Of a stretch of 64,000 bases of DNA, positions 1-64,000 are shown one piece after another. Location: NCBI GenBank assembly GCA_017518735.1, contig JAFWTY010000008.1:62001-126000 (forward strand). Reading direction: 5' to 3'. Source of the DNA: Lachnospiraceae bacterium. Lineage in GTDB: Bacteria; Bacillota; Clostridia; Lachnospirales; Lachnospiraceae. Made by a program: the position numbers and the translations under genes. Position 1 is the stretch's first letter. Every line of letters starts with the position of its first letter. Under the pieces are notes generated by a model. That model ran no database searches. It was not told the origin of the DNA and saw only the letters and a program-made list of their open reading frames with translations.

Positions 1-81
1 ATCACAATATGGACAAGAATACACTTCATTGTCTTCCGAAACAAGTTTCCCTTTACATCTTGGACAAACCATACTTTTCAT
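1..81 (-). CDS. zinc-ribbon protein, N-terminal fragment (runs off the window)
   Basis: The first 27 codons of a leftward gene are visible. They contain two CxxC pairs, CPRC at residues 6-9 and CPYC at 23-26, which is the usual layout of a small N-terminal zinc ribbon. The ATG at 79-81 is preceded on the minus strand by an AGGGAGG ribosome site about ten bases away, which fixes the start. Everything after residue 27 lies outside the window, so the function cannot be inferred beyond a probable zinc-binding head. A protein with a similar CPRC/CPMC head lies at 35436-35861. Confidence 0.7.
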   Translation of the reverse strand, partial: MKSMVCPRCKGKLVSEDNEVYSCPYCD

Positions 82-184
82 CGTATGATACCTCCCTTCT
101 GTTTTTTTTCAATTTTAGCCCATTTTGTTCTATCTTTCAATGGTCACAAAGTCCGGTTATTATAATATTTTCGAGGATTTTTTA

Positions 185-391
185 ATGAAGAAATTAGAGC
201 GATTGAGAAATTTAAGAGAGGATCACGATCTGACACAGAAACAGATTGGGGAAATCCTGAACATCTCCCAGCGTTCATATGCCCATTATGAGGCCGGAAC
301 AAGAGAGATTCCTATTGATATGCTGATTCGCCTCGCTGATTACTATAAAGTCAGTCTCGATTATCTTACAAGCAGAACAGATAAAAAATAA
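185..391 (+). CDS. Xre-family helix-turn-helix regulator (68 aa)
   Basis: A compact single-domain DNA-binding protein of the Cro/C1 type. The helix-turn-helix covers roughly residues 15-40, with the pattern TQKQIGEILNISQ followed by a recognition helix (SYAHYEAG), and there is nothing after the five-helix fold. An earlier in-frame ATG at 125 exists, but a TATAAT hexamer at 161-166 lies between it and the chosen start, and GAGG at 173-176 fits the ATG at 185, so I use 185. It is transcribed alone, away from the leftward zinc-ribbon gene, and a terminator follows. The target is unknown; such proteins often repress their own promoter. Confidence 0.85.
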   Translation: MKKLERLRNLREDHDLTQKQIGEILNISQRSYAHYEAGTREIPIDMLIRLADYYKVSLDYLTSRTDKK

Positions 392-403
392 TCCTCTGCT
401 TCA

Positions 404-446
404 AACCCCAGCCATGCAAAGGGAGGCGCATGACTGAGGTTTTTTT
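404..446 (+). terminator. intrinsic terminator after the Xre regulator
   Basis: The arms AACCCCAGCCATGC (404-417) and GCATGACTGAGGTT (428-441) pair with two G-U wobbles and are followed by a run of seven T. It ends the regulator transcript before the convergent gene at 464. Confidence 0.85.
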
Positions 447-463
447 CAATCAAATTATTGTTC

Positions 464-1207
464 TTATTCCTGATAGACAAACAGAATTTTCTTATCTTTC
501 CAGATGTCATCACTAAACTCAAATTCTATTTCCTTTGCGTTATCCGGAACAACAAAGAATGCTTTTCCTGTTGATTTTCTACCGGGCGATAACGTAGCGG
601 ACAGGTCTTCGTCAAGATTACAATACCAGTCACATTCATAGCCGTCTGCGTAACAATCAAAGGATGTCGATGCCACAATCTGATCGGATCCGGAAATATT
701 CTCCACTTCTACCTCAATGTAAACTATTTTGGTATTCGGCTTCTGTTCATAGAACTCATTATCGTTTATATGTACTCCTTTGTTAAGGTATGTAACTTTC
801 CAGTTCGATCCTTCCACAACATCTCCGACATAAAACTTCTTCCCGTCTTTATTTTTCTTTACACCGGTCTCTTCTTCCTCTTCCTCGCTGCTTTGTCCAA
901 AAAGCTCTCCCCAGGAAAATGTTGATTCTTCTTCGGTAATCGTGGTTTGATTGTTATCCGCAACAATTGTGTTTCCCGAAGGAGTCTGTACTTCACGCAA
1001 ACCTTCCATGATGCCGATCCCAAAAATCACCGCCGCGCTAAGCAAACCAACAACCGACAGAATAATGCCCACCAGACCCATTTTGTCTTTTTTTGTAACC
1101 AGTGCAATGATTCCGAATATAATGGACAGAATTCCCGGAATGATTCCGATTACCTTCCAAGATGTAGCAATTGCTATTATTCCCAAAACAAGTGAAGCAA
1201 CTCCCAT
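464..1207 (-). CDS. membrane protein, DUF4190-like head with DUF4352/DUF5067-like outer domain
   Basis: 247 residues. Two glycine- and isoleucine-rich membrane hairpins occupy about residues 1-34 and 41-70, the pattern of DUF4190. An acidic linker with a run of glutamates follows (about 75-118). The last 125 residues form a beta-rich domain (KFYVGDVVEGSNWKVTYLNK to the end) like the extracellular DUF4352/DUF5067 domains of Firmicute surface proteins. The start has a GAGGAGG site on the minus strand. Five other proteins in this window share the glycine-zipper membrane part or a disordered tail (3044, 42196, 42920, 43529, 52586). Function unknown; I infer a surface-exposed, membrane-anchored protein. 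Confidence 0.75.
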   Translation of the reverse strand: MGVASLVLGIIAIATSWKVIGIIPGILSIIFGIIALVTKKDKMGLVGIILSVVGLLSAAVIFGIGIMEGLREVQTPSGNTIVADNNQTTITEEESTFSWGELFGQSSEEEEEETGVKKNKDGKKFYVGDVVEGSNWKVTYLNKGVHINDNEFYEQKPNTKIVYIEVEVENISGSDQIVASTSFDCYADGYECDWYCNLDEDLSATLSPGRKSTGKAFFVVPDNAKEIEFEFSDDIWKDKKILFVYQE

Positions 1208-1455
1208 AATCTATATCCTCCTCTCCGAAATATATTTCCGAATGATAGAAATATCATAACAAATACGTAGTTATTGCGTTTCCACCGCCATGGTGGCAAT
1301 TTCATTTTTCACTTTTTGAAAAATACCACTCTCTCCTTTTCACTTATTGTCATGGATGGTTTTATTTACCCGCGGTATATTATCTACAATCCTTCAGGGA
1401 ACGCTGAAGGGGAGCGTAAAAGGGCAAACATATATCACCAAAAGGAGGGTTGAAT

Positions 1456-2958
1456 ATGCCATTCAAAACTATTGCAGGAATTGCAATCGCAGTTGTAGTA
1501 TTCGTAATATTCTTCTTCATCGGTTATGTGAAGGCGCCTCCTGACATGGCGTACATCATTTCCGGTATGCGAAGAAAAGCCAGATTTGCAATCGGTAAGG
1601 CAACGATTCGTGTTCCGTTCTTTGAAAGACTGGACAAGTTGAATTTAAGATTGATCCCGATTGATGTAAAAACATCCAATGCGGTACCTACCGCGGACTA
1701 CATTAACATCAACGTGGACGCAACCGTAAACGTAAAGATCAGTTCCGAGCCGGACAAATTGCACCTGGCAGCGGAAAACTTCTTGAACCGTCCTACCGAA
1801 TACATCGCCAGCGTAGCCAGAGAAGTACTCGAAGGCAACGTTCGTGAGATCGTAGGTAAGATGAAACTCGAAGAAATGGTTTCCGACCGTCAGAAATTCG
1901 CAAACCTGGTAAAGGAAAATGCGGAGCCGGACCTTGCAGCCATGGGACTCGATATCATTTCCTTCAACGTTCAGAATTTTGTGGACGGAAATGAAGTAAT
2001 TGAAAACCTTGGTATCGACAACATCGTAAAAATCAAAAAGGCAGCAGCCATCGCACGTGCTGAAAGCGAAAGAGACATCAAAGTCGCTCAGGCAAATGCA
2101 GACAAAGAATCCAACGATGCAAATGTCGCTGCACAGACCGAAATTGCAAAGAAACAGAACGAACTTGCAATCAAACGTTCCGAACTCCAGATGGACGCCG
2201 ACACCAAAAAGGCTATGGCGGACGCTGCATACGAAATTCAGAAAGAAGAGCAGCGTAAAACCATCGAAATCACAACTGCCAACGCAGACATTGCTCGTCA
2301 GGAACGTGAGATTGAGTTGAAACAGAAAGCGGTTGCCGTAAAGGAACAGGCTCTGGAAGCAGAGGTTAAGAAACAGGCCGAAGCTGATAAGTATGCTGCA
2401 CAGCAGAAGGCAGACGCAAGCTTGTATCAGCGTCAGAAAGAAGCCGAGGCTCGTCAGTTCGAAGCACAGCGCCAGGCAGAAGCTAAAAAAGCACAGGCTG
2501 AAGCTGATCGTTTCGCAAAGGAACAGGAAGCCGAAGGTATCCGTGCCGTAGGTGAAGCCGAAGCTGCTGCCATCGCAGCCAAAGGTCTTGCGGAAGCGGA
2601 AGCTATGGAAAAGAAAGCCGAAGCTTATGCGAAATACAACAAGGCAGCCGTTGCCGAAATGATGATCATGGTACTTCCCGAGATTGCCGAAAAGGTTGCA
2701 GAACCTTTAGGACAGATCGACAAGATCACCATCATCGGCGGAGGCGAAGGCGGAGCCAATGGTGTAAACCAGGTTGCCGGAAATGTGCCTGTAGTAATGG
2801 CTAAGGTTTTTGAAAGCATGAAAGAAGCTACCGGCATCGATCTTGCATCCATCATCAACGCGGAATCCTATGACGCTAAGGTAAATCGCAACATTAACCT
2901 TTCCGGACTGGAAGACGTAAACCTTGTGGTAAATAATCCTGCACCCGCAGAAAGCTGA
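1456..2958 (+). CDS. flotillin-family protein (SPFH domain)
   Basis: 500 residues. Residues 5-22 form an N-terminal membrane hairpin, about 25-200 is the SPFH/band 7 domain, and 200-390 is a long coiled coil rich in Glu-Ala repeats (AEAEAMEKKAEAYAKY). A glycine-rich stretch and a short folded tail end the protein. Flotillins form oligomeric scaffolds at the inner face of the membrane and organise membrane microdomains. AAAGGAGGG at 1441-1449 fits the ATG at 1456 rather than the TTG at 1450. In many Firmicutes floT sits next to an NfeD gene; none is visible here. The leader has a small hairpin (1391-1410) and a possible TATATT at 1376-1381. Confidence 0.92.
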   Translation: MPFKTIAGIAIAVVVFVIFFFIGYVKAPPDMAYIISGMRRKARFAIGKATIRVPFFERLDKLNLRLIPIDVKTSNAVPTADYININVDATVNVKISSEPDKLHLAAENFLNRPTEYIASVAREVLEGNVREIVGKMKLEEMVSDRQKFANLVKENAEPDLAAMGLDIISFNVQNFVDGNEVIENLGIDNIVKIKKAAAIARAESERDIKVAQANADKESNDANVAAQTEIAKKQNELAIKRSELQMDADTKKAMADAAYEIQKEEQRKTIEITTANADIARQEREIELKQKAVAVKEQALEAEVKKQAEADKYAAQQKADASLYQRQKEAEARQFEAQRQAEAKKAQAEADRFAKEQEAEGIRAVGEAEAAAIAAKGLAEAEAMEKKAEAYAKYNKAAVAEMMIMVLPEIAEKVAEPLGQIDKITIIGGGEGGANGVNQVAGNVPVVMAKVFESMKEATGIDLASIINAESYDAKVNRNINLSGLEDVNLVVNNPAPAES

Positions 2959-2995
2959 CAGCTAACTACCGCGCATCGTCCCAATATATATGAAA

Positions 2996-3020
2996 AGGGC
3001 CCCGAAGAAATTCGGGGCCT
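2996..3020. terminator. bidirectional terminator between flotillin and the 3044 gene
   Basis: GGCCCCGAA (2998-3006) pairs with TTCGGGGCC (3011-3019) around a four-base loop. On the minus strand the stem is followed by CTTTTC and on the plus strand by TCTTTC. It lies between two convergent genes, so it probably serves both. Confidence 0.75.
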
Positions 3021-3043
3021 CTTTCGTGTGTATGATTATTTCT

Positions 3044-4180
3044 TTACTCTTCGCGTCTTAACTTAATCAGCAATCCGGCAAACATGAAGTAAATGATTGC
3101 GGTTAAAAGTATCGTGAGGAAATCCAGCACTCTGCGTCCGACCATACTGCCAAATCCGCCGAAAACCATTCCGAGCGCCATCGTACCGCCAACTCCTCCC
3201 ACTAAGGAAAGAATGGAATAGATCACGATAAATACGCCGAAAATGATCATCAGCACTGCAGGGAACATAGTGGACGGCCAACTGGTTTTCTTTCCCTGTA
3301 AGCGACGGTTGAAACGGATTCGAATGGAGTTAAGCTTAAATCGAAGGATAATCCAAAGAACCATCATTACCCAGCCAAGCAAAATCAAAAGAATAGTCGC
3401 TCCGATCAATCTTCCGTCAATATCAACTCCGAAATACCACAGGATTTCTTCCAAAAAGTAACTTCCGGCCATTGATGCAATCGTACCGATCAGATATACC
3501 GACGCTACTATAAAAGATAATACGATATGGAAACAACCGGCAACAATCCCGACGGTAATACCGCCCGTTGCTGCAATTTCTCTCTTTTTGGCAGATCCCC
3601 AGGTAATCCATCCTTCCAGTACCATCGGAAGATATGACAGGGTAATAAAGAACTGAAGCATAACCGACCAGCCGGAATAATAGAATCCATCCGCTGCATA
3701 CATAATGGATGAAATAAGCGAAAACAAAAATGCCAGAGAGGACATAATTGCGAGCGTAAGTACCAGCGGAGATTTAAAACCGCTTACAGGCATAGGTTCC
3801 GGTTGATAAAAAGGAGACGCCTGCTGATATACGGGAGCCGCATAACTTGCCTGCTGAGGCGTTGCATAACCCACCGGATTGTTCATCGGAATGTTGTTGA
3901 CCGGCAGGTTGTTCATCTGCATACCGCCGCTCATGGGATCATAGCCGTAATCCGGCACCGGCTGTATTCCACCCATGGAATCATATCCCATTCCGCCGTT
4001 GTTTGCCGGTCCGTTCTGGTAAGCGTTGTAATCCATTCCCGGGTTAAATCCCTGGTCTACCGGTGCGCCATACCCCTGATTCATCGGAGCATTGTAATAG
4101 CCCGTCTCGGGACCATAACCTTGGTTGTTCATTGGAACGTTCCCGTCGGGTCCGTATCCGTAAGGATAATTACCATCCAT
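3044..4180 (-). CDS. multi-pass membrane protein with Gly/Tyr/Asn/Gln-rich disordered N-terminus
   Basis: 378 residues. The first ~135 are low-complexity and rich in G, Y, N, P, Q and M, with recurring NQGYG and GYGP-like units. The rest has about six to seven hydrophobic segments, with a basic cytoplasmic stretch (KLNSIRIRFNRRLQGKK) in the middle. An AGGAGG ribosome site precedes the start. The gene follows the SleB-like gene by about 30 bases with no terminator between them, so it may be the last gene of that operon. I do not recognise the family. It resembles the tandem proteins at 42196-44221 in having a prion-like tail on a membrane body. Confidence 0.7.
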   Translation of the reverse strand: MDGNYPYGYGPDGNVPMNNQGYGPETGYYNAPMNQGYGAPVDQGFNPGMDYNAYQNGPANNGGMGYDSMGGIQPVPDYGYDPMSGGMQMNNLPVNNIPMNNPVGYATPQQASYAAPVYQQASPFYQPEPMPVSGFKSPLVLTLAIMSSLAFLFSLISSIMYAADGFYYSGWSVMLQFFITLSYLPMVLEGWITWGSAKKREIAATGGITVGIVAGCFHIVLSFIVASVYLIGTIASMAGSYFLEEILWYFGVDIDGRLIGATILLILLGWVMMVLWIILRFKLNSIRIRFNRRLQGKKTSWPSTMFPAVLMIIFGVFIVIYSILSLVGGVGGTMALGMVFGGFGSMVGRRVLDFLTILLTAIIYFMFAGLLIKLRREE

Positions 4181-4212
4181 CCTTTTTACCTCCTAAACAT
4201 TTTATATTTTAT

Positions 4213-5424
4213 TTAATAAAAAATGTGTCCGCCGATAATGGTTCCCTGCATGCCCTCCAAAGGAGTTCTGAAGTACAGACAGGTTCCTACGTTACTCATG
4301 CCGGCCATGGCCTGATCCGCTGCCTGATAGCAGGATGCTGTTGCACGGTTTTCCGCAATTGCTACCGCAAGTCTTCCGCTTCCCGCGGGAGAAAACTGAT
4401 ACGGCTGATAGATAACACCCGATACGGAGTTCGGATATCTGCTGGAAAGCACACGATTAATAACAACCGCGCCGACTGCCAGCTGTCCTTCATACGGTTC
4501 TCCGCCGGCCTCGCAATAAATGATGTTGGCTAAAAGAACTCTGTCTCCCTCTTCAAACGTTACCTGGGAAATATCTCTCCAGGCTGCTGCCTGCGCAGCT
4601 CTCGAAAGGGCAAGTTCTCGTTCGTACTGTGCTCTCAATGCGGCAATGTCTGCTTCCTGCTGCTTGATTTCCAGCTCTTTTGCGGCAATTTCCGCTTCGT
4701 ATTCCTTGATTTCCTGATTGGCGGTGTTGATCTGTGCCTGATACTGAGCCACATAATCTCCGGTCGTCTTGATCAATTCGTTGATACGATCCTGTTCCGC
4801 CTGAATCTCTTCTTTGAGTTCTTCGAGTTCGGCACGCTCTTCCTCGAGCACCTCCTCTTTTGCGATGACCTCTTCCTTCATTTCCTGATATTTATCAAGC
4901 ATACGGCTGTCATATTCCGCAACCATACGAAGGTAGTCGGTATTATTCAAAAATGAACTGAAGCTCGAACTTCCGATCAAAATCTCCAGATAGGTCTCCT
5001 TCGGAGCCTCGTAAGAAGCCTTAAAGCGCTTCTTCATCGCCTCGTACTGCGCTTCTTCGGTCGCTTTTGCCTCTTCCAGTTCCTTTAAGGTTTCATCGAT
5101 TTCCTGCTCTTTTGCCGCAATCTTAGACTCCACGGCTTCCATACGGTCCGCGGCTTCGCCAAGTTCGGTGTTGAGCTCATTCAGTTTTGACTTCAGGTCG
5201 CCCTGCTTAACTTCCAGCTGTTCTTTTTGCTGTTCCTGCTGCTGTTTTTGCTCTTCCTGCTGTTTCTTCTGCTGTTCGCTTTGCTGTTTTTCCTGTTCCT
5301 TCTGCTTGATTTTTTCCATCGTGGAAGAAGGCGTGTCCGCTTTTGCGGGCAGCATCGGAAGCGAAGAAATCGCCAGTACAAAAACGACTGCCAGAGCGAC
5401 TGCTTTTCCCTTAAACTTTTTCAT
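4213..5424 (-). CDS. coiled-coil cell-wall hydrolase, SleB/CwlJ type
   Basis: 403 residues. A signal peptide covers about residues 1-30 (MKKFKGKAVALAVV, ending PAKA). A very long coiled coil follows, Gln/Lys/Glu-rich at first (KQQEEQKQQQEQQKEQ) and like the hinge of PcsB/CwlO-type proteins. The C-terminal ~115 residues are a Hydrolase_2 (SleB) domain with the NIIYCEAGGEPYEGQLAVG motif and its conserved glutamate. This fold cleaves peptidoglycan as a lytic enzyme. I chose the ATG at 5422-5424 because the signal peptide starts there. It lies one base beyond the dCMP deaminase stop and lacks a close ribosome site, which suggests translational coupling. Exported wall turnover is the likely role. 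Confidence 0.85.
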   Translation of the reverse strand: MKKFKGKAVALAVVFVLAISSLPMLPAKADTPSSTMEKIKQKEQEKQQSEQQKKQQEEQKQQQEQQKEQLEVKQGDLKSKLNELNTELGEAADRMEAVESKIAAKEQEIDETLKELEEAKATEEAQYEAMKKRFKASYEAPKETYLEILIGSSSFSSFLNNTDYLRMVAEYDSRMLDKYQEMKEEVIAKEEVLEEERAELEELKEEIQAEQDRINELIKTTGDYVAQYQAQINTANQEIKEYEAEIAAKELEIKQQEADIAALRAQYERELALSRAAQAAAWRDISQVTFEEGDRVLLANIIYCEAGGEPYEGQLAVGAVVINRVLSSRYPNSVSGVIYQPYQFSPAGSGRLAVAIAENRATASCYQAADQAMAGMSNVGTCLYFRTPLEGMQGTIIGGHIFY

Positions 5425-5425
5425 T

Positions 5426-5905
5426 TTAAACGTCAATCTTAATCTCTCTTCCGGAGTGTACATATTGCTTGTATTCTACACCTGCAGCATCAAACATGCG
5501 CTTGCTCGCGATATTCATCGGAGTTCCTTCATATTTGTCGCTGTCGTAAATTACCGTTTTGATTCCGGCCTGAATGATGGCCTTAGCGCATTCGTTGCAG
5601 GGGAATAAGGAAACATAAAGTTTCGATTCTTCCAGGCTTCCTCCGCGATAATTCAAAATGGCGTTCAGCTCGCTGTGTGCCACGAAAGGATATTTTGTTT
5701 CCAGATCGCTTCCTTCCCTTGCCCAGGGAAACAGTTCATCGGAACAGCCGTTGGGAAATCCGTTATATCCCACCGAAAGAATACGGTTGTCCGAACCTAC
5801 AATACACGCACCAACCTGGGTGTTCGGGTCCTTGCTTCTTTCTCCGGACAAAATCGCAATCCCCATAAAATACTCATCCCAAGAAATATAGTCCTGTCTT
5901 TTCAT
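5426..5905 (-). CDS. dCMP deaminase family protein (ComEB-like)
   Basis: 159 residues, the normal length for the family. The zinc-dependent deaminase signature is present: HSE (AHSELNAILNY) and PCNEC (LFPCNECAKAII), giving one His and two Cys ligands plus the proton-shuttling Glu. The enzyme converts dCMP to dUMP, feeding dTMP synthesis. AAGGAG lies ahead of the start. It follows upp in the operon, placing two pyrimidine nucleotide genes together, and its stop almost touches the start of the wall hydrolase. A generic CMP/dCMP deaminase is the alternative. Confidence 0.9.
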   Translation of the reverse strand: MKRQDYISWDEYFMGIAILSGERSKDPNTQVGACIVGSDNRILSVGYNGFPNGCSDELFPWAREGSDLETKYPFVAHSELNAILNYRGGSLEESKLYVSLFPCNECAKAIIQAGIKTVIYDSDKYEGTPMNIASKRMFDAAGVEYKQYVHSGREIKIDV

Positions 5906-5946
5906 ACGCTTCTCCTTCCCTTTTTACACAAACCCCTGTTACGTAA

Positions 5947-6576
5947 TTACTTGGTTCCGAAAATTCTGTCACCGGCATCCCCTAATCCCGGGACAATATA
6001 TGCCTGCTCGTTCAAATGCTCATCCAGTGCGCCGATGAACAGATCCACATCGGGATGTGCCTCCGTCATCTTCTTTACACCTTCGGGAGCGGCGATGATA
6101 CACATGAAATGAATCTTCTTGCAGCCTTTGTCTTTTAACATCTGAATGGCTGCCACGCTGGATCCGCCGGTTGCAAGCATGGGATCCACTACAAAAACTT
6201 CTCTCTCGGAGCAGTCTGCCGGAAGCTTGCAATAATACTCTACCGGCTCATGTGTTTCGGGATCGCGGTATAATCCGATGTGTCCGACTTTTGCGGTGGG
6301 AATCAGGGCAACCATACCGTCCACCATGCCGAGACCTGCTCTTAAGATCGGAATAATTGCCAGTTTCTTTCCCTTTAATTCCTTTACGGTCGTCTTGCAG
6401 ATCGGTGTTTCGATTTCCACATCGGCAAGCTCCAGATCTCTGGTTGCCTCATAGCAGATCAACATTGCGATTTCGCTGATGGTCTCACGGAAATCCTTCG
6501 TTCCTGTGTCCTTTCTGCGGATGTAACCGATTTTGTGCTGGATCAAAGGATGATCCATTACTACTACTTTTGCCAT
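5947..6576 (-). CDS. upp: uracil phosphoribosyltransferase
   Basis: 209 residues, full length. The PRPP-binding loop [12 protein letters not shown] and the C-terminal [13 protein letters not shown] typical of Upp are intact. The enzyme makes UMP from uracil and PRPP in pyrimidine salvage. The start has GGAGGG upstream. It stands between rpiB, which serves ribose-5-phosphate metabolism and hence PRPP supply, and the dCMP deaminase. A similar order is common in Firmicutes. Nothing unusual is seen. Confidence 0.97.
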
Positions 6577-6634
6577 AGTATTCCCTCCATTTCCCCCTAT
6601 ATAAGATACGTTTTTATATGATAGTCTTTACGGA

Positions 6635-7066
6635 TTAATCTTCGATTTTGTCCACGCGGCGCTGATGACGTTCCTCGTTTGAAAACGGTGTATCAAAAAA
6701 GGTATCCGTGATGTTTAACGCGAGCCCTTCTCCTACGATTCCGGCTCCCATAACCAGTATGTTTGCATTGTTGTGGAGTCTCGTTAAGGAAGCGGATAAC
6801 GAATCTGAGCAAAGTGCGGCGCGTACGCCCTTTATTTTATTTGCCACCATGCTCATTCCGATTCCGGTGGTACAGATCAAAACTCCGAACTCGCACTCTC
6901 CGTCCGCAACTGCCTTAGCTGCCGGCTTTCCGAAATCCGGATAGTCGCAGGAGGATTTGTCATAACATCCGAAATCCTTTACTTCATATCCTTTTTTCTC
7001 AAGATGGGCTTTGACTTTTTCCTTTAAATCAAATCCGCCGTGATCGCTTGCGATCGATACTTTCAT
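6635..7066 (-). CDS. rpiB: ribose-5-phosphate isomerase B
   Basis: 143 residues of the RpiB/LacA/LacB fold. ASDHGGFDLKE at the N-terminus and the GILICTTGIGMS-like loop (here VLICTTGIGMSMVANK) with its catalytic cysteine are present. It interconverts ribulose-5-phosphate and ribose-5-phosphate. The ATG at 7064-7066 shares a base with the stop of the Sua5 gene (TAATG) and has GGGAGG inside the end of that gene, so translation is probably coupled. Confidence 0.95.
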   Translation of the reverse strand: MKVSIASDHGGFDLKEKVKAHLEKKGYEVKDFGCYDKSSCDYPDFGKPAAKAVADGECEFGVLICTTGIGMSMVANKIKGVRAALCSDSLSASLTRLHNNANILVMGAGIVGEGLALNITDTFFDTPFSNEERHQRRVDKIED

Positions 7067-8127
7067 TATGCTTCCTCCCACAAATTGATGATCTTATGGC
7101 CGGCCGCCTTTAACAATCGATTCATGATGGCCACGTGAAGACCGGTTCCGGAAAAACTCTCCGAAGAAATGATTTCCACGCCCTCGTCATCAAACTCCCT
7201 GAGGATTCGATATAGTGAAGCCGCTACTTCCTCTTCGTTTTCCCTGCTGCCGATCACCTTCACACTGTCGGCTTTATACAAATCCGCGCATTCGCTTGTC
7301 GCGATAACGCCGGTTTTTCTTCCTTTTTTCGATGCCTCTTCGGAGCGGGCATTGATGGAAGAAATCACTTCTTCCTTATTTCCCTCAAAAATGACCAGCT
7401 CCCCTTTCGGCGCATAATGCCGGTATCTCATTCCGGGCGCTTTCGGACGATCCGTTGCATTTCCGTTTAAGATCGTCGGATCCGTCGCCACCTCTCCGAG
7501 GACTTCCTCGAGCATCTCTTTCGTGATGTATCCCGGTCTTAAAATCATCGGAACATCACCTGTTAAATCCACAATCGTCGACTCCAGGCCAATCGGAATG
7601 TCTCCTCCGTCAATGATCGCATCGACTCTTCCGTCCATATCCTGCACCACATATTTGGCAATCGTGGGGGACGGTTTTCCGGAAAGATTTGCAGACGGTG
7701 CCGCAATATATCCGCCTGCCGCTTCGATAAATCTCTTCGCCACGGGATGGGAAGGGAATCTTACCGCCACGGTATCCAGACCGCCCGTGGTTTCCTTCGG
7801 AACCAGGTCGGACTTTGGGAAAATCATGGTCAGCGGTCCCGGCCAGAACTTTTCAGCCAGTTTTTCCGCCGCCTCCGGAATATCTTTTACAAGAGGCTTT
7901 AAATCCTCTAATTTTGCAATGTGTACGATGAGCGGATTATCGGACGGTCTTCCCTTTGCCGCATAGATTTTTCTGGAAGATTCCGGATTTAGGGCATCTC
8001 CGCCCAATCCGTATACGGTCTCCGTCGGAAAAGCAACAAGGCCGCCGCGTTTTATAATCTCTCCGAGAGTTTCCATTTCGGGAACAAGCGGATTTTCCTG
8101 TGTAATTCGATAAACAGCGGTTTCCAT
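7066..8127 (-). CDS. ywlC: threonylcarbamoyl-AMP synthase (Sua5/YwlC)
   Basis: 353 residues: an N-terminal YrdC domain (about 20-205, with FPTETVYGLGGDA and APSANLSGKPSPT) and a C-terminal Sua5 domain. The YrdC part makes threonylcarbamoyl-adenylate from Thr, bicarbonate and ATP for the t6A37 modification of ANN-decoding tRNAs. The length matches Sua5 rather than the short TsaC form. CGGAGAG precedes the start. It is the second gene of the operon driven from 9998-10026. Confidence 0.95.
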   Translation of the reverse strand: METAVYRITQENPLVPEMETLGEIIKRGGLVAFPTETVYGLGGDALNPESSRKIYAAKGRPSDNPLIVHIAKLEDLKPLVKDIPEAAEKLAEKFWPGPLTMIFPKSDLVPKETTGGLDTVAVRFPSHPVAKRFIEAAGGYIAAPSANLSGKPSPTIAKYVVQDMDGRVDAIIDGGDIPIGLESTIVDLTGDVPMILRPGYITKEMLEEVLGEVATDPTILNGNATDRPKAPGMRYRHYAPKGELVIFEGNKEEVISSINARSEEASKKGRKTGVIATSECADLYKADSVKVIGSRENEEEVAASLYRILREFDDEGVEIISSESFSGTGLHVAIMNRLLKAAGHKIINLWEEA

Positions 8128-8145
8128 TTTTCTCTCCGTCCGGTC

Positions 8146-9963
8146 TTATTCTTCCGAACCCAACGCTCCTGCCATGTACTGTTCAAAAACATCCCAAACG
8201 TCCGGTGTCTCCATACCGAGTTTCCACTCTGCCACGCCGGCAAGTTTGTATTTTTCCATAATGTTTAATTTCACTTTCAAAGATTCGGCATCTTCCATCC
8301 AAATCTGGCAGGTCTTTCCGCCAACTACGGCTTCTCCGTAGTTCTGGCAGGTCTCGTTGTCCCATACGGGAGTGATTCCGACCTGCGCGATCCACTCAGC
8401 CTGGGTAATCATGCTGATGGTGTCGCTGCCGACCTTTCCTTCGTCATTGGTTCTCCAGATTCTGGTATAGAAAGGCACTGCATTGATGACCTTCTCTGCA
8501 GGTACTTCATCCAGTGTTTCGCGGATACCGCGTTCCACGTAATTGATACTTGCAACGCTGCCGGCGGTATTGGAAGAAGCCCAGTGCTCGTCATAACCCA
8601 TGATAATAACGTAATCTACTACATTTCCCTGCTCCTTTCGGTTGTAAAAACCGGTAACGGAAGCAAGTGCATAGTTGTCTACCGAAAGGAAGATTCCCTC
8701 TTTATGTGTTTCGATGGAAAGTTCTCTCAAAAACTGAATGAATGCCTCTCCGCCGTCGGAAGAAACCTTCTCGAAGTCAATGTTGATACCGTCGATTCCG
8801 TTCTCCTTTGTCCTGGTAATCATCTCCTCGATCAGCTGATTACGTAAGGTGGAGGATTCCATGATGGCATCAATTTCCACATCATAGTCCACGTCCGTCC
8901 AGACAGCCCAGACCTTCATGCCTTTTTCATGCGCTCTTTCCACATACTGTGCAGCCGGAAGTGCCTTGATTTCCACGGCACCGGTATCTCCGATCACAAC
9001 ACGGAAAAGTGTGGGAGCCATGACGTTGACGCTCTTTACGCTTGCCGTATCGTTCGTAAAATGCGTTGCGGGATCGGCAAAAACCTGATGGAATGCCATG
9101 TTGATTTTTCCGTCAAAAGCAAGGGATGTATATTCCAAAGGAATCGAAACCGTCACACCGGCCATCATATCCGTAACGGCATCTGTGACTTCATACTGCT
9201 TGATTTCCACGTATCCGATGTAGCCTCTGGCATCGATTACTTTCGCCCAGTCTTCCATCTCTTCCAATATGAAGATTTCTTCGCCTTTTGCAAGATCATC
9301 GAGAATCGGCGACTTGATTCCGCCCTTTTCACGAACTGCCGAATCAACCGTCATGGTAGCGGAATTTCCCGCGGGTGTTGTCGTGTAGATCAGGATATAT
9401 CCCGGATCAGCATATACGTCATACTTGATTGCGGTAAATAATTTTACATATTCCAGGGCAAAATAAATCTTTGCGTCCTCGCCCTTTCCTTCTTTTACAA
9501 CCGGCGCGTAGTCTACGTCGACTTTCTCTTCTTTGGTCAGATAATACTTGAAATCGTCGCCGATCATGCACTTTACGGTTTCGGTCGCGGTCGTATATAA
9601 TACGGAACTTTCCTTTTCACTGATAAAGAAGTGATCCGTAAAATGCTCTTTTACAAAATCCGCGCTGAAATACGGTTTTCCGTCTATCAGTTTGGCCTTT
9701 TCCGCCATTTTTTCCGCATTCAGAATAACGGAAAGTTTTCCGTTTTCCGTAGCGAAGTATTCATTTAAATCCGCACGATCCGTGCCGTAAGAGTATTTCT
9801 CCAAAAGTTTCTGGCCATAGAAAGCGCCACCGACGATTACGATAAGTAAAACGGCAATCAGGACGGGAAGGATCTTCAAAAAGACTCCCTTTCTCTTTTT
9901 TGCCTTTATTTTCTTCTTAGCTGATTTCTTCTTTTTATTCTTTTTGATTTCCTGTTCTTCCAT
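8146..9963 (-). CDS. membrane-anchored GH18 glycosidase with SH3 domain
   Basis: 605 residues. A short, extremely lysine-rich cytoplasmic tail (about 5-27) precedes one membrane helix (28-50). About 195-265 is a bacterial SH3-like domain (ILDDLAKGEEIFILEEMEDWAKV). About 275-590 is a glycoside hydrolase family 18 barrel, with the catalytic signature DGINIDFE near residue 400 intact, including the acid/base Glu. Family members of this shape cut wall glycans or act in spore germination (YaaH-like). GGAGG precedes the ATG. It is the first gene after the promoter at 9998-10026. The substrate cannot be read from sequence. Confidence 0.88.
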   Translation of the reverse strand: MEEQEIKKNKKKKSAKKKIKAKKRKGVFLKILPVLIAVLLIVIVGGAFYGQKLLEKYSYGTDRADLNEYFATENGKLSVILNAEKMAEKAKLIDGKPYFSADFVKEHFTDHFFISEKESSVLYTTATETVKCMIGDDFKYYLTKEEKVDVDYAPVVKEGKGEDAKIYFALEYVKLFTAIKYDVYADPGYILIYTTTPAGNSATMTVDSAVREKGGIKSPILDDLAKGEEIFILEEMEDWAKVIDARGYIGYVEIKQYEVTDAVTDMMAGVTVSIPLEYTSLAFDGKINMAFHQVFADPATHFTNDTASVKSVNVMAPTLFRVVIGDTGAVEIKALPAAQYVERAHEKGMKVWAVWTDVDYDVEIDAIMESSTLRNQLIEEMITRTKENGIDGINIDFEKVSSDGGEAFIQFLRELSIETHKEGIFLSVDNYALASVTGFYNRKEQGNVVDYVIIMGYDEHWASSNTAGSVASINYVERGIRETLDEVPAEKVINAVPFYTRIWRTNDEGKVGSDTISMITQAEWIAQVGITPVWDNETCQNYGEAVVGGKTCQIWMEDAESLKVKLNIMEKYKLAGVAEWKLGMETPDVWDVFEQYMAGALGSEE

Positions 9964-9997
9964 TTTTCCTCCAAGAACCCCCTCTAAGCCAACTTAC

Positions 9998-10026
9998 ATT
10001 ATAACAAATTCTTCCCGTGCAGTCAT
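9998..10026 (-). promoter_or_regulatory. sigma-A promoter of the GH18-ywlC-rpiB-upp operon
   Basis: On the minus strand ATGACT (10021-10026) and TATAAT (9998-10003) are separated by exactly 17 bases, about 35 bases upstream of the GH18 start. Confidence 0.85.
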
Positions 10027-10493
10027 CACCATTTTTTCGTTTCCCGATTGTATCAGTTCGGGACGGTTCAAGGGACATAAAGTGAGACCGACGGGAAGAA
10101 TCCTGTTCTTGGGTTTCATCATAGGAGGGGACGAATCCAAAAGGAACCCGTGATGTTAGTCCAAACCTATGAAAAACAGATCATACAGCTGTTTCGGAAA
10201 ATACCAGTGCAATAAAAAAATCAATAATTAAAAGCAGTTCTATTCTGAGTTAGTGTTTGTTTATTTATTTGGAAATATGTCGGAAATGCAAGTACGGAAT
10301 CGCACGTTGCTTTGTAAGACGCTTACGGAGAACCCGCAAGCCAAGGTAAAATCTGGTTTTCCCTCGCCTCCCTTCCGGTAAAAAATTTTCCGAAACGGCT
10401 GCTGGTTTTTATGGTATAATAGGGGTAGGGAAAAAGCAATATCGGTTTTCCGTCATTTTTCACAAAAAAATCGAATTTTCCTGCTTTTTTCGA
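10027..10493. other. long gene-free stretch between the GH18 operon and mecA
   Basis: No convincing gene lies here; the short open frames have poor composition and no ribosome sites. I see a small hairpin (CCCGA/TCGGG near 10042-10061), an AT-rich centre (about 10200-10270), and an extended -10 element TGGTATAAT at 10412-10420 on the plus strand that could be a second upstream mecA promoter. No known riboswitch or RNA consensus was recognised. Confidence 0.5.
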
Positions 10494-10522
10494 TTGACGG
10501 ACCTGAAAAAAGTGAGTATGAT
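10494..10522 (+). promoter_or_regulatory. sigma-A promoter of mecA
   Basis: TTGACG (10494-10499), a 17-base spacer, then TATGAT (10517-10522), with T- and A-tracts upstream. It lies about 60 bases ahead of the mecA start. Confidence 0.88.
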
Positions 10523-10582
10523 TGAAAATCAACCAAAAAAGGTGTATATTTACACAAATAACAGACGAGGAGGTAATGGCGA

Positions 10583-11338
10583 ATGAAAATTGAAAAAATT
10601 AACGAATCCCAGATACGCTGTATCCTCACGAAGTCGGAATTGGAAATGCGCGATTTGAAATTAAGCGAAATTGCGTATGGTACCACAAAAGTAAAGAAGC
10701 TGTTTCAGGATATGATGCAGCTTGCTTATGTACAGTGCGGTTTTGAGGCAGACAATATTCCTTTGGCCATCGAGGTGGTTCCCTACAAGGATTATGCTTC
10801 CATCACCGTTACCAAGGTAGAAGACCCGGAGGAACTCGATACGCGTTATTCGCGTTTTGCTCCCAATGTGGAGGCAAAAGGCGGTCTTCTTTCCGAGCTC
10901 GATAAATTGTTCCGCAGTATTACATCCGGCATTCCGATGCCCGTCGGAGATGACATTCCTCTTCCCGACAGTTCGGATGATGACTCTTCCGGCAGCGAAA
11001 ACGAAGTTTCCATGGGCAGCGTCACCTTCAAGGAAGCCGCAAACCGCTATTTCTATTTCGACTGCATTGAAGATTTGTTTGCACTCTCTTCCGTAATGGA
11101 TTCGTCCGTATCGGTTAAGAGCACCCTTTATAAGAGCAGAAATAAACGTGACGAGGGAACCTATCTGTTGGAGATTATCAGAGACGGTATGCCGGAGCAG
11201 CAGTTCAAAGATGTCTGCACCCTTACTTCCGAGTACGGTTCGCTGGCATCCACGGTTGAAACCTTCCCTTACTACGTAACCGAACATTACGACATCCTTC
11301 TGAAGGAAGATGCGTTGGACCTTTTAAAGGCCGTATAA
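10583..11338 (+). CDS. mecA: MecA-family adaptor protein
   Basis: 251 residues. The N-terminal part (MKIEKINESQIRCILTKSEL) and the C-terminal ferredoxin-like domain (FKEAANRYFYFDCIEDLFALSS to TEHYDILLKE) match MecA. They are joined by an acidic Ser/Asp linker (about 130-145). In Bacillus MecA recruits substrates such as ComK to the ClpC unfoldase through its C-terminal domain. GAGGAGG at 10567-10573 fits the ATG at 10583. It is monocistronic: its own promoter lies upstream and a strong terminator follows. Which substrates it delivers here is unknown; clpC is not in the window. Confidence 0.93.
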   Translation: MKIEKINESQIRCILTKSELEMRDLKLSEIAYGTTKVKKLFQDMMQLAYVQCGFEADNIPLAIEVVPYKDYASITVTKVEDPEELDTRYSRFAPNVEAKGGLLSELDKLFRSITSGIPMPVGDDIPLPDSSDDDSSGSENEVSMGSVTFKEAANRYFYFDCIEDLFALSSVMDSSVSVKSTLYKSRNKRDEGTYLLEIIRDGMPEQQFKDVCTLTSEYGSLASTVETFPYYVTEHYDILLKEDALDLLKAV

Positions 11339-11360
11339 TCAGGGATTCCAAATGAAACAA

Positions 11361-11390
11361 AAACGCAGGAGTTTTTCTCCTGCGTTTTTT
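11361..11390 (+). terminator. terminator of mecA
   Basis: AAACGCAGGAG (11361-11371) pairs perfectly with CTCCTGCGTTT (11377-11387) around five T, with a T-run to 11390. Confidence 0.93.
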
Positions 11391-11475
11391 ATTGGCCGCG
11401 CCTTCCTCCCTCTCGATATTTTTGCAAAATCGTGGTAGAATAAGGGCGGATTATTATGTGAAAAAGAGGACTGAA

Positions 11476-12195
11476 ATGCAAAACAAATTAACAAAAACAG
11501 ACTACATTCTTCCAAGCAGAAGCGACTGGAACGCCGAACTCGGTCTGGCAGATACAATTGATATCTTCATGGACATGGCAATGGAACATGCGGAACTTTT
11601 AAAGATCGGCATCTCCGAATTCAACCCGAAGCGCCTGTTCTGGGTGGCTGCGAAGACTAAAGTCCACTTCAACCGCCCCGTAAAAATGGCCGAAACCGTA
11701 TCCTTCTCTACCTGGCCCCAAATGCCCGGTAAAATCAAAGGAGACCGTCAGTACAGTTTCTGCACGGGCGACGAGGTTCTCGGCTACGGCAAAACCGAGT
11801 GGGTTGTCATCAACTCCGATACAAAAGCCATCCAGAAACTGGACGGCATCTATCCCGCAGAATTGGAATTCTGCACCGATCCCGGAGATCCGGAAGACTT
11901 TGACCGGCTTCGCGATTTCAAGGACGGCGAACCTTTCGGTGAGTACAAAGTCCGCTGCGTTGACATCGACTACGGTCTTCACATGAACAACGTTGCATAC
12001 GTACGTGCCATCGAAGGTCTTTTTTCCTCGAAAGAATGGGATGAGCGCGCTTTTCGCGATTTTCAGATCGATTACAAGAAGTCCTGCTACGAGGGAGACA
12101 CTTTGATTTTTACAAAAAAAGAAGAAAACGGTGCCTGCTACTTAAAGGGCGCCCTGGAAGACGGAAACACCATTGTGCTGGCCAAACTTTCATAA
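11476..12195 (+). CDS. acyl-ACP thioesterase
   Basis: 239 residues with two hotdog folds, the layout of FatA/FatB-type acyl-ACP thioesterases. The second domain carries the family's Asn/His region (VDIDYGLHMNNVAYV). The enzyme releases free fatty acids from acyl carrier protein. I use the ATG at 11476, with GAGGA ten bases ahead. An extended -10 box TGGTAGAAT (11433-11441) lies a suitable distance upstream. An in-frame extension to 11392 would run into the mecA terminator region and is rejected. The acyl carrier protein in this window (22636) is a plausible partner, by inference only. Confidence 0.9.
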   Translation: MQNKLTKTDYILPSRSDWNAELGLADTIDIFMDMAMEHAELLKIGISEFNPKRLFWVAAKTKVHFNRPVKMAETVSFSTWPQMPGKIKGDRQYSFCTGDEVLGYGKTEWVVINSDTKAIQKLDGIYPAELEFCTDPGDPEDFDRLRDFKDGEPFGEYKVRCVDIDYGLHMNNVAYVRAIEGLFSSKEWDERAFRDFQIDYKKSCYEGDTLIFTKKEENGACYLKGALEDGNTIVLAKLS

Positions 12196-12228
12196 TTTCC
12201 TATAATCCATAATCGAAAGGATACTGCC

Positions 12229-13731
12229 ATGGAAACGAAAACACTTCGTGCATTACTGGAAAACCTCTCTTATACCCTGATTCAGGGAGACCTTGACCTG
12301 CCCATCACCGGCGTCTGCATGGACTCAAGAAAAGTGGAGGAAGGCAACCTCTTCATCTGTATCTCCGGCTATCAGACCGACGGACACACCTATATCCCGA
12401 TGGCCCTTGAAAAAGGTGCCAAAGCATTGGTTGTGGAAAAGGACGTGGAAGTACCGGCCGACATCGCCGTCATCCGCGTGGAAGATGCGCGTATCGCTCT
12501 GGCACTGCTTTCCGCAGCATGGTACGGACATCCTTCCAAAGAAATGTGCGTGATCGGCCTTACCGGAACCAAAGGTAAGACCACAACCGCCCACATGATC
12601 AAGAAAATCCTCGAAGAGGCCGGCAACAAAGTCGGTATGATCGGAACCAACGGGGCCTTCATCGGTGGCGAAAAGGTCGGTGTTGAGATCAAAAATACCA
12701 CCCCCGAATCCTTCGATTTACAGCACATTCTTCGCATTATGAAGGACGAAGGCTGCACCCACGTGGTTATGGAAGTCTCCTCTCAGGGCCTGAAATTAAA
12801 CCGCGTACTCGGCATCGACTTTGACTATGGTGCTTTCCTGAATCTTTCTCCGGACCACATTTCCGAGAACGAGCATAAGACCTTCGAAGAATACAAAGAA
12901 TGCAAAATGATGCTCTTTTCCATGGTGAAAAAATCCGTCATTTTCTTGGATAACGAACACAGTGCGGACTTCTTAAAAGTCGCTCCGAATCCGACCACGG
13001 TTTCCTTAAAAGGCGAGGCGGATTACTCCGTAAGCGACATTCACAATCTCTGGGACGGCTCGATGTTCGGCGTAGAGTTTTTGCTTCATCGCCCGGATCA
13101 GACTTCCGAAGCCATCCGTGTGGCCATGCCCGGATATTTTAACGCGGAGAACGCAGCCATTGCCTGCGCACTGACCTCCCTCGAAGGTGTAGATGCGGCA
13201 ACCCAGGATGCGGCCCTGAAAAACGTCAGCGTAAAAGGACGTACGCAGATCATTCCCGAAGCACTTCCGATTGCCTGCATGGTCATCGACTATGCACACA
13301 ATGCCTTCAGTTCCGAATGTGTTCTGCAGATGCTTCGTGAATACAATCCCAAGAGACTTATCGCCCTCTTCGGCTGTGGCGGAAACCGTGCAGTGGCCAG
13401 ACGAATCGGCATGGGCGAGGTTGCCGGACGAATGGCGGATCTTTCCGTTATCACGATGGACAATCCGAGAAACGAACCGATGTCCGAAATCAACAAGGGC
13501 ATCATTGAAGGCATCAACCAGCATAACGGAAAATACATCTGCATCGACGACCGCAAGGAAGCCATCGCTTATGTCCTCGAAAATGCCGAACCCGGAGACA
13601 TCATCGCCCTCCTTGGAAAAGGTCACGAAACCTACCAGGAAATCGAGGGCAAACGCTATCCGTTCAGCGAGGAAGAAACCATCCTCGAGTGGTTGAAAGA
13701 GCACAATATCGGACAGGTTGACGAAAAATGA
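12229..13731 (+). CDS. murE: UDP-N-acetylmuramoyl-tripeptide synthetase (MurE, meso-DAP type)
   Basis: 500 residues with the three Mur-ligase domains. The ATP loop is TGTKGKTT (about 114-121). The UMAG-binding segment NTTPESFDLQ follows, and the C-terminal domain has DNPRNEP (about 406-412). In MurE this DNPR motif marks selection of meso-diaminopimelate; lysine-type enzymes differ there. The enzyme adds the third residue of the peptidoglycan stem peptide in the cytoplasm. It follows the thioesterase by 33 bases. Its last codons overlap the -35 box of the SRP RNA promoter, so the coding sequence and a stable-RNA promoter share DNA. Confidence 0.93.
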   Translation: METKTLRALLENLSYTLIQGDLDLPITGVCMDSRKVEEGNLFICISGYQTDGHTYIPMALEKGAKALVVEKDVEVPADIAVIRVEDARIALALLSAAWYGHPSKEMCVIGLTGTKGKTTTAHMIKKILEEAGNKVGMIGTNGAFIGGEKVGVEIKNTTPESFDLQHILRIMKDEGCTHVVMEVSSQGLKLNRVLGIDFDYGAFLNLSPDHISENEHKTFEEYKECKMMLFSMVKKSVIFLDNEHSADFLKVAPNPTTVSLKGEADYSVSDIHNLWDGSMFGVEFLLHRPDQTSEAIRVAMPGYFNAENAAIACALTSLEGVDAATQDAALKNVSVKGRTQIIPEALPIACMVIDYAHNAFSSECVLQMLREYNPKRLIALFGCGGNRAVARRIGMGEVAGRMADLSVITMDNPRNEPMSEINKGIIEGINQHNGKYICIDDRKEAIAYVLENAEPGDIIALLGKGHETYQEIEGKRYPFSEEETILEWLKEHNIGQVDEK

Positions 13732-13746
13732 AAAGACCGATATAAT
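13718..13746 (+). promoter_or_regulatory. promoter of the SRP RNA, overlapping the end of murE
   Basis: TTGACG (13718-13723) lies inside the last codons of murE. After a 17-base spacer comes a perfect TATAAT (13741-13746). Confidence 0.93.
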
Positions 13747-13752
13747 ACAATT

Positions 13753-14015
13753 CGCAGTGACGAAAGGGGTTCGCGATTACTTCGCAGTCTCTCACTCACA
13801 CGCTTTAATAAAGCGTGGGCTAAATCGCTTCCGTGAATGGCAGTTGGCTGCCCGGGATAAGCGGCGTTTAAGCATGGGTCTTGCGCGACGGAAATCTACG
13901 AACCGTGTCAGGTTGGGAACAAAGCAGCACTAAGTAGAATCTTCCGGGTGCCGCAAGGAAGCCTTTGCCCAGCAGGCTGTCCCGGTAACGCAGCTGTCAT
14001 TCCCGGAGGCGATTT
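13753..14015 (+). ncRNA. ffs: signal recognition particle RNA, large (Bacillus-like) type
   Basis: Helix 8 is unmistakable: GTCAGGTTGGGAACAAAGCAGC around 13908-13929 region, with the GGAA tetraloop and the conserved flanking loops that bind Ffh. The long helix 5 can be traced from AAATCGC near 13823 against GCGATTT ending near 14015, with GAATGGCAG/CTGTCATTC and CTGCCCGGGA/TCCCGG pairs inside. The 5' part, including the hairpin CACGCTTTAATAAAGCGTG, forms the Alu-like domain present in Firmicutes and absent from the short E. coli 4.5S form. The RNA forms the SRP with Ffh and targets nascent membrane proteins. The 5' end is inferred from the promoter; the 3' end lies just before the terminator. 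Confidence 0.93.
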
Positions 14016-14047
14016 GAAAAAGCACCGACAAATGTCGGTGCTTTTTT
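14016..14047. terminator. terminator of the SRP RNA, also usable from the minus strand
   Basis: AGCACCGACA (14021-14030) pairs with TGTCGGTGCT (14033-14042). T-runs flank the stem on both strands, so it can also stop leftward transcription from the debranching-enzyme gene. Confidence 0.93.
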
Positions 14048-14087
14048 GATGGAAAACGATTGTGTTGTCACTCATTAAGGCACAATA

Positions 14088-14207
14088 TTATACGGGTGCA
14101 AGCTTGAAATAAACCAGAATGCCATCACCCGGAACCGGATAATCTGCCAGGTATTCACTTGCACTCACCTCAACCACAGGTTCTTCTGCTTCCGAGGCCG
14201 TTTCTGA
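14088..14207 (-). other. out-of-frame coding-like tail downstream of the debranching enzyme
   Basis: One base out of frame with the end of the gene at 14209, an open stretch of about 40 codons runs to a TAA at 14088-14090. It reads like real protein: an acidic, Ser/Glu-rich linker and then a segment ending GDGILVYFKLAPV. A run of five A on the minus strand (14213-14217) precedes the stop codon. With four A instead, the enzyme would read straight into this tail. It may be a lost C-terminal extension, a frameshift site or a base-calling slip. Confidence 0.4.
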
Positions 14208-14208
14208 T

Positions 14209-16266
14209 TTACTTTTTCTTATTTGCTACCAGTATCGCAACGCTTCTGCCTTCCATGGAAAGGTTGTTTCCTTTTACGGTAAAGGTATTTTTCTCACTGG
14301 TTGAAATCTCCATTTCCCAGGAGTAGCCGCCCGGAATTTCCGGAAGGATGAAGGTTCTGTCTTCCCAGTGCATGTTCATTGCAAGGAAAACGATATCATC
14401 ACCGCGTTTCTTCTCATCATATCCGGTAAAGAGGATTCCCACTTCTCTCGTATCCCCTTCAAACACACCGTTCCAGGGCATCCGGTTATGCGGACTGATT
14501 CCGGGCAGACCGCAATGCGATGCAGGCATTCTGCCGCGGATGACCGGATGTTTCTTACGAAACGCAATCATCTTTTTGACGAACTTGAACAGTTCTTTGT
14601 TATTCCTGTAATCCTCCCAGTCCAGCCAGGAAATTTCGTCATCGTGGCAGTATGCGTTATTGTTTCCCTGCTGTGAATTGCCGAACTCATCACCGGAAAG
14701 GAACATAACCGCACCGCGGGAACAAAGCAAAACCGCAAATGCGTTCTTTTGCATTCTTTCGCGAAGTTTTAAAACCTCCGGATCGGACGTTTCGCCTTCC
14801 ACACCGCAGTTCCAGGAATTATTCTCATCGCTTCCGTCCGTATTGTTCCAGCCGTTGGATTCGTTATGTTTCTCGTTATAACTGTATAAATCCTTCAGCG
14901 TAAATCCGTCGTGACAGGTTAAGAAATTCACGGACGCGTTCCGTCCGCGGAAATTCGGATTATAGATATCCTCGGAACCGGAAATTCTCCGGTAAGCAAT
15001 CTCTCCGTAGCCCGCATCGGATTTTAAGAAATGCCTCATATCGTCGCGGTATCTGCCGTTCCACTCCGCCCAGCGCTTCCACGCAGGGAATTTGCCGACC
15101 TGATATAATCCGCCCGCATCCCAGGCCTCCGCAATCAGTTTTACCTTACTTAAAATAGGATCATAGGCAAGACTTTCAAGCAACGGCGGCTCTTCCATCG
15201 GGGATCCGTCCTCGGCGCGTCCGAGAATCGATGCAAGATCGAAACGGAAACCGTCCACACGGTACTCCACAACCCAATAGCGCAGACAGTCCAAAATCAT
15301 CTGGCGCACGATCGGATGATTGCAGTTTAGCGTATTGCCGCAACCGCTGAAATTCATGAATTTTCCGTCGGGCGACATCATATAATACAAGCTCTGGTCA
15401 TATCCCTTAAAAGAGAATGTCGGTCCTTCTTCATTGCCCTCCGCAGTATGATTAAATACCACATCCAGAATGACTTCAATTCCATTTTCGTTCAAAGCCT
15501 TGATCAGCTCTTTTAACTCATCCCCTTCATGATTATGCTCCACAACCGAAGCATAACTCGTATTCGGTGCAAAGAATGAAACCGTATTGTATCCCCAGTA
15601 ATTCAGAACACGCTTGCCGTTCACATCGCGCACCGCCTCAAGCTCGTCGAACTCAAAAACAGGCATCAGTTCCACGGCATTTACACCAAGCGACAGAAGG
15701 TACGGAATCTTTTCTTTTAATCCGGCAAAGGTTCCCCGGGCCTTCTCGGTTACCCCGGAATTCGGATTGATCGTAAACCCTCTGACATGCGCTTCATAAA
15801 TGATCAGATCCTTGAAATCCAGATTCGGTTCCACAAAAGCGCCCCAGTCAAAATCCTCTTCCACCACACGCGAACGATACGTGAAATCCTCCCTGGGTTT
15901 ATCGCCCCATTTGCTCTGACCGGTCACGGCCTTGGTATAAATATCAATTAAAAAGGGAGTTTTGATGATTTTCGTACCGGATAAATCCCACTCGACGATC
16001 CGGTAGCAATATTCGAAATCTTCGATCTTTAGACCGTATACGACGATGGAATAGGTATTGCCGATACGATATTCCTCGGGAATGGGAATGACGGCATACG
16101 GCTTTTTCTCCATCGGATGGAAAAGGACCAGCTCACAGCCTAGCGCATGCACGGAATGAATCGTAAAATTCACGCCGCCCGGTACCGTAAACGCACCGTT
16201 CATCAGATAATTTCCCGGTCTTACGTCAAATCCGGCAATATGATCCACTGCCTGTTTTTTACCCAT
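14209..16266 (-). CDS. GH13 glycogen-debranching / isoamylase-type enzyme
   Basis: 685 residues. An N-terminal CBM48-type beta domain (about 10-115) precedes a GH13 barrel. The catalytic set is present: nucleophile in VDGFRFDLAS, acid/base in LIAEAWDAGG, and the transition-state Asp in LTCHDGFTL. The Asn/Gly-rich insert after it (NESNGWNNTDGSDENNSWN) is typical of GlgX/isoamylase enzymes, which hydrolyse alpha-1,6 branches of glycogen. AAGGGGG precedes the start. Alternatives are pullulanase or another debranching subfamily. An out-of-frame tail follows the stop. Confidence 0.9.
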   Translation of the reverse strand: MGKKQAVDHIAGFDVRPGNYLMNGAFTVPGGVNFTIHSVHALGCELVLFHPMEKKPYAVIPIPEEYRIGNTYSIVVYGLKIEDFEYCYRIVEWDLSGTKIIKTPFLIDIYTKAVTGQSKWGDKPREDFTYRSRVVEEDFDWGAFVEPNLDFKDLIIYEAHVRGFTINPNSGVTEKARGTFAGLKEKIPYLLSLGVNAVELMPVFEFDELEAVRDVNGKRVLNYWGYNTVSFFAPNTSYASVVEHNHEGDELKELIKALNENGIEVILDVVFNHTAEGNEEGPTFSFKGYDQSLYYMMSPDGKFMNFSGCGNTLNCNHPIVRQMILDCLRYWVVEYRVDGFRFDLASILGRAEDGSPMEEPPLLESLAYDPILSKVKLIAEAWDAGGLYQVGKFPAWKRWAEWNGRYRDDMRHFLKSDAGYGEIAYRRISGSEDIYNPNFRGRNASVNFLTCHDGFTLKDLYSYNEKHNESNGWNNTDGSDENNSWNCGVEGETSDPEVLKLRERMQKNAFAVLLCSRGAVMFLSGDEFGNSQQGNNNAYCHDDEISWLDWEDYRNNKELFKFVKKMIAFRKKHPVIRGRMPASHCGLPGISPHNRMPWNGVFEGDTREVGILFTGYDEKKRGDDIVFLAMNMHWEDRTFILPEIPGGYSWEMEISTSEKNTFTVKGNNLSMEGRSVAILVANKKK

Positions 16267-16331
16267 ATATAAACCCCCTTGATATCTTTATTGGCTCGCA
16301 CATTCGCATCACGAATTCCTCGAGGCTCGAT

Positions 16332-17213
16332 TCAATGTTTATGATTTGTTTCCTTCTTCGTTCGAATGTACATTGCAACCGCCACAGAAACAATTATGAT
16401 ATATCCCAATACACTGAATAAATCGGGCAACTGCCCTAAGAAAAGCATACCCCAAATTGCCGCAAAAATCACCTGCGAATAATCATAAACCGATATCTCT
16501 TTGGCAGGTGCATAGGTGTATGCGGCGGTTACAAGAAACTGTCCTCCACTGGCCGAAATGCCGGTGAGTAACAGGAAAATCCACTGTTTTAACGTCATCG
16601 GAACATAGGTAAATGCTACGATGGGTCCGAGAAGTATTACGGAAAATGCCGAGAAGAAAAATACAATCAGGGCCCCCGGCGTATCTTCCATGCTACCGAG
16701 TCTTCTGACGCAGGTATAGGCAACGCCGGCACCAAGACCTCCGCAAACACCGATGATTGCGGGAAATACCTGCAGTCCGAAGGATGGTTTTACGATAAAC
16801 AAACTTCCGGCAAATGCGATCACAACCGCAGCCCACTGATACCATTTTGCCTTCTCTTTTAAGAAAATGGCTGAGAATACAATCGCAAAAAACGGTGCCA
16901 GTTTGTTCAACATGCTCGCGTCGGAAATGTTCATATGGTCGACGCAGTAAAAGTTACAAAGAAGCCCGGCCGTTCCGAATGCCGCTCTTCCGAGGAGCAG
17001 CGGGAAGTTCTTTTTCGTGATTTTTGCAGGCTTCGTTTTTTTCTCTTTTAACAGAATGGCGAGAGCTAAGAATAACGCAATGGCGTTTCGGAAAAAACCT
17101 TTTTGCCAAAAGGGCAGATCCCCTGCCAGATGAAGAAAGAGGTTCATCGTAGCAAAGCAGAATGCCGATCCGACAATGCAGATTATTCCTTTGTAGCTCC
17201 TCTCAATTTTCAT
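16332..17213 (-). CDS. DMT-superfamily transporter, EamA type
   Basis: 293 residues with ten hydrophobic helices arranged as two EamA repeats, and a basic cytoplasmic tail. Members export or import small metabolites; the substrate cannot be told. The ATG at 17211-17213 has GGGAG seven bases upstream and lies inside the last codons of the AlaX-type gene, with an 11-base overlap that suggests coupling. An in-frame TTG one codon earlier is less likely. Confidence 0.88.
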   Translation of the reverse strand: MKIERSYKGIICIVGSAFCFATMNLFLHLAGDLPFWQKGFFRNAIALFLALAILLKEKKTKPAKITKKNFPLLLGRAAFGTAGLLCNFYCVDHMNISDASMLNKLAPFFAIVFSAIFLKEKAKWYQWAAVVIAFAGSLFIVKPSFGLQVFPAIIGVCGGLGAGVAYTCVRRLGSMEDTPGALIVFFFSAFSVILLGPIVAFTYVPMTLKQWIFLLLTGISASGGQFLVTAAYTYAPAKEISVYDYSQVIFAAIWGMLFLGQLPDLFSVLGYIIIVSVAVAMYIRTKKETNHKH

Positions 17214-18456
17214 CAAAAAACTCCCGAATCTTTTTTTCCGTCGCTTCGACGGAACCCTGAATCATTACTTCGCTTCCGCCTCCGCGGCCGCCCAGGGCAT
17301 CTTTGATTGCTTTGGCATAATCACGAAGGGACTCTTTTTCATCCGCTTCTTTCCTGCCGCAGACATAGCGGTATCCTTCTTTATCGTTTCCGCGGAATCC
17401 GCAAAGAATACCATTGTATGTTTTCAAACATTCGTTGATGACGTTTCGTACCATCACTTCATCCGCATCCTTCATAAAGAAGCAGATGGCCGGATCATTG
17501 CCGGGAAGAAGACCTGCTGTCTTATCTTCGATGATCCGCTTAATCTTTTCTACATACAGTCCTGTGATCTCTTTTTTCAGTTCCAGAATTTCCGTATGCA
17601 TGGCATTGGTTTTTGTCGCATAGTCTTCCGCGAATTTCGCAACTTCCTCGCGCTTTGCGGAGAAGAGTTTCATCAGTTTTCTCTGCTCTTCATCCAGGCG
17701 GACATAGTCTTCGTACGCGTCACGGCCTGCAATCAGGGTAAGACGCGTTCCGCCCCTGTGCGGCATGAAATCAACCACCTTGATAACACCGATCTCACCT
17801 GTGGTATGAAGGGCCGGTGCACAGCAGGCACACATATCATACCCTTCGATTTCCACCAGTCGCACGCCTTCCGAAAGTTCGAGTTTACTGCGAAATTCCA
17901 TTTTTTCAACTTCTTCGGCACTCGGAAAATGAACCTTCACGGGAACGTTTTCCCAAATGACTTCATTGCACTTTTTTTCAATCGAAAGAATCTCTTCCTT
18001 TGTCAGCGCACCGTCCAGGTCAAAAGTTACGACATCCGACAAATGAAAACCGACATTGTCATATCCGAAGCGCGAATGCGCGATTCCGCAGAATAAGTGC
18101 TCGGCCAGATGGTTTTGCATGCGATGAAAACGCAGGGCAAAATCCACTTCGCCCGGTACTTCTCTTCCCGGTGCGAGCCTTTCCTTGACCGCCTCTTCCA
18201 GATGAGCGGGAACATCCAGAATATGAACCACTTTTCCGTCGATTTTCTGCACATCCTCCACGGCAAAATCTTCAATCCTTCCCCGATCTCCGGCCTGTCC
18301 GCCGCCTTCCGGGAAAAACGCCGTGCGATTCAGTTCCGCTAAGAATTTTCCCGAAACATCACGTGATAAACTTACCACTGTTGCCGTAAAGGAAGTTTGG
18401 TACGCATCCGTTTCGTAGATTCTTTCAATATTGTTTTCGATTCTTTCGTTCTTCAT
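17203..18456 (-). CDS. AlaX-like alanyl-tRNA editing protein with DHHA1 domain
   Basis: 417 residues. It starts with the beta-barrel and editing domain of alanyl-tRNA synthetases; HLAEH (in NHLAEHLFCG) gives two metal-binding His, and CCAPALH supplies the second Cys/His half. A coiled stretch (about 250-300) leads to a C-terminal DHHA1 domain with GGRGGGS. There is no class II catalytic core, so this is a stand-alone trans-editing factor rather than AlaRS. Such proteins hydrolyse Ser or Gly wrongly loaded on tRNA-Ala. AAGGA precedes the start. Confidence 0.88.
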   Translation of the reverse strand: MKNERIENNIERIYETDAYQTSFTATVVSLSRDVSGKFLAELNRTAFFPEGGGQAGDRGRIEDFAVEDVQKIDGKVVHILDVPAHLEEAVKERLAPGREVPGEVDFALRFHRMQNHLAEHLFCGIAHSRFGYDNVGFHLSDVVTFDLDGALTKEEILSIEKKCNEVIWENVPVKVHFPSAEEVEKMEFRSKLELSEGVRLVEIEGYDMCACCAPALHTTGEIGVIKVVDFMPHRGGTRLTLIAGRDAYEDYVRLDEEQRKLMKLFSAKREEVAKFAEDYATKTNAMHTEILELKKEITGLYVEKIKRIIEDKTAGLLPGNDPAICFFMKDADEVMVRNVINECLKTYNGILCGFRGNDKEGYRYVCGRKEADEKESLRDYAKAIKDALGGRGGGSEVMIQGSVEATEKKIREFFDEN

Positions 18457-18469
18457 TGGCTGTCCTTAG

Positions 18470-18501
18470 AAAAAGTGCCGCACCAATAACTGATGCGGCA
18501 C
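18470..18501 (-). terminator. terminator of the DUF1846-AIM24 unit
   Basis: GTGCCGCA (18475-18482) pairs with TGCGGCAC (18494-18501). On the minus strand TTTTTC follows. It lies just below the AIM24 gene. Confidence 0.88.
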
Positions 18502-18523
18502 GATTGTCTCATATTTCTTAAGC

Positions 18524-19198
18524 TTACTTTGAAGGAATGTAAGGAGCAATAGAGCCGGCCAGACTGCTGATCGGCATTGTCTGTAACCAAATCTTACCGG
18601 GTCCGGTAAGCTTGGTATTGAAGAATCCTTCACCACCTACAAGCATGTTTCCAAGACCCTTTACCGTTACAACGTCCATCGTAACAGTGGATTCCATTGC
18701 GCAAAGAGCACCGGTTTCAACGATCAGCACTTCACCTGCAGCAAGTTCCTGCTCAATAACAGCACCGTCAACTTCAAGTAATACGGTTCCGTTTCCGGTG
18801 AATCTCTGCATAATGAAGCCTTCACCACCTACAAGACCTGCACCGAATTTCTTCTGGAAAGTGATTTCCATATTTACGTCAGTATCGCAAGCAAGATATG
18901 CGCTCTTCTGAGCGATGATGGAATTGGATCCGTTTAATTCAAAAGGCATAATGCTTCCGGGAACGCTTGCGGAGAATGCAATCATTCCGTCTCCACCCTG
19001 TGCGGTATAAATATTTTCAAACATTGACTCACCGCTTAACATTTTTCCGAACATTTTTCCGATTCCGCCGCCCTTGGTCTGCATCTCCATATTGGGGCTC
19101 ATCCAGGCCATGGCACCTTTCTGGCAACGTACAGAGCTGTTTGCTTCCACCTGGCAAATAGCTACGGGGAAATTTCCACCTTTGATTTCGTACTTCAT
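18524..19198 (-). CDS. AIM24 / TIGR00266 family protein
   Basis: 224 residues of an all-beta, glycine-rich fold with repeating GGEGF and PGSI-like turns, typical of the AIM24 family (TIGR00266). Bacterial members are soluble, widespread and without an established biochemical role. GGAG precedes the ATG. It follows the DUF1846 gene by 18 bases and shares its promoter; a terminator lies directly after it. Confidence 0.9.
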   Translation of the reverse strand: MKYEIKGGNFPVAICQVEANSSVRCQKGAMAWMSPNMEMQTKGGGIGKMFGKMLSGESMFENIYTAQGGDGMIAFSASVPGSIMPFELNGSNSIIAQKSAYLACDTDVNMEITFQKKFGAGLVGGEGFIMQRFTGNGTVLLEVDGAVIEQELAAGEVLIVETGALCAMESTVTMDVVTVKGLGNMLVGGEGFFNTKLTGPGKIWLQTMPISSLAGSIAPYIPSK

Positions 19199-19216
19199 AG
19201 TAATTCTCCTTTTCTT

Positions 19217-20704
19217 TTAATGATGATATAATTTTTTATTCTGATAAACAGGCTCGCAAGTTAAGTTCACACCGAGTTTACGGAATACATTCATATCCAC
19301 GGAGGAAAGAATGACGCTGGAGTGAACCTCGCTGCCCTTCAGAGACTGAATTTGTTGCATCGCTGCCTCTGCGCGGTCATCGTTGAGGGCGCAGATGGAC
19401 AGAGCAATCAATACTTCGTCTGTATGAAGTCTGGGATTTGCATTTCCCAGATGATTTACTTTCAAATCCTGAATCGGTTCGATGGTTTCGGGAGCAATCA
19501 GTTCCGCTTCGTCATCGATACCGGCCAGAAGTTTTAACGCGTTTAACAATAACGCACTGGATGCACCCAGAAGTTCGGATGTTTTTCCGGTTACGATTCT
19601 GCCGTCCGGAAGCTGAAGTGCCGCTGCGGGCTCTCCGGTGGTTTCTGCCTTCACCTTTGCCATGCTGACAACCGGTCTGTCATCCACGGTAACTTCCGCC
19701 TGCTTCATCAAAAGCTCGATCTTATAAACCTGATCCATATCCGCATTGCCCTTTAAAACCTGGCAGCGGGTGTTGTAATAACGACGGATGATTTCCTGTT
19801 TGCTGGCTTCTCTGCAGACCTCGTCGTCCACGATGCCGAAACCTGCCATGTTAACGCCCATGTCGGTCGGAGACTTGTAAGGAGATTCTCCCATAATCTT
19901 TTCAAACATGGCATTGAGTACCGGGAATACTTCCACGTCACGGTTATAGTTAACGGTGGTCTCGCCGTATGCTTCCAGGTGGAACGGGTCGATCATGTTG
20001 ACGTCGTTCAAATCTGCGGTAGCAGCTTCGTATGCTAAGTTTACGGGGTGTTTCAAGGGCAGATTCCAAATCGGGAAGGTCTCGTATTTGGCATATCCGG
20101 CCTTGATGCCACGCTTGTATTCATGATAAACCTGGGAAAGGCAGGTTGCCATTTTTCCGCTTCCGGGTCCGGGTGCGGTAATGACAACGAGGGATCTCGT
20201 GGTCTCGATATATTCGTTCTTTCCGTAGCCTTCGTCGCTTACGATGAACGGAATGTTGGAGGGATAGCCTTCGATCGGATAGTGACGATATACTTTCATG
20301 CCGAGGGATTCCAGCTTTTTCTGATAAGCGATTGCACTTGCCTGATTTGCAAAATGGGTCAGGCAGACACTGCCGACATACAAACCGTATCCGCGGAATG
20401 CATCGATCAATCGAAGCACGTCCATATCGTAGGTAATGCCAAGATCGGAACGGACTTTGTTTTTCTCAATATCCTGCGCGGAAATAACGATGACAATTTC
20501 CGCCTCGTCCTTTAACTGGGTCAGCATCTTAATCTTGCTGTCCGGCTTAAATCCGGGCAGTACTCTGGAGGCATGATAGTCGTCGAATAACTTTCCGCCG
20601 AACTCCAGATACAGCTTTCCGCCGAAGGCAGCAATTCTTTCCTTGATGCGCTCCGACTGCATTTTCAAGTATTTTTCGTTGTCGAATCCAATCTTGTTGT
20701 TCAT
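19217..20704 (-). CDS. DUF1846 family protein
   Basis: 495 residues matching the DUF1846 family throughout, from KIGFDNEKYLKMQSERIKERI near the start. A segment with ITAPGPGSGKMATCLSQVYH resembles a nucleotide-binding loop. The family is common in Firmicutes and Actinobacteria; crystal structures exist but the role is unsettled. The ATG at 20702-20704 has AGAGGA ahead of it, so the upstream TTG is not used. A promoter with TTGATT and TATAAT lies about 40 bases upstream. It heads a two-gene unit with AIM24. Confidence 0.9.
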   Translation of the reverse strand: MNNKIGFDNEKYLKMQSERIKERIAAFGGKLYLEFGGKLFDDYHASRVLPGFKPDSKIKMLTQLKDEAEIVIVISAQDIEKNKVRSDLGITYDMDVLRLIDAFRGYGLYVGSVCLTHFANQASAIAYQKKLESLGMKVYRHYPIEGYPSNIPFIVSDEGYGKNEYIETTRSLVVITAPGPGSGKMATCLSQVYHEYKRGIKAGYAKYETFPIWNLPLKHPVNLAYEAATADLNDVNMIDPFHLEAYGETTVNYNRDVEVFPVLNAMFEKIMGESPYKSPTDMGVNMAGFGIVDDEVCREASKQEIIRRYYNTRCQVLKGNADMDQVYKIELLMKQAEVTVDDRPVVSMAKVKAETTGEPAAALQLPDGRIVTGKTSELLGASSALLLNALKLLAGIDDEAELIAPETIEPIQDLKVNHLGNANPRLHTDEVLIALSICALNDDRAEAAMQQIQSLKGSEVHSSVILSSVDMNVFRKLGVNLTCEPVYQNKKLYHH

Positions 20705-20743
20705 CCCCAATCCTCTTTTCAAAAATAAAAAAATTACTTTTCA

Positions 20744-20772
20744 ATTATACTGAAATTTTCGTCTAAAATCAA
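20744..20772 (-). promoter_or_regulatory. sigma-A promoter of the DUF1846-AIM24 unit
   Basis: On the minus strand TTGATT (20767-20772), a 17-base spacer and TATAAT (20744-20749). Confidence 0.85.
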
Positions 20773-20778
20773 CGAAAA

Positions 20779-22566
20779 TCACTCTTCGTTCTCCGTCTTT
20801 TCCCCGATCCGGTAAAGCCATATTCCCGAGTTCGAAACAGCCGAAACAAAGCTCTTTTCGAAGGTCAGTCCCGGAGTGTCGGTAATCTCTTTGTCCGCAA
20901 AAATATATTCACATCCCAGCCCCTTCAGTGCTTCGAAATCGTAAGGAAGATTCGTATATTTTTCTCCGTCGGACATGCCCTCATCGAGGAAGAGATAAAC
21001 TCTGCTGCCCCACTGATCATAGTAAACGCGAAGCTGTTCGTTTGAATCCAGCACCGGCGCAATCACCTTACGAAAGGCCGTTTTGTATTCCTTCGGATAG
21101 TTGTTCGAATAGCCGTCTGCGGTATAGAACCCATGCACCAGAGAAGGTGCCGGACTTAACCCGATGTGAGCCACGCGGTAAGTGGATTTATCGCGTCCGA
21201 TATAGGCATCGATTTCGGCCATCACGTCCTCGTCGTAATACTCCTTCATGGACTGCTTTCCGGTGAAGGCGGAACCGTGGTTGCGGTAGTTGATGTTGTC
21301 GTATAAATTCAGTCTCGGCTTGAACAAAAATAGCGTCGGAACGAAGGCAAGAATTACCAGAAGCACTTTCGCAATCTGCGGTATTTTGGAATCATCCGCC
21401 AGGAAAATTCCCGCAAGCAAGCCCGTTAAAATCCACCAGAAGGCCGGCAGGAAATAATAGAGACGGTCCAGTTGCACGTGACGTAAAAATCCCTGTGAGG
21501 AATTCTGCAAATCGGCAAAAGCCTGCGATCCGAGAATCGTCGAAAGAATGCAGATGACAAGAATCGCTCCCCAGAGAACGGGTACGATTCGGATGGCTTT
21601 TTTGATCTTTTCATCGGCCTTGCGGTAACGGATTACGGCATAAACGCTCAGTAAGATCAGGACCGGAAGAATATAGCGGTGCAGGGACGGTGCATATCTC
21701 TCTTCTCCGTAAAAGAAGAGTGTCCAGACTCTGCCGAGGAAATTGCCCTCCGCACCGGAAGAGACAAAATCCTCTCTGTGGCTGATAAATCCGCTGTTTC
21801 CGATTACCAGTCCGAGAAGGAGTTTTGCGTTGAGTACCGCGTAGGAAATCGCCAGAAATACCGCGCCGAGATAATAAGGCAGCCGCTCCTTTTTTACTCC
21901 CCTGTCTTTGATCAGAACGCAGATTACAGAAACAAAGAAAAGAAGCAGAGCCACATAGCCGGAAAGCGCAATGTGCGTCGTCAGCACAAAATACAGAATT
22001 CCGAAAAAGGATGCAATTCCCTTTCCTGCCTTATGTTCTTCGTCCGGCAGGGAATAAAGCGTATAAAAGCAAAGGAACAACAAGGGAATTCCTATGATGT
22101 TCAGTCCGTACACCGGCTGGAACGGAAGCAGTGAAAAAAGGACTGCCGAGGCAAGCGCGGCGATGGAGCTTTTTGTAATTTTCTTACAGAGGAAATACAT
22201 TCCGCAAAACGCGGTCAGCGATTCGATAAAAAACTGAATTAAGAAAGCCCACTCGACGGTAAAAATCCGGTAAAGCGGAACAAAGAGGGGTGCGGAAGAA
22301 CGAAGGGATTCCGCTGGAAGTTCGCACATCATTTCCGAATAGGACGAGGCCCCGGTAAAGAGATGTCTTGCCGGAAGTACATACGAACAGATGGTTTCAT
22401 CGAGCTGGTCATGGATGTCAAAAACGACATTTTCCCCGAAGCGGATATACAAAACAATCAGAACGGTCCACAAAAGAAGCCCCGCCAAAAACAACGGACT
22501 TTGGTCAATTGCGCGAAGCCACTTCCAAGGCGCATTTTTCTTTTTTTCTTCCGCTTTGTCGCCCAA
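20779..22566 (-). CDS. large polytopic membrane protein, glycosyltransferase-C/YfhO-like
   Basis: 595 residues with about twelve membrane helices up to residue ~430, then an extracytoplasmic domain of about 160 residues. Hydropathy and layout resemble YfhO/GT-C type lipid-linked glycosyltransferases, with acidic loops after the first helix (VVFDIHDQLDE). I do not recognise a specific family. The start is chosen at the TTG at 22564-22566, because AAAGGGG lies six bases upstream; the earlier in-frame GTG at 22596 falls inside the acpP terminator. It probably relies on transcription passing from acpP. Confidence 0.7.
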   Translation of the reverse strand: MGDKAEEKKKNAPWKWLRAIDQSPLFLAGLLLWTVLIVLYIRFGENVVFDIHDQLDETICSYVLPARHLFTGASSYSEMMCELPAESLRSSAPLFVPLYRIFTVEWAFLIQFFIESLTAFCGMYFLCKKITKSSIAALASAVLFSLLPFQPVYGLNIIGIPLLFLCFYTLYSLPDEEHKAGKGIASFFGILYFVLTTHIALSGYVALLLFFVSVICVLIKDRGVKKERLPYYLGAVFLAISYAVLNAKLLLGLVIGNSGFISHREDFVSSGAEGNFLGRVWTLFFYGEERYAPSLHRYILPVLILLSVYAVIRYRKADEKIKKAIRIVPVLWGAILVICILSTILGSQAFADLQNSSQGFLRHVQLDRLYYFLPAFWWILTGLLAGIFLADDSKIPQIAKVLLVILAFVPTLFLFKPRLNLYDNINYRNHGSAFTGKQSMKEYYDEDVMAEIDAYIGRDKSTYRVAHIGLSPAPSLVHGFYTADGYSNNYPKEYKTAFRKVIAPVLDSNEQLRVYYDQWGSRVYLFLDEGMSDGEKYTNLPYDFEALKGLGCEYIFADKEITDTPGLTFEKSFVSAVSNSGIWLYRIGEKTENEE

Positions 22567-22584
22567 ACAAAACCCCTTTATTTT

Positions 22585-22614
22585 GAAAAAAGGCACCCGC
22601 TGATACGGGTGCCT
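22585..22614 (-). terminator. terminator of acpP
   Basis: AGGCACCCG (22591-22599) pairs with CGGGTGCCT (22606-22614), followed on the minus strand by six T. It lies between acpP and the membrane-protein gene. Confidence 0.9.
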
Positions 22615-22635
22615 GATTTATTTCGCAGACATAAA

Positions 22636-22866
22636 TTATTCGATGCCGTTCTCTTTAATATATTCTACAGCATCACCTACGGTAACGATACCTTCCAGGT
22701 CTTCCTGAGGGATTTCCACACCGAATTCTTCTTCGATTGCCATAGCAAGTTCGAAAAGGTCGAGGGAATCAAGACCTAAGTCATCCTTAAAGGAAGTATC
22801 TTCGGTAATATCGTTCTCGTCAATATTTAACTGATCCATCATAATGGCTTTAATCTTCTCAAACAT
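22636..22866 (-). CDS. acpP: acyl carrier protein
   Basis: 76 residues, acidic and four-helical. The phosphopantetheine attachment serine is in [12 protein letters not shown] (about residue 36). It carries acyl chains in fatty acid synthesis. AAAGGAG precedes the ATG at 22864-22866. It has its own strong promoter and terminator and no fab genes next to it, so it may be a second, specialised ACP or simply located away from the fab cluster. Confidence 0.95.
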
Positions 22867-22904
22867 ATGCGTAACTCCTTTGCCCAATAGGTATTTCGAT
22901 TATG

Positions 22905-22933
22905 AGTATAGTATTACACCAAATCTTTGTCAA
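22905..22933 (-). promoter_or_regulatory. near-consensus sigma-A promoter of acpP
   Basis: On the minus strand a perfect TTGACA (22928-22933), a 17-base spacer and TATACT (22905-22910), about 40 bases before the acpP start. It begins about 20 bases after the rsmI stop. Confidence 0.93.
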
Positions 22934-22954
22934 CAATCCCAAAGAAGGATTTGT

Positions 22955-23803
22955 TTAATTTTTCCGTTCGAGTAACATCCGGTATACATCACGCTTGGAA
23001 ATTCCGCGGTCTTTCGCTACTTTCTTCATGGCTTCTTTTTCATCCAGCCCTTCGTTTAAGTAGCGTTCCATGTGATCTTCAAGGCTTAATTCCTCGAACT
23101 TTTTGGCCTCCTCGGCCATGCGTTCCTCGCGGCTTTTTCCTTCTACGACAAGCACATATTCACCCTTCGGCTCGTTCGCCTCATAAAAAGCAATCACCTC
23201 GGAAAGCGTGGTCACTTTGACCTCTTCAAACTTCTTGGTAAGTTCCCTGCAAAGGGTGATTTTCCTGTCGCCCAGAGTTTCATGTAACTCTTCCAGCGTC
23301 TTCTTCAAATGGTGGGGCGCCTCATATAAAAGGATGGTGCGCTCTTCCGATTTTAGCGCGTCCAGAATCTCCCTGCGGTCCTTTTTTTCGGAGGGCAAAA
23401 ATCCCTCGAATGAAAACCGTCTCGTGGAAAGACCGGATAACGTTAGCGCCGTGATTAGCGCACAACAGCCCGGAAGGGACGTAACCGTAATGCCCTCTTC
23501 GTGCGCTCTTTTTACCAGCACTTCGCCGGGGTCGGAAATGGCCGGAGTACCGGCATCCGTGATCAGAGCGATGTTCAATCCCTCTTTTAATTTTGCGATC
23601 AGCGTCTCAGCTTTTTCGAATTTGTTGAATTCGTGATAGCTCGTCATCGGTGTTTTGATTTCAAAATGATTCAAAAGCTTGATGGAGTTTCTCGTATCTT
23701 CCGCGGCAATCAGATCCACACTTTTTAACGTCTCCAGAACACGAAACGTCATATCCTCGAGATTGCCGATCGGTGTTGCACATAAATACAGAATTCCTGC
23801 CAT
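22955..23803 (-). CDS. rsmI: 16S rRNA (cytidine-1402-2'-O)-methyltransferase
   Basis: 282 residues of the tetrapyrrole-methylase fold. LYLCATPIGNLEDMTFR at the start, DTRNSIKLLNHF, and the SAM loop DAGTPAISDPG are the RsmI signatures, and the C-terminal helical tail (KRDVYRMLLERK) is also present. It 2'-O-methylates C1402 of 16S rRNA at the ribosomal P site. GGGAGAG fits the ATG at 23801-23803. It begins one base beyond the stop of the methyltransferase gene at 23805, so the two are coupled. Confidence 0.95.
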   Translation of the reverse strand: MAGILYLCATPIGNLEDMTFRVLETLKSVDLIAAEDTRNSIKLLNHFEIKTPMTSYHEFNKFEKAETLIAKLKEGLNIALITDAGTPAISDPGEVLVKRAHEEGITVTSLPGCCALITALTLSGLSTRRFSFEGFLPSEKKDRREILDALKSEERTILLYEAPHHLKKTLEELHETLGDRKITLCRELTKKFEEVKVTTLSEVIAFYEANEPKGEYVLVVEGKSREERMAEEAKKFEELSLEDHMERYLNEGLDEKEAMKKVAKDRGISKRDVYRMLLERKN

Positions 23804-23804
23804 A

Positions 23805-24551
23805 TTACTCTCCCTGATAAACTGCGGCAACTTCCTTCGTATAGGCTCCGCTTTCGTCCATAATGATGAGCGGTTTTAATACCTTCATACCGCTTCTTCC
23901 GCCGAGCCTGCCTTCCACTAAGATCATATTCGGCTCGCGATCCTTGTACGGGTATACGAGGCGAAGCGCCTTCGGTTCTATCTTGCATTCGCTCATTTTG
24001 CAGAGAATCTCCGAAAGTCTCTCCGGCTTGTGTACCATGTAAAATCTTCCGCCGTGTTTTAACAGTCCGGCCACACAGTGCAACACATCTTCCAGCGTAC
24101 AAGCCACTTCGTGACGTGCGATTGCCTGAGCATCGTTCGGATTTTTCAGTCCCGCACTGCTTTTCATATACGGCGGATTACAGGTGATTACATCAAAAGA
24201 AGCAGGCGCATAGAATGCACCTGCGTTCTTCAAATCTCCGCATGTTATTTCGATTTTTTCTTCCAGACCGTTTAACGAAACGCTTCTTTTTGCCATGTCG
24301 GCAGACTCCGGCTGAATCTCCAGTCCGCAAAAATGGCTCGCCTTCGTCTTTGCTTCCAGCAGGATCGGAATCACACCGGTACCGGTGCATAAGTCCAGTA
24401 CCTTCTCGCCTTCCTTGGCCTGAACAAAAGAAGATAAAAGTACCGCATCCATTCCGAAGCAGAACCGTCCGGGATGCTGGATAATCTCGTACCCGTTTCG
24501 CTGCAGTGAATCGAGTCGTTCTCCTTCTTTCAGAATGTCTTCTTTGCTCAA
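23805..24551 (-). CDS. tRNA1(Val) (adenine-37-N6)-methyltransferase-like protein (TrmN6/YabB)
   Basis: 248 residues. A Rossmann methyltransferase with VLDLCTGTGVIPILL as the SAM motif and the NPPY catalytic motif (CNPPYMKS) of N6-adenine methyltransferases. The opening ERLDSLQRNGYEIIQ matches YabB/TrmN6 proteins. Members methylate A37 of tRNA-Val; the exact target is inferred. The start is a TTG with only a weak GAAG-rich site upstream. Gene order ricT-trmN6-rsmI is conserved in many Firmicutes (yaaT-yabB-yabC region). Confidence 0.9.
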   Translation of the reverse strand: MSKEDILKEGERLDSLQRNGYEIIQHPGRFCFGMDAVLLSSFVQAKEGEKVLDLCTGTGVIPILLEAKTKASHFCGLEIQPESADMAKRSVSLNGLEEKIEITCGDLKNAGAFYAPASFDVITCNPPYMKSSAGLKNPNDAQAIARHEVACTLEDVLHCVAGLLKHGGRFYMVHKPERLSEILCKMSECKIEPKALRLVYPYKDREPNMILVEGRLGGRSGMKVLKPLIIMDESGAYTKEVAAVYQGE

Positions 24552-24572
24552 CTTCCGTTCTTCTTTCGTATC

Positions 24573-25820
24573 TTATGCCTGGTCTTTGTTGCTGTGACTT
24601 CTGTGCTCTCTGCCGTTATGTCTCGAGCTCTGTCCGTGACGATTTGCGTTCGTCTCTTTATTCTTTGCGTTGTCTTCTAGTTTCTGTCTGTTTTCCTGCT
24701 CGCCCGGATTCTTCGGTCCTCGGTTACGGCGGTTTCTGCGATGTTTCTTTTCTTTTCCGTCCGGAGTTTTTATCTCTTCAACTTCTTCCGGAAGCGCTCC
24801 CGGGCCCTTCTTTTCGGGTTTCTGCGGTTTTGCTTTCTTGTCGGCGCGGGCATTTTTCTCTTCCATGCGCTTTGCTCTGGCTTCACGCTCTGCTGCCTGG
24901 TTTGCCTCACGCTCCGCCTTCTCCAGACGGTCCTGTTTCTCCATCTGCTCGAGCATCGCAAGAGCTTCTCTGTCCTCATCCGTCATATCGGATTTGTCCT
25001 TGCGATACATCTTTTTAAACTGCAGATCGCCGGCCTTGTATTCACGAATCTCTCTCTCGTCGCCTTCCTCCACGATCACACGCACGGTCTGACGAAGCAC
25101 GTTTACGGACTGTACCGTACCGTGGCCTCCGTCCTCTGCGGTTACATAGTCGCCGACACCGGGGAGATTTTTGTTTAATTCCTCATAGGTCTCCGCTTCG
25201 TTCTTTAAGCAGCACATCAGACGTCCGCAAACGCCGGAAATCTTGGAAGGATTTAAGGAAAGGTTCTGCTCCTTTGCCATTTTGATGGACACAGAAACAA
25301 GGTCCGTCAAATAGCTGTGGCAGCAAAGAACACGTCCGCAGACACCGATTCCGCCCATCAGACGGATTTCATCACGAACACCGATCTGACGAAGTTCGAT
25401 ACGGGTCTTAAAAACAGACGCGAGATCCTTTACAAGATCACGGAAGTCGATTCTTCCGTCCGCCGTAAAATAAAACAGAAGCTTATTGTTGTCAAAGGTA
25501 TATTCCGCATCCACAAGTTTCATCAAAAGACCGTGTTTCTTAATCTTTTCCTTGCAGATGGCAAATGCTTCCTTCTTCTTCTGAAGATTCTCTTCGTTGT
25601 GCTTATCGTCCTCGGGAGTGGAAATACGGATGATCGGCTTAAGGGGTGCCACGATCTCCTCATCCTCTACTTCCTTAACGGGACCGACAACGAAGCCATA
25701 CTCCATACCGCGTGCGGTTTCAACGATGACGTGCTGTCCGCGTTCCACTTCCGCTCCGCAGGGATCAAAATAATAGATTTTGCCGGCCATGTTAAACCGG
25801 ACTCCGACTACTTTTGTCAT
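24573..25820 (-). CDS. ricT: PSP1-domain protein RicT (YaaT) with long charged tail
   Basis: 415 residues. The PSP1 core (about 1-275) has the two cysteine groups VCGRVLCC and VCGRLMCC. In Bacillus RicT cysteines help the RicA/F/T complex hold iron-sulfur clusters; that complex helps RNase Y mature mRNAs and affects sporulation and competence. The last ~140 residues are a Lys/Arg/Glu-rich low-complexity tail (EQMEKQDRLEKAEREANQ onwards), longer than in the Bacillus protein of about 275 residues. AAGAGGA precedes the start. It lies between holB and trmN6 as in Bacillus. Confidence 0.93.
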   Translation of the reverse strand: MTKVVGVRFNMAGKIYYFDPCGAEVERGQHVIVETARGMEYGFVVGPVKEVEDEEIVAPLKPIIRISTPEDDKHNEENLQKKKEAFAICKEKIKKHGLLMKLVDAEYTFDNNKLLFYFTADGRIDFRDLVKDLASVFKTRIELRQIGVRDEIRLMGGIGVCGRVLCCHSYLTDLVSVSIKMAKEQNLSLNPSKISGVCGRLMCCLKNEAETYEELNKNLPGVGDYVTAEDGGHGTVQSVNVLRQTVRVIVEEGDEREIREYKAGDLQFKKMYRKDKSDMTDEDREALAMLEQMEKQDRLEKAEREANQAAEREARAKRMEEKNARADKKAKPQKPEKKGPGALPEEVEEIKTPDGKEKKHRRNRRNRGPKNPGEQENRQKLEDNAKNKETNANRHGQSSRHNGREHRSHSNKDQA

Positions 25821-25829
25821 TCTATCCTC

Positions 25830-26864
25830 TTATCTTTCCTTTCTGCAGTCCTTGAAGGACATCAACAGAAGGTCTGAAACTGTTTCGATGTTTACATTGC
25901 TGCGAATCATTTTTTTCGCTTTTTCTATAGCACGGAAAATATCCTCAAAACCTTCATAGGAAATATCTCCCGACACCTTCTTAATATACTGTATTTCCTC
26001 TCTAAAAATCAAGCCTTCGCTCCTGCCCGTAGACTTGTACACCAGGGCATCACGAAACCATACCAAGAAAAAATCCAGCAGATCGGATAAGTAGGAACGG
26101 TTTTCCTCGTTGTTTTCCTTCTTTTCCTTGATGACTTTTCCGAGTTTGACGGAATCCTGGTAAATCTTTCCGTAGTCCGCATCGCTTAGGCTTTTTAAGA
26201 TTGCAACCGCCTCGGTTTTGTTCTGCTCAAAACTTTCCCCGGAAATGATGTCGATTGCCCTTCCCACATTGCCTCTTGCGAATGCACAGATTACATCCGC
26301 ACGATAGTCAGGAATGTGTTTTTCCGTCATCAGATAACGGCGGATTATCTCGTCCGGAACCGGATGGATGGGAAGCAAAACGGATCGGCTCAATATCGTT
26401 TGCAACATGGCATCCGCCGTCGTTGCGATCAAAAGGATGACCGCGTAGGAAGGCGGTTCCTCCATCGTCTTTAGCAGAGCATTCTGTGCCTGGGCGGTCA
26501 TTTTTTCGGCCTCTTCCACGATATAGACCTTCTTCGTTCCGCGGTAGGGCTTTAAAATGATGTCTTCGTTCACTCCCTGACGGATGTCGTCAACACCTAT
26601 GGAATTCGGCTTTTCATGCGTCACATAAACCAGATCGGGATGGGAACCTTCCTCAACCTGCAGACAGGACAGGCAGCAATTGCAAGGCTTCCTTCCTTCG
26701 CCTTCGCACAGGATTGCCTTGGCAAAGGCCTTCGCGAGCATGGTTCTGCCGCTCCTTCTTTCCCCGACCAGCAGATAGGCATGGGAACACTGACCACTTT
26801 CCGCCGTGGCCTTCATACGTTCCTTTAACTGTTCCTGCCCGATGATGGCATCAAAATCCGCCAT
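25830..26864 (-). CDS. holB: DNA polymerase III delta' subunit
   Basis: 344 residues of the clamp-loader AAA+ fold. The P-loop position reads GERRSGRTML, and the four-cysteine zinc module (CNCCLSC with an earlier Cys) follows. The motif TAQAQNALLKTMEEPP, conserved in gamma/tau and delta', is present. The subunit helps load the sliding clamp. GGAG precedes the ATG. It sits between gmk and ricT, as in many Firmicutes. Confidence 0.93.
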   Translation of the reverse strand: MADFDAIIGQEQLKERMKATAESGQCSHAYLLVGERRSGRTMLAKAFAKAILCEGEGRKPCNCCLSCLQVEEGSHPDLVYVTHEKPNSIGVDDIRQGVNEDIILKPYRGTKKVYIVEEAEKMTAQAQNALLKTMEEPPSYAVILLIATTADAMLQTILSRSVLLPIHPVPDEIIRRYLMTEKHIPDYRADVICAFARGNVGRAIDIISGESFEQNKTEAVAILKSLSDADYGKIYQDSVKLGKVIKEKKENNEENRSYLSDLLDFFLVWFRDALVYKSTGRSEGLIFREEIQYIKKVSGDISYEGFEDIFRAIEKAKKMIRSNVNIETVSDLLLMSFKDCRKER

Positions 26865-26867
26865 GGC

Positions 26868-27458
26868 CTACTCCAGATTTGCCTTAATAAAAGCGGCAAT
26901 TTCCTTATAACATGTTTCGAGATCCACGTTCTCGAAGGAAGAATCTATTCCGGCTTCTGCCAGTTTTTCCGCAGAAAAATCCTTTGCATCCGCAAGGAAT
27001 CTTCTGCACATTTCCTCATACTTCGGATTGGCCTGTTTCCGCTCGCGCTTTAAGGCGCGTTCAAGTCTTGCACCGTCATCGACGGTGACCAAAACAGGCA
27101 CCATAACTCCCTCTCCGAAGTGTTCTCTGCACTGACGGAAGGACTCCGGTGTTCCGATTACCAGGAAGTTTCCCTTCGACACATCCAGGCTTTCATCCTC
27201 GACCGTCATGTATTTCCACACTCCGTGAACGGTATTGTATGCACGCATTTCCACGATTTTCCCAAGCGAGGCAAGACGATCGGCCTCGGCTTCGTCAATA
27301 AAAAAATACTCCTCCCCGGGTTTTTCTCCGGCGCGGATGGGACGCGTGGTATACGTCACTATTTTGTTGAGATTCAGGTCCGGATCCGTCAAAAGACGCT
27401 TGTATATCGTGTCTTTTCCGGTCGCGGATTTACCCATAATACAGAATATTTTTCCCAT
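26868..27458 (-). CDS. guanylate kinase family protein
   Basis: 196 residues. The P-loop is GKSATGKDT (residues 9-17), a variant of the usual GPSGAGK, followed by TYTTRPIRAGEKPGEEYFFID, the GMP-binding region of guanylate kinases. It likely phosphorylates GMP to GDP; the altered loop leaves room for a divergent role. The ATG at 27456-27458 has no ribosome site. An extended -10 box lies seven bases upstream, so the message may start at or beside the ATG. The gene follows the DHHW gene by 39 bases. Confidence 0.85.
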   Translation of the reverse strand: MGKIFCIMGKSATGKDTIYKRLLTDPDLNLNKIVTYTTRPIRAGEKPGEEYFFIDEAEADRLASLGKIVEMRAYNTVHGVWKYMTVEDESLDVSKGNFLVIGTPESFRQCREHFGEGVMVPVLVTVDDGARLERALKRERKQANPKYEEMCRRFLADAKDFSAEKLAEAGIDSSFENVDLETCYKEIAAFIKANLE

Positions 27459-27465
27459 AGCTTGT

Positions 27466-27494
27466 ATTTTACCATATTTGTCCCGAAAGACCAA
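27466..27494 (-). promoter_or_regulatory. extended -10 promoter directly in front of the guanylate kinase gene
   Basis: On the minus strand TGGTAAAAT (-10 at 27466-27471, TG at 27473-27474) with a weak TTGGTC (27489-27494) 17 bases away. The predicted start point falls at or next to the ATG. Confidence 0.5.
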
Positions 27495-27497
27495 ATC

Positions 27498-29039
27498 TTA
27501 TTGGGTTAAGTACATCTTCAGTTCTTCGAGTTTTGCAAACATTTCGTTGTCGTATCGTTCGACCGCACTCATGATGATAATGTCCGCTTCCTTAATGTCC
27601 TGGGCAGCCCAGTCCATATGCTTTCTTCCGCTTGCCGAAACAAACTTAAAGTCCTTCTCCAGGTAAGGAAGCATCGAAACACGGAAAGAGTCTCCGATGA
27701 TGACCAGTTTTTTATCATAAAGCGGCTCCAAAGCCTCCGAACGGTACATGTCGGTAAAGCCTCCCGAAAGGTCTTTTTCTCCGTCCGTCCAAAGCGTACC
27801 GACACCCGGCCTGTAAACCACCTGGTAGTCACAGTCCTCGACAAAATCTTCTCCCTTTAACATTCCGGTCGCAACCAGACCTCTCGAATAACAGGGAATC
27901 TCCGCAATCTGGATGTCCTGATAATCTCCGACCGGATAGCCAAGGGCCTGATAAACCGCCATGGTTCCGATATAACTTCCCCAGTTATTCCAGTGCGTAT
28001 CATAAGGATAGTAGGTATCCGCCAGCACCTTTCCCTTTGTCAGTTCCTCTACGGGATAGATGAATTTTACGTTGGAATTCTCCGCCACGAACTGTGCAAA
28101 CGCCGGCTCTCGTTTGACGGAATTCTCAATCTGATAGGTAGGCATGTACTCCGGATAAACCTGTTCCTTGTTCGGCCAGACAACAAAAACGATCGTCTTT
28201 CCCTGTGCCTCGCAGATGTCCTGAAGTTCCTGCATCTGACTTAGTCTGGCTCTCATGGTCTCCACGCTCATAACGTTCGCACCGGTAAAGTAGTCCCTCG
28301 AATTGTCGCCCGTGTAAAACAGCCAGTTATAGCGGCCGACGATTACACGTCCGTTCGAAATATTCTCCGGGAAGAAGGAATCATCGATCAGCTTCTCCGT
28401 AAATTCCGCCTTATGCTCCCATCCGCAGCGCTCGCAGCGATACAGATGATAGCCGTATTTTAAGTACGTCGGTTCAAAAACTCCCGCATCCACATATTCG
28501 TGTCCCAGTGCCGGAAGCTCTTCGGTGTATTCGTCGCTACCGTCTTTTTTGGCATAGGTAACGTAGCCGGCATCGAAACAGGTCGGCTCTTTGCGGTCGA
28601 TTTCGACATACTCTTTCGACTTGGGCTGAACAGGTTTCGGCTGCTCTTTTTTCTCATTTTGACCGGGAATGATTTCTTTGTCGTTATACAGATCAACAAG
28701 ACTCGTATATTCCGTATCGGCTTTTCTGCCGCTCATGGCAACCAGAACAGGCTGCAGTCTGTCGCGGTAAAAACCTTCCGTGCTGCCGTCCCAGGAACTG
28801 TACAGGCGCAACATAAGTGAGCGGAACGGAACGCGGTCGTTATAGTAGGCCTCGATTTCCGAAGGCAGATTCGAGGAAAACTTCTTCGGCCATTCGGTCG
28901 GCTCTCTGTTCTCTTCCGCCTCGATGGTGGCTTCATTGGTCTCTTTTCCGGAAAGCAAACGGATTCCCCAGACAAGTGAGGGAACGACTAGGATTGCCAT
29001 GAATAATAATATGGAGATTAAACTCGGTATTCTCTTCAT
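27498..29039 (-). CDS. DHHW/AlgX-like acetyltransferase partner of MBOAT, with a cysteine-repeat insert
   Basis: 513 residues. One N-terminal membrane anchor (about 5-28) precedes an SGNH-like extracytoplasmic domain. DTHWNNWGSYIG and GDSFRVSMLPYL are the DHHW/AlgJ-AlgX signatures (catalytic Asp/His and Ser). Such proteins finish O-acetylation of exported polymers using acyl groups moved by an MBOAT protein. Residues 143-216 are an insert with PTC, ALGH and CERCG motifs like the repeats of Firmicute surface proteins. AGGAGG precedes the start. The MBOAT gene ends nine bases upstream, so the two form a unit. The polymer acetylated is unknown. Confidence 0.88.
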   Translation of the reverse strand: MKRIPSLISILLFMAILVVPSLVWGIRLLSGKETNEATIEAEENREPTEWPKKFSSNLPSEIEAYYNDRVPFRSLMLRLYSSWDGSTEGFYRDRLQPVLVAMSGRKADTEYTSLVDLYNDKEIIPGQNEKKEQPKPVQPKSKEYVEIDRKEPTCFDAGYVTYAKKDGSDEYTEELPALGHEYVDAGVFEPTYLKYGYHLYRCERCGWEHKAEFTEKLIDDSFFPENISNGRVIVGRYNWLFYTGDNSRDYFTGANVMSVETMRARLSQMQELQDICEAQGKTIVFVVWPNKEQVYPEYMPTYQIENSVKREPAFAQFVAENSNVKFIYPVEELTKGKVLADTYYPYDTHWNNWGSYIGTMAVYQALGYPVGDYQDIQIAEIPCYSRGLVATGMLKGEDFVEDCDYQVVYRPGVGTLWTDGEKDLSGGFTDMYRSEALEPLYDKKLVIIGDSFRVSMLPYLEKDFKFVSASGRKHMDWAAQDIKEADIIIMSAVERYDNEMFAKLEELKMYLTQ

Positions 29040-29048
29040 CCTTCCCTC

Positions 29049-30482
29049 CTAAAACTGAAAATAGATAAAGGGATTATAGGTTCCCTTTGTCAACGCACAG
29101 ATACAAACCAGCAGAAGCGCCATCTGAACAAGGACGTCGCCGAACTGGAACAACGCTTTCGTTTTGACTTTTTCGTAGAACTTACCAACCCATGTCTGTA
29201 CGGGTCCGCAAAGTAAGATTCCGAGAATCAGCGCCATAAACGTCTTAAATGAAACAAACTGCAGATACGAATAGGTCTCTGCCTTAAAGCGAACGAAGCC
29301 TTTCAGGAAGGTCAACGCATCGGTGAAGGAATCCGCGCGGAAAAAGATCCAGCCGACGGATACGATCAAAATCGCATAAATGTGACCAAACCATCTGTGT
29401 TTTTCGAGGAATTTTCCGTAGAAAGCACGCTCGAGAATGATGAAAAGCGCATAATACATTCCCCAGAAGAAGAAGGTATAATTCGCTCCGTGCCAGATTC
29501 CGGTCAGCAAAAATACGATAAATAAGTTCAGATAGGTACGAAACGCTCCTGCCCTGCTGCCCCCGAGAGGAATATAAACATATTCCCGAAACCAGGAAGA
29601 AAGGGAGATATGCCACCTTCTCCAGAATTCACGGATGGACGTGGAAAGATACGGCAGGTTGAAGTTTTCCTTGAAGGAAAAGCCGAGCATTTTCCCAAGA
29701 CCGATGGCCATATCGGAATAACCCGAAAAGTCATAATAAATCTGAAGCGTGTAGGCAACGGTTGCCAAAAGCGCCGTTCCGATTCCGACACGCGTTAGAT
29801 TAGACTCCCAGATCCGGTCGACCGTCTCGCCTAGAATGTTCGCGATAATGACCTTCTTGGCCAGACCGTAACAGAATCTCTTAATTCCTTCGGCCACCAT
29901 TTCCGGATTGCCTTTTCTGTGGTAGAGCTGTCTTTCGATGTCTTTGTACTGGACGATGGGACCCGCAATCAACTGCGGGAATAACGCAACATAAAGACCG
30001 AAATCAAAGACATTTCTCTGAACTTCGGTTTTACCGAGATACAGATCGATGACGTAACTCATCGCCTGGAAAATATAGAATGAAATACCGATGGGAAGTA
30101 CGACTTCTTTCAGGCCCAGCCCTCCGGCTTCCATTTTTCTTATGGCTTCGATGGTAGAAACGACGAGATTGAAATACTTGAAATAGAATAAGAGGCCTAA
30201 ATTTGTGGCCAGAATCAAAACAAGGGTCCAGGCCTTGTTTCGCTTTACCTTGATCTCCTGTAGCCACAGACCGCCGAAGTAATTGATGGCGATGACGGCA
30301 ATCATCAGGGCAAGATAATACAGCCCGCCCCAGGCATAAAAAACCAGACTGGCGGCGAGCAGAAATCGATTTTTCAGTTTTATTCTCTGTTTATACTTAA
30401 GCGGAAGGCGTCCCAGAATGAAGTTCGTCAGGAGCACGATCGGCAAAAATATCCAGATAAACAGCATGGAGCTGAATAACAT
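29049..30482 (-). CDS. membrane-bound O-acyltransferase (MBOAT, AlgI/DltB-like)
   Basis: 477 residues with about ten to twelve membrane helices. The conserved WRRWHISLSSWFREYVYIPL and the catalytic-histidine segment GIWHGANYTFFFWG are intact. The family moves acyl groups, usually acetyl, across the membrane for modification of alginate-like polysaccharide, peptidoglycan or teichoic acid. GAAGGGGAAG precedes the ATG. It is paired with the DHHW protein just downstream; the pair makes up a complete surface O-acylation system. Confidence 0.93.
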   Translation of the reverse strand: MLFSSMLFIWIFLPIVLLTNFILGRLPLKYKQRIKLKNRFLLAASLVFYAWGGLYYLALMIAVIAINYFGGLWLQEIKVKRNKAWTLVLILATNLGLLFYFKYFNLVVSTIEAIRKMEAGGLGLKEVVLPIGISFYIFQAMSYVIDLYLGKTEVQRNVFDFGLYVALFPQLIAGPIVQYKDIERQLYHRKGNPEMVAEGIKRFCYGLAKKVIIANILGETVDRIWESNLTRVGIGTALLATVAYTLQIYYDFSGYSDMAIGLGKMLGFSFKENFNLPYLSTSIREFWRRWHISLSSWFREYVYIPLGGSRAGAFRTYLNLFIVFLLTGIWHGANYTFFFWGMYYALFIILERAFYGKFLEKHRWFGHIYAILIVSVGWIFFRADSFTDALTFLKGFVRFKAETYSYLQFVSFKTFMALILGILLCGPVQTWVGKFYEKVKTKALFQFGDVLVQMALLLVCICALTKGTYNPFIYFQF

Positions 30483-30504
30483 TTTCTTCCCCTTCGGTCA
30501 AACG

Positions 30505-31107
30505 TTACCGTATCAGTTTTTGATCCAGTTCTTTCTTTGCTTCTTCGTAGGAGGTAAACACAATCCCCTGCATTCCGAGTGCCTTCGCGGCATCTACGTT
30601 CACCTTCCTGTCGTCAATAAAAATACATTCTTCGGCCTGTAAGTCATAGGTCTTTAGCAATTCCTCGTAAATCTCCGCATCAGGCTTAATCTTTTGTACA
30701 AAAGCCGAAATGACTTTTCCGTCCACATATGGAAGGAAGGGCATTTTTATCTTGGAAAGCTTTGAAAATAATTCCTTCGGGAAGTTTGAAAGAAGATAGA
30801 CGTTTGCCCCTCTTGCCTTCAAATCCATGACCCAGTCCTTCGAATAGGGATAGGGTTCGATGACTTCTCCGATGCGGTTCCAGAGAAGATCAAACTTCTC
30901 TTCCAGCCCCGGCAGAGCCTTCTTAATATACGCAAGTGCTTCTTCCTCGCTCATCACGCCACGGTCGAGTTCGTTCCACCGATCGCCGATGACGCGCTCG
31001 TTCATAACGCGAATATCCTCCTCGGTAAACCCGAGTTCTTCCGCCAGATCTTCCCACAAAAAAGTAACCAGCACGTTTCCGATATCAAAAATAACATTCT
31101 TAATCAT
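30505..31107 (-). CDS. HAD-superfamily hydrolase
   Basis: 200 residues. Motif I is FDIGNVLVTF with only the first Asp kept in the DxGN form, which is common in the epoxide-hydrolase-like/haloacid dehalogenase branch. Motif II is in YLLSNFPKE and motif IV in CIFIDDRKVNV. Small phosphorylated metabolites are the usual substrates; nothing in the context narrows it. GGAAGGA fits the ATG at 31105-31107. The divergent tRNA-Pro promoter lies directly upstream. Confidence 0.88.
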   Translation of the reverse strand: MIKNVIFDIGNVLVTFLWEDLAEELGFTEEDIRVMNERVIGDRWNELDRGVMSEEEALAYIKKALPGLEEKFDLLWNRIGEVIEPYPYSKDWVMDLKARGANVYLLSNFPKELFSKLSKIKMPFLPYVDGKVISAFVQKIKPDAEIYEELLKTYDLQAEECIFIDDRKVNVDAAKALGMQGIVFTSYEEAKKELDQKLIR

Positions 31108-31138
31108 GATTTTCCTTCCATCTATATGCATTTACCAT

Positions 31139-31167
31139 TTGACAATACCGCAAAAATCGTCTATTAT
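31139..31167 (+). promoter_or_regulatory. promoter of tRNA-Pro
   Basis: Perfect TTGACA (31139-31144), 17-base spacer, TATTAT (31162-31167), about 20 bases before the tRNA. Confidence 0.92.
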
Positions 31168-31185
31168 CAACATTGTGCCAATAAA

Positions 31186-31259
<74 letters not shown>

Positions 31260-31260
31260 T

Positions 31261-31300
31261 TAAATGAAGAGTTCGTCTTTAGACGGACTCTTTATTTAAT
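31261..31300 (+). terminator. terminator of tRNA-Pro
   Basis: AAGAGTTCGTC (31268-31278) pairs with GACGGACTCTT (31283-31293), extended outward by TTAAAT/ATTTAA, with a T-rich tail. Confidence 0.8.
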
Positions 31301-31441
31301 TGTCCTGAGTGCAGTCTACTCAGCGGTCGAAGCGGACCGAACGTAGTTCGGGCGTAGAGACCGCACGACGTCCGGGGGACGTCGGTTTTGCGCCGACCGA
31401 AGCGGAGCGGAGACCGCTGGTTCGAATCCAGTCACGCCGAT
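31301..31441 (+). repeat. structured tRNA-Pro-derived repeat ending in an exact tRNA 3' end copy
   Basis: Positions 31415-31441 repeat 31234-31260 exactly (27 bases, the T arm to the end of tRNA-Pro). Between them is GC-rich DNA with several clean hairpins: CTGAGT/ACTCAG, GCGGTC (31323-31328)/GACCGC (31359-31364) enclosing CCGAAC/GTTCGG (31337-31351), and CGACGTCC/GGACGTCG (31366-31384) followed by GTTTTG. The stretch 31341-31364 also looks like a decayed copy of the tRNA anticodon arm. This may be an attachment-site scar, a repeat family or a small structured RNA. Confidence 0.65.
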
Positions 31442-31475
31442 GCAGTAAAAATTTCCCTCATTAATTATATAGGAA

Positions 31476-31738
31476 TTATATAGGAGAATCATTCAAATGG
31501 AAAGAATAATAAATATGTTGCGTTGATGAAGAAAAAATCATAGTCCGGTGGAACAAGTAAAAGATTTGGAAGATATTAAATTGTTTTTTCAATGTATATT
31601 CCAATAAACAATTCGAGCCGACACAGAATGCCGGCTCATCTATTATTTGATTATTTTCCAGAATCCGAATCTCAAAAATATCCCCCTCAGCCAAAACCGA
31701 ATCAGCATGGGAATACAATCCCGTATATTTGTATATGT
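31476..31738 (-). other. AT-rich remnant below the broken acetyltransferase
   Basis: No intact gene. One reading frame stays open and contains a protein-like piece (SHADSVLAEGDIFEIRI) that I cannot place, then low-complexity AT-rich codons to a stop at 31476. It lacks a start codon with a ribosome site. It may be the 3' end of some other gene joined to the GNAT fragment. Confidence 0.35.
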
Positions 31739-31915
31739 TTCGCATAGTATGATGTGTTTCAGATATTTGCCGATTGATTCTTCCATCATTTCTTTTGTTT
31801 GCCCATATCCCGGACAAGAACCATATCGCACATAATCATCACAAAAAGAAGCATTATAAATATTTATTAATCATTCCGCATCTTCCAATGCAGCCTGCCT
31901 ATATTCTATCGTCAT
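31739..31915 (-). pseudogene. GNAT N-acetyltransferase remnant
   Basis: From the ATG at 31913-31915 the frame reads like the N-terminus of a GNAT acetyltransferase (MTIEYRQAALEDAE, then INIYNASFCDDYVRYG and CPGYGQTKEMMEESIGKY). It is interrupted by a TGA at codon 15. Similarity stops after about 59 codons (KHIILCE), where unrelated AT-rich sequence begins; the acetyl-CoA binding half is missing. The ATG overlaps the stop of the lipoprotein gene as ATGA, so the two were once a coupled pair. I identify the family from the characteristic YNASFxDDYVRYG and GYGxTKEMME pattern, from memory. Confidence 0.7.
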
Positions 31916-32373
31916 AACTTTCCAAATCTAATACCCTTTTTACTGAGCACCTCTTTCTGCCGGTCCTCATCATTTATATTTATTCCGAGAAACTCATTAA
32001 GTTCTTCTTCTGTAAACTGCTCACCTGTAAAAGTTTCATCACATGCCCCCAATGGCATAAACTCAGGTTCCTCCATCTCGTGCTCCGCATAAATAAATCC
32101 GTCTGAATCTATGTAAACATAGTCACTACCCATAGCCCAACAATACATGTTACACCATACTACATTTATAGCTTTATCTGTAGACGTATCGGGAGTATTT
32201 GCATCTTGCTGCATTTCCGAAACATCCTGTTCCTCGGTAATATTTGTTTCAACGATGATCTGTTCCGAACTGTTTCCGCCTGATGAAACAGTTCCACCGG
32301 TGTTTTTAACACCACAGCCTGCAAACATCACAGCCAAAGTACAAGCGATTATTGCAATTACAGTTTTTTTCAT
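31912..32373 (-). CDS. small predicted lipoprotein
   Basis: 153 residues. A type II signal peptide is clear: MKKTVIAIIACTLAVMFAGC, with the lipobox cysteine at residue 20. A Ser/Gly/Asn linker and an acidic segment follow, then a compact domain (about 70-153) with several Trp, Tyr and Cys that I do not recognise. AGGAGG lies ten bases ahead. The base composition is more AT-rich than in neighbouring genes, and the gene lies in the disturbed region below tRNA-Pro, so it may be acquired DNA. Its stop overlaps the start of the broken GNAT gene. Confidence 0.75.
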   Translation of the reverse strand: MKKTVIAIIACTLAVMFAGCGVKNTGGTVSSGGNSSEQIIVETNITEEQDVSEMQQDANTPDTSTDKAINVVWCNMYCWAMGSDYVYIDSDGFIYAEHEMEEPEFMPLGACDETFTGEQFTEEELNEFLGININDEDRQKEVLSKKGIRFGKL

Positions 32374-32486
32374 GATTTTAAATCCTCCTGTTGGTATTAT
32401 TTCATCCGCTCATATAATATACGAATCATACCCGGGGATTTTATGGGTCTACCTTACATGTTTATCACAGAAATCGAAAAAAGCAC

Positions 32487-32512
32487 AAAAAACCCAGATT
32501 TTATCTGGGTTT
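32487..32512 (-). terminator. terminator below the MutS-like gene
   Basis: AACCCAGAT (32491-32499) pairs with ATCTGGGTT (32503-32511), and on the minus strand a T-run follows. It lies 80 bases beyond the end of the MutS-like gene; nothing else is seen in that gap. Confidence 0.75.
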
Positions 32513-32592
32513 CTATGAGAGCGATAGACGGAGCTCGAAGATTGGCCGAATCTGCAGATCCGCATAAATACTGCATTTGCAGGAATCAAAAG

Positions 32593-34329
32593 TTAGGAGA
32601 ATTTCACAAGCATATCGTATGTCACGCCGTATTTTTCCGCAATATCCTTCGCATAAGAGGAACCCTCCGGCTTTGCCAGCGCAACCTTGAAGGAGCGCTT
32701 ACTGTCCTCGGTCCTCATAATCAGCGAAGCGGCTCCCGCGCTGGAGCTTTCCCCGGTAAGTTCTTCCACGTCCTCTCCGAGCTTATGCATATGGGTATTG
32801 TAGATGGTCCTGACAGCCTTGCAAAGAAGCGCTTTTACGGAATCCTTCGCAATGTAATATCCCTCTTCAAAAGATGTGGTGGAGAATGTTTCGTTTAAGA
32901 GCAGAAGACTTTTCTCTGTAACAAGCGAAAAAATATCCTTAAAGCGGACGCACTCTTCTCCGAGCCTTCCCAGATCCATCGTCTTATCTTCATCCGCCGG
33001 AAAATGGGTGTAAATACAATCACACGGCTCAAACCGGAAACTCTCCGCAGGAACAAAAAGTCCCCCCTGCGCCAGCACAAAGAGCTGTCCGACCGCCTGC
33101 GTAATCGTGGTCTTTCCGCCACGGTTTGCACCGGTAAGAATATAGACGCAGTGCTTCCGGTCAAAGAACAAATCATTGGGCACGATATCGCCGGCATTTT
33201 CCATCGCCATTGCCAGCTTTATATTATAAAATCCCTTTGCCTCCATGGAGATGCCGCCTTCTGCTTCCGCCTGCGGCTCGCAGAAAACGCATCCCTTTTC
33301 CTTCAGGTGCTCAATAAATTCCGCACATCTTATATAGTATGTGAACTCCGGTACCAGTTCGGAGATATTCATGATTGCCACATCCGCATACGCGGTAAGC
33401 GTATCCCTCAGCTTCTTCACAAGGGTGCTGAGCATTTTATTCACCACAGTGTCCAGATAAAATGTGGAATTTACCATCGCACCATCCGTAGCACTGACAA
33501 CCGTGGCGCCCGGTCCAAAATCCGTAGGGGAAGTCTGTGACACAAGCAGGCTCACTTCACTCTTCGCCATAGTCTTTTTCATGTAATCGACGAAGCTGCT
33601 TTTTACTTCCCTGTCAATCAGCTGGTAGTGCAAATCGCCGTCCCAGTCCGATGTTTCGCGGATTCTGTCCTTCGTACCGATTGCATCCGCAAAATTGCTG
33701 ACGATGCCGGATTTTTTAAAAGGCTTTTTATTCACGGAAACCAGTCCTATACTGACGGCCTCAAAGCGCTCGTTGACATTGATACCGAGGGTAACGCTCT
33801 TTACGTCGGAGGCGCTGATTTTCAGCTCACCGATATCCTTTTTCATTTCGGCAAAAGAGGCATCCTCGTATAGTTCCGTAATGTAATCCCTGAGAGAACG
33901 CAGACCTTCGGACTCGATTCTCTCATCAAAGAGGCAGTCCCGCATGGTTTCCACAATCTTGATGTAACTGTCCAGATCGTCGAGTCGGTTAAACAGATGC
34001 CAAAGCCCCAGCTCCTCGTCTGTAGTTTTGTGCATACTCGAAAAATCCCTCATAAAACGGATTTTGTCGAACAGTTCCAGCAGTGTTTTTCTCAGTCCGG
34101 GCAAACGGTAAATATCCCCGAAAATCTGTCTGCGGTAAACCGAAACAGCAGGGTCGGAAGAAATTTTGGAAAGTACATTTGCAATCATGCGGCGCTCCGT
34201 TGCATCGCCCGATATTTCCTTGCAGAATGCATCCAGCCCGAGATCGTGCATCACCTGCTCCGGCAGGATTTTGTATTCAATTTTTACCCCTGAAGGCTGC
34301 AGAAGACTGAAAGCTGGTTTCTGACTCAT
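32593..34329 (-). CDS. MutS-family ATPase (core and ATPase domains only)
   Basis: 578 residues. The N-terminal half has the helical lever region of MutS proteins, and the C-terminal half has a MutS-type ABC ATPase: Walker A TGANRGGKTT (about 430), Walker B LLLLNETFSTTSFEEG. The mismatch-recognition domain I and the connector are absent, and there is no Smr nuclease tail as in MutS2. Relatives are annotated only as MutS-domain proteins, so mismatch repair should not be assumed. AGGAGG fits the ATG at 34327-34329. It follows the AraC-type regulator by 11 bases and is probably co-transcribed with it. Confidence 0.88.
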   Translation of the reverse strand: MSQKPAFSLLQPSGVKIEYKILPEQVMHDLGLDAFCKEISGDATERRMIANVLSKISSDPAVSVYRRQIFGDIYRLPGLRKTLLELFDKIRFMRDFSSMHKTTDEELGLWHLFNRLDDLDSYIKIVETMRDCLFDERIESEGLRSLRDYITELYEDASFAEMKKDIGELKISASDVKSVTLGINVNERFEAVSIGLVSVNKKPFKKSGIVSNFADAIGTKDRIRETSDWDGDLHYQLIDREVKSSFVDYMKKTMAKSEVSLLVSQTSPTDFGPGATVVSATDGAMVNSTFYLDTVVNKMLSTLVKKLRDTLTAYADVAIMNISELVPEFTYYIRCAEFIEHLKEKGCVFCEPQAEAEGGISMEAKGFYNIKLAMAMENAGDIVPNDLFFDRKHCVYILTGANRGGKTTITQAVGQLFVLAQGGLFVPAESFRFEPCDCIYTHFPADEDKTMDLGRLGEECVRFKDIFSLVTEKSLLLLNETFSTTSFEEGYYIAKDSVKALLCKAVRTIYNTHMHKLGEDVEELTGESSSAGAASLIMRTEDSKRSFKVALAKPEGSSYAKDIAEKYGVTYDMLVKFS

Positions 34330-34340
34330 AATCCCACCTC

Positions 34341-35174
34341 CTACAGTTTTTTCAGGGGAATACAGATATAACTTACAGTGTCGGCAGGATTCTCTGCAGG
34401 CGGCGTATATGCCTCCAGCGAATAATCCGCAGCAAAAGTATAGCCCTGCAGCGAGGGAAGCCATTCCGACCAGATTTTTGTATTGACCGACTGCATGCTT
34501 TCCGGAAGAGGTCCCACACATTTAAAAATCGCCCACGGTCCGGCCGGAATTTGAAATGTACATAATCCTTCCGGAACTTCCGCAAAAGGCATTAAGAGAT
34601 CCGCAATCCAGTAATCAAAGTTCTTTCCGTCCATGTCCGTGCACACACCGAACATGCCCTTCAGTCCCTTCATATCAGACATCCACTCGTCCCAGAACTT
34701 CGGAATCTCCCGGTACCCGTTCTCTACGTTGAAACTTTTTTTGATTCCTACAACCGTAAACGCTTCTTTTTCTTCAATTCGGTAATCCAGCATACTTCCG
34801 CCCTCCAATGTGACCTTGATATGCAACGGGGCAAACGAACGCAGTTGCGCTCCCTGCTCCCTTGCCTGTGCAGGGGTGATTCCGTGAAAACGCTGGAATG
34901 CTTTTGCAAAGCTGTCGGGCGAATCATAACCATACTTTATGGCTATGTCGATTACCTTGTGATCGGAGCAGGCCAGTTCCTGAGCCGCTGCCGTCATGCG
35001 GCGTGCACGGATGTATTCGCCGACGGTCATTCCGCAAAGGGCGCCAAAAATCCGCTGGTAATAGAAGGAGGACAATGCCGCCTTCTTCGCGATTTCGTCG
35101 ATGTCCAGCTCCTCCGTCAGATTCTCTTCGATGTAATCAACGGATGCCTGGAACCCTTCCATCCAACCATTCAA
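34341..35174 (-). CDS. AraC-family regulator with GyrI-like effector domain
   Basis: 277 residues. Residues about 10-105 hold the double helix-turn-helix (ELDIDEIAKKAALSSFYYQRIF and the second half IDIAIKYGYDSPDSFAKAFQRFHG). About 125-277 is a GyrI-like/SRPBCC small-molecule domain. Such proteins activate transport or detoxification genes upon binding lipophilic ligands. The TTG at 35172-35174 has GAGGTG six bases upstream and is preferred over the GTG codons just before it. The downstream MutS-like ATPase is an unusual partner. Confidence 0.88.
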   Translation of the reverse strand: MNGWMEGFQASVDYIEENLTEELDIDEIAKKAALSSFYYQRIFGALCGMTVGEYIRARRMTAAAQELACSDHKVIDIAIKYGYDSPDSFAKAFQRFHGITPAQAREQGAQLRSFAPLHIKVTLEGGSMLDYRIEEKEAFTVVGIKKSFNVENGYREIPKFWDEWMSDMKGLKGMFGVCTDMDGKNFDYWIADLLMPFAEVPEGLCTFQIPAGPWAIFKCVGPLPESMQSVNTKIWSEWLPSLQGYTFAADYSLEAYTPPAENPADTVSYICIPLKKL

Positions 35175-35352
35175 CACGGTCACCTCATTTCGTTACATAA
35201 TCAATGTATCACATCGGAAAAAGGCTTCTCCGACTTTTTCTGCTCTCTTTGTCGGGGACTTAACAAGGTCCTTTTTCTATTTCCACCGAATTATAATATC
35301 ACAAACAGGCAGTTTCTTCACGTAATGTTTCCGCAAAACGCCGGTAAACACT

Positions 35353-35402
35353 CAAAAATGAATCAGGGAACTTTCACAATCTCTTGCAAAAGTCCCCTGA
35401 TC
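35353..35402 (-). terminator. probable terminator of the zinc-ribbon membrane protein gene
   Basis: AATCAGGGAACTTTC (from 35361) pairs with the AAAGTCCCCTGAT region (to 35401), and on the minus strand TCATTTTTG follows. Confidence 0.55.
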
Positions 35403-35435
35403 CGGTTCCCCTATGTCACAAACGTTATAAGCTTA

Positions 35436-35861
35436 TTAAAACAGTTTCTTTCCACAGCTTGCGCAGTGATCGCCGTAGTTTCTGAATAACGTCCTTCCGC
35501 AATACGGGCAAAAAGCTCCGCCGGAAGCAACTCCGAATACGATTGCACCGATCATTACCGCGACAAACACTCCGATCATACTAAAACCTATATACATCCC
35601 TACGCTTCCTTCGATGCCAAGGAACATTAGCGGACTGAGAAATAAAAATCCAAGATCGGCAAGTAACAGAATCGACATGATTTTTCTTTTTTTCTTGAAA
35701 TCATTCAGTCTCGCCTTTTCCCGAAGAAATGCCTGAAACTCCGCAGTCTCTCTTGCTCTTTTCATTTCTTCGAGCTGTTTCGGCGTAAACTCGGTTTTGC
35801 ACATTGGACAAACTTCCAATGTATCGCCTATCAATTCTTTACATCTCGGACACTGTTTCAC
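35436..35861 (-). CDS. membrane protein with two zinc ribbons
   Basis: 141 residues. An N-terminal CPRC/CPMC ribbon (residues 4-22) is followed by a charged helix, two membrane helices (about 60-110) and a C-terminal CPYC/CASC ribbon. The layout places both ribbons in the cytoplasm. The GTG at 35859-35861 is the best start, eight bases after AGGAGG. Function unknown. The head resembles the truncated gene at the window's left edge. It is flanked by AT-rich spacers of about 250 bases on both sides where I see no gene. Confidence 0.75.
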   Translation of the reverse strand: MKQCPRCKELIGDTLEVCPMCKTEFTPKQLEEMKRARETAEFQAFLREKARLNDFKKKRKIMSILLLADLGFLFLSPLMFLGIEGSVGMYIGFSMIGVFVAVMIGAIVFGVASGGAFCPYCGRTLFRNYGDHCASCGKKLF

Positions 35862-36092
35862 CCTAATCACCTCCTAAAACAGCCACAACCAATTGCTATA
35901 TATACATAATATGAAACATTATCGGAAAAATACATAGCATTTTCTAAAAAATAACTCTCTGTATTTATCACATCCTGCATTTACATTATGAAAAAAAATG
36001 TGTAGTTCTTGCCCCCGGTGTTGCTTTTCCGCGGCATATATGGTACGTTCCATTTATCCGGCAACAATGTTTTTGAAATCAGGGGGGATTAT

Positions 36093-37106
36093 ATGAAAGT
36101 ATTGTTTATCGGTGGTACGGGAACCATCAGTATGGCCATCACCAGACTTCTTGCCGCAAGAGGTGACGAGCTTTATTTGTTAAACCGCGGCAATCGAAAC
36201 TCCGATCTTCCGGAGAATGTTCACACCATCATTGCAGATATCGGTAATGAAGAAGAAACTGCGCAAAAACTCGAAGGCTTGACGTTCGACTGCGTGGGCG
36301 AATTCATCGGTTTTGTTCCCGAGCAGCTCCAAAGGGATTATCGTCTCTTCAAGGACAAAACCAAACAGTTCATCTACATAAGCTCCGCATCGGCTTATCA
36401 AAAACCGCCGAAGGGATACCTGATTACAGAAGAAACGCCTCTGGAAAATCCCTACTGGGAATACTCCCGCAACAAAAAAGCCTGCGAGGACTATCTCATG
36501 GAACGCTACAAAGAGGACGGCTTCCCTGTAACCATCGTTCGTCCCAGCCACACCTATGACGAAAGGAGCGTTCCCTTAGGTGTCCATGGAGATAACGGAA
36601 GCTGGCAGGTTGTAAAACGTATCATGGACGGAAAGCCCGTCATTATTCACGGAGACGGAACATCGCTTTGGACCATCACACATAACAGCGATTTTGCAAA
36701 GGCTTATGCTGGTCTCATCGGAAACGAGAAAGCAATCGGCGAAGCATTTCACATTACGACCGACGAGAGTGTCAGCTGGAATCATATTTACGAATCCATT
36801 GCCGAAGCCCTCGGCGTAACGCTGAAACCTTACTATGTATCTTCCAGGACCCTCGCGGACATAAGTGACTATGATCTGCTCGGAAGCTTGATCGGCGATA
36901 AAGCAAATTCCGTCATTTTTGATAATTCAAAGGTAAAGGCTCTGGTGCCCGATTTCAAGGCCACCGTAACGGCTAAGGAAGGCATTAAATCCACCGTGAA
37001 ATATATTCTGGATCATCCGGAGTTCCAAAAAGAAGATCCGGAATTCGACGCCTGGTGCGATAAAGTAATCGAAACCATTGAAAAAGTAAAGGAGGACATG
37101 AAATGA
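36093..37106 (+). CDS. NAD-dependent epimerase/dehydratase family protein
   Basis: 337 residues of the extended short-chain dehydrogenase fold. The dinucleotide loop is FIGGTGTISMA, and the central motif ISSASAYQKP contains the serine and tyrosine region. GGGGGG precedes the ATG at 36093. The substrate cannot be told; relatives are annotated as NAD-dependent epimerases or nucleoside-diphosphate-sugar epimerases. Its stop overlaps the start of the SDR gene (ATGA), so the two are translated together. A third gene, now destroyed, followed them. Confidence 0.88.
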   Translation: MKVLFIGGTGTISMAITRLLAARGDELYLLNRGNRNSDLPENVHTIIADIGNEEETAQKLEGLTFDCVGEFIGFVPEQLQRDYRLFKDKTKQFIYISSASAYQKPPKGYLITEETPLENPYWEYSRNKKACEDYLMERYKEDGFPVTIVRPSHTYDERSVPLGVHGDNGSWQVVKRIMDGKPVIIHGDGTSLWTITHNSDFAKAYAGLIGNEKAIGEAFHITTDESVSWNHIYESIAEALGVTLKPYYVSSRTLADISDYDLLGSLIGDKANSVIFDNSKVKALVPDFKATVTAKEGIKSTVKYILDHPEFQKEDPEFDAWCDKVIETIEKVKEDMK

Positions 37107-37864
37107 TAGACGTTAAAGGACGCTGGGCACTGGTTACAGGTGCAGCAAGAGGAATCGGATACGGGGCAGCCATCTTTATGGCAAAGCAAGGCTGCAACCT
37201 TGTATTGCAGGGAAGAACAAAAGAACACTGTGAAAAAGTTCTGGCAGACGTAAAAGCACTCGGTGTGGAAGCTCATGTGGTAAGTGCCGAATTCTCCGAC
37301 CTGGCTCAGGTAGAAGCCATGTTGCAGGAAATCGATGCACTCGGTGTGGACATCGACATCGTTTTAAACAACGCCGGACTTCAGATCGCATACAGAACCG
37401 AATACCTGTTAACACCCGCAAGCGACTATGAAGTAAGCTTTAAGATCAACACCATCGCTCCGATGATGATCGTTTATCACTTCCTTCCCCTCATGGAAAA
37501 AAGAGGCTTCGGAAGAATCGTCAACACCACGAGCGGCATCTGTCTGGAACCGGAACAGGCCGGCTACAGCGCAAGCAAGGCCGCTCTCGATAAAGTCACC
37601 ATGGACATTGCCTCCAAATACAACGGAACCGATGTCTGCATCAACTTAACCGATCCCGGCTGGTGCCGTACCGATCTCGGCGGTCCGAAGGCTCCCAACG
37701 CTCCGGAAAGTTCTCTTCCCGGCGTTATCGTAGGCGCTTTCATCGATGACAAGAGATCCGGCAGATGTTTCTGTGCCTCCGACTTCTATGACTTATCCTT
37801 AGAAGATGCGGTAAAAACAGCAGAAAAAGACATCCCCATTTACAGCGGAACCATCGGCTTATAA
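37103..37864 (+). CDS. SDR-family oxidoreductase
   Basis: 253 residues of the classical short-chain dehydrogenase type. The NAD(P) loop is TGAARGIG (12-19), NNAG follows at about 91, and the catalytic YSASK sits at about 154 with a preceding Ser (NTTSG). The tail lacks a cofactor-specific signature I can use. The start overlaps the epimerase stop. The two enzymes, together with the lost iron-type alcohol dehydrogenase downstream, suggest a small carbohydrate or alcohol pathway, by inference. Confidence 0.9.
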   Translation: MIDVKGRWALVTGAARGIGYGAAIFMAKQGCNLVLQGRTKEHCEKVLADVKALGVEAHVVSAEFSDLAQVEAMLQEIDALGVDIDIVLNNAGLQIAYRTEYLLTPASDYEVSFKINTIAPMMIVYHFLPLMEKRGFGRIVNTTSGICLEPEQAGYSASKAALDKVTMDIASKYNGTDVCINLTDPGWCRTDLGGPKAPNAPESSLPGVIVGAFIDDKRSGRCFCASDFYDLSLEDAVKTAEKDIPIYSGTIGL

Positions 37865-37879
37865 GAAACGGAGAATGCT

Positions 37880-38033
37880 ATGAATAATTTTAACTTTTAC
37901 AGCCCTACGGAATTTGTATTCGGAAAAGGTAGAGAAGTTCAGCTTAGGTGACGGACGCACCGGCGGATTCGTTGCTCTTTCTTCCGAAGATATCGCAGCC
38001 ATCTACAGAATTGCCGCAAACGCAAAACTGTAA
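37880..38033 (+). pseudogene. iron-containing alcohol dehydrogenase reduced to its two ends
   Basis: From the ATG at 37880 the sequence encodes MNNFNFYSPTEFVFGKGRE, the standard N-terminus of NADH-dependent butanol/iron alcohol dehydrogenases, and stops after 23 codons. In another frame, the next bases encode SLGDGRTGGFVALSSEDIA and IYRIAANAKL, the standard C-terminus of the same family, ending in TAA at 38031-38033. The roughly 330 codons between are gone and the join is out of frame. A single internal deletion explains it. The gene follows the SDR gene by 15 bases, as the last gene of that operon, and its terminator remains in place. Confidence 0.85.
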
Positions 38034-38053
38034 TTGTAATTACCCACAAAACT

Positions 38054-38093
38054 TTAAGAGGTTATTCTTTGAAAGAATAACCTCTTTATTTTT
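38054..38093 (+). terminator. terminator of the epimerase-SDR operon
   Basis: AAGAGGTTATTCTT (38056-38069) pairs perfectly with AAGAATAACCTCTT (38073-38086), with a T-rich tail. Confidence 0.92.
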
Positions 38094-38183
38094 CACTATT
38101 TGCCGTGTTCCCCTTTTCTTCATCGCGGTATTATAGTTATAGAGAAAGTTGGATTTGATTCTGTTGCGAAAGGAGGGACGAAT

Positions 38184-38465
38184 ATGGAAAATCATGAAGA
38201 ATTATGGATGCAGTATATGAAACTAAGAACCGAAAACTCCAGAGATTTTTTTAACAAAACAGGCTTCGTATTCGGAGCCGGAATCGGACCGGGTGCCACA
38301 ATGATTGCAAACCCTATGTTCGGAATGATGATGGCTTCCACGATGACCGGCGTATATGATTGCCGGACCCTGGTAGCTCCCGTCCCGACCGTAACGGATA
38401 ATGCCGCACCGAAGTATCCGAACCTGATGTTGAATCTCTGGGACATGGCACTTAACAAACAGTAA
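38184..38465 (+). CDS. hypothetical protein (93 aa)
   Basis: A short protein with a charged helical head (MENHEELWMQYMKLRTENSR), a Gly/Met-rich middle (GAGIGPGATMIANPMFGMMM) that could be membrane-associated, and a tail containing PVPTVTDNAAPKYPNLML. AGGAGG lies eight bases ahead of the ATG at 38184, and a terminator follows, so it is very likely a real gene. I do not recognise a family. It stands alone between the destroyed alcohol dehydrogenase and the truncated cyclase. Confidence 0.7.
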   Translation: MENHEELWMQYMKLRTENSRDFFNKTGFVFGAGIGPGATMIANPMFGMMMASTMTGVYDCRTLVAPVPTVTDNAAPKYPNLMLNLWDMALNKQ

Positions 38466-38467
38466 CG

Positions 38468-38495
38468 AAAAAGGGCTGAATCATCAGCCCTTTTT
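38468..38495. terminator. bidirectional terminator
   Basis: AAAAAGGGCTGA (38468-38479) pairs with TCAGCCCTTTTT (38484-38495), with A- and T-runs built into the stem. It serves both the small gene at 38184 and the leftward remnant at 38505. Confidence 0.9.
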
Positions 38496-38504
38496 GTTAT
38501 CTCT

Positions 38505-38993
38505 TTATTCTTCTTTTTTCTTAAACGGAGTATTGTTTCGTTTGAATTGATTCTTTTCTTCGTACATGTATTTATCCGCACGCTTGAAGACAAATTCCGC
38601 AGTATGATCTTCCGATGCATATTCCGCATTTACATCGCCCAGCGCAACAATATAGATGTATTTGATGTCTTTCATATTGTGCTGGAAACGAATCATATCT
38701 TCGCGTTGTGCCACATAACGCTCCCAGAGTCCTTTTTCCTTGAGGTATTCGACTACGGCGGAATCGTCATCGATTTCCTCCGCATGGTTACGAATCTCCT
38801 GGTATTCGTCAGACTCCGCAACTTCGCGAATCTCCTTTAAAAGCTCCGCATCAACATAATTGGCATAGGTAATGGCACAATCTTCCGTCAGATGTTTATA
38901 GTAATTATCAATCTGTTTTACGTTGATAATAAAGCCAAGCGCACAAACGCTGGCAACGGAAAACAGAACCGTGCCGACCACAAAGATATACAT
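38505..38993 (-). pseudogene. diguanylate cyclase remnant: sensor part joined to the last GGDEF helix
   Basis: The 162-codon frame starts with a membrane helix and an extracytoplasmic sensor segment (to about residue 118, DIKYIYIVALGD). It then jumps to EDHTAEFVFKRADKYMYEEK, the helix that ends GGDEF domains. The second membrane helix and the whole GGDEF catalytic core are missing, so no cyclase activity is possible. The join is in frame. The ATG has no ribosome site, and coding-like codons (KKKARFTLDLK) continue upstream without a start codon, a second sign of decay. I identify the GGDEF tail by its FKRADKxMYxxK pattern. Confidence 0.75.
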
Positions 38994-39104
38994 TTTGAGA
39001 TCAAGAGTAAACCTGGCTTTTTTCTTTATACGGTTTTTCTCCCAAAATCAACAGCGGATACATCTTTATTATAACGTATCCGGGAAACGATTTACAGCAA
39101 ATTA

Positions 39105-40307
39105 TTACTTCTCTTCCACCACCTGAAATACGTAGAATTTTAAATAATATCCGGAGTCTGCATCCCAAAGAATCGGATGGTCCGGACCCTGCGTGGCAAA
39201 TTCCACCTGACGAAGACGCTTGTGCGCACCGCGGGCGGCTTCATGAATCGTTTTGGCAAAAAGCTCCGGATCCATGAAGTGCGAACAGGAACAGGTACAA
39301 AGATATCCGCCGTTTTCCACGAGTTTCAGTCCGCGGATGTTGATTTCACGATATCCTTTCACTGCCTGTTTGATTGAATTTCGAGACTTTGTAAACGCGG
39401 GAGGATCGAGAATGACCACATCGAATTTTTCTCCCTTGGCTTCAAGACCCGGCAAAAATTCAAAAACGTCCGCACACTCAAAAACCACCCTGTCTTCCAA
39501 ATGATTCAGTTTTGCATTCTCGGCAGCCTGGTCCACGGCAATCTGCGAAGCATCCACGCCGATGACGGACACAGCTCCCGCCACTCCGGCATTTAACGCA
39601 AAAGAACCGGTATGTGTAAAGCAGTCCAGTACGCGCTTTCCTTTGCAGATTTTGTGAATACGCGCACGGTTATTTTTCTGATCGAGGAAAAATCCGGTCT
39701 TCTGACCGTCTTTTACATCAACATAGTAATGTACGCCGTTTTCTATGATCTCAACATTGGTATCGAACGGATCGCTTAGGAAACCCTTCGCCGGTTCCAT
39801 TCCTTCTTTTTCACGTACCTTTGCATCGCTTCTTTCGTAGACACCGCGAATCGTAATTCCATCCTCGGCCAGAACTTCCTTCAAGGCCTCGATGATGGTC
39901 ATTTTCCACCTATCGATTCCGAGCGCAAGCGACTCCACAACCAGAACATCCGAAAACTTATCGATGACAATACCGGGCAGAAAATCCGCTTCTCCGAAGA
40001 TGACGCGACAGCTCGAGGTATCGATAACATCCTTTCGATACTTCCATGCATCCCTGACCCGTTCCTTGAAAAACGCTTCATCGATGACGGCATCCTTCTT
40101 CCTCGAAAGCATACGCACGGTAATTTTGGATTTCGTATTGATAAACCCGAAGCCCATCGCAAATCCGTCAAAATCCTGTACTGCCACCACGTCGCCGTTT
40201 TCAAATGCTCCGTCGATTTTGTCGATCTCGTTATCGTAGATCCAGGCTCCGCCAGCCTTAATTGTGCGGCCCTCGCCCTTTTTTAAAATGACTGTTGCCA
40301 AATTCAT
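39105..40307 (-). CDS. class I rRNA methyltransferase, RlmI-like (PUA + SAM domain)
   Basis: 400 residues. A PUA domain (1-75, WIYDNEIDKI) precedes an EEHEE linker domain and a Rossmann methyltransferase (KRVLDCFTHTGSFALNAG). The catalytic-site motif is ILDPPAFTKS. RlmI of E. coli makes m5C1962 in 23S rRNA; similar proteins in Firmicutes are presumed to act likewise. Its ATG overlaps the HAD stop as ATGA, with GGAGGA just upstream inside the HAD gene. Confidence 0.92.
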   Translation of the reverse strand: MNLATVILKKGEGRTIKAGGAWIYDNEIDKIDGAFENGDVVAVQDFDGFAMGFGFINTKSKITVRMLSRKKDAVIDEAFFKERVRDAWKYRKDVIDTSSCRVIFGEADFLPGIVIDKFSDVLVVESLALGIDRWKMTIIEALKEVLAEDGITIRGVYERSDAKVREKEGMEPAKGFLSDPFDTNVEIIENGVHYYVDVKDGQKTGFFLDQKNNRARIHKICKGKRVLDCFTHTGSFALNAGVAGAVSVIGVDASQIAVDQAAENAKLNHLEDRVVFECADVFEFLPGLEAKGEKFDVVILDPPAFTKSRNSIKQAVKGYREINIRGLKLVENGGYLCTCSCSHFMDPELFAKTIHEAARGAHKRLRQVEFATQGPDHPILWDADSGYYLKFYVFQVVEEK

Positions 40308-40969
40308 GATTCCTCCAACTGTGAAAAGAAGTCGCGTACTTCATCCAGATCTTTCATTACCTTAAAACTCTTGCCCCTGATTTCTTCGTCCGGCTGCAGA
40401 ATATCCGGCACCATAAGGGCCTTTGCTCCGGCCGAATAAGCGGCTCGGATACCGTTGAATGAATCCTCGATGATGAAGACATCCTCCGGCTTTTCTCCGA
40501 TTTTGTCGCATGCAACGAGAAAAATCTCCGGATCAGGCTTGGAATGACTCACCATGTCTCCGCAGATTAATTCGTCAAAAAACTGATATATTCCGGCGCC
40601 CTTTAGCATACGCTCCGCGTTGGCTCTTGCAGTGGAAGTCGCAAGTGCTACCTTGGCACCGTTTTCTTTTAAATAGGACAGGAGGTTGTTCACGCCCTTT
40701 TTCATCGGGCATCTTCCGTCCCCGTACTTTTCCTGAAATTCCGCGCTTACTTCGCGAATATAGGAATCATAATCAAAACCAAGATGTCCGTAGGCATCCT
40801 GCATGATCTTCTTCGTCTCTCTGCTGTTTGTACCGATGCACCGGTACATAATCTCCGAACCGCCGGGAAAGCCATGCCGCATAGCATAGCCTTCCCAAAG
40901 TTCTATATAAATTCTCTCCGTATCGAAGAGAATACCGTCCATATCAAAAACTACCGCGGCTTTCTTCAT
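40304..40969 (-). CDS. HAD phosphatase, beta-phosphoglucomutase-like
   Basis: 221 residues. Motif I FDMDGILFDTE is complete, with both catalytic Asp. The cap domain, motif II (ATSTARANAE), and motif IV FIIEDSFNGIRAAYSAG are present. Proteins of this subfamily are sugar-phosphate phosphatases or phosphoglucomutases; the substrate is open. GGAGGG precedes the ATG. A TATAAT about 20-30 bases upstream on the minus strand lacks a good -35 partner. It is coupled to the RNA methyltransferase gene. Confidence 0.88.
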   Translation of the reverse strand: MKKAAVVFDMDGILFDTERIYIELWEGYAMRHGFPGGSEIMYRCIGTNSRETKKIMQDAYGHLGFDYDSYIREVSAEFQEKYGDGRCPMKKGVNNLLSYLKENGAKVALATSTARANAERMLKGAGIYQFFDELICGDMVSHSKPDPEIFLVACDKIGEKPEDVFIIEDSFNGIRAAYSAGAKALMVPDILQPDEEIRGKSFKVMKDLDEVRDFFSQLEES

Positions 40970-41045
40970 GCTGCCCTCCGTTATAATAACCTTCTTCTAT
41001 TATAACCTTAGGCAGTCATTTTTTGCATTAGTTTTTCCTTCCGGC

Positions 41046-41288
41046 TTATGATTCCGCCGCTTCCTCTCCTCCGCCTTCGGCGCTCGGATCGTACTCGAGG
41101 ATGTCTCCCGGCTGGCAGGATAGGGCATCACAGATTGCCTCGAGGGTGGAAAAGCGAATCGCGCTGATCCTGCCGTTTTTCATTTTTGATAAGTTTACAT
41201 TGGTTACTCCAACCTTTTCCGCGAGGTCGTTCAGGGACATTTTCCGGTCCGCCATCATGCGGTCAAGGCGTAATATAATCTTTCCCAT
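41046..41288 (-). CDS. Xre-type regulator paired with DUF2975
   Basis: 80 residues. The helix-turn-helix lies at about 17-40 (SLNDLAEKVGVTNVNLSKMKNG), followed by the conserved LEAICDALSCQPGDILEY that closes this YozG-like family. An acidic, Gly/Glu-rich tail ends it. It follows the DUF2975 membrane-protein gene by ten bases. This pair occurs throughout the Firmicutes and is thought to act as a membrane-linked regulatory unit; the signal is unknown. Confidence 0.9.
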   Translation of the reverse strand: MGKIILRLDRMMADRKMSLNDLAEKVGVTNVNLSKMKNGRISAIRFSTLEAICDALSCQPGDILEYDPSAEGGGEEAAES

Positions 41289-41298
41289 AGGCGCCTCC

Positions 41299-41931
41299 TT
41301 ATAATGTCTCGTCTGCCTGCGTCTGCAGCGTAATACCGTAATCCATGATTGCGTAGATGCACCAGGTGAGCAGTCCGCCGATAGCTCCGATTCCGAGGCC
41401 GCTTGTCATGGCAAGACCTGCGCTTAATACAATTCCTGTCACCATCACTCTCTTTGCAACTTTCTTCGTAAACGGCGTTTCCTCTTTTTCAATCAGTTCA
41501 AAGGTCTTTGAAATCAGATGGAAAACGACCGCAAAAATCGCAACCGCTACGGCAATGAATAATAAGTAGCATCCGAATACCAGACATACGGGATATTTGT
41601 CTGCATACTCCTGAACCGCCGCATTGGAGCTTTGAATATTAATGCTCTCCAAAAACTTAAGGAAGGAGGGATCCGACATTTCCACATGTGTGGATTCCGC
41701 ACTCAGCACCTTTACGGTAATACCGGTCTTTACATCTCCGTTTGCTTCCGCCTGCTCTACTGCACCATGAAACTCTTTTTCAAAATTCTTTGCATTTGTA
41801 AGAAAAACAATTCCGGTTACCAGTGCGATCATGGATGCCACGATACCGATGATATTTACTATATGAGTCACGATGCGAATGATTTTACAGCTTCTTTTTA
41901 CTCTTGAAATTTTTACACTTTCTTCACTCAT
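41299..41931 (-). CDS. DUF2975 membrane protein
   Basis: 210 residues with four membrane helices. After an N-terminal basic stretch (SRVKRSCKIIR) come helix one and an extracytoplasmic loop of about 85 residues, followed by three helices near the C-terminus, one ending with FHLISKTFELIEKEETPF. This arrangement is DUF2975. The ATG at 41929-41931 has AGGAGA ahead of it. The strong promoter at 42020-42048 leaves an 80-base leader holding GCAAG/CTTGC, a small inverted repeat that could be an operator. The Xre regulator downstream is its usual partner. Confidence 0.88.
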   Translation of the reverse strand: MSEESVKISRVKRSCKIIRIVTHIVNIIGIVASMIALVTGIVFLTNAKNFEKEFHGAVEQAEANGDVKTGITVKVLSAESTHVEMSDPSFLKFLESINIQSSNAAVQEYADKYPVCLVFGCYLLFIAVAVAIFAVVFHLISKTFELIEKEETPFTKKVAKRVMVTGIVLSAGLAMTSGLGIGAIGGLLTWCIYAIMDYGITLQTQADETL

Positions 41932-42019
41932 AATGATTCTCCTGTTTATCTCATTTTTTGTAATTGTCTGTTTTCTTTTCCAAAAATCAATTGGGCCCTG
42001 CAAGCGTCCTTGCAAGTTT

Positions 42020-42048
42020 AAAATAACACCGCGATTTATCTTTGTCAA
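42020..42048 (-). promoter_or_regulatory. promoter of the DUF2975-Xre pair
   Basis: On the minus strand perfect TTGACA (42043-42048), 17-base spacer, TATTTT (42020-42025). Confidence 0.87.
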
Positions 42049-42134
42049 CAACTTTTTATCGTTTTTCGATAATTTTTTATTATTTTATGATTTCATGAAT
42101 GTATATTAGTCCTGTCAAATGCACATAAGCACAT

Positions 42135-42163
42135 AAGAAAAGGGACAGCCGTTTGGCTGCCCC
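42135..42163 (-). terminator. terminator of the three-gene membrane-protein operon
   Basis: GGGACAGCC (42142-42150) pairs with GGCTGCCCC (42155-42163), followed on the minus strand by TTTTCTT. Confidence 0.85.
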
Positions 42164-42195
42164 TGCTGTAATCTCTTATTAAATTGAGCTTCCGT

Positions 42196-42897
42196 TTACC
42201 ACCAGGAGGACATGGAGTTCATCTGTCTGGTAAGGGAATCCGCATATTCAACGATTCTGACGATCCCGGTAATACATAAGATCGTTCCCACAACGCCAAG
42301 TACAAGTCCGGCAAGACCGAAGATAAATCCAATCTTTACTTTTCCGGTAATTACCTGTGCGGTACGATATACTTTTCCGCGAAGTGCAAGTGCTACGATA
42401 CCGGTCGGAATTGACATGATTCCAAAAATAATACCCCAGATGGCACCCGATAATTCAGATTTCAACTGTGCCTCCAACGTGTAAGCTCTGGATATCAGAT
42501 CCCAAATGCTGGAGTTGGTCAGTCTGCTTGCTTCGCTTGAAATCACAATACCGCAGATCAGTGCAATCACACCGCCCACACCGGAAATAATACCGCAAAT
42601 CAAACTTGCGATTTCTTTTCCGGGACAGGACGTACCGGCATTGCTGTTACCATAGCTTTGATTCTGCGCATATCCATTCTGTGCGTAATTGTTCTGTACG
42701 TAATTATTCTGCGCATAGTTGTTCTGTGCATAACCATAAGCATTATTGGCATCATACGCCTGGTTGTATCCCTGGTTCACCGCAGGCTGCTGATAATAGT
42801 TCTGCTGTGCTGCGGGCTGGGCATACCCCTGCATACCCATATCCTGCTGATTGGGCATGTAGCCCTGCTGATTCTGGTAAAAATTGTTTTGATCCAT
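42196..42897 (-). CDS. DUF4190-like membrane protein with Asn/Gln/Tyr repeat tail
   Basis: 233 residues. The first ~105 are low-complexity, with five or more near-copies of YAQNN (YAQNNYAQNNYVQNNYAQN). The rest has four hydrophobic segments with glycine zippers (IASLICGIISGVGGVIALICG; GIIFGIMSIPTGIVALALRG), the form of DUF4190. AAGGGG precedes the ATG at 42895-42897. It is the last of three similar tandem genes. Function unknown; the tail should be cytoplasmic and disordered. Confidence 0.75.
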   Translation of the reverse strand: MDQNNFYQNQQGYMPNQQDMGMQGYAQPAAQQNYYQQPAVNQGYNQAYDANNAYGYAQNNYAQNNYVQNNYAQNGYAQNQSYGNSNAGTSCPGKEIASLICGIISGVGGVIALICGIVISSEASRLTNSSIWDLISRAYTLEAQLKSELSGAIWGIIFGIMSIPTGIVALALRGKVYRTAQVITGKVKIGFIFGLAGLVLGVVGTILCITGIVRIVEYADSLTRQMNSMSSWW

Positions 42898-42919
42898 TTT
42901 TGATTCCCCTTTTAAAATA

Positions 42920-43468
42920 TTAGAGCAACGCTGCAAGTACGGAAATTCCGATAATGTTAAGTACCGCGCAAACACCGGATGAAATCAGACCAATCAAACC
43001 GAGAATTCCGCCGACTTTGATTTTTCCTGCAATTACACCGGTTGCATTGTAAATCTGATTCTTTAATACAAGCGCAACGATACCGAATGCGATACCCATT
43101 GAAGAAAGAATCAGTCCCCATACACCTGATGCGATTACGCCTTCAACGATTGAAGCGTAGCTGTAATAATATGCATAAACCGAATGGCTTCCTGCCCATG
43201 ACAGTGCATACATGGAAAGGGAAAATCCAATTAACGCACAGGCAAGAGCACTGATACCCATTACCATACCCGTGATTTCTTTTCCCTTATGGCTGCCGGC
43301 ACGCGGTGCTGCATAAGCCTGCTGCGGATAAGCAGCATTGTATCCGTTATATCCCGGTGCCTGGTTATAACCGGGCTGCTGATTGTATCCGTATCCCTGC
43401 GGAACACCTGCGGGAGGATAAATTCCCTGTTGCTGATAATTCTGATAACCGTTGTATCTTCCATCCAT
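42920..43468 (-). CDS. DUF4190-like membrane protein with Tyr/Gly/Pro/Gln tail
   Basis: 182 residues. Residues 1-60 are rich in Y, G, N, P and Q (PQGYGYNQQPGYNQAPGYNG), followed by four hydrophobic segments with the GMVMGISALAC and GLILSSMGIAFGIVALVLK pattern shared with the neighbour at 42196. The ATG at 43466-43468 has GGAGG eight bases upstream. It is the middle gene of the operon; the two genes look like divergent duplicates whose membrane parts are better conserved than their tails. Confidence 0.75.
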   Translation of the reverse strand: MDGRYNGYQNYQQQGIYPPAGVPQGYGYNQQPGYNQAPGYNGYNAAYPQQAYAAPRAGSHKGKEITGMVMGISALACALIGFSLSMYALSWAGSHSVYAYYYSYASIVEGVIASGVWGLILSSMGIAFGIVALVLKNQIYNATGVIAGKIKVGGILGLIGLISSGVCAVLNIIGISVLAALL

Positions 43469-43528
43469 ATCCAATTCCTCCGTTTCCTTTTATTCGGAAT
43501 AATTATTTATTTATGAATCTTAAGTTCC

Positions 43529-44221
43529 TTACTCTTCTTCATCATCAAAATCGAAATTGATGCCGTTTTCGTCGAAACTGATTTCTCCGTCGTCAAAGTT
43601 GATTTCACCGTTATTAAAATCGATATTGGCGCCATCAAAATTGATTTCGCTGAATCCTTCCTCCTGTACCTTACCAATTGCAAAAGCTGCAACTCCGACA
43701 CAGGCAATTGTCAGAATGATCGCAACAAAGACTCCGACAGCCGCGGTAATAATACCCGCTGTTGCAAGATTCTTTCCGACAATGGATTTCTTGGTGGTGA
43801 TGGTTGCCTGCTGCACGGCTTTTTTTCGAAGAATCTTAGCCGCAATTCCGGTTCCGATTGCAATCGTTCCGAAGACGAATGCACAAATAAGACCGGTAAC
43901 GGGAACCCATGCAAAACCAATAGCACAAACACCGGAACACAAAGATGTAATGCCCAGAATCATAGAAACAATTTCCTTAGCGGGCGCCTTTGTTGCCTTC
44001 GCTGCAACTACCGGAGCCGGCTGTGCTTCGGGCTGAGGTACCACTGCGGGAACTGCCTCTACCGCAGGCTGCGGTTCAACTGCAGGAGCCACATCTACTG
44101 CAGGCTGAGGAATTGCTTCGGGTACCGTCTCTGCTACAGGCTGAACAGTTGCTTCAACCGCTTCCTGAGCCACCTGGCCGGTAACTACTTCCGGATTCTG
44201 CTGTACTTCATTATTATCCAT
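43529..44221 (-). CDS. DUF4190-like membrane protein with Pro/Val/Ala tail and acidic 7-residue repeats
   Basis: 230 residues. The N-terminal ~90 are a Pro/Ala/Val/Gln/Glu repeat (AVEPQPAVEAVPAVVPQPE). Residues about 95-185 form the DUF4190-like membrane part. The last 40 are a striking acidic repeat with period about seven: EINFDGA, NIDFNNG, EINFDDG, EISFDENG, INFDFDD. AAGGAGG precedes the ATG. It heads the three-gene operon that starts from the promoter at 44296-44324. Function unknown. Confidence 0.78.
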   Translation of the reverse strand: MDNNEVQQNPEVVTGQVAQEAVEATVQPVAETVPEAIPQPAVDVAPAVEPQPAVEAVPAVVPQPEAQPAPVVAAKATKAPAKEIVSMILGITSLCSGVCAIGFAWVPVTGLICAFVFGTIAIGTGIAAKILRKKAVQQATITTKKSIVGKNLATAGIITAAVGVFVAIILTIACVGVAAFAIGKVQEEGFSEINFDGANIDFNNGEINFDDGEISFDENGINFDFDDEEE

Positions 44222-44295
44222 GATTTTTCCTCCTTAAAAAACCATTTGTGATCTTATGAATTTCACCACTTTTCAGTGGTTATCTAAACACCCTT

Positions 44296-44324
44296 AAAGT
44301 ATCATCTAAGGCCGTATTTGTCAA
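44296..44324 (-). promoter_or_regulatory. promoter of the three-gene membrane-protein operon, overlapping the galE stop
   Basis: On the minus strand perfect TTGACA (44319-44324, sharing bases with the galE stop), 17-base spacer and TACTTT (44296-44301) preceded by an extended TG element. Confidence 0.7.
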
Positions 44325-45325
44325 ACTCTGCCGGTCTCTTTGCAAATAAATCTCCAGGAATCCTTACACATCCTCTCAAGGTCGTACTGAGCAACCCATC
44401 CGAGTTCCTCTTTTGCCTTCTTCGGATCGGCATAACACTGTGCCACATCGCCCGGACGTCTGGGTTTGATGGAGTACGGAACCTTCACGCCGTTAGCCGC
44501 CTCAAAAGCCTTTACGATATCCAGTACGGAATATCCGTTACCGGTACCGAGGTTGTAGATATGCACACCTGCCTCGCTTACTTTCTTAAGTGCTGCCACA
44601 TGACCCTTGGAAAGATCGGTTACGTGGATATAGTCTCTGACTCCGGTTCCGTCGGGCGTATCATAATCGTTTCCGAATACACCGAGCTCCGGAAGCTTTC
44701 CGACTGCCACCTGCATGATGTAGGGCATTAAATTGTTCGGGATTCCGTTCGGTGATTCTCCGATGAGTCCGCTTTCATGCGCACCGATCGGATTGAAGTA
44801 ACGAAGCAGAACAACACTCCACTCCGGATCCGATACCGTAATATCCGTTAAGATTTTTTCCAGCATCAGTTTCGTTCTGCCATAGGGATTGGTCGCACCG
44901 AGCGGAAAATCCTCCGTAATGGGAACACTCTTCGGAACTCCGTATACGGTTGCGGAGGAAGAAAAAATAATCTTCTTGCATCCGTACTTGTTCATCATTT
45001 CGCAGAGATTGAACGTTCCCGTTAAGTTGTTTTCATAATACATAAGCGGTTTCTGCACGGACTCGCCCACTGCCTTCAGTCCCGCAAAATGAATCACCGC
45101 ATCAAATTTATTATCCGCAAAAACAGGCTCCAGTTCCTCCGGCTTTGTCATATCCGCATTGTAAAACTTCGGACGTACGCCGGTGATTGCCTCAATCTTA
45201 TCAAGAGTTTCTATTTTGGAATTGTAAAGATTATCAAAAATGACAACCTCATGTCCTGCCTGGATCAGTTCCACACAGGTATGCGAACCGATATATCCGG
45301 TTCCTCCGCTGACAAGAATTTTCAT
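44321..45325 (-). CDS. galE: UDP-glucose 4-epimerase
   Basis: 334 residues, full length. GGTGYIGSH at the NAD site, FSSSATVYG with the catalytic serine, and the YGRTK catalytic pair are intact. It interconverts UDP-glucose and UDP-galactose for galactose use and surface glycans. AGGAGG precedes the ATG. It is last in the run lgt-iorA-iorB-paaK-plsY-GH5-galE and lies 24 bases after the GH5 gene, so it is probably read from the same message. Confidence 0.97.
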   Translation of the reverse strand: MKILVSGGTGYIGSHTCVELIQAGHEVVIFDNLYNSKIETLDKIEAITGVRPKFYNADMTKPEELEPVFADNKFDAVIHFAGLKAVGESVQKPLMYYENNLTGTFNLCEMMNKYGCKKIIFSSSATVYGVPKSVPITEDFPLGATNPYGRTKLMLEKILTDITVSDPEWSVVLLRYFNPIGAHESGLIGESPNGIPNNLMPYIMQVAVGKLPELGVFGNDYDTPDGTGVRDYIHVTDLSKGHVAALKKVSEAGVHIYNLGTGNGYSVLDIVKAFEAANGVKVPYSIKPRRPGDVAQCYADPKKAKEELGWVAQYDLERMCKDSWRFICKETGRV

Positions 45326-45349
45326 GCTTTTTCCTCCTATCTGACGATA

Positions 45350-47050
45350 TTATTTTACCGTAATGCTTACTTTGTCCGGCTTACTGCCCACTTTCACAAT
45401 CAGTCCGACGTCGGAAAGTGTTGCTCCTGCGGCAATGGATTTGTTATAACTTGCCGGAGTAATCGTAACGGTATTTCCGGACGCTATTGCCGAGCCGCCC
45501 CAAATCTGGCTTACGGATACACCGGTTCCGAGATCGATGACAATGGTCCAGTCACTCGCTGCCGCATTTCCTTTGTTTTCAATCTTTAATCCGTACTGTA
45601 CACAGGTGTCCGATCCTTCCTTCCAGGAATTCGACTCCTCGATACTTACCTTCAGATCACCGCTTTGTCCTGCTGCCAGTTCTTTTCCGGACTGCGGGGT
45701 TGCCGGATCCTGCACCTGCGGTGTTTCTCCCTTTACGGGTGTCTTTCCGTTTACAAGTCCCGAACCCTGATCGGAGTGGGTATTGAAGACGCCCACGAGC
45801 CACTGGCCGGACTGGGATAACTCATCATAGGTCCAGCCCGATGTTTTGGAACAGGATGAAGAAATCAACGAAGAGGATTCCGCCTTATTGGAAAGATTCC
45901 ATGCCACAAAACCGATTCCGTACCGGTCGAGCAGATCGATCCACTTGTTGGCTTCCTCGATATTGTTGTTTCCGTTTCCGGAGGCATCGCAGATACTGAA
46001 TTCGGAAATCAGAACCGCATAGCCTGCATCCTCTGCCGCTTTTACCTTGTTTCTGATATTGTCTTTATGCGTGTCCGCATAGAAGTGAACCGCATACACG
46101 ATGTTGTCATATGCCGTGATGGGATCCTTGATTGCCACATCCACATCCTGAGACCAGGTAGGAGTTCCCACGATGATGATGGCATCGGGATCGTTTGCAC
46201 GGATTATGGGAATCACTTCCTCTGCGTAACTTTTTACCTGTGCCCACGTTGTTCCGCCGTTCGGCTCGTTACAGATTTCATAAAGCACGTTATCCTGGCC
46301 GGCATATTTTTGAGACATTTCTTCAAAAAACTTCTTCGCCTCATCCTTGTATACATTCGGATCCAGGTCGTGAAGAATATGCCAGTCGATAATGGCATAC
46401 ATACCGGCTTTCGTTGCATAGTCCACACCGTTTGTGACGAGTTTCTTTAAATTCTCCTTGTTTCCGCCGGTGCAATATCCTTCTCCCTCTGCCGTATACA
46501 TGGCAAGACGGACGGTATTTGCTCCGAAATCATCACGCAGGGAAATGAAGGAATCCTGATTGACATACTGCGGAAACCATCCGAGTCCATGGGTGCTGAC
46601 ACCGCAAATCTGGAAGTTGTCGCCGTTTGCATCGACAATCTGGTTTCCTTTTACCTGTAAAGCTCCGTGTAATTCATAGGGAGTCTTTTCGGTTTTCTTT
46701 TCCTGTACCTGTTCTTCTGAAAGTTGTTCCGATTGACCTTCCGATGCTTCTTCGCTTACGATTTCCGCCTTGGATGAAGGCTCGGAAGACTCGGTTGCCA
46801 CTTCCGAGATCACGGTTTCTCCGGGTACGTCCTTCTTCTTTCTGCTGCTGATAATATAGATAACAGCCACAATGATCATAAGAAGAACTACCACTCCGAT
46901 GTAAAGAAAAAGCCTGATTGTTTTCGGATCGAAGCGGTTCTCTTTGCTCTCAGCTGTGTCCTTGTCCTCAGCTGTGTCTTCGATTTCAGCTTTGTCTTCA
47001 GCTGTTTCTTCTTTTTCAATTATTTCTTTGTTTTCTTTATTCTCTTCCAA
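45350..47050 (-). CDS. membrane-anchored GH5 endoglucanase with C-terminal CBM2-like domain
   Basis: 566 residues. A cytoplasmic head of about 40 residues is an acidic repeat (ETAEDKAEIEDTAEDKDTAE), followed by one membrane helix (about 47-68). After a Ser/Glu linker comes the GH5 barrel (about 125-430), with acid/base in CNEPNGG and nucleophile in LISEFS. A Pro/Gln linker leads to a carbohydrate-binding module of CBM2 type (about 465-566). The expected action is cleavage of beta-1,4-glucan at the cell surface. The start is a TTG with AGAGGA ahead of it. It lies between plsY and galE, an unusual place for a cellulase. Confidence 0.9.
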   Translation of the reverse strand: MEENKENKEIIEKEETAEDKAEIEDTAEDKDTAESKENRFDPKTIRLFLYIGVVVLLMIIVAVIYIISSRKKKDVPGETVISEVATESSEPSSKAEIVSEEASEGQSEQLSEEQVQEKKTEKTPYELHGALQVKGNQIVDANGDNFQICGVSTHGLGWFPQYVNQDSFISLRDDFGANTVRLAMYTAEGEGYCTGGNKENLKKLVTNGVDYATKAGMYAIIDWHILHDLDPNVYKDEAKKFFEEMSQKYAGQDNVLYEICNEPNGGTTWAQVKSYAEEVIPIIRANDPDAIIIVGTPTWSQDVDVAIKDPITAYDNIVYAVHFYADTHKDNIRNKVKAAEDAGYAVLISEFSICDASGNGNNNIEEANKWIDLLDRYGIGFVAWNLSNKAESSSLISSSCSKTSGWTYDELSQSGQWLVGVFNTHSDQGSGLVNGKTPVKGETPQVQDPATPQSGKELAAGQSGDLKVSIEESNSWKEGSDTCVQYGLKIENKGNAAASDWTIVIDLGTGVSVSQIWGGSAIASGNTVTITPASYNKSIAAGATLSDVGLIVKVGSKPDKVSITVK

Positions 47051-47074
47051 CGCTTTCCTCTTTCCTTATCGGGT

Positions 47075-47770
47075 TTACTTTGCTTCCTTTTTTGCAAGTT
47101 CTTCCTCGCGAATTTTATCCAGTTCCTTAATCGCTTCCTCCGTCTTCTTTCGGTGACCTTTTCCGAACAGGTTCCTTACCTTTCCTTCCGTTCCGTCTTT
47201 AATATGAATAATATTCTCCCTGTGCTTGTAAATGATGACCAGACTGGCCACGGAAATAATCAGTGCCCCAAACAAATCACCAAACGTACAGTAGAAAAAC
47301 AGAGGAGTGGAAATAACCGTAATAAATGTTCCGACCACGATATAATTTGTGATCAGAGCAAGGGAAATGATGACCACCGCAAGCACAACGGCAAACGGAA
47401 AACAGAGTCCCGCCGTTGCTCCGATAAAGGTAGCAAAACCTTTTCCTCCGCGAAATTTCAAGTAAAACGGAAAAATATGACCAAGTACCACGCAGGTAGC
47501 CGCCACATATGCAATTTCCGGCAGAGCCGGTGCCAGAAACCTGGTAAGTAAAACTGCTGCGATTCCTTTTGCAATATCAATCACCGCAACCAGCACACCG
47601 AACTTCCATCCGAGCACTACCGTTGCGTTGGAAGCGCCTAAGTTTCTCGTGGCAGTCTTTTTTAAATCCACCTTTTTGATCCGACTAATAATGTAGGACG
47701 GTGAAAAACTGCCGATAAGATATGCACATAGAGCCACTACAATGTATGGCAGTATCTGTTCCACAAACAC
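47075..47770 (-). CDS. plsY: glycerol-3-phosphate acyltransferase PlsY
   Basis: 231 residues with five membrane helices. The PlsY motifs SFSPSYIISR, LKFRGGKGFATF and the asparagine-containing region near LGASNATVVLG are present. It acylates glycerol-3-phosphate from acyl-phosphate, the first step of phospholipid synthesis. The tail is charged and slightly longer than usual (ends KKTEEAIKELDKIREEELAK). The start is GTG with GGGAGAG ahead of it. The cellulase gene follows after 24 bases. Confidence 0.93.
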   Translation of the reverse strand: MFVEQILPYIVVALCAYLIGSFSPSYIISRIKKVDLKKTATRNLGASNATVVLGWKFGVLVAVIDIAKGIAAVLLTRFLAPALPEIAYVAATCVVLGHIFPFYLKFRGGKGFATFIGATAGLCFPFAVVLAVVIISLALITNYIVVGTFITVISTPLFFYCTFGDLFGALIISVASLVIIYKHRENIIHIKDGTEGKVRNLFGKGHRKKTEEAIKELDKIREEELAKKEAK

Positions 47771-47791
47771 TTTTATTCTCTCCCGAATCTC

Positions 47792-49033
47792 TTACGCGTT
47801 TCTGTAATCCGTTACGCGCTTTGTCTTCTTTTCACTTCTCGGAAGTGTTCCGACCGGTACGATGGTAACTCTCGGTGTAACACCGATATAGGTCTTGAAT
47901 ACCGTAGCGATTTCTTTTGCCATGGTTTCAAAATGAACGCGTCCTTCCCCTTCCACGGTAAGTAAGAAGACATCTCTGTTCTTATCATCTTCATGCGCAA
48001 GCGTAACGCGATATTCGCTCGTTGCGCCGTCCACCTTGGCCAGCATTTCCTCCACCTGGGAAGGGAACATGTTCACGCCGTGAATCTTAAACATGTCGTC
48101 GCTTCTGCCTTTGATGGTGTCCAGTCTCGTAAATTTGCTTCCGCAGGGGCATTCCTCCGGAATGATCCGGGATAAGTCATGCGTACGGAAACGAAGTAAG
48201 GGAGCTCCTTCTTTGACGAGTGTCGTGATAACGATTTCACCCTCTTCTCCGTCGGGTACGTTTTCTCCGGTAATCGGATCGATGATTTCGGTGTAAAGAT
48301 AATCATCCCAGATATGCATTGCGGTCTCACCCGGGCAGTTTATACCGATACCCGGTCCGTAAATCTCGGTCAGTCCGTAAATATCATACAATTCGATTCC
48401 GAGTCCTTCCCGGATGGTATTTCTCATCTTATCGCTCCAGCGCTCGGAACCGATGACACCCTTCTTTAAATGAATCTGATCCCTGATTCCTCTTCTGTTA
48501 ATCTCCTCGGAAAGAAGAAGTGCATAGGAGGATGTCGCACAGAGTACGGTACTCTTTAAGTCGATCATCATCTGAATCTGCTTTTCGGTATTTCCGGGTC
48601 CCATGGGGATTGCCATGGCACCAAGCAGTTCACATCCTGCCTGGAAACCGATTCCCGCGGTCCAGAGTCCGTAGCCGGGAGTGATATGAATGCGGTCCTT
48701 GTTCGTGATTCCCGCCATTTCATAGCAGCGTGCAAACATGATGGCCCAGTCCTTTACATCTTTTGCAGTATAAGGAATGATGACCGGCTTTCCGGTGGTT
48801 CCGGAAGAGGAATGAATACGTACCACTTCTTCGTCCGGCACAGCCTGGATTCCGAGCGGGTAAGCATTTCTCAGATCATCTTTACTGGAAAAAGGAATCT
48901 TTTTGAAATCTTCCTCCGTCTTGATTTCGGTAATACCGAGTTCGCGGTACAGTTTTCCGTAGTAGCTGTCGCCCGCAATCAGACGTTTTACCTGTTTGTC
49001 AATTAACTGTAACTGTTCACTGCTTGGTTTCAT
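47792..49033 (-). CDS. paaK: phenylacetate-CoA ligase family protein
   Basis: 413 residues of the PaaK adenylate-forming family. The AMP-binding loop is SSSGTTGKP, followed by YGLTEIYGPG. The C-terminal AMP-binding domain includes GRSDDMFKIHGVNMFPSQVEE. It activates aryl acetates to CoA thioesters. Because it directly follows iorA and iorB, which make arylacetyl-CoA from arylpyruvates, it most likely works with them on phenylacetate or indoleacetate and yields ATP when run backwards. AAGGAG fits the ATG at 49031-49033, which overlaps the iorB end by 17 bases. Confidence 0.92.
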   Translation of the reverse strand: MKPSSEQLQLIDKQVKRLIAGDSYYGKLYRELGITEIKTEEDFKKIPFSSKDDLRNAYPLGIQAVPDEEVVRIHSSSGTTGKPVIIPYTAKDVKDWAIMFARCYEMAGITNKDRIHITPGYGLWTAGIGFQAGCELLGAMAIPMGPGNTEKQIQMMIDLKSTVLCATSSYALLLSEEINRRGIRDQIHLKKGVIGSERWSDKMRNTIREGLGIELYDIYGLTEIYGPGIGINCPGETAMHIWDDYLYTEIIDPITGENVPDGEEGEIVITTLVKEGAPLLRFRTHDLSRIIPEECPCGSKFTRLDTIKGRSDDMFKIHGVNMFPSQVEEMLAKVDGATSEYRVTLAHEDDKNRDVFLLTVEGEGRVHFETMAKEIATVFKTYIGVTPRVTIVPVGTLPRSEKKTKRVTDYRNA

Positions 49034-49736
49034 ATCTTCTCTCCTTCGCTGTCTGAATCTGCTCTTCAAGCGCAATAATCTTGTTTCGTTCCTCTTCCGT
49101 CATCTCGCGTTTCGGAACAACGTTGTCCAGTGCATCGAAATCCGGCTTCATCGAAAGGCCGACCTCTTTTCCGATTTCAAATGCTTTGATATTGGACTCC
49201 ACAAACTTTTCTTTGACCGTTTTTGCAATGGTATTTTTCACGGTTTCTTCCTCGAAATGCAAAAATCGTGCGCCGAGTGCAACACCTAAAACCGCCACAT
49301 TGAAAAACTTTGAGGATCCTAACGGTGCACAGAGTTCATCTGCATTGACCACCGCCAGTTTCTGTATTTTCTGTTTCAAAAACCGAATCATTTCCCTGCC
49401 GTTATATCCTGTCGGCTGCAAGGATTCGGTAACCGGCATCATCGGAATTTCGTTGACAATCACGGCACCGCCATCTTTTAAGAAATCCAGATTTCTTACT
49501 GCCTCGGAAGGCTCAAATGCAATCAGTAAATCTGCGGAATGTTTCGGAATCAGCGGGGAATAAACATCCTCTCCGATTCGCACGTGACTGCTTACCGGAC
49601 CTCCGCGCTGCGCCATTCCGATGGTTTCCGCGGAATGCACGGTTTCGTTATTCTCCATCGCACTTGCCGCAAGAAGCTTGGAAGCAAGTACCGTTCCCTG
49701 TCCGCCGACACCGCAAAGTAAGATATTGTAAGACAT
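49017..49736 (-). CDS. iorB: indolepyruvate:ferredoxin oxidoreductase beta subunit
   Basis: 239 residues of the gamma-domain 2-oxoacid oxidoreductase fold (NILLCGVGGQGTVLASKLLA). Together with IorA it oxidatively decarboxylates arylpyruvates to arylacetyl-CoA with ferredoxin as electron acceptor. The ATG at 49734-49736 shares its A with the iorA stop (TAATG), and AGGAGG lies within the iorA end. Confidence 0.95.
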   Translation of the reverse strand: MSYNILLCGVGGQGTVLASKLLAASAMENNETVHSAETIGMAQRGGPVSSHVRIGEDVYSPLIPKHSADLLIAFEPSEAVRNLDFLKDGGAVIVNEIPMMPVTESLQPTGYNGREMIRFLKQKIQKLAVVNADELCAPLGSSKFFNVAVLGVALGARFLHFEEETVKNTIAKTVKEKFVESNIKAFEIGKEVGLSMKPDFDALDNVVPKREMTEEERNKIIALEEQIQTAKERRYETKQ

Positions 49737-51598
49737 TATCGCACCTCCTTTTCGATGGCTGCCACAGGGCAGATCTGTGTGCAAAGGCCGCAGCCTGTGC
49801 ACAGGTTCGGATCGATGATTACTTTTTCATCCACAACGGAGATGGCCGGACAGCCAATCTCACGGATGCATTTTTTGCAGGAAATGCAACGATCGGAAAT
49901 CACGCATTTCTCCGTTGCCTTTGTAATGGCAATACAGGGAGACTTGAAAATGATCGCTTTCACGCCGGACTCCGCGGCACATTCTTCTATCGCTTCCGTA
50001 GCCGCTTTTAGGTCAAGCGGATTCACGGTAAGAACCTTTTTTACTCCGAGGGCTTTTAATACCGCCTCGATGGAAATGGCATTTGCCACATCACCCATCA
50101 TCGTAATACCGGTTCCGGGATGAGGCTGGTGACCCGTCATTGCGGTTGTGGAGTTATCCAGAACGCAGACGATCAGATCCGCCTGATTGTATACGGCATT
50201 TGCAACGCCCGTCATACCCGAAGCAAAAAACGTCGAGTCTCCGACAAACGCAAAATTCACACACTCTTCGTCTGTCCAGTGAAGGCCCTGTGCCATCGTA
50301 ATACCGGCACCCATGCAAAGACAGGTATCGACCATATCAAGCGGCATGGCATTTCCGAGCGTATAACATCCGATATCGCCGGAGAAGTTTGCCTTCTTTC
50401 CTTTCATCGCGGATTTTACCGCATAAAAACTTGCTCTGTGAGGGCAGCCTGCGCAGAGAACCGGAGCTCTCATCGGCGCCTTCGGCTCCTCCATCATCAC
50501 TTCTTCGTTTCCGGAAAGACGGTCTTTGATTTTATCCACGACCCCTTCAAAGGCTTTCTTTCCGGGATCTTCCGGCTTTCTTTCTCCTAAGAAAAGGCCG
50601 ATGGCCTCGGCTACGCCTTCCGCAGTATTTTCGCCTGCCGTCGGCATATGTCCGGTATGCTTTCCGTACACCGAAAGATTTAATTTATGCTTTCCCGAAA
50701 GCAGCAACACTTCCTCTTCGAGGTAGGGGAAGAGTTCTTCGACTGCAAGAACCTCTTCAATTCCCTTCAATGCATTTAAAAGGAATGTTTCGGGCAGAGG
50801 ATGCGGTGTCGCAACATGGATCAATGTCACGTCATCACGGTCCTGCAGATATTCTTTTGCATAAGCATAGCTTACGCCGCCGGCAATTACTGCTTTCTTA
50901 TTTCCTTCTTTTCCTGTAAATGAATTACATTTGTAGGATGAAAAATCTTCTCCGATTTCCGGATTTCTCTTTTCGATCATCTCGTGATTCATTCTCGAAA
51001 GCCTCGGGAAGATTACGAAACGCTTGGAATTTTTGACAAAGCCCGGAATCTCCTTCGGAGTCGCCGTTTCATCATAGGTAACTGCCGCATATGCATGATC
51101 GATTCTTGTCGTGGGGCGGAAAAGCACGGGAGTTTTGTATTTTTCCGAATAATCAAAAGCGTCCTGAATCATCTTGTATGCTTCTTCCACACTCGACGGA
51201 TCAAAAACGGGAATCCTGCAATACTTCGCAAAAAGTCTCGTATCCTGCTCTGTCTGGGACGAAATAGGGCCCGGATCATCCGCGGAAACGATTACGACGC
51301 CGCCTTCCACGCCGACATAGGCCAGACTCATCAATGCGTCGGATGCGACGTTCAGTCCCATCATCTTCATCGTGACAAGACATCTGGCTCCTGCATAGGA
51401 AGCACCTGCTACCACTTCCATAGCGGATTTTTCATTGACAGACCATTCCACGTGAATGGCCTTATTAGTATTGTGTTTAGCAATCGTATCGATGATTTCC
51501 GAGGAGGGTGTTCCCGGATATCCGCAGGCTACATTGACACCTGCCGCGATCGCACCGAGGGCAATCGCCGAATTCCCCATCATATACTCTGTTTTCAT
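49736..51598 (-). CDS. iorA: indolepyruvate:ferredoxin oxidoreductase alpha subunit
   Basis: 620 residues. An N-terminal pyrimidine domain (AAGVNVACGYPGTPSSEI) and a central TPP-binding domain (GDIGCYTLG with GDSTFFASG) are followed by a C-terminal ferredoxin domain. That domain has two [4Fe-4S] motifs (CISCKKC...GCP and CTGCGLCTQICP). It converts aromatic 2-oxoacids from amino-acid transamination to arylacetyl-CoA and reduced ferredoxin. Its ATG overlaps the lgt stop as ATGA. The pair iorAB-paaK is a typical amino-acid fermentation unit; gdhA nearby could supply 2-oxoglutarate cycling. Confidence 0.96.
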   Translation of the reverse strand: MKTEYMMGNSAIALGAIAAGVNVACGYPGTPSSEIIDTIAKHNTNKAIHVEWSVNEKSAMEVVAGASYAGARCLVTMKMMGLNVASDALMSLAYVGVEGGVVIVSADDPGPISSQTEQDTRLFAKYCRIPVFDPSSVEEAYKMIQDAFDYSEKYKTPVLFRPTTRIDHAYAAVTYDETATPKEIPGFVKNSKRFVIFPRLSRMNHEMIEKRNPEIGEDFSSYKCNSFTGKEGNKKAVIAGGVSYAYAKEYLQDRDDVTLIHVATPHPLPETFLLNALKGIEEVLAVEELFPYLEEEVLLLSGKHKLNLSVYGKHTGHMPTAGENTAEGVAEAIGLFLGERKPEDPGKKAFEGVVDKIKDRLSGNEEVMMEEPKAPMRAPVLCAGCPHRASFYAVKSAMKGKKANFSGDIGCYTLGNAMPLDMVDTCLCMGAGITMAQGLHWTDEECVNFAFVGDSTFFASGMTGVANAVYNQADLIVCVLDNSTTAMTGHQPHPGTGITMMGDVANAISIEAVLKALGVKKVLTVNPLDLKAATEAIEECAAESGVKAIIFKSPCIAITKATEKCVISDRCISCKKCIREIGCPAISVVDEKVIIDPNLCTGCGLCTQICPVAAIEKEVR

Positions 51599-52494
51599 TC
51601 TGTTTCCTCTGAAGTTGCTTTCTTTTTCTTTCTCAATTCTCCATTATACCACTTTTCAAGGAAGTTTTTCTCTGTCGGACAAATCAGACAATAAATTCCA
51701 AGCGGTACCACGAGCATGCTGATGTACTGGGACGTGGAGAAGGGTCCCCAGAGGCCTCTGATAAGGTCTCCTCTGTACATTTCCGTAATAAAGCGAAGGA
51801 TTCCGTATAATACAAAATACACGCCGATAGGACGGTAATAATTCTTTTTATTTTTCTGGAATATCGTGTAGAACAGCACGATAAGGAAGATAACCAAAAG
51901 ACCTGCTGCCTCGATCAACTGGATCGGTATGCAGTATGCGCCGATTCTTTCGTTATATATGTAAAAACCATGAAACAGCGGTAAGTCTCCGTGTTCAAAA
52001 ATACCGAGTTCATTCATTTCATTCACGCGATGAACTTCGGCAACTTTTCCGAAACAGCATCCACCGATGGTACAGCCGATACGGCCGAACATATGAAACA
52101 GGGGTACCCCCGCAACAGATGTACGAAGCCAGTTTCTGGTATCTTCCTTGAAATATTGGGAATACACCATGAATCCGACAAATATACCGAGCATTCCGCC
52201 GTAGAAAACAAGTCCCGCCGAAAACATTTCCCTAAACTTGGCAAAATCCGTAAAGAGATATCGGATTGCTTCCAGATTGTTTTTAACAGCCGTAAACTGA
52301 TATACAATTGCAGCACCGATTCCTCCAAAAAAAGCGCAATAAACCAGATAGATAAAACGATTGAAGAAATCCGCCTTTTCTTTATATGCTTTATGCATAA
52401 TGAAACTGTATACGACGGCAACCAGCATACCGACCAAAGCCGCAGCTCCGTATGAACTGAAGGGTCTTCCGAACAGGTTTAAATAAGGATGCAT
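51595..52494 (-). CDS. lgt: prolipoprotein diacylglyceryl transferase
   Basis: 299 residues with seven membrane helices. The Lgt signature appears in the HMFGRIGCTIGGCCFG form common in Firmicutes, where the invariant Arg of GRxG is kept. The enzyme moves diacylglycerol from phosphatidylglycerol onto the lipobox cysteine of prolipoproteins, such as the one at 31912. GAGG lies about eleven bases before the ATG, a loose spacing. A clear promoter is not visible in the 30 bases between it and the upstream terminator. Confidence 0.93.
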   Translation of the reverse strand: MHPYLNLFGRPFSSYGAAALVGMLVAVVYSFIMHKAYKEKADFFNRFIYLVYCAFFGGIGAAIVYQFTAVKNNLEAIRYLFTDFAKFREMFSAGLVFYGGMLGIFVGFMVYSQYFKEDTRNWLRTSVAGVPLFHMFGRIGCTIGGCCFGKVAEVHRVNEMNELGIFEHGDLPLFHGFYIYNERIGAYCIPIQLIEAAGLLVIFLIVLFYTIFQKNKKNYYRPIGVYFVLYGILRFITEMYRGDLIRGLWGPFSTSQYISMLVVPLGIYCLICPTEKNFLEKWYNGELRKKKKATSEETE

Positions 52495-52522
52495 GATGAA
52501 AATAACCTCGGGTGAATTCTTT

Positions 52523-52554
52523 AAAAAAGCTCCGGTACAAAAGCACCGGAGCTT
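52523..52554 (-). terminator. terminator of the small membrane-protein gene
   Basis: AAGCTCCGGT (52527-52536) pairs with ACCGGAGCTT (52545-52554), followed on the minus strand by a run of T. Confidence 0.92.
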
Positions 52555-52585
52555 CTTTGTTTGTACATTTTCTTAGTAATTCAAA

Positions 52586-52897
52586 TTACTGCATGGTAGC
52601 CCATGCTTCAACAGCTGTAGCTGCACCGGCTGCTGCACAATAGCAGATACCGCAGATGATACCACCAACGATACCGATAATGCTCAAGATTAAACCGATG
52701 ATACTGGTAACCTTTGCTGCCTTGGTGAAGCCGTTTACTGCACCTTCTTCTGCAGCTTTCTTCTGGAAGTTAAAGGAGATGATTGCACATACAAGACCTG
52801 CAACACCGCAGACTGCGAAGGTCTCCCATCCGTTAACGCCTAATACAAGGCTGGCAATACCGAGTGCCATTGCTGTAATACTATTCTTTTTGCTCAT
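52586..52897 (-). CDS. small DUF4190-like membrane protein
   Basis: 103 residues. After MSKKNSITAMALGIASLVLG come two or three hydrophobic segments with glycine spacing (GVAGLVCAIISF; IIGLILSIIGIVGGIICGI) and an alanine-rich end. It is the shortest of the DUF4190-like proteins in this window and has no disordered tail. GGGAGG precedes the ATG at 52895-52897. It is transcribed alone from its own promoter to its own terminator. Function unknown. Confidence 0.8.
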   Translation of the reverse strand: MSKKNSITAMALGIASLVLGVNGWETFAVCGVAGLVCAIISFNFQKKAAEEGAVNGFTKAAKVTSIIGLILSIIGIVGGIICGICYCAAAGAATAVEAWATMQ

Positions 52898-52948
52898 TGT
52901 TAATTTCCTCCCTCTTTTATTCACAAAAAGCACATTTCTGTTTATATT

Positions 52949-52977
52949 ATCATACTACCGTCATTATTAATTTTCAA
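52949..52977 (-). promoter_or_regulatory. promoter of the small DUF4190-like gene
   Basis: On the minus strand TTGAAA (52972-52977), 17-base spacer, TATGAT (52949-52954). Confidence 0.85.
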
Positions 52978-53033
52978 TAAAAAATTATAAATTTTTTATA
53001 ATTTCTTTTTGTTGTAACCATTGATTTTACTAA

Positions 53034-53070
53034 TAAAAACCCGCATTCTCCATATCCGGAAAATGCGGGA
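53034..53070 (-). terminator. terminator of gdhA
   Basis: CCCGCATTCTCC (53040-53051) pairs with GGAAAATGCGGG (53058-53069) with small mismatches; TTTTTA follows on the minus strand. Confidence 0.88.
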
Positions 53071-53117
53071 ATATTATTTTGGTTTAATTAATACGGAATC
53101 CTATTCGATTCTTCAAA

Positions 53118-54479
<1,362 letters not shown>

Positions 54480-54567
54480 TTATTTGTTTCTCCAAAGAGG
54501 AAACCCTATGTTTACCACGCTTTGAAGAAAAATACTTTACTGCATTAAACTAATAAAACCACGAAAA

Positions 54568-54596
54568 ATTATAATTCCATTTTTTTTCGATTGCAA
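54568..54596 (-). promoter_or_regulatory. promoter of gdhA
   Basis: On the minus strand TTGCAA (54591-54596), 17-base spacer, TATAAT (54568-54573). It starts directly beside the atp terminator and leaves a leader of about 100 bases. Confidence 0.85.
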
Positions 54597-54640
54597 TAAA
54601 AAAGTGAGGAAAACTTCGAAAAAATCGTTGTTTTCCCCAC
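54597..54640 (-). terminator. terminator of the atp operon
   Basis: GTGAGGAAAAC (54604-54614) pairs with GTTTTCCCCAC (54630-54640) with one G-U pair; six T follow on the minus strand. Confidence 0.85.
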
Positions 54641-54683
54641 ATTTTTCACATTTTTTTAATAAATACCTATCTAAGTGCTGTGT

Positions 54684-55106
54684 TTAATCCAGATCCTGAT
54701 AAGTGCCTTTTCTCTTTAAGCGCAGACGGGACATTTCACGCTCTATACGAAGACGGCTTGCACGGAATTCGCGGATGCTCTGCTGACGGAGCATTTCTTC
54801 CTTCTCTTCTTCCATTGCATGACGCGCACGGTTTTCATCGATCTCTTCGGGACGTTCCGCGGTAACTGCCAGAATCAGTACCTGATTGTCCTCCATTAAG
54901 AAGGTTCCGTTACTGATGGCCGCATAAACCTTACCTTCTCCCGGCACGATGAATTCCAGAATACCCGGAACAATCGCCGCGATCGTATTCTGATGATCCG
55001 CCAGGATTCCGTAGTGACCGTCGGAAATCGGCAAAATCAGCGATTCGCAGGGACCGTCGTAGAAGGTTTTTTCTGCAGTTAGAATTTTCAAATCAAATGT
55101 CTTCAA
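54684..55106 (-). CDS. atpC: ATP synthase epsilon subunit
   Basis: 140 residues. The N-terminal beta-barrel (LKILTAEKTFYDGPCESLILP, GHYGILADHQNTIAAIVPG) and the C-terminal two-helix hairpin (AEERPEEI-like start, then ARHAMEEEKEEMLRQQ) match epsilon. It belongs to the rotating central stalk and damps ATP hydrolysis. I use the TTG at 55104-55106, eight bases after AAAGGA; the GTG two codons earlier lies too close to that site. Confidence 0.94.
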   Translation of the reverse strand: MKTFDLKILTAEKTFYDGPCESLILPISDGHYGILADHQNTIAAIVPGILEFIVPGEGKVYAAISNGTFLMEDNQVLILAVTAERPEEIDENRARHAMEEEKEEMLRQQSIREFRASRLRIEREMSRLRLKRKGTYQDLD

Positions 55107-55131
55107 ATGCACTGTCCTTTATTACTACTGA

Positions 55132-56553
<1,422 letters not shown>

Positions 56554-57531
56554 TTATGACTCTTCCGATTCGTTTTCTTTTGCCATTTTTTCCTGCAACA
56601 TACGAATCAGTTCTTTCTGACGATTCAGCGCCTTTCTCTCGCGCTTTCTCTTCATGGCTTTTGCGCCGGCGGAAATCTCTGTGATTTCCTGTGTAATCAT
56701 CGCCTGTCTGGTGTGATTGTACTGCACACGCAGGTCGTTTAAGATTTCCTGCGAGTTGCGGTTTGCCGAATCCATTGCGTTCATACGTGCGCTCTGCTCC
56801 GACGCAAAACTGTCCACCAGCGCACCGTAAACAATACCGAGCACGTAACTTTCAATGGTATTATCCAGCACTTCACTCAAGTTCGGCATGAACTTAAACG
56901 GCGTTTTGACTTCTCTTTCCCATGCGGGAGGCGCGATGTTAAAATCGGCCTTATGGAAAGGCAAAAGACGCATCACCTGCGCTTCCTCGGTAAAGGAATT
57001 CTGATAGTCCGTAAAAATAACATACATTTTGGTAATCTCACCGTTGTCATACTTTTCAAGCAGAACATTGGTGATTTCTCTGGCACGGGAAAGGTTCGGA
57101 TCCTGTGCTGTATAACGGAACGACTGCTCGATCGGAATGTGGTGCGTCGTAAAATAATGTCTTCCGCACTCGCCGACGACAAAAAGCAGATTGTCGTCAT
57201 GTTCTCCCATCATGCGCATCGCTTCCTTGATTACGTTCTGGTTATAAGCTCCGGCAAGTCCCTTATCCGCGGTAATTACGAGATAACCCCACGTTCCCTC
57301 CAGTTCTTCCATAACACCCTTCGGGAAAAAATAGCGGCTGTGTACGTTTTCATCGATACGGAAAATTCTCTTGATCTCGTGAGAAACCGCATCAAAATAG
57401 GGACGTGTGGCTTCGAAGTTCTTTCTTGCCTTACGCAACTTCGTAGAGGAAATCAAATACATCGCACTCGTGATTTTTCTGGTATCCTGTACGCTCTTTA
57501 TTCGGTTTTTAATTTCCTTGATACTGGACAT
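56554..57531 (-). CDS. atpG: ATP synthase gamma subunit with 32-residue C-terminal extension
   Basis: 325 residues against about 285-290 usually. The N-terminal helix (IKEIKNRIKSVQDTRKITSAM) and the C-terminal helix (YNHTRQAMITQEITEISAGA) that form the rotor coiled coil are present. After the usual end near residue 293 come 32 extra residues, strongly basic then acidic (KRKRERKALNRQKELIRMLQ and beyond), predicted as one more helix. In known F1 structures this end sits at the top of the alpha/beta ring, near delta. Its ATG shares a base with the alpha stop (TAATG). Confidence 0.93.
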   Translation of the reverse strand: MSSIKEIKNRIKSVQDTRKITSAMYLISSTKLRKARKNFEATRPYFDAVSHEIKRIFRIDENVHSRYFFPKGVMEELEGTWGYLVITADKGLAGAYNQNVIKEAMRMMGEHDDNLLFVVGECGRHYFTTHHIPIEQSFRYTAQDPNLSRAREITNVLLEKYDNGEITKMYVIFTDYQNSFTEEAQVMRLLPFHKADFNIAPPAWEREVKTPFKFMPNLSEVLDNTIESYVLGIVYGALVDSFASEQSARMNAMDSANRNSQEILNDLRVQYNHTRQAMITQEITEISAGAKAMKRKRERKALNRQKELIRMLQEKMAKENESEES

Positions 57532-59273
57532 TAAAAGCCTTTCTTCGTCATGAATTCCTTGGCAACGGAAAGGATTTCCGCTCTGATTTCATCGTCTAAG
57601 GTCTCGCTTCCGTGGATACGGTCTGCTATATCACGACGGTTTGTCTCAAAATAAGTAAGCATTTCTTCCGCAACCTTGTTGATCTGCTTTTCCGGCACCG
57701 GAACAAACATTTTTCCGAGGGCTGCCACAAGAAGAATAACCTCCTGCTCACCGGAGTAAGGGCTGTACTGTTTCTGTCTTAAGATACGCATCAGGCCCTT
57801 GCCGTAAAGAAGCTGGTTCTTGGTTGCATCATCCAGGTCGGATGAGAACTGTGTAAAGACTTCCATTTCACGGAACTGTGCCAAATCCAGACGCAAGGTT
57901 CCGGTTGCCTTCTTCATCGCCTTCGTCTGCGCATCGCCGCCTACACGGGATACGGAAAGACCGACGTTAACCGCGGGACGCTGACCTTCGAAGAAAAGTG
58001 CCGTCTCCAGGAAAATCTGTCCGTCGGTAATGGAAATGATATTGGTCGGAATATAGGCGGAAACGTCACCGGCCTGTGTTTCCACGATCGGAAGTGCCGT
58101 CATGGAACCTCCGCCCAGGTCGTCACTTAAGTGTGCGGCACGCTCCAGCAGTCTGGAATGCAGGTAGAATACGTCACCGGGATAAGCTTCACGTCCCGGG
58201 GAACGATCCAGCAGAAGACTTAAGGAACGATATGCGATGGCATGCTTCGACAGATCATCGTAAATGATTAAAACGTCCTGACCGTTTCGCATGAAATATT
58301 CACCGAGTGCACAGCCTGCATAAGGTGCAATATATTGAACAGGCGCTGCTTCCGATGCGGAAGCGTTGACGATGATGGTATATTCCATCGCGCCTTTGTT
58401 TTTCAAATTGTTTACGAGCTGGGCTACGCTCGATGCTTTTTGGCCGATGGCTACGTAAATGCAGACAACGTCCTTGCCCTTCTGATTCGTAATGGTATCC
58501 AGTGCAATTGCGGTTTTACCGGTCTGGCGGTCACCAATGATCAATTCTCTTTGTCCGCGGCCGATCGGGAACATGGAGTCGATGGAAAGGATTCCGGTCT
58601 CCATGGGACGGTTTACGGGCTGACGGTCAATGATACCGGGTGCCTCGCTTTCAATCGGATAATACTCCTTCGATTCAATGGTTCCTCGTCCGTCAATCGG
58701 CTCACCGAGCGGGTTAACGACTCTTCCCAAGAAATTCTGTCCGACCGGAATACCTGCCGTTTTGCCGGTACGATAAACGCTGCTGCCTTCCATAATCGGA
58801 GCATCGTCCGAAAAAAGAATACAGCCGACTTCGTCGTGTCGAAGTTCCAAAACCATACCGCGAATACCGTCGGTAAAAATCAGGATTTCTCCGTACGTAA
58901 CATTCTCCAGACCTTCGACGGTTGCGATTCCGTCACCTACCGTAAGAACGGTACCGACTTCACGTGCAATCGCGGAAGGCGTCCAGGAATGTACGGTTTC
59001 CTTCATCAGAGGAATGACGTTATCCGATCTTTTTGCCAGATATTCAAGCTTCTCACGAAGCTGTTCAAATTTACCTTCTTTACTCCAGTCGTAGACATCG
59101 TTTCCGATCTCTAAACGGAATCCGCCGGGAAATTCCTTGGAATGTACCCAGGATACGGAAATCTCCTTCTCGTACTTCTCGGAAAGGAATTTGACAAATC
59201 CTTCCATTTGCGCATCGGTAGGAGCTTTTTCCGAATACAGATATGCTCTGGTATTACTGCTTAAACTACTCAT
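57531..59273 (-). CDS. atpA: ATP synthase alpha subunit with N-terminal delta-like (OSCP C-terminal) domain
   Basis: 580 residues against about 500-510 usually. From about residue 104 (REVGTVLTVGDGIATVEGL) it is an ordinary alpha subunit with P-loop GDRQTGKTA and SRVGG near the arginine finger. Residues 8-78 do not belong to alpha. They read like the C-terminal domain of delta: AYLYSEKAPTDAQ, then EKYEKEISVSWV, FPGGFRLEIGNDVYDWS and KFEQLREKL, matching the family pattern of GGFxxxIGDxVYDxS and a closing helix. No atpH gene exists between atpF and this gene. The ATG overlaps the atpF end by eight bases. The usual short alpha N-terminal helix that binds delta is replaced by this domain. Confidence 0.9.
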   Translation of the reverse strand: MSSLSSNTRAYLYSEKAPTDAQMEGFVKFLSEKYEKEISVSWVHSKEFPGGFRLEIGNDVYDWSKEGKFEQLREKLEYLAKRSDNVIPLMKETVHSWTPSAIAREVGTVLTVGDGIATVEGLENVTYGEILIFTDGIRGMVLELRHDEVGCILFSDDAPIMEGSSVYRTGKTAGIPVGQNFLGRVVNPLGEPIDGRGTIESKEYYPIESEAPGIIDRQPVNRPMETGILSIDSMFPIGRGQRELIIGDRQTGKTAIALDTITNQKGKDVVCIYVAIGQKASSVAQLVNNLKNKGAMEYTIIVNASASEAAPVQYIAPYAGCALGEYFMRNGQDVLIIYDDLSKHAIAYRSLSLLLDRSPGREAYPGDVFYLHSRLLERAAHLSDDLGGGSMTALPIVETQAGDVSAYIPTNIISITDGQIFLETALFFEGQRPAVNVGLSVSRVGGDAQTKAMKKATGTLRLDLAQFREMEVFTQFSSDLDDATKNQLLYGKGLMRILRQKQYSPYSGEQEVILLVAALGKMFVPVPEKQINKVAEEMLTYFETNRRDIADRIHGSETLDDEIRAEILSVAKEFMTKKGF

Positions 59274-59760
59274 TCTTTGCGTTTCCTTCCGCGCTCTTTA
59301 AGAACTCATCATAACTCTTCGATACATCGGCACTGAGCACAATCTTTTCGGTTGCGGTCGTGACGATATCCGCAATTTCTCTCTGTGCTTCGGCAATGAT
59401 CTTGTCATGTTCCAGTTCGCCACGTTTCTTTGCAGCTTCCACGATGGTCACGGCTTCTGCCTTGGCCTGCTCGATTACTCTTGCACGCTCTTCGGCATTC
59501 TTCGTGCCGGCTTCCGTCTTCATAGCGGCAATTTCTTCCTCGGCACCTGCGATTTTTTCTTCGTATTCCGCCTTGGTCTTTTCCGCGTCTGCGAGCGCCT
59601 GTTCGGCATCGTCATGCTGTTTCTTGTAGCCTGCTTCTCTCTTTTCCATAAAGTCCTTAACGGGCTTGTAAAGGAAGAAATACAGTGCAGCAAACAGAAT
59701 TGTGAAATTCAATAAATGCAGCAAAATCTGCTGCCAGTCAATATTCAAAGGCACTTTCAT
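59266..59760 (-). CDS. atpF: ATP synthase b subunit
   Basis: 164 residues. One membrane helix (about 10-30, LLHLLNFTILFAALYFFLY) followed by a long charged coiled coil rich in Ala/Glu/Lys. It forms the outer stalk that ties the membrane part to F1. In other synthases its end contacts the delta subunit, which is missing here as a separate gene. GGAGAG precedes the ATG. Confidence 0.95.
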   Translation of the reverse strand: MKVPLNIDWQQILLHLLNFTILFAALYFFLYKPVKDFMEKREAGYKKQHDDAEQALADAEKTKAEYEEKIAGAEEEIAAMKTEAGTKNAEERARVIEQAKAEAVTIVEAAKKRGELEHDKIIAEAQREIADIVTTATEKIVLSADVSKSYDEFLKSAEGNAKNE

Positions 59761-59781
59761 GATTAACTCTCCGCGTTTTTG

Positions 59782-60159
59782 TTATAAAACGAATACAATC
59801 AAAATGGTTACAACCAATGCATAAATAACAACGGTCTCGATAAATACCATACCGAGCATCCACAGAGACTGGATTTTTCCGCTTGCTTCAGGCTGTCTGG
59901 AAATACCTTCCACGGACTTTGCAACACCGATACCCATTGCAAGTGCACCGAGTGCTGCGGGAAGACCGATTGCAATCGCTGCTGCCAGTGCTTTCATAGC
60001 GGTGGTGGATAATTTGTAGTTAGTATCACCTGCTTCTACGATTTCATATGCGTTTCCTTCTTCACCTTCCGCTGCTTTCGCCTTCATGGGGATAAGTGCA
60101 ACACCTGCAATTACAAATAACAGAAGAACTGCTGCCAATAATTTCGCTAATTTTTTCAT
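59782..60159 (-). CDS. atpE: ATP synthase c subunit with signal peptide
   Basis: 125 residues against about 70-90 usually. The first 29 residues (MKKLAKLLAAVLLLFVIAG, ending PMKAKA) are a classical Sec signal peptide with an AxA-type cut site. An acidic spacer (about 30-50) leads to the two-helix c hairpin: AAAIAIGLPAALGALAMG, the polar loop SRQPEA, and GMVFIETVVIYALV with the ion-binding Glu. Since the c N-terminus faces outward, cleavage of a signal peptide would give the right topology. The Glu is followed by Thr, as in some sodium-dependent rings, but the helix-one Gln of those rings appears as Met. The start overlaps the atpB stop (ATGA). Confidence 0.93.
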   Translation of the reverse strand: MKKLAKLLAAVLLLFVIAGVALIPMKAKAAEGEEGNAYEIVEAGDTNYKLSTTAMKALAAAIAIGLPAALGALAMGIGVAKSVEGISRQPEASGKIQSLWMLGMVFIETVVIYALVVTILIVFVL

Positions 60160-61028
60160 TTGGATACCTCCGGAGTAATTGTATTATTTGAATTCTTCTT
60201 TTCTTTTCTGAATCTACGCGGTTTTTCCAGTTTCTTCTCGGAAACCTCTCCGTAGAAGATGGAAACCAGAAGCGTTAGTACGTATGCCTGAATCAGTGCA
60301 TGCAACAGTGTGAAGAGTACACCGACGATAACAGGCAGGACAAAACTTAACGACATCGAGTAATATACAAGTTCCGTAACCAGCGCACCGGAAAGCAGGG
60401 CACCGAAGAGACGGAAGCTCATGGAAAGCGGAAGAGAAAACTCTTTGAGAGTTCCCAGGATTCCATGCCAGCCGTTGTTTACGATACCGCCTCCTAAGAT
60501 AAATAAATAGGAAAGGCCACCCATTGCAATCGCGCCGTTAATATCGGACAAGGGTGCCGGGAGCGATACCGGTGATCCGCTTGTGGTAATGACCTGAACA
60601 CCAAAGAGTTCGAAGATGGTTCCCACAAAAATGTATACACCCGCCGTAAAAATGTATGCACTCAAAACCTGATTTTTCTCCGGGGAATTGGACTTTGCAA
60701 GCCCTCGGAAAATACCTACCAGCGATTCCAGTATCATCTGAAACTTTCCGGGAATCTCCTTAAACCTCGGAATGACGAAAATTCTGCAAAAAATTGCAAA
60801 AAGCGTCAAAACCCCGGTTACGGTAAACGCGGAAATCAATCCCGGATTTACTTCCATGAAGCCGAACAGATCCACTTTCATGGTTTCATGAAGCACCGCA
60901 TCTTTCATGGTCTCACCCAAAGTCTCCGCTCGAGGTGCGGGTTTTCCGAGTAGCAAGATTCCGACATAAAGTGCGATAATGATGACGAGAAAAATCGCAA
61001 AAGTAACTATGCTTTTTTTCTTACTCAT
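60156..61028 (-). CDS. atpB: ATP synthase a subunit
   Basis: 290 residues. After a basic start and a first helix come an outward segment and five further helices. The essential arginine lies in SFRLFGALLSGAL, and the last helices contain LLHALIQAYVLTLL with the conserved Gln. It forms the ion path against the c ring. The ATG at 61026-61028 has AAGGAG ten bases upstream. It follows trmB by 16 bases, so the atp operon is probably read from the trmB message; no atpI is seen. Confidence 0.94.
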   Translation of the reverse strand: MSKKKSIVTFAIFLVIIIALYVGILLLGKPAPRAETLGETMKDAVLHETMKVDLFGFMEVNPGLISAFTVTGVLTLFAIFCRIFVIPRFKEIPGKFQMILESLVGIFRGLAKSNSPEKNQVLSAYIFTAGVYIFVGTIFELFGVQVITTSGSPVSLPAPLSDINGAIAMGGLSYLFILGGGIVNNGWHGILGTLKEFSLPLSMSFRLFGALLSGALVTELVYYSMSLSFVLPVIVGVLFTLLHALIQAYVLTLLVSIFYGEVSEKKLEKPRRFRKEKKNSNNTITPEVSK

Positions 61029-61044
61029 GAAAAGACGTCTCCTT

Positions 61045-61698
61045 TCATTTCGATTTTTCAATTACATATTTATAAATCGGATTGCCGATGGCGGAGAACT
61101 TTTCTTCATATTCCGTCATGACATTGCCTTCACACATAACAGGATCCTTATGAAGATCCCTCGTAATTCCGAGGACCTTCCAGGGTTCCCCTTCCAGTTC
61201 CTCCACCGCAAAATCAAAAAGCGCAACATTATCCGTCTTAAACTCGATTATTCCGTTGTCTTTTAAGATCTTATGATATTTTGCAAGGAAGAGTTTGTTT
61301 TCCAGTCTTCTCTTGGCATGCCGGTCTTTCGGCCAGGGATCGGAAAAGTTTAAATAAATCCGGTCCACTTCTTCCTCCCCGAACACATCCAGTATTTCTT
61401 CCGCATCCATACGGATGAAACGGATGTTTCCGGCTTCCACAGGATCGGCTTCCACCTTCTGGACACCGCGGATTAAGGTCGATGAATATTTTTCGATTCC
61501 CACATAATTGATTTCGGGATGTAATCTTGCAAGGGTGGTTATAAACTGTCCCTTTCCCATGCCGATTTCGATGTAAAGCGGATTGTCGTTTCCGAAAATC
61601 TCTTTCTTCCACTTTCCCCGAAATTCTTTTTCCTCATGCACTACAAGGTCGTTTGCGGCAATATATTCTCTTGATCCTTTTACGTTTTTCAGACGCAT
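61045..61698 (-). CDS. trmB: tRNA (guanine-46-N7)-methyltransferase
   Basis: 217 residues. The SAM motif IEIGMGKGQF and the TrmB signature LNFSDPWPKDRHAKRRL are complete. It makes m7G46 in the variable loop of tRNAs. AAGGA lies about a dozen bases upstream. It is the first gene of the run into atpB. Confidence 0.96.
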   Translation of the reverse strand: MRLKNVKGSREYIAANDLVVHEEKEFRGKWKKEIFGNDNPLYIEIGMGKGQFITTLARLHPEINYVGIEKYSSTLIRGVQKVEADPVEAGNIRFIRMDAEEILDVFGEEEVDRIYLNFSDPWPKDRHAKRRLENKLFLAKYHKILKDNGIIEFKTDNVALFDFAVEELEGEPWKVLGITRDLHKDPVMCEGNVMTEYEEKFSAIGNPIYKYVIEKSK

Positions 61699-61816
61699 TT
61701 CTACGGTTTATCCTTATAAAAGCCAAATCTTTCCCATATACCATACATATTTTACTCTTGTTTCTTTCAAAAAGAAAGCCTAAAGTTGCGCCGTTTCAAG
61801 CCTTTGCTTTCCTTAC

Positions 61817-61846
61817 TTGACAACAATTGGCTCCTTTTTGTATAAT
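61817..61846 (+). promoter_or_regulatory. promoter of tRNA-Ser
   Basis: Perfect TTGACA (61817-61822), 18-base spacer, perfect TATAAT (61841-61846), 40 bases before the tRNA. Confidence 0.93.
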
Positions 61847-61886
61847 CGTATTTGCGCGAATGGAAAAAGCGCGGTTCGGATTGCGA

Positions 61887-61974
61887 GGAGAAGTACTCAA
61901 GAGGCCGAAGAGGCGCCCCTGCTAAGGGTGTAGGTCGGGCAACCGGCGCGAGGGTTCAAATCCCTCCTTCTCCG
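61887..61974 (+). tRNA. tRNA-Ser (anticodon GCU)
   Basis: 88 bases, a class II tRNA with a long variable arm. Acceptor GGAGAAG/CTTCTCC with discriminator G, anticodon loop CTGCTAA with GCT at 61921-61923, variable arm GTCGGGCAACCGGC, and T arm GAGGGTTCAAATCCCTC. It reads AGC and AGU. No CCA is encoded. Confidence 0.97.
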
Positions 61975-61980
61975 GAAAAG

Positions 61981-62009
61981 AAAAAGACACCGAAAACGGT
62001 GTCTTTTTT
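61981..62009. terminator. bidirectional terminator after tRNA-Ser
   Basis: AAAAAGACACCG (61981-61992) pairs with CGGTGTCTTTTT around AAAA. T-runs occur on both strands, so it also ends the leftward carboxypeptidase gene. Confidence 0.93.
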
Positions 62010-62014
62010 CTATG

Positions 62015-63531
62015 TTAATCGAGATAATCGTCGTCTTTCTTTCGGTTCTTTCTCCTGCTTCTGGAGCGTCCCATGATTTCCTTCCGGTGCTTTGAAAACT
62101 GATACTCTTTTAAGACTCCCCTGACAATTACAAAACCAACCAGGAGGCCTGCAACGGAACCGATGACAATTAAGATGATCTTTACGTTTACAAAGATTCC
62201 GTTCTTGTTGCGGTTGGTAACCGGAAGGTTTTCCGATGGATTCTCCGAACCGGTCTCACTCGCCGCCTCGCTTCCTGTCTCTTCCGTCTGCGTATCCGCG
62301 GAGGAATCGGCAAATTCTTCAAAAAGTGTGGCATTTTCGGCATTCATCGTCAGATTCGCGACCCCTACGGGATTTCCGTGGAAACTGTATTCCACCTTCG
62401 CCACCTGACCGTCTCCGCCGTTTTCATTATAATGAAGACGATATTCCACTTCGGAAAAGTCCGCATTTTTCGGCAGTACCACATAGGCATAGGGATCGAT
62501 GTTTAAGATGGACTTGTTCGATCCGAAGATATCCTGACCCACGCTGAAGAACCCACCTGAAAGGACACTGGTTTCGTCCTGATTTTCCGTAATGTTGACT
62601 TTCTTGAAGTTCTCAAAACCATAGTTAAAAAGCGCTACGGTATCTTCGTACTGGTAAGGGCTTTCTTCCTTCATAATGACACAGATCAGTTCCATGCCGT
62701 CCTTTTTGGCTGCGGAAACAAGGGTCTGTCTGGCATCGGATGTATATCCGGTCTTGGAGCCGACTAAGTACTCATACTCGTACTTTTTGCCCTTTACAAG
62801 CATGTTCTTCGTATTTAATTTGAAGGAGTCCGGCTGGGTATCGGTAGCTTCGAACTCGCAGGAAGGCTCTCTGGAAAGGGCTGCAAGGTATTCATAACCG
62901 AAGTAATACTTTGCGATCATTGCCAGGTCACGACAGGTCGTATAGTGGTTCTCGTCATGCAATCCGTTCGGATTAGAAAAATGCGTATTGGTGCAGCCGA
63001 TCTCTTCGGCCTTGGCATTCATCATTTCTACGAATCCTTCGATGCTTCCGCCCACATGCTCCGCAATGGCGTTGGCCACTTCGTTGGCGGAAAGGATCAT
63101 CATTCCCTCAAGCGCCTTGTTCATCGGGATAATTTCCCCTGCATCCATACCGATGTTGGAATCTCCTCTGGCCACGGAATGAACGGCTTCATATGAAAAA
63201 ACGACATCCTCATCGAGTTTGCAGTTTTCGTATGCCAAAAGTCCGGTCATGATTTTTGTCGTGGATGCCGGATAAAGCTTTTCATCGATATTCTTCGCAT
63301 AAAGAATCGCACCGGTGTTGGCTTCCATCAAAATGGCGCCTTCTGCACCGATCAACGGTCCCTGCGGCCAGTCTTCCACCAGATTCGTCTGAACAGCCTC
63401 GTTCATACGCGCTTTTCTGGCTTATTCCAGATCATCGGCTTTTACGGGAACAGCCGCCGTAAAGAATACCAGAAATACGGCCAGAACAGAGCCGAGCGCA
63501 CGTGCGGTTTTCTTGGAAAATTTATTCTTCA
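62015..63531 (-). pseudogene. D-alanyl-D-alanine carboxypeptidase (DacF/PBP5 type) with in-frame stop after the signal peptide
   Basis: The signal peptide (MKNKFSKKTARALGSVLA, ending VPVKADDLE) starts at the ATG at 63531 with AGAGAG ahead. After 35 codons a TAA at 63422-63424 stops the frame. The same frame then continues with ARKARMNEAVQTN and a complete enzyme: SxxK as STTK (PASTTKIMTG), SAN, and KTG in VGSKTGYTSD, plus a C-terminal membrane helix and basic tail. The 463-codon part could begin at the ATG at 63406, but that has no ribosome site and no signal peptide, so the enzyme could not reach the wall. The enzyme trims the last D-Ala from peptidoglycan stems. Either a recent nonsense mutation or a sequence error. 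Confidence 0.85.
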
Positions 63532-63537
63532 TGAATT

Positions 63538-64000
63538 CTACTCTCTTTTATATAAATCGGTTCCTTCGCTGTCCATGACAACGATAACCGGAAAATCCCT
63601 GACGGTAAGTTTGCGAATTGCCTCCGTTCCGAGATCGTCATAGGCAATTACCTCGGATGCGGTAATGGCTTTCGAAAGAAGGGCCCCGGCTCCGCCGATT
63701 GCCGCAAAATACACGGCCCCATTGCGTACAACCGCCTCTTTTACGGCATCGGTACGCTTTCCTTTTCCGATCATTCCCAGCATTCCCAGATCCAGTAACT
63801 GCGGCGTGTATTTATCCATTCTGCCTGCGGTGGTGGGACCGGCACTGCCAATCGGTCTTCCTTCTCTTGCGGGAGACGGACCCATGTAATAGATCACGTT
63901 TCCTTCAATGTCAAAAGGAAGCGCTTCCCCTTTTGCAAGCGTTTCTGCCATTCTTTTATGTGCGGCATCTCTGGCAGTATAGATGGTACCGGTCAGGCTG
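63538..64000 (-). CDS. class I fumarase / L(+)-tartrate dehydratase type hydro-lyase, beta part (5' end outside window)
   Basis: The final ~154 codons are in the window and the frame runs off the right edge. SLTGTIYTARDAAHKRM, YMGPSPAREGRPIGSAGPTTAGRMD and AAIGGAGALLSKAI are the signatures of the C-terminal (beta) chain of iron-sulfur hydro-lyases such as FumA-type fumarase or TtdB. The beta chain pairs with an alpha chain that holds the [4Fe-4S] cluster; alpha would lie to the right. Fumarate/malate is the likely substrate; tartrate cannot be excluded. The carboxypeptidase gene starts six bases after its stop. Confidence 0.92.
   Translation of the reverse strand, partial: SLTGTIYTARDAAHKRMAETLAKGEALPFDIEGNVIYYMGPSPAREGRPIGSAGPTTAGRMDKYTPQLLDLGMLGMIGKGKRTDAVKEAVVRNGAVYFAAIGGAGALLSKAITASEVIAYDDLGTEAIRKLTVRDFPVIVVMDSEGTDLYKRE

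What the first reader, a model, noticed from the sequence alone, without database searches (positions are those of the whole stretch)
59040..59273. ATP synthase alpha subunit fused to the C-terminal domain of delta, with no separate delta gene
Seen: the operon runs atpB-E-F-A-G-D-C with no atpH. The atpA frame has about 80 extra N-terminal residues containing GGFRLEIGNDVYDWS and a closing helix, the pattern of the delta/OSCP C-terminal domain. Known: delta normally has an N-terminal helical bundle that binds the alpha N-terminus and a C-terminal domain that binds subunit b; mycobacteria have a b-delta fusion. Inference: here the b-binding half of delta is welded directly to alpha. If all three alphas carry it, the synthase could have up to three potential outer-stalk docking sites instead of one, so either two stay empty, are cut off, or hold extra stalks. 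I am not aware of this architecture being described.
Basis: partly seen in the sequence, partly recalled or inferred. Interest (0 to 1): 0.85.

Follow-up and report, generated by a model that had tools for sequence, protein, structure and literature searches.

The report
ATP synthase with delta fused to alpha
In this Lachnospiraceae bacterium one of two ATP synthase operons encodes an alpha subunit welded to the stalk-binding half of delta, so each of the three alphas would carry a stalk dock and the enzyme likely forms several outer stalks, a design that in an engineered enzyme let ATP be made from a weaker proton gradient.

Summary
The atpA ORF at 57531-59273 (minus strand, 580 aa) starts with a delta/OSCP C-terminal domain (PF00213 above cut-off; predicted fold matches solved delta subunits) and continues as a complete alpha. 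The operon is a-c-b-[deltaC-alpha]-gamma-beta-epsilon, without a separate delta. Two corrections. The genome does hold a full atpH, in a second, conventional operon whose c-subunit has the Na+ ligand set; the fusion operon's c lacks it. And the architecture is in print: Ueno et al. 2025 built this fusion in Bacillus PS3 (up to three stalks, H+/ATP 5.8) and named a natural case in Acidaminococcus fermentans. New here: the fusion belongs to a broad clostridial lineage; 27 of 34 genomes checked have no full delta, and in those 27 the fused atpA is the only atpA. Relatives preserve steps: separate delta, full delta-alpha fusion, and fusion without the delta N-terminal domain, a state that does not form one clade (AU p 0.0016). 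One genome fuses b as well (b-deltaC-alpha, its only b gene), which fixes three b per alpha3 if uncut. Most likely a natural multi-stalk, proton-driven synthase; stalk number is untested. In a phylum-wide draw only 5 of 398 genomes had the fusion.

The parts
59046..59252 (-). delta/OSCP C-terminal domain (residues 8-76 of the fusion)
   Evidence: PF00213 profile 103-172; predicted fold matches delta chains
58986..59018 (-). retained alpha N-terminal helix (residues 86-96)
   Evidence: helix H86-96 in the models; aligns with the start of alpha in engineered 9jc1
57531..59273 (-). deltaC-alpha fusion gene (atpA), 580 aa
   Evidence: ORF; TIGR00962 738 bits
59266..59760 (-). subunit b, 164 aa
   Evidence: PF00430 65.5 bits
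59782..60159 (-). subunit c, 125 aa, long N-terminal presequence, no Na+ ligand set
   Evidence: PF00137
60156..61028 (-). subunit a, 290 aa from the ATG (a TTG start further out gives 301)
   Evidence: PF00119 66.2 bits
56554..57531 (-). subunit gamma, 325 aa, with a basic C-terminal tail at 56557-56664
   Evidence: ORF; tail counts
55132..56532 (-). subunit beta, 466 aa
   Evidence: ORF; order shared with relatives
54684..55112 (-). subunit epsilon, 142 aa
   Evidence: ORF; order shared with relatives

Best explanation
This is an F-type ATP synthase operon whose alpha subunit carries the stalk-binding C-terminal domain of delta at its N-terminus, and the enzyme would therefore offer three stalk docks, likely holds more than one outer stalk with its a-subunit, and is predicted to move more protons per ATP than a one-stalk enzyme. 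Shown by sequence: the fusion, the missing delta N-terminal domain, no separate delta in the operon, a retained alpha N-terminal helix, an intact b, and a c-subunit without the Na+ ligand set. Inferred, by analogy with the engineered PS3 enzyme of the same domain order: without the delta N-terminal domain nothing occupies the three-fold axis on top of alpha3beta3, so each alpha can bind its own b2 stalk, each stalk brings an a-subunit, and protons per turn become (number of c) x (number of a). The enzyme would then make ATP at a low proton-motive force, or in reverse pump many protons per ATP against a small one. In this genome it sits beside a conventional operon predicted to be Na+-coupled, so the two would be different gears on different ions; in 27 relatives checked it is the only F-type ATP synthase found.
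For: Profile and fold evidence for the delta C-terminal domain. Same domain order as engineered 9jc1, for which up to three stalks, a and b at 2.2 and 1.8 times wild type and a halved threshold pmf are reported (PMC12229609). Conserved: 24 of 31 same-genus genomes; 80 of 80 inspected loci have the fused frame and 0 of 80 a separate delta (recounted). No full delta in 27 of 34 genomes, and one atpA in 27 of those 27. NTD-less rows held as one clade are rejected (AU p 0.0016), so the domain that limits stalk number was probably lost more than once. G577: b-deltaC-alpha and no other b gene found in a 96%-complete genome, with a 97% identical protein cluster elsewhere. Internal start sites are not enriched at the junction.
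Against: No structure, stoichiometry or activity of any natural member was available. One stalk with two idle docks fits the sequences too. Full delta-alpha fusions with the N-terminal domain kept are common in the same lineage (18 of 60 family loci), so fusion alone does not demand several stalks. The operon has one a and one b gene, so a and b would have to be made in excess. Even in the engineered enzyme three-stalk particles were rare in cryo-EM. The basic gamma tail, which I first took as a correlate, also occurs in relatives with a separate delta, so it is no support. Phylum-wide the fusion is rare: 5 of 398 genomes.
Confidence: 0.6

Rival explanations
1. One stalk, two idle docks: all three alphas carry the delta domain but only one binds b2, for steric or supply reasons; the fusion merely secures the delta-alpha contact and guarantees one delta per enzyme.
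For: One a and one b gene per operon, as in one-stalk enzymes. Full delta-alpha fusions exist in which only one N-terminal domain could sit on the axis, so enzymes with surplus delta domains seem tolerated. Three-stalk particles were rare in the engineered enzyme's cryo-EM.
Against: The engineered enzyme of the same layout averaged two stalks by gel and by H+/ATP. The N-terminal domain, the reported brake on stalk number, was probably lost more than once. b-deltaC-alpha gives three b where one stalk needs two.
Confidence: 0.28
2. Mixed alphas: plain alpha is made as well, by an internal start or by cutting off the delta domain, so that one alpha per enzyme keeps it and the enzyme is conventional.
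For: Some relatives have an internal start codon with a Shine-Dalgarno-like match in the linker (27 of 86); proteolysis cannot be excluded.
Against: The window's gene has none, the positions vary between relatives, and the junction is not richer in such sites than other stretches of the same genes (29 of 86 against 7-59 of 86 in 13 other windows).
Confidence: 0.08
3. The fused enzyme borrows the full delta of the conventional operon in the same cell, which caps the hexamer, so the enzyme is a one-stalk hybrid.
For: A full delta is encoded in this genome.
Against: 27 of 34 relatives checked have no full delta and only the fused alpha; among same-genus genomes 4 of 24 with the fusion show no full delta, though some of these are incomplete.
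Confidence: 0.03
4. Assembly or gene-calling artefact.
For: None found.
Against: The same frame in 24 of 31 same-genus genomes and in 80 of 80 inspected relatives from other assemblies.
Confidence: 0.01

Closest known systems
Engineered Bacillus PS3 delta-deltaN-alpha FoF1 (Ueno et al. 2025, PMC12229609; PDB 9jc1)
   Same: delta C-terminal domain placed directly before the alpha N-terminal helix, delta N-terminal domain absent
   Different: artificial, with an added linker and epsilon truncated; here natural, with its own linker; stalk number not measured here
Acidaminococcus fermentans ATP synthase (and UniProt G4Q3K6, A0A1I2C5T3), named in the Discussion of PMC12229609
   Same: natural delta-alpha fusion without the delta N-terminal domain, by that paper's description
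   Different: sequence not available to me, so common descent with this lineage was not tested; the passages I read mention no second operon, no full delta-alpha and no b-deltaC-alpha
Canonical bacterial F-type ATP synthase (this genome's second operon)
   Same: subunits a, c, b, alpha, gamma, beta, epsilon in the same order
   Different: separate 185-aa delta, c-subunit with the Na+ ligand set, alpha starts normally
Mycobacterial/Gordonia b-delta fusion (passages of PMC5709465)
   Same: delta fused to another subunit
   Different: there delta is fused to b, not to alpha; one relative here (G577) has b, deltaC and alpha in one chain
N-ATPase (alternate F1Fo)
   Same: operon lacks a separate delta
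   Different: alternate-alpha model below its cut-off (611.3 of 750.5 bits) and a different gene order

Membership tests
F-type ATP synthase alpha (TIGR00962) | score over the curated cut-off along the full length | tested here: met
   738.1 bits, cut-off 484.45, residues 82-576
delta/OSCP (PF00213) | C-terminal b-binding domain | tested here: met
   profile 103-172, 28.8 bits over cut-off 22.3; fold match
delta/OSCP (PF00213) | N-terminal helical domain (profile 1-102) | tested here: not met
   not matched; no coding room between b and the fusion
separate ATP synthase delta (TIGR01145) | equivalog cut-off | tested here: not met
   24.6 bits of 57.5 for residues 1-107
multi-stalk deltaDeltaN-alpha FoF1 (Ueno design) | delta C-terminal domain fused to the alpha N-terminus, N-terminal domain absent | tested here: met
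multi-stalk deltaDeltaN-alpha FoF1 (Ueno design) | more than one peripheral stalk and a-subunit per enzyme | not testable with these tools
   needs cryo-EM or subunit quantification; indirect support from the b-deltaC-alpha relative
multi-stalk deltaDeltaN-alpha FoF1 (Ueno design) | raised H+/ATP ratio | not testable with these tools
   needs a proteoliposome equilibrium measurement
N-ATPase | alternate alpha model TIGR03324 over its cut-off and order beta-epsilon-...-a-c-b-alpha-gamma | tested here: not met
   611.3 of 750.5 bits; order a-c-b-alpha-gamma-beta-epsilon
Na+-coupled F-ATPase | complete c-subunit ligand set (Gln/Glu32, Glu65, Ser/Thr66, polar residue at 67) | tested here: not met
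   positions 32, 63, 65, 66, 67, 70 read M-F-E-T-(A/V/L)-Y in 101 of 101 aligned main-type rows, duplicates included (73 unique); ligand set from passages of PMC2359735

The most novel reading that the evidence does not exclude
A broad lineage of gut Clostridia runs on natural three-armed ATP synthases: delta became fused to alpha, the delta N-terminal domain that enforces one stalk was then lost repeatedly, and in one branch even b was welded on (b-deltaC-alpha, the only b gene), so each alpha brings its own arm and, through it, an a-subunit. The enzyme works as a high-ratio, low-pmf proton gear, in some species paired in the same cell with a conventional Na+ synthase.
Probability: 0.45. Interest if true: 0.93.

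Novelty: new variant of a known kind. Interest (0 to 1): 0.8.

Why it matters
One outer stalk and one a-subunit per F-ATP synthase is the assumption behind quoted H+/ATP ratios. An engineered enzyme broke it in 2025, and its authors suggested that nature may too. This lineage makes that directly testable: hundreds of candidate sequences, cultured carriers in Faecalibacterium, genomes where the fused alpha is the only atpA found, relatives that keep the delta N-terminal domain as built-in controls, and a b-deltaC-alpha member in which three arms per enzyme would be fixed by the gene itself. If the reading is right, ion-to-ATP stoichiometry also evolved by adding stators and not only by changing c-ring size, and many gut anaerobes would conserve energy at proton gradients thought too weak for ATP synthesis.

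Tried and rejected
Gamma tail: fusion operons' gamma has a Lys/Arg-rich C-terminal extension (81 of 87 unique readable ends are net positive; first count with duplicates) that 7 of 7 canonical operons lack. I first read it as filling the space left by the delta N-terminal domain. Relatives with a separate delta have it too (12 of 12 readable), so it marks the lineage and is not tied to the fusion.

Internal start making plain alpha: not enriched at the junction.

N-ATPase and alternate alpha: below cut-off and wrong gene order.

A plasmid search listed only alpha-like matches under 80% identity and did not help. A phylum-wide PF00213 search printed only the best-scoring deltas, so it could not show fusions; searches with the fused N-terminal alignment replaced it. 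PF00213 at E 0.001 also misses some fusions (G034), so counts of fusions from it are lower bounds. The full-length model searched returned alpha chains and hardly tests residues 1-55, so the domain was folded alone. In one search two rows with long open frames (G681, G665) proved on inspection to have a separate delta and were dropped from the fused count. Acidaminococcus could not be fetched.

Single origin of the NTD-less state: the tree holding those rows together was rejected, but the tree is a quick one without bootstrap, many inner branches are weak, starred branches alone force only 3 changes, and the rows had been seen scattered in an earlier tree.

Full report

THE REST OF THE GENOME. 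A full delta lies at G000:C1:54056-54571, inside a second operon a-c-b-delta-alpha-gamma-beta-epsilon. The two c-subunits differ. The conventional one has the Na+ ligands named in passages of PMC2359735 (Gln32, Glu65, Ser/Thr66, polar 67); the fusion operon's c has Met at 32 and Val at 67. Across loci the main-type fusion c-subunits read M-F-E-T-(A/V/L)-Y at positions 32, 63, 65, 66, 67, 70 in 101 of 101 rows (duplicates included; 73 unique), against (Q/E)-(V/L/I)-E-T-T-Y in 7 of 7 conventional operons; three fusion genomes with another c type (G032, G420, G191) read I-L-E-A-T-Y. Proton coupling of the fusion enzyme and Na+ coupling of the conventional one are predictions from these letters. 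The genome has one RnfD/NqrB-type gene, hence probably an ion pump that could feed either.

HOW WIDESPREAD. PF00213 in 61 relatives: 24 of 31 same-genus genomes show the fused frame (20 with a full delta as well, 4 without), 7 of 31 show only a full delta, and one genome of another genus (G032) has the fusion (lower bounds). A phylum-wide draw with the fused N-terminal alignment gave 61 of 398 genomes with a match, of which 5 of 398 were long fused frames and the rest separate deltas or unlisted: across the phylum the fusion is rare. In the own family 115 of 298 genomes of at least 90% completeness match at E 1e-10; by open frame, after dropping two that proved unfused, 59 of 298 carry a fusion, 54 of the 59 inspected as DNA; most of the other matches are separate deltas of about 170-200 aa. 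A scan of the GTDB species collection matched 352 stretches, 238 of them relatives by tblastn; only the best 80 loci were kept, so the other 158 were not checked for fusion. In 80 of 80 the delta domain and alpha share one frame and in 0 of 80 is there a separate delta; 67 of 80 show all seven genes, the other 13 lack some, mostly at contig ends. Titles include Lachnospiraceae, Mogibacterium, Faecalibacterium, Christensenellaceae and unclassified Clostridia. I picked the genomes of 34 of these 80 loci: 27 of 34 have no full delta, 7 have one. In those 27 of 27 the fused atpA is the only atpA at E 1e-100; in 4 of 4 genomes with both operons that I put in (3 of those 7, and the own genome) there are two. 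Completeness of the 34 is not given.

STATES IN BETWEEN. Sixty family loci fall into four states: separate delta of about 166-184 residues (13), full delta with its N-terminal domain fused to alpha (18), deltaC-alpha (28), b-deltaC-alpha (1). Two more separate deltas and one more deltaC-alpha were seen, and a full fusion in L136 (690 aa, GTG start overlapping the b stop). A protein search with L136's first 200 residues gave 695 proteins at E 1e-3 or better; of the 120 listed, 110 are at least 660 aa long, some named Lachnospira or Eubacterium. A quick alpha tree of 116 rows keeps the window's deltaC-alpha clade together (40 rows, one of them b-deltaC-alpha; SH-aLRT 97) but scatters other deltaC-alpha rows among full fusions: 11 changes of N-terminal domain presence. 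Holding all NTD-less rows together is rejected (AU p 0.0016). So the domain that in Ueno's work restricts the enzyme to one stalk was probably lost more than once. In 28 of 28 deltaC-alpha loci the fused frame opens at most 6 bases after b or overlaps it, and in 98 of 100 earlier loci at most 13 bases after; the two exceptions (83 and 211 bases, L071 and L118) are too short for the N-terminal domain of about 100 residues.

THE TRIPLE FUSION. In G577 (96% complete) the operon is a-c-[b-deltaC-alpha]-gamma-beta-epsilon. One frame of 787 residues (778 from its first ATG) has PF00430, PF00213 and the alpha domains, each over its cut-off, and PF00430 has no other match in that genome. A second protein cluster (781 aa, 34 member sequences on 5 contigs, 97% identical over the 250 residues searched; only the 7990 best word-sharing candidates were scored) has the same domains, so a single-assembly accident is unlikely. 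Unless the chain is cut, such an enzyme has three b arms where the textbook enzyme has two.

MECHANISM. Ueno et al. 2025 (PMC12229609; I read parts 1 and 2 of the text, the Discussion, and passages found by search; no supplement) removed the delta N-terminal domain, fused the rest to alpha, and obtained on average two and up to three stalks with their a-subunits, an H+/ATP ratio of 5.8 and ATP synthesis at about half the threshold pmf. They argue that the N-terminal domain limits the stalks by occupying the axis, and that A. fermentans and two UniProt entries show similar natural fusions. The operon here has the same domain order, so I commit to a natural multi-stalk enzyme working as a high-ratio, low-pmf proton gear. 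Shown: fusion, domain loss, conservation, single-atpA status in relatives, c-subunit letters, triple fusion. Inferred: stalk and a-subunit number, H+/ATP ratio, ion, physiological role.

LITERATURE LIMITS. I made six searches of the PMC library. Five were aimed at the fusion or at papers citing Ueno et al. (by terms, by DOI), one at ion specificity. Judged from titles and abstract starts, none listed another paper that describes a delta-alpha fusion; passages of PMC5709465 describe a b-delta fusion and operon layouts. Subscription papers are mostly missing and bioRxiv preprints are not held. That the full delta-alpha series, the b-deltaC-alpha fusion and the lineage's distribution are unreported is said only within those searches.

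Noticed in passing
L244:3156-5489 (genome G577): b-deltaC-alpha triple fusion in one 778-residue chain, the only PF00430 match of the genome; protein cluster P0177 (781 aa) has the same make-up.
   Followed up: yes
L136:1222-3291 (genome G420), P0057-P0176: Full delta (N-terminal domain kept) fused to alpha, mostly 670-690 aa, in Lachnospira/Eubacterium-like bacteria.
   Followed up: partly
window 56557-56664: Basic C-terminal tail of gamma (36 aa here), found across this F-ATPase lineage with or without fusion and absent from 7 of 7 conventional operons looked at.
   Followed up: partly
window 60046-60159: The c-subunit of the fusion operon has a long N-terminal hydrophobic presequence like a signal peptide (125 aa against 85 in the conventional operon); in 79 of 79 loci with a c frame, that frame is at least 110 aa stop to stop.
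   Followed up: no
genome G035 (contigs C15, C17, C37): A same-family genome with four PF00213 matches, three of them partial, and no match to the fused alignment; perhaps an aberrant or split delta.
   Followed up: no
window 61817-61974: Perfect sigma-70-like promoter match (TTGACA, 18, TATAAT) just upstream of tRNA-Ser(gct) at 61887-61974.
   Followed up: no
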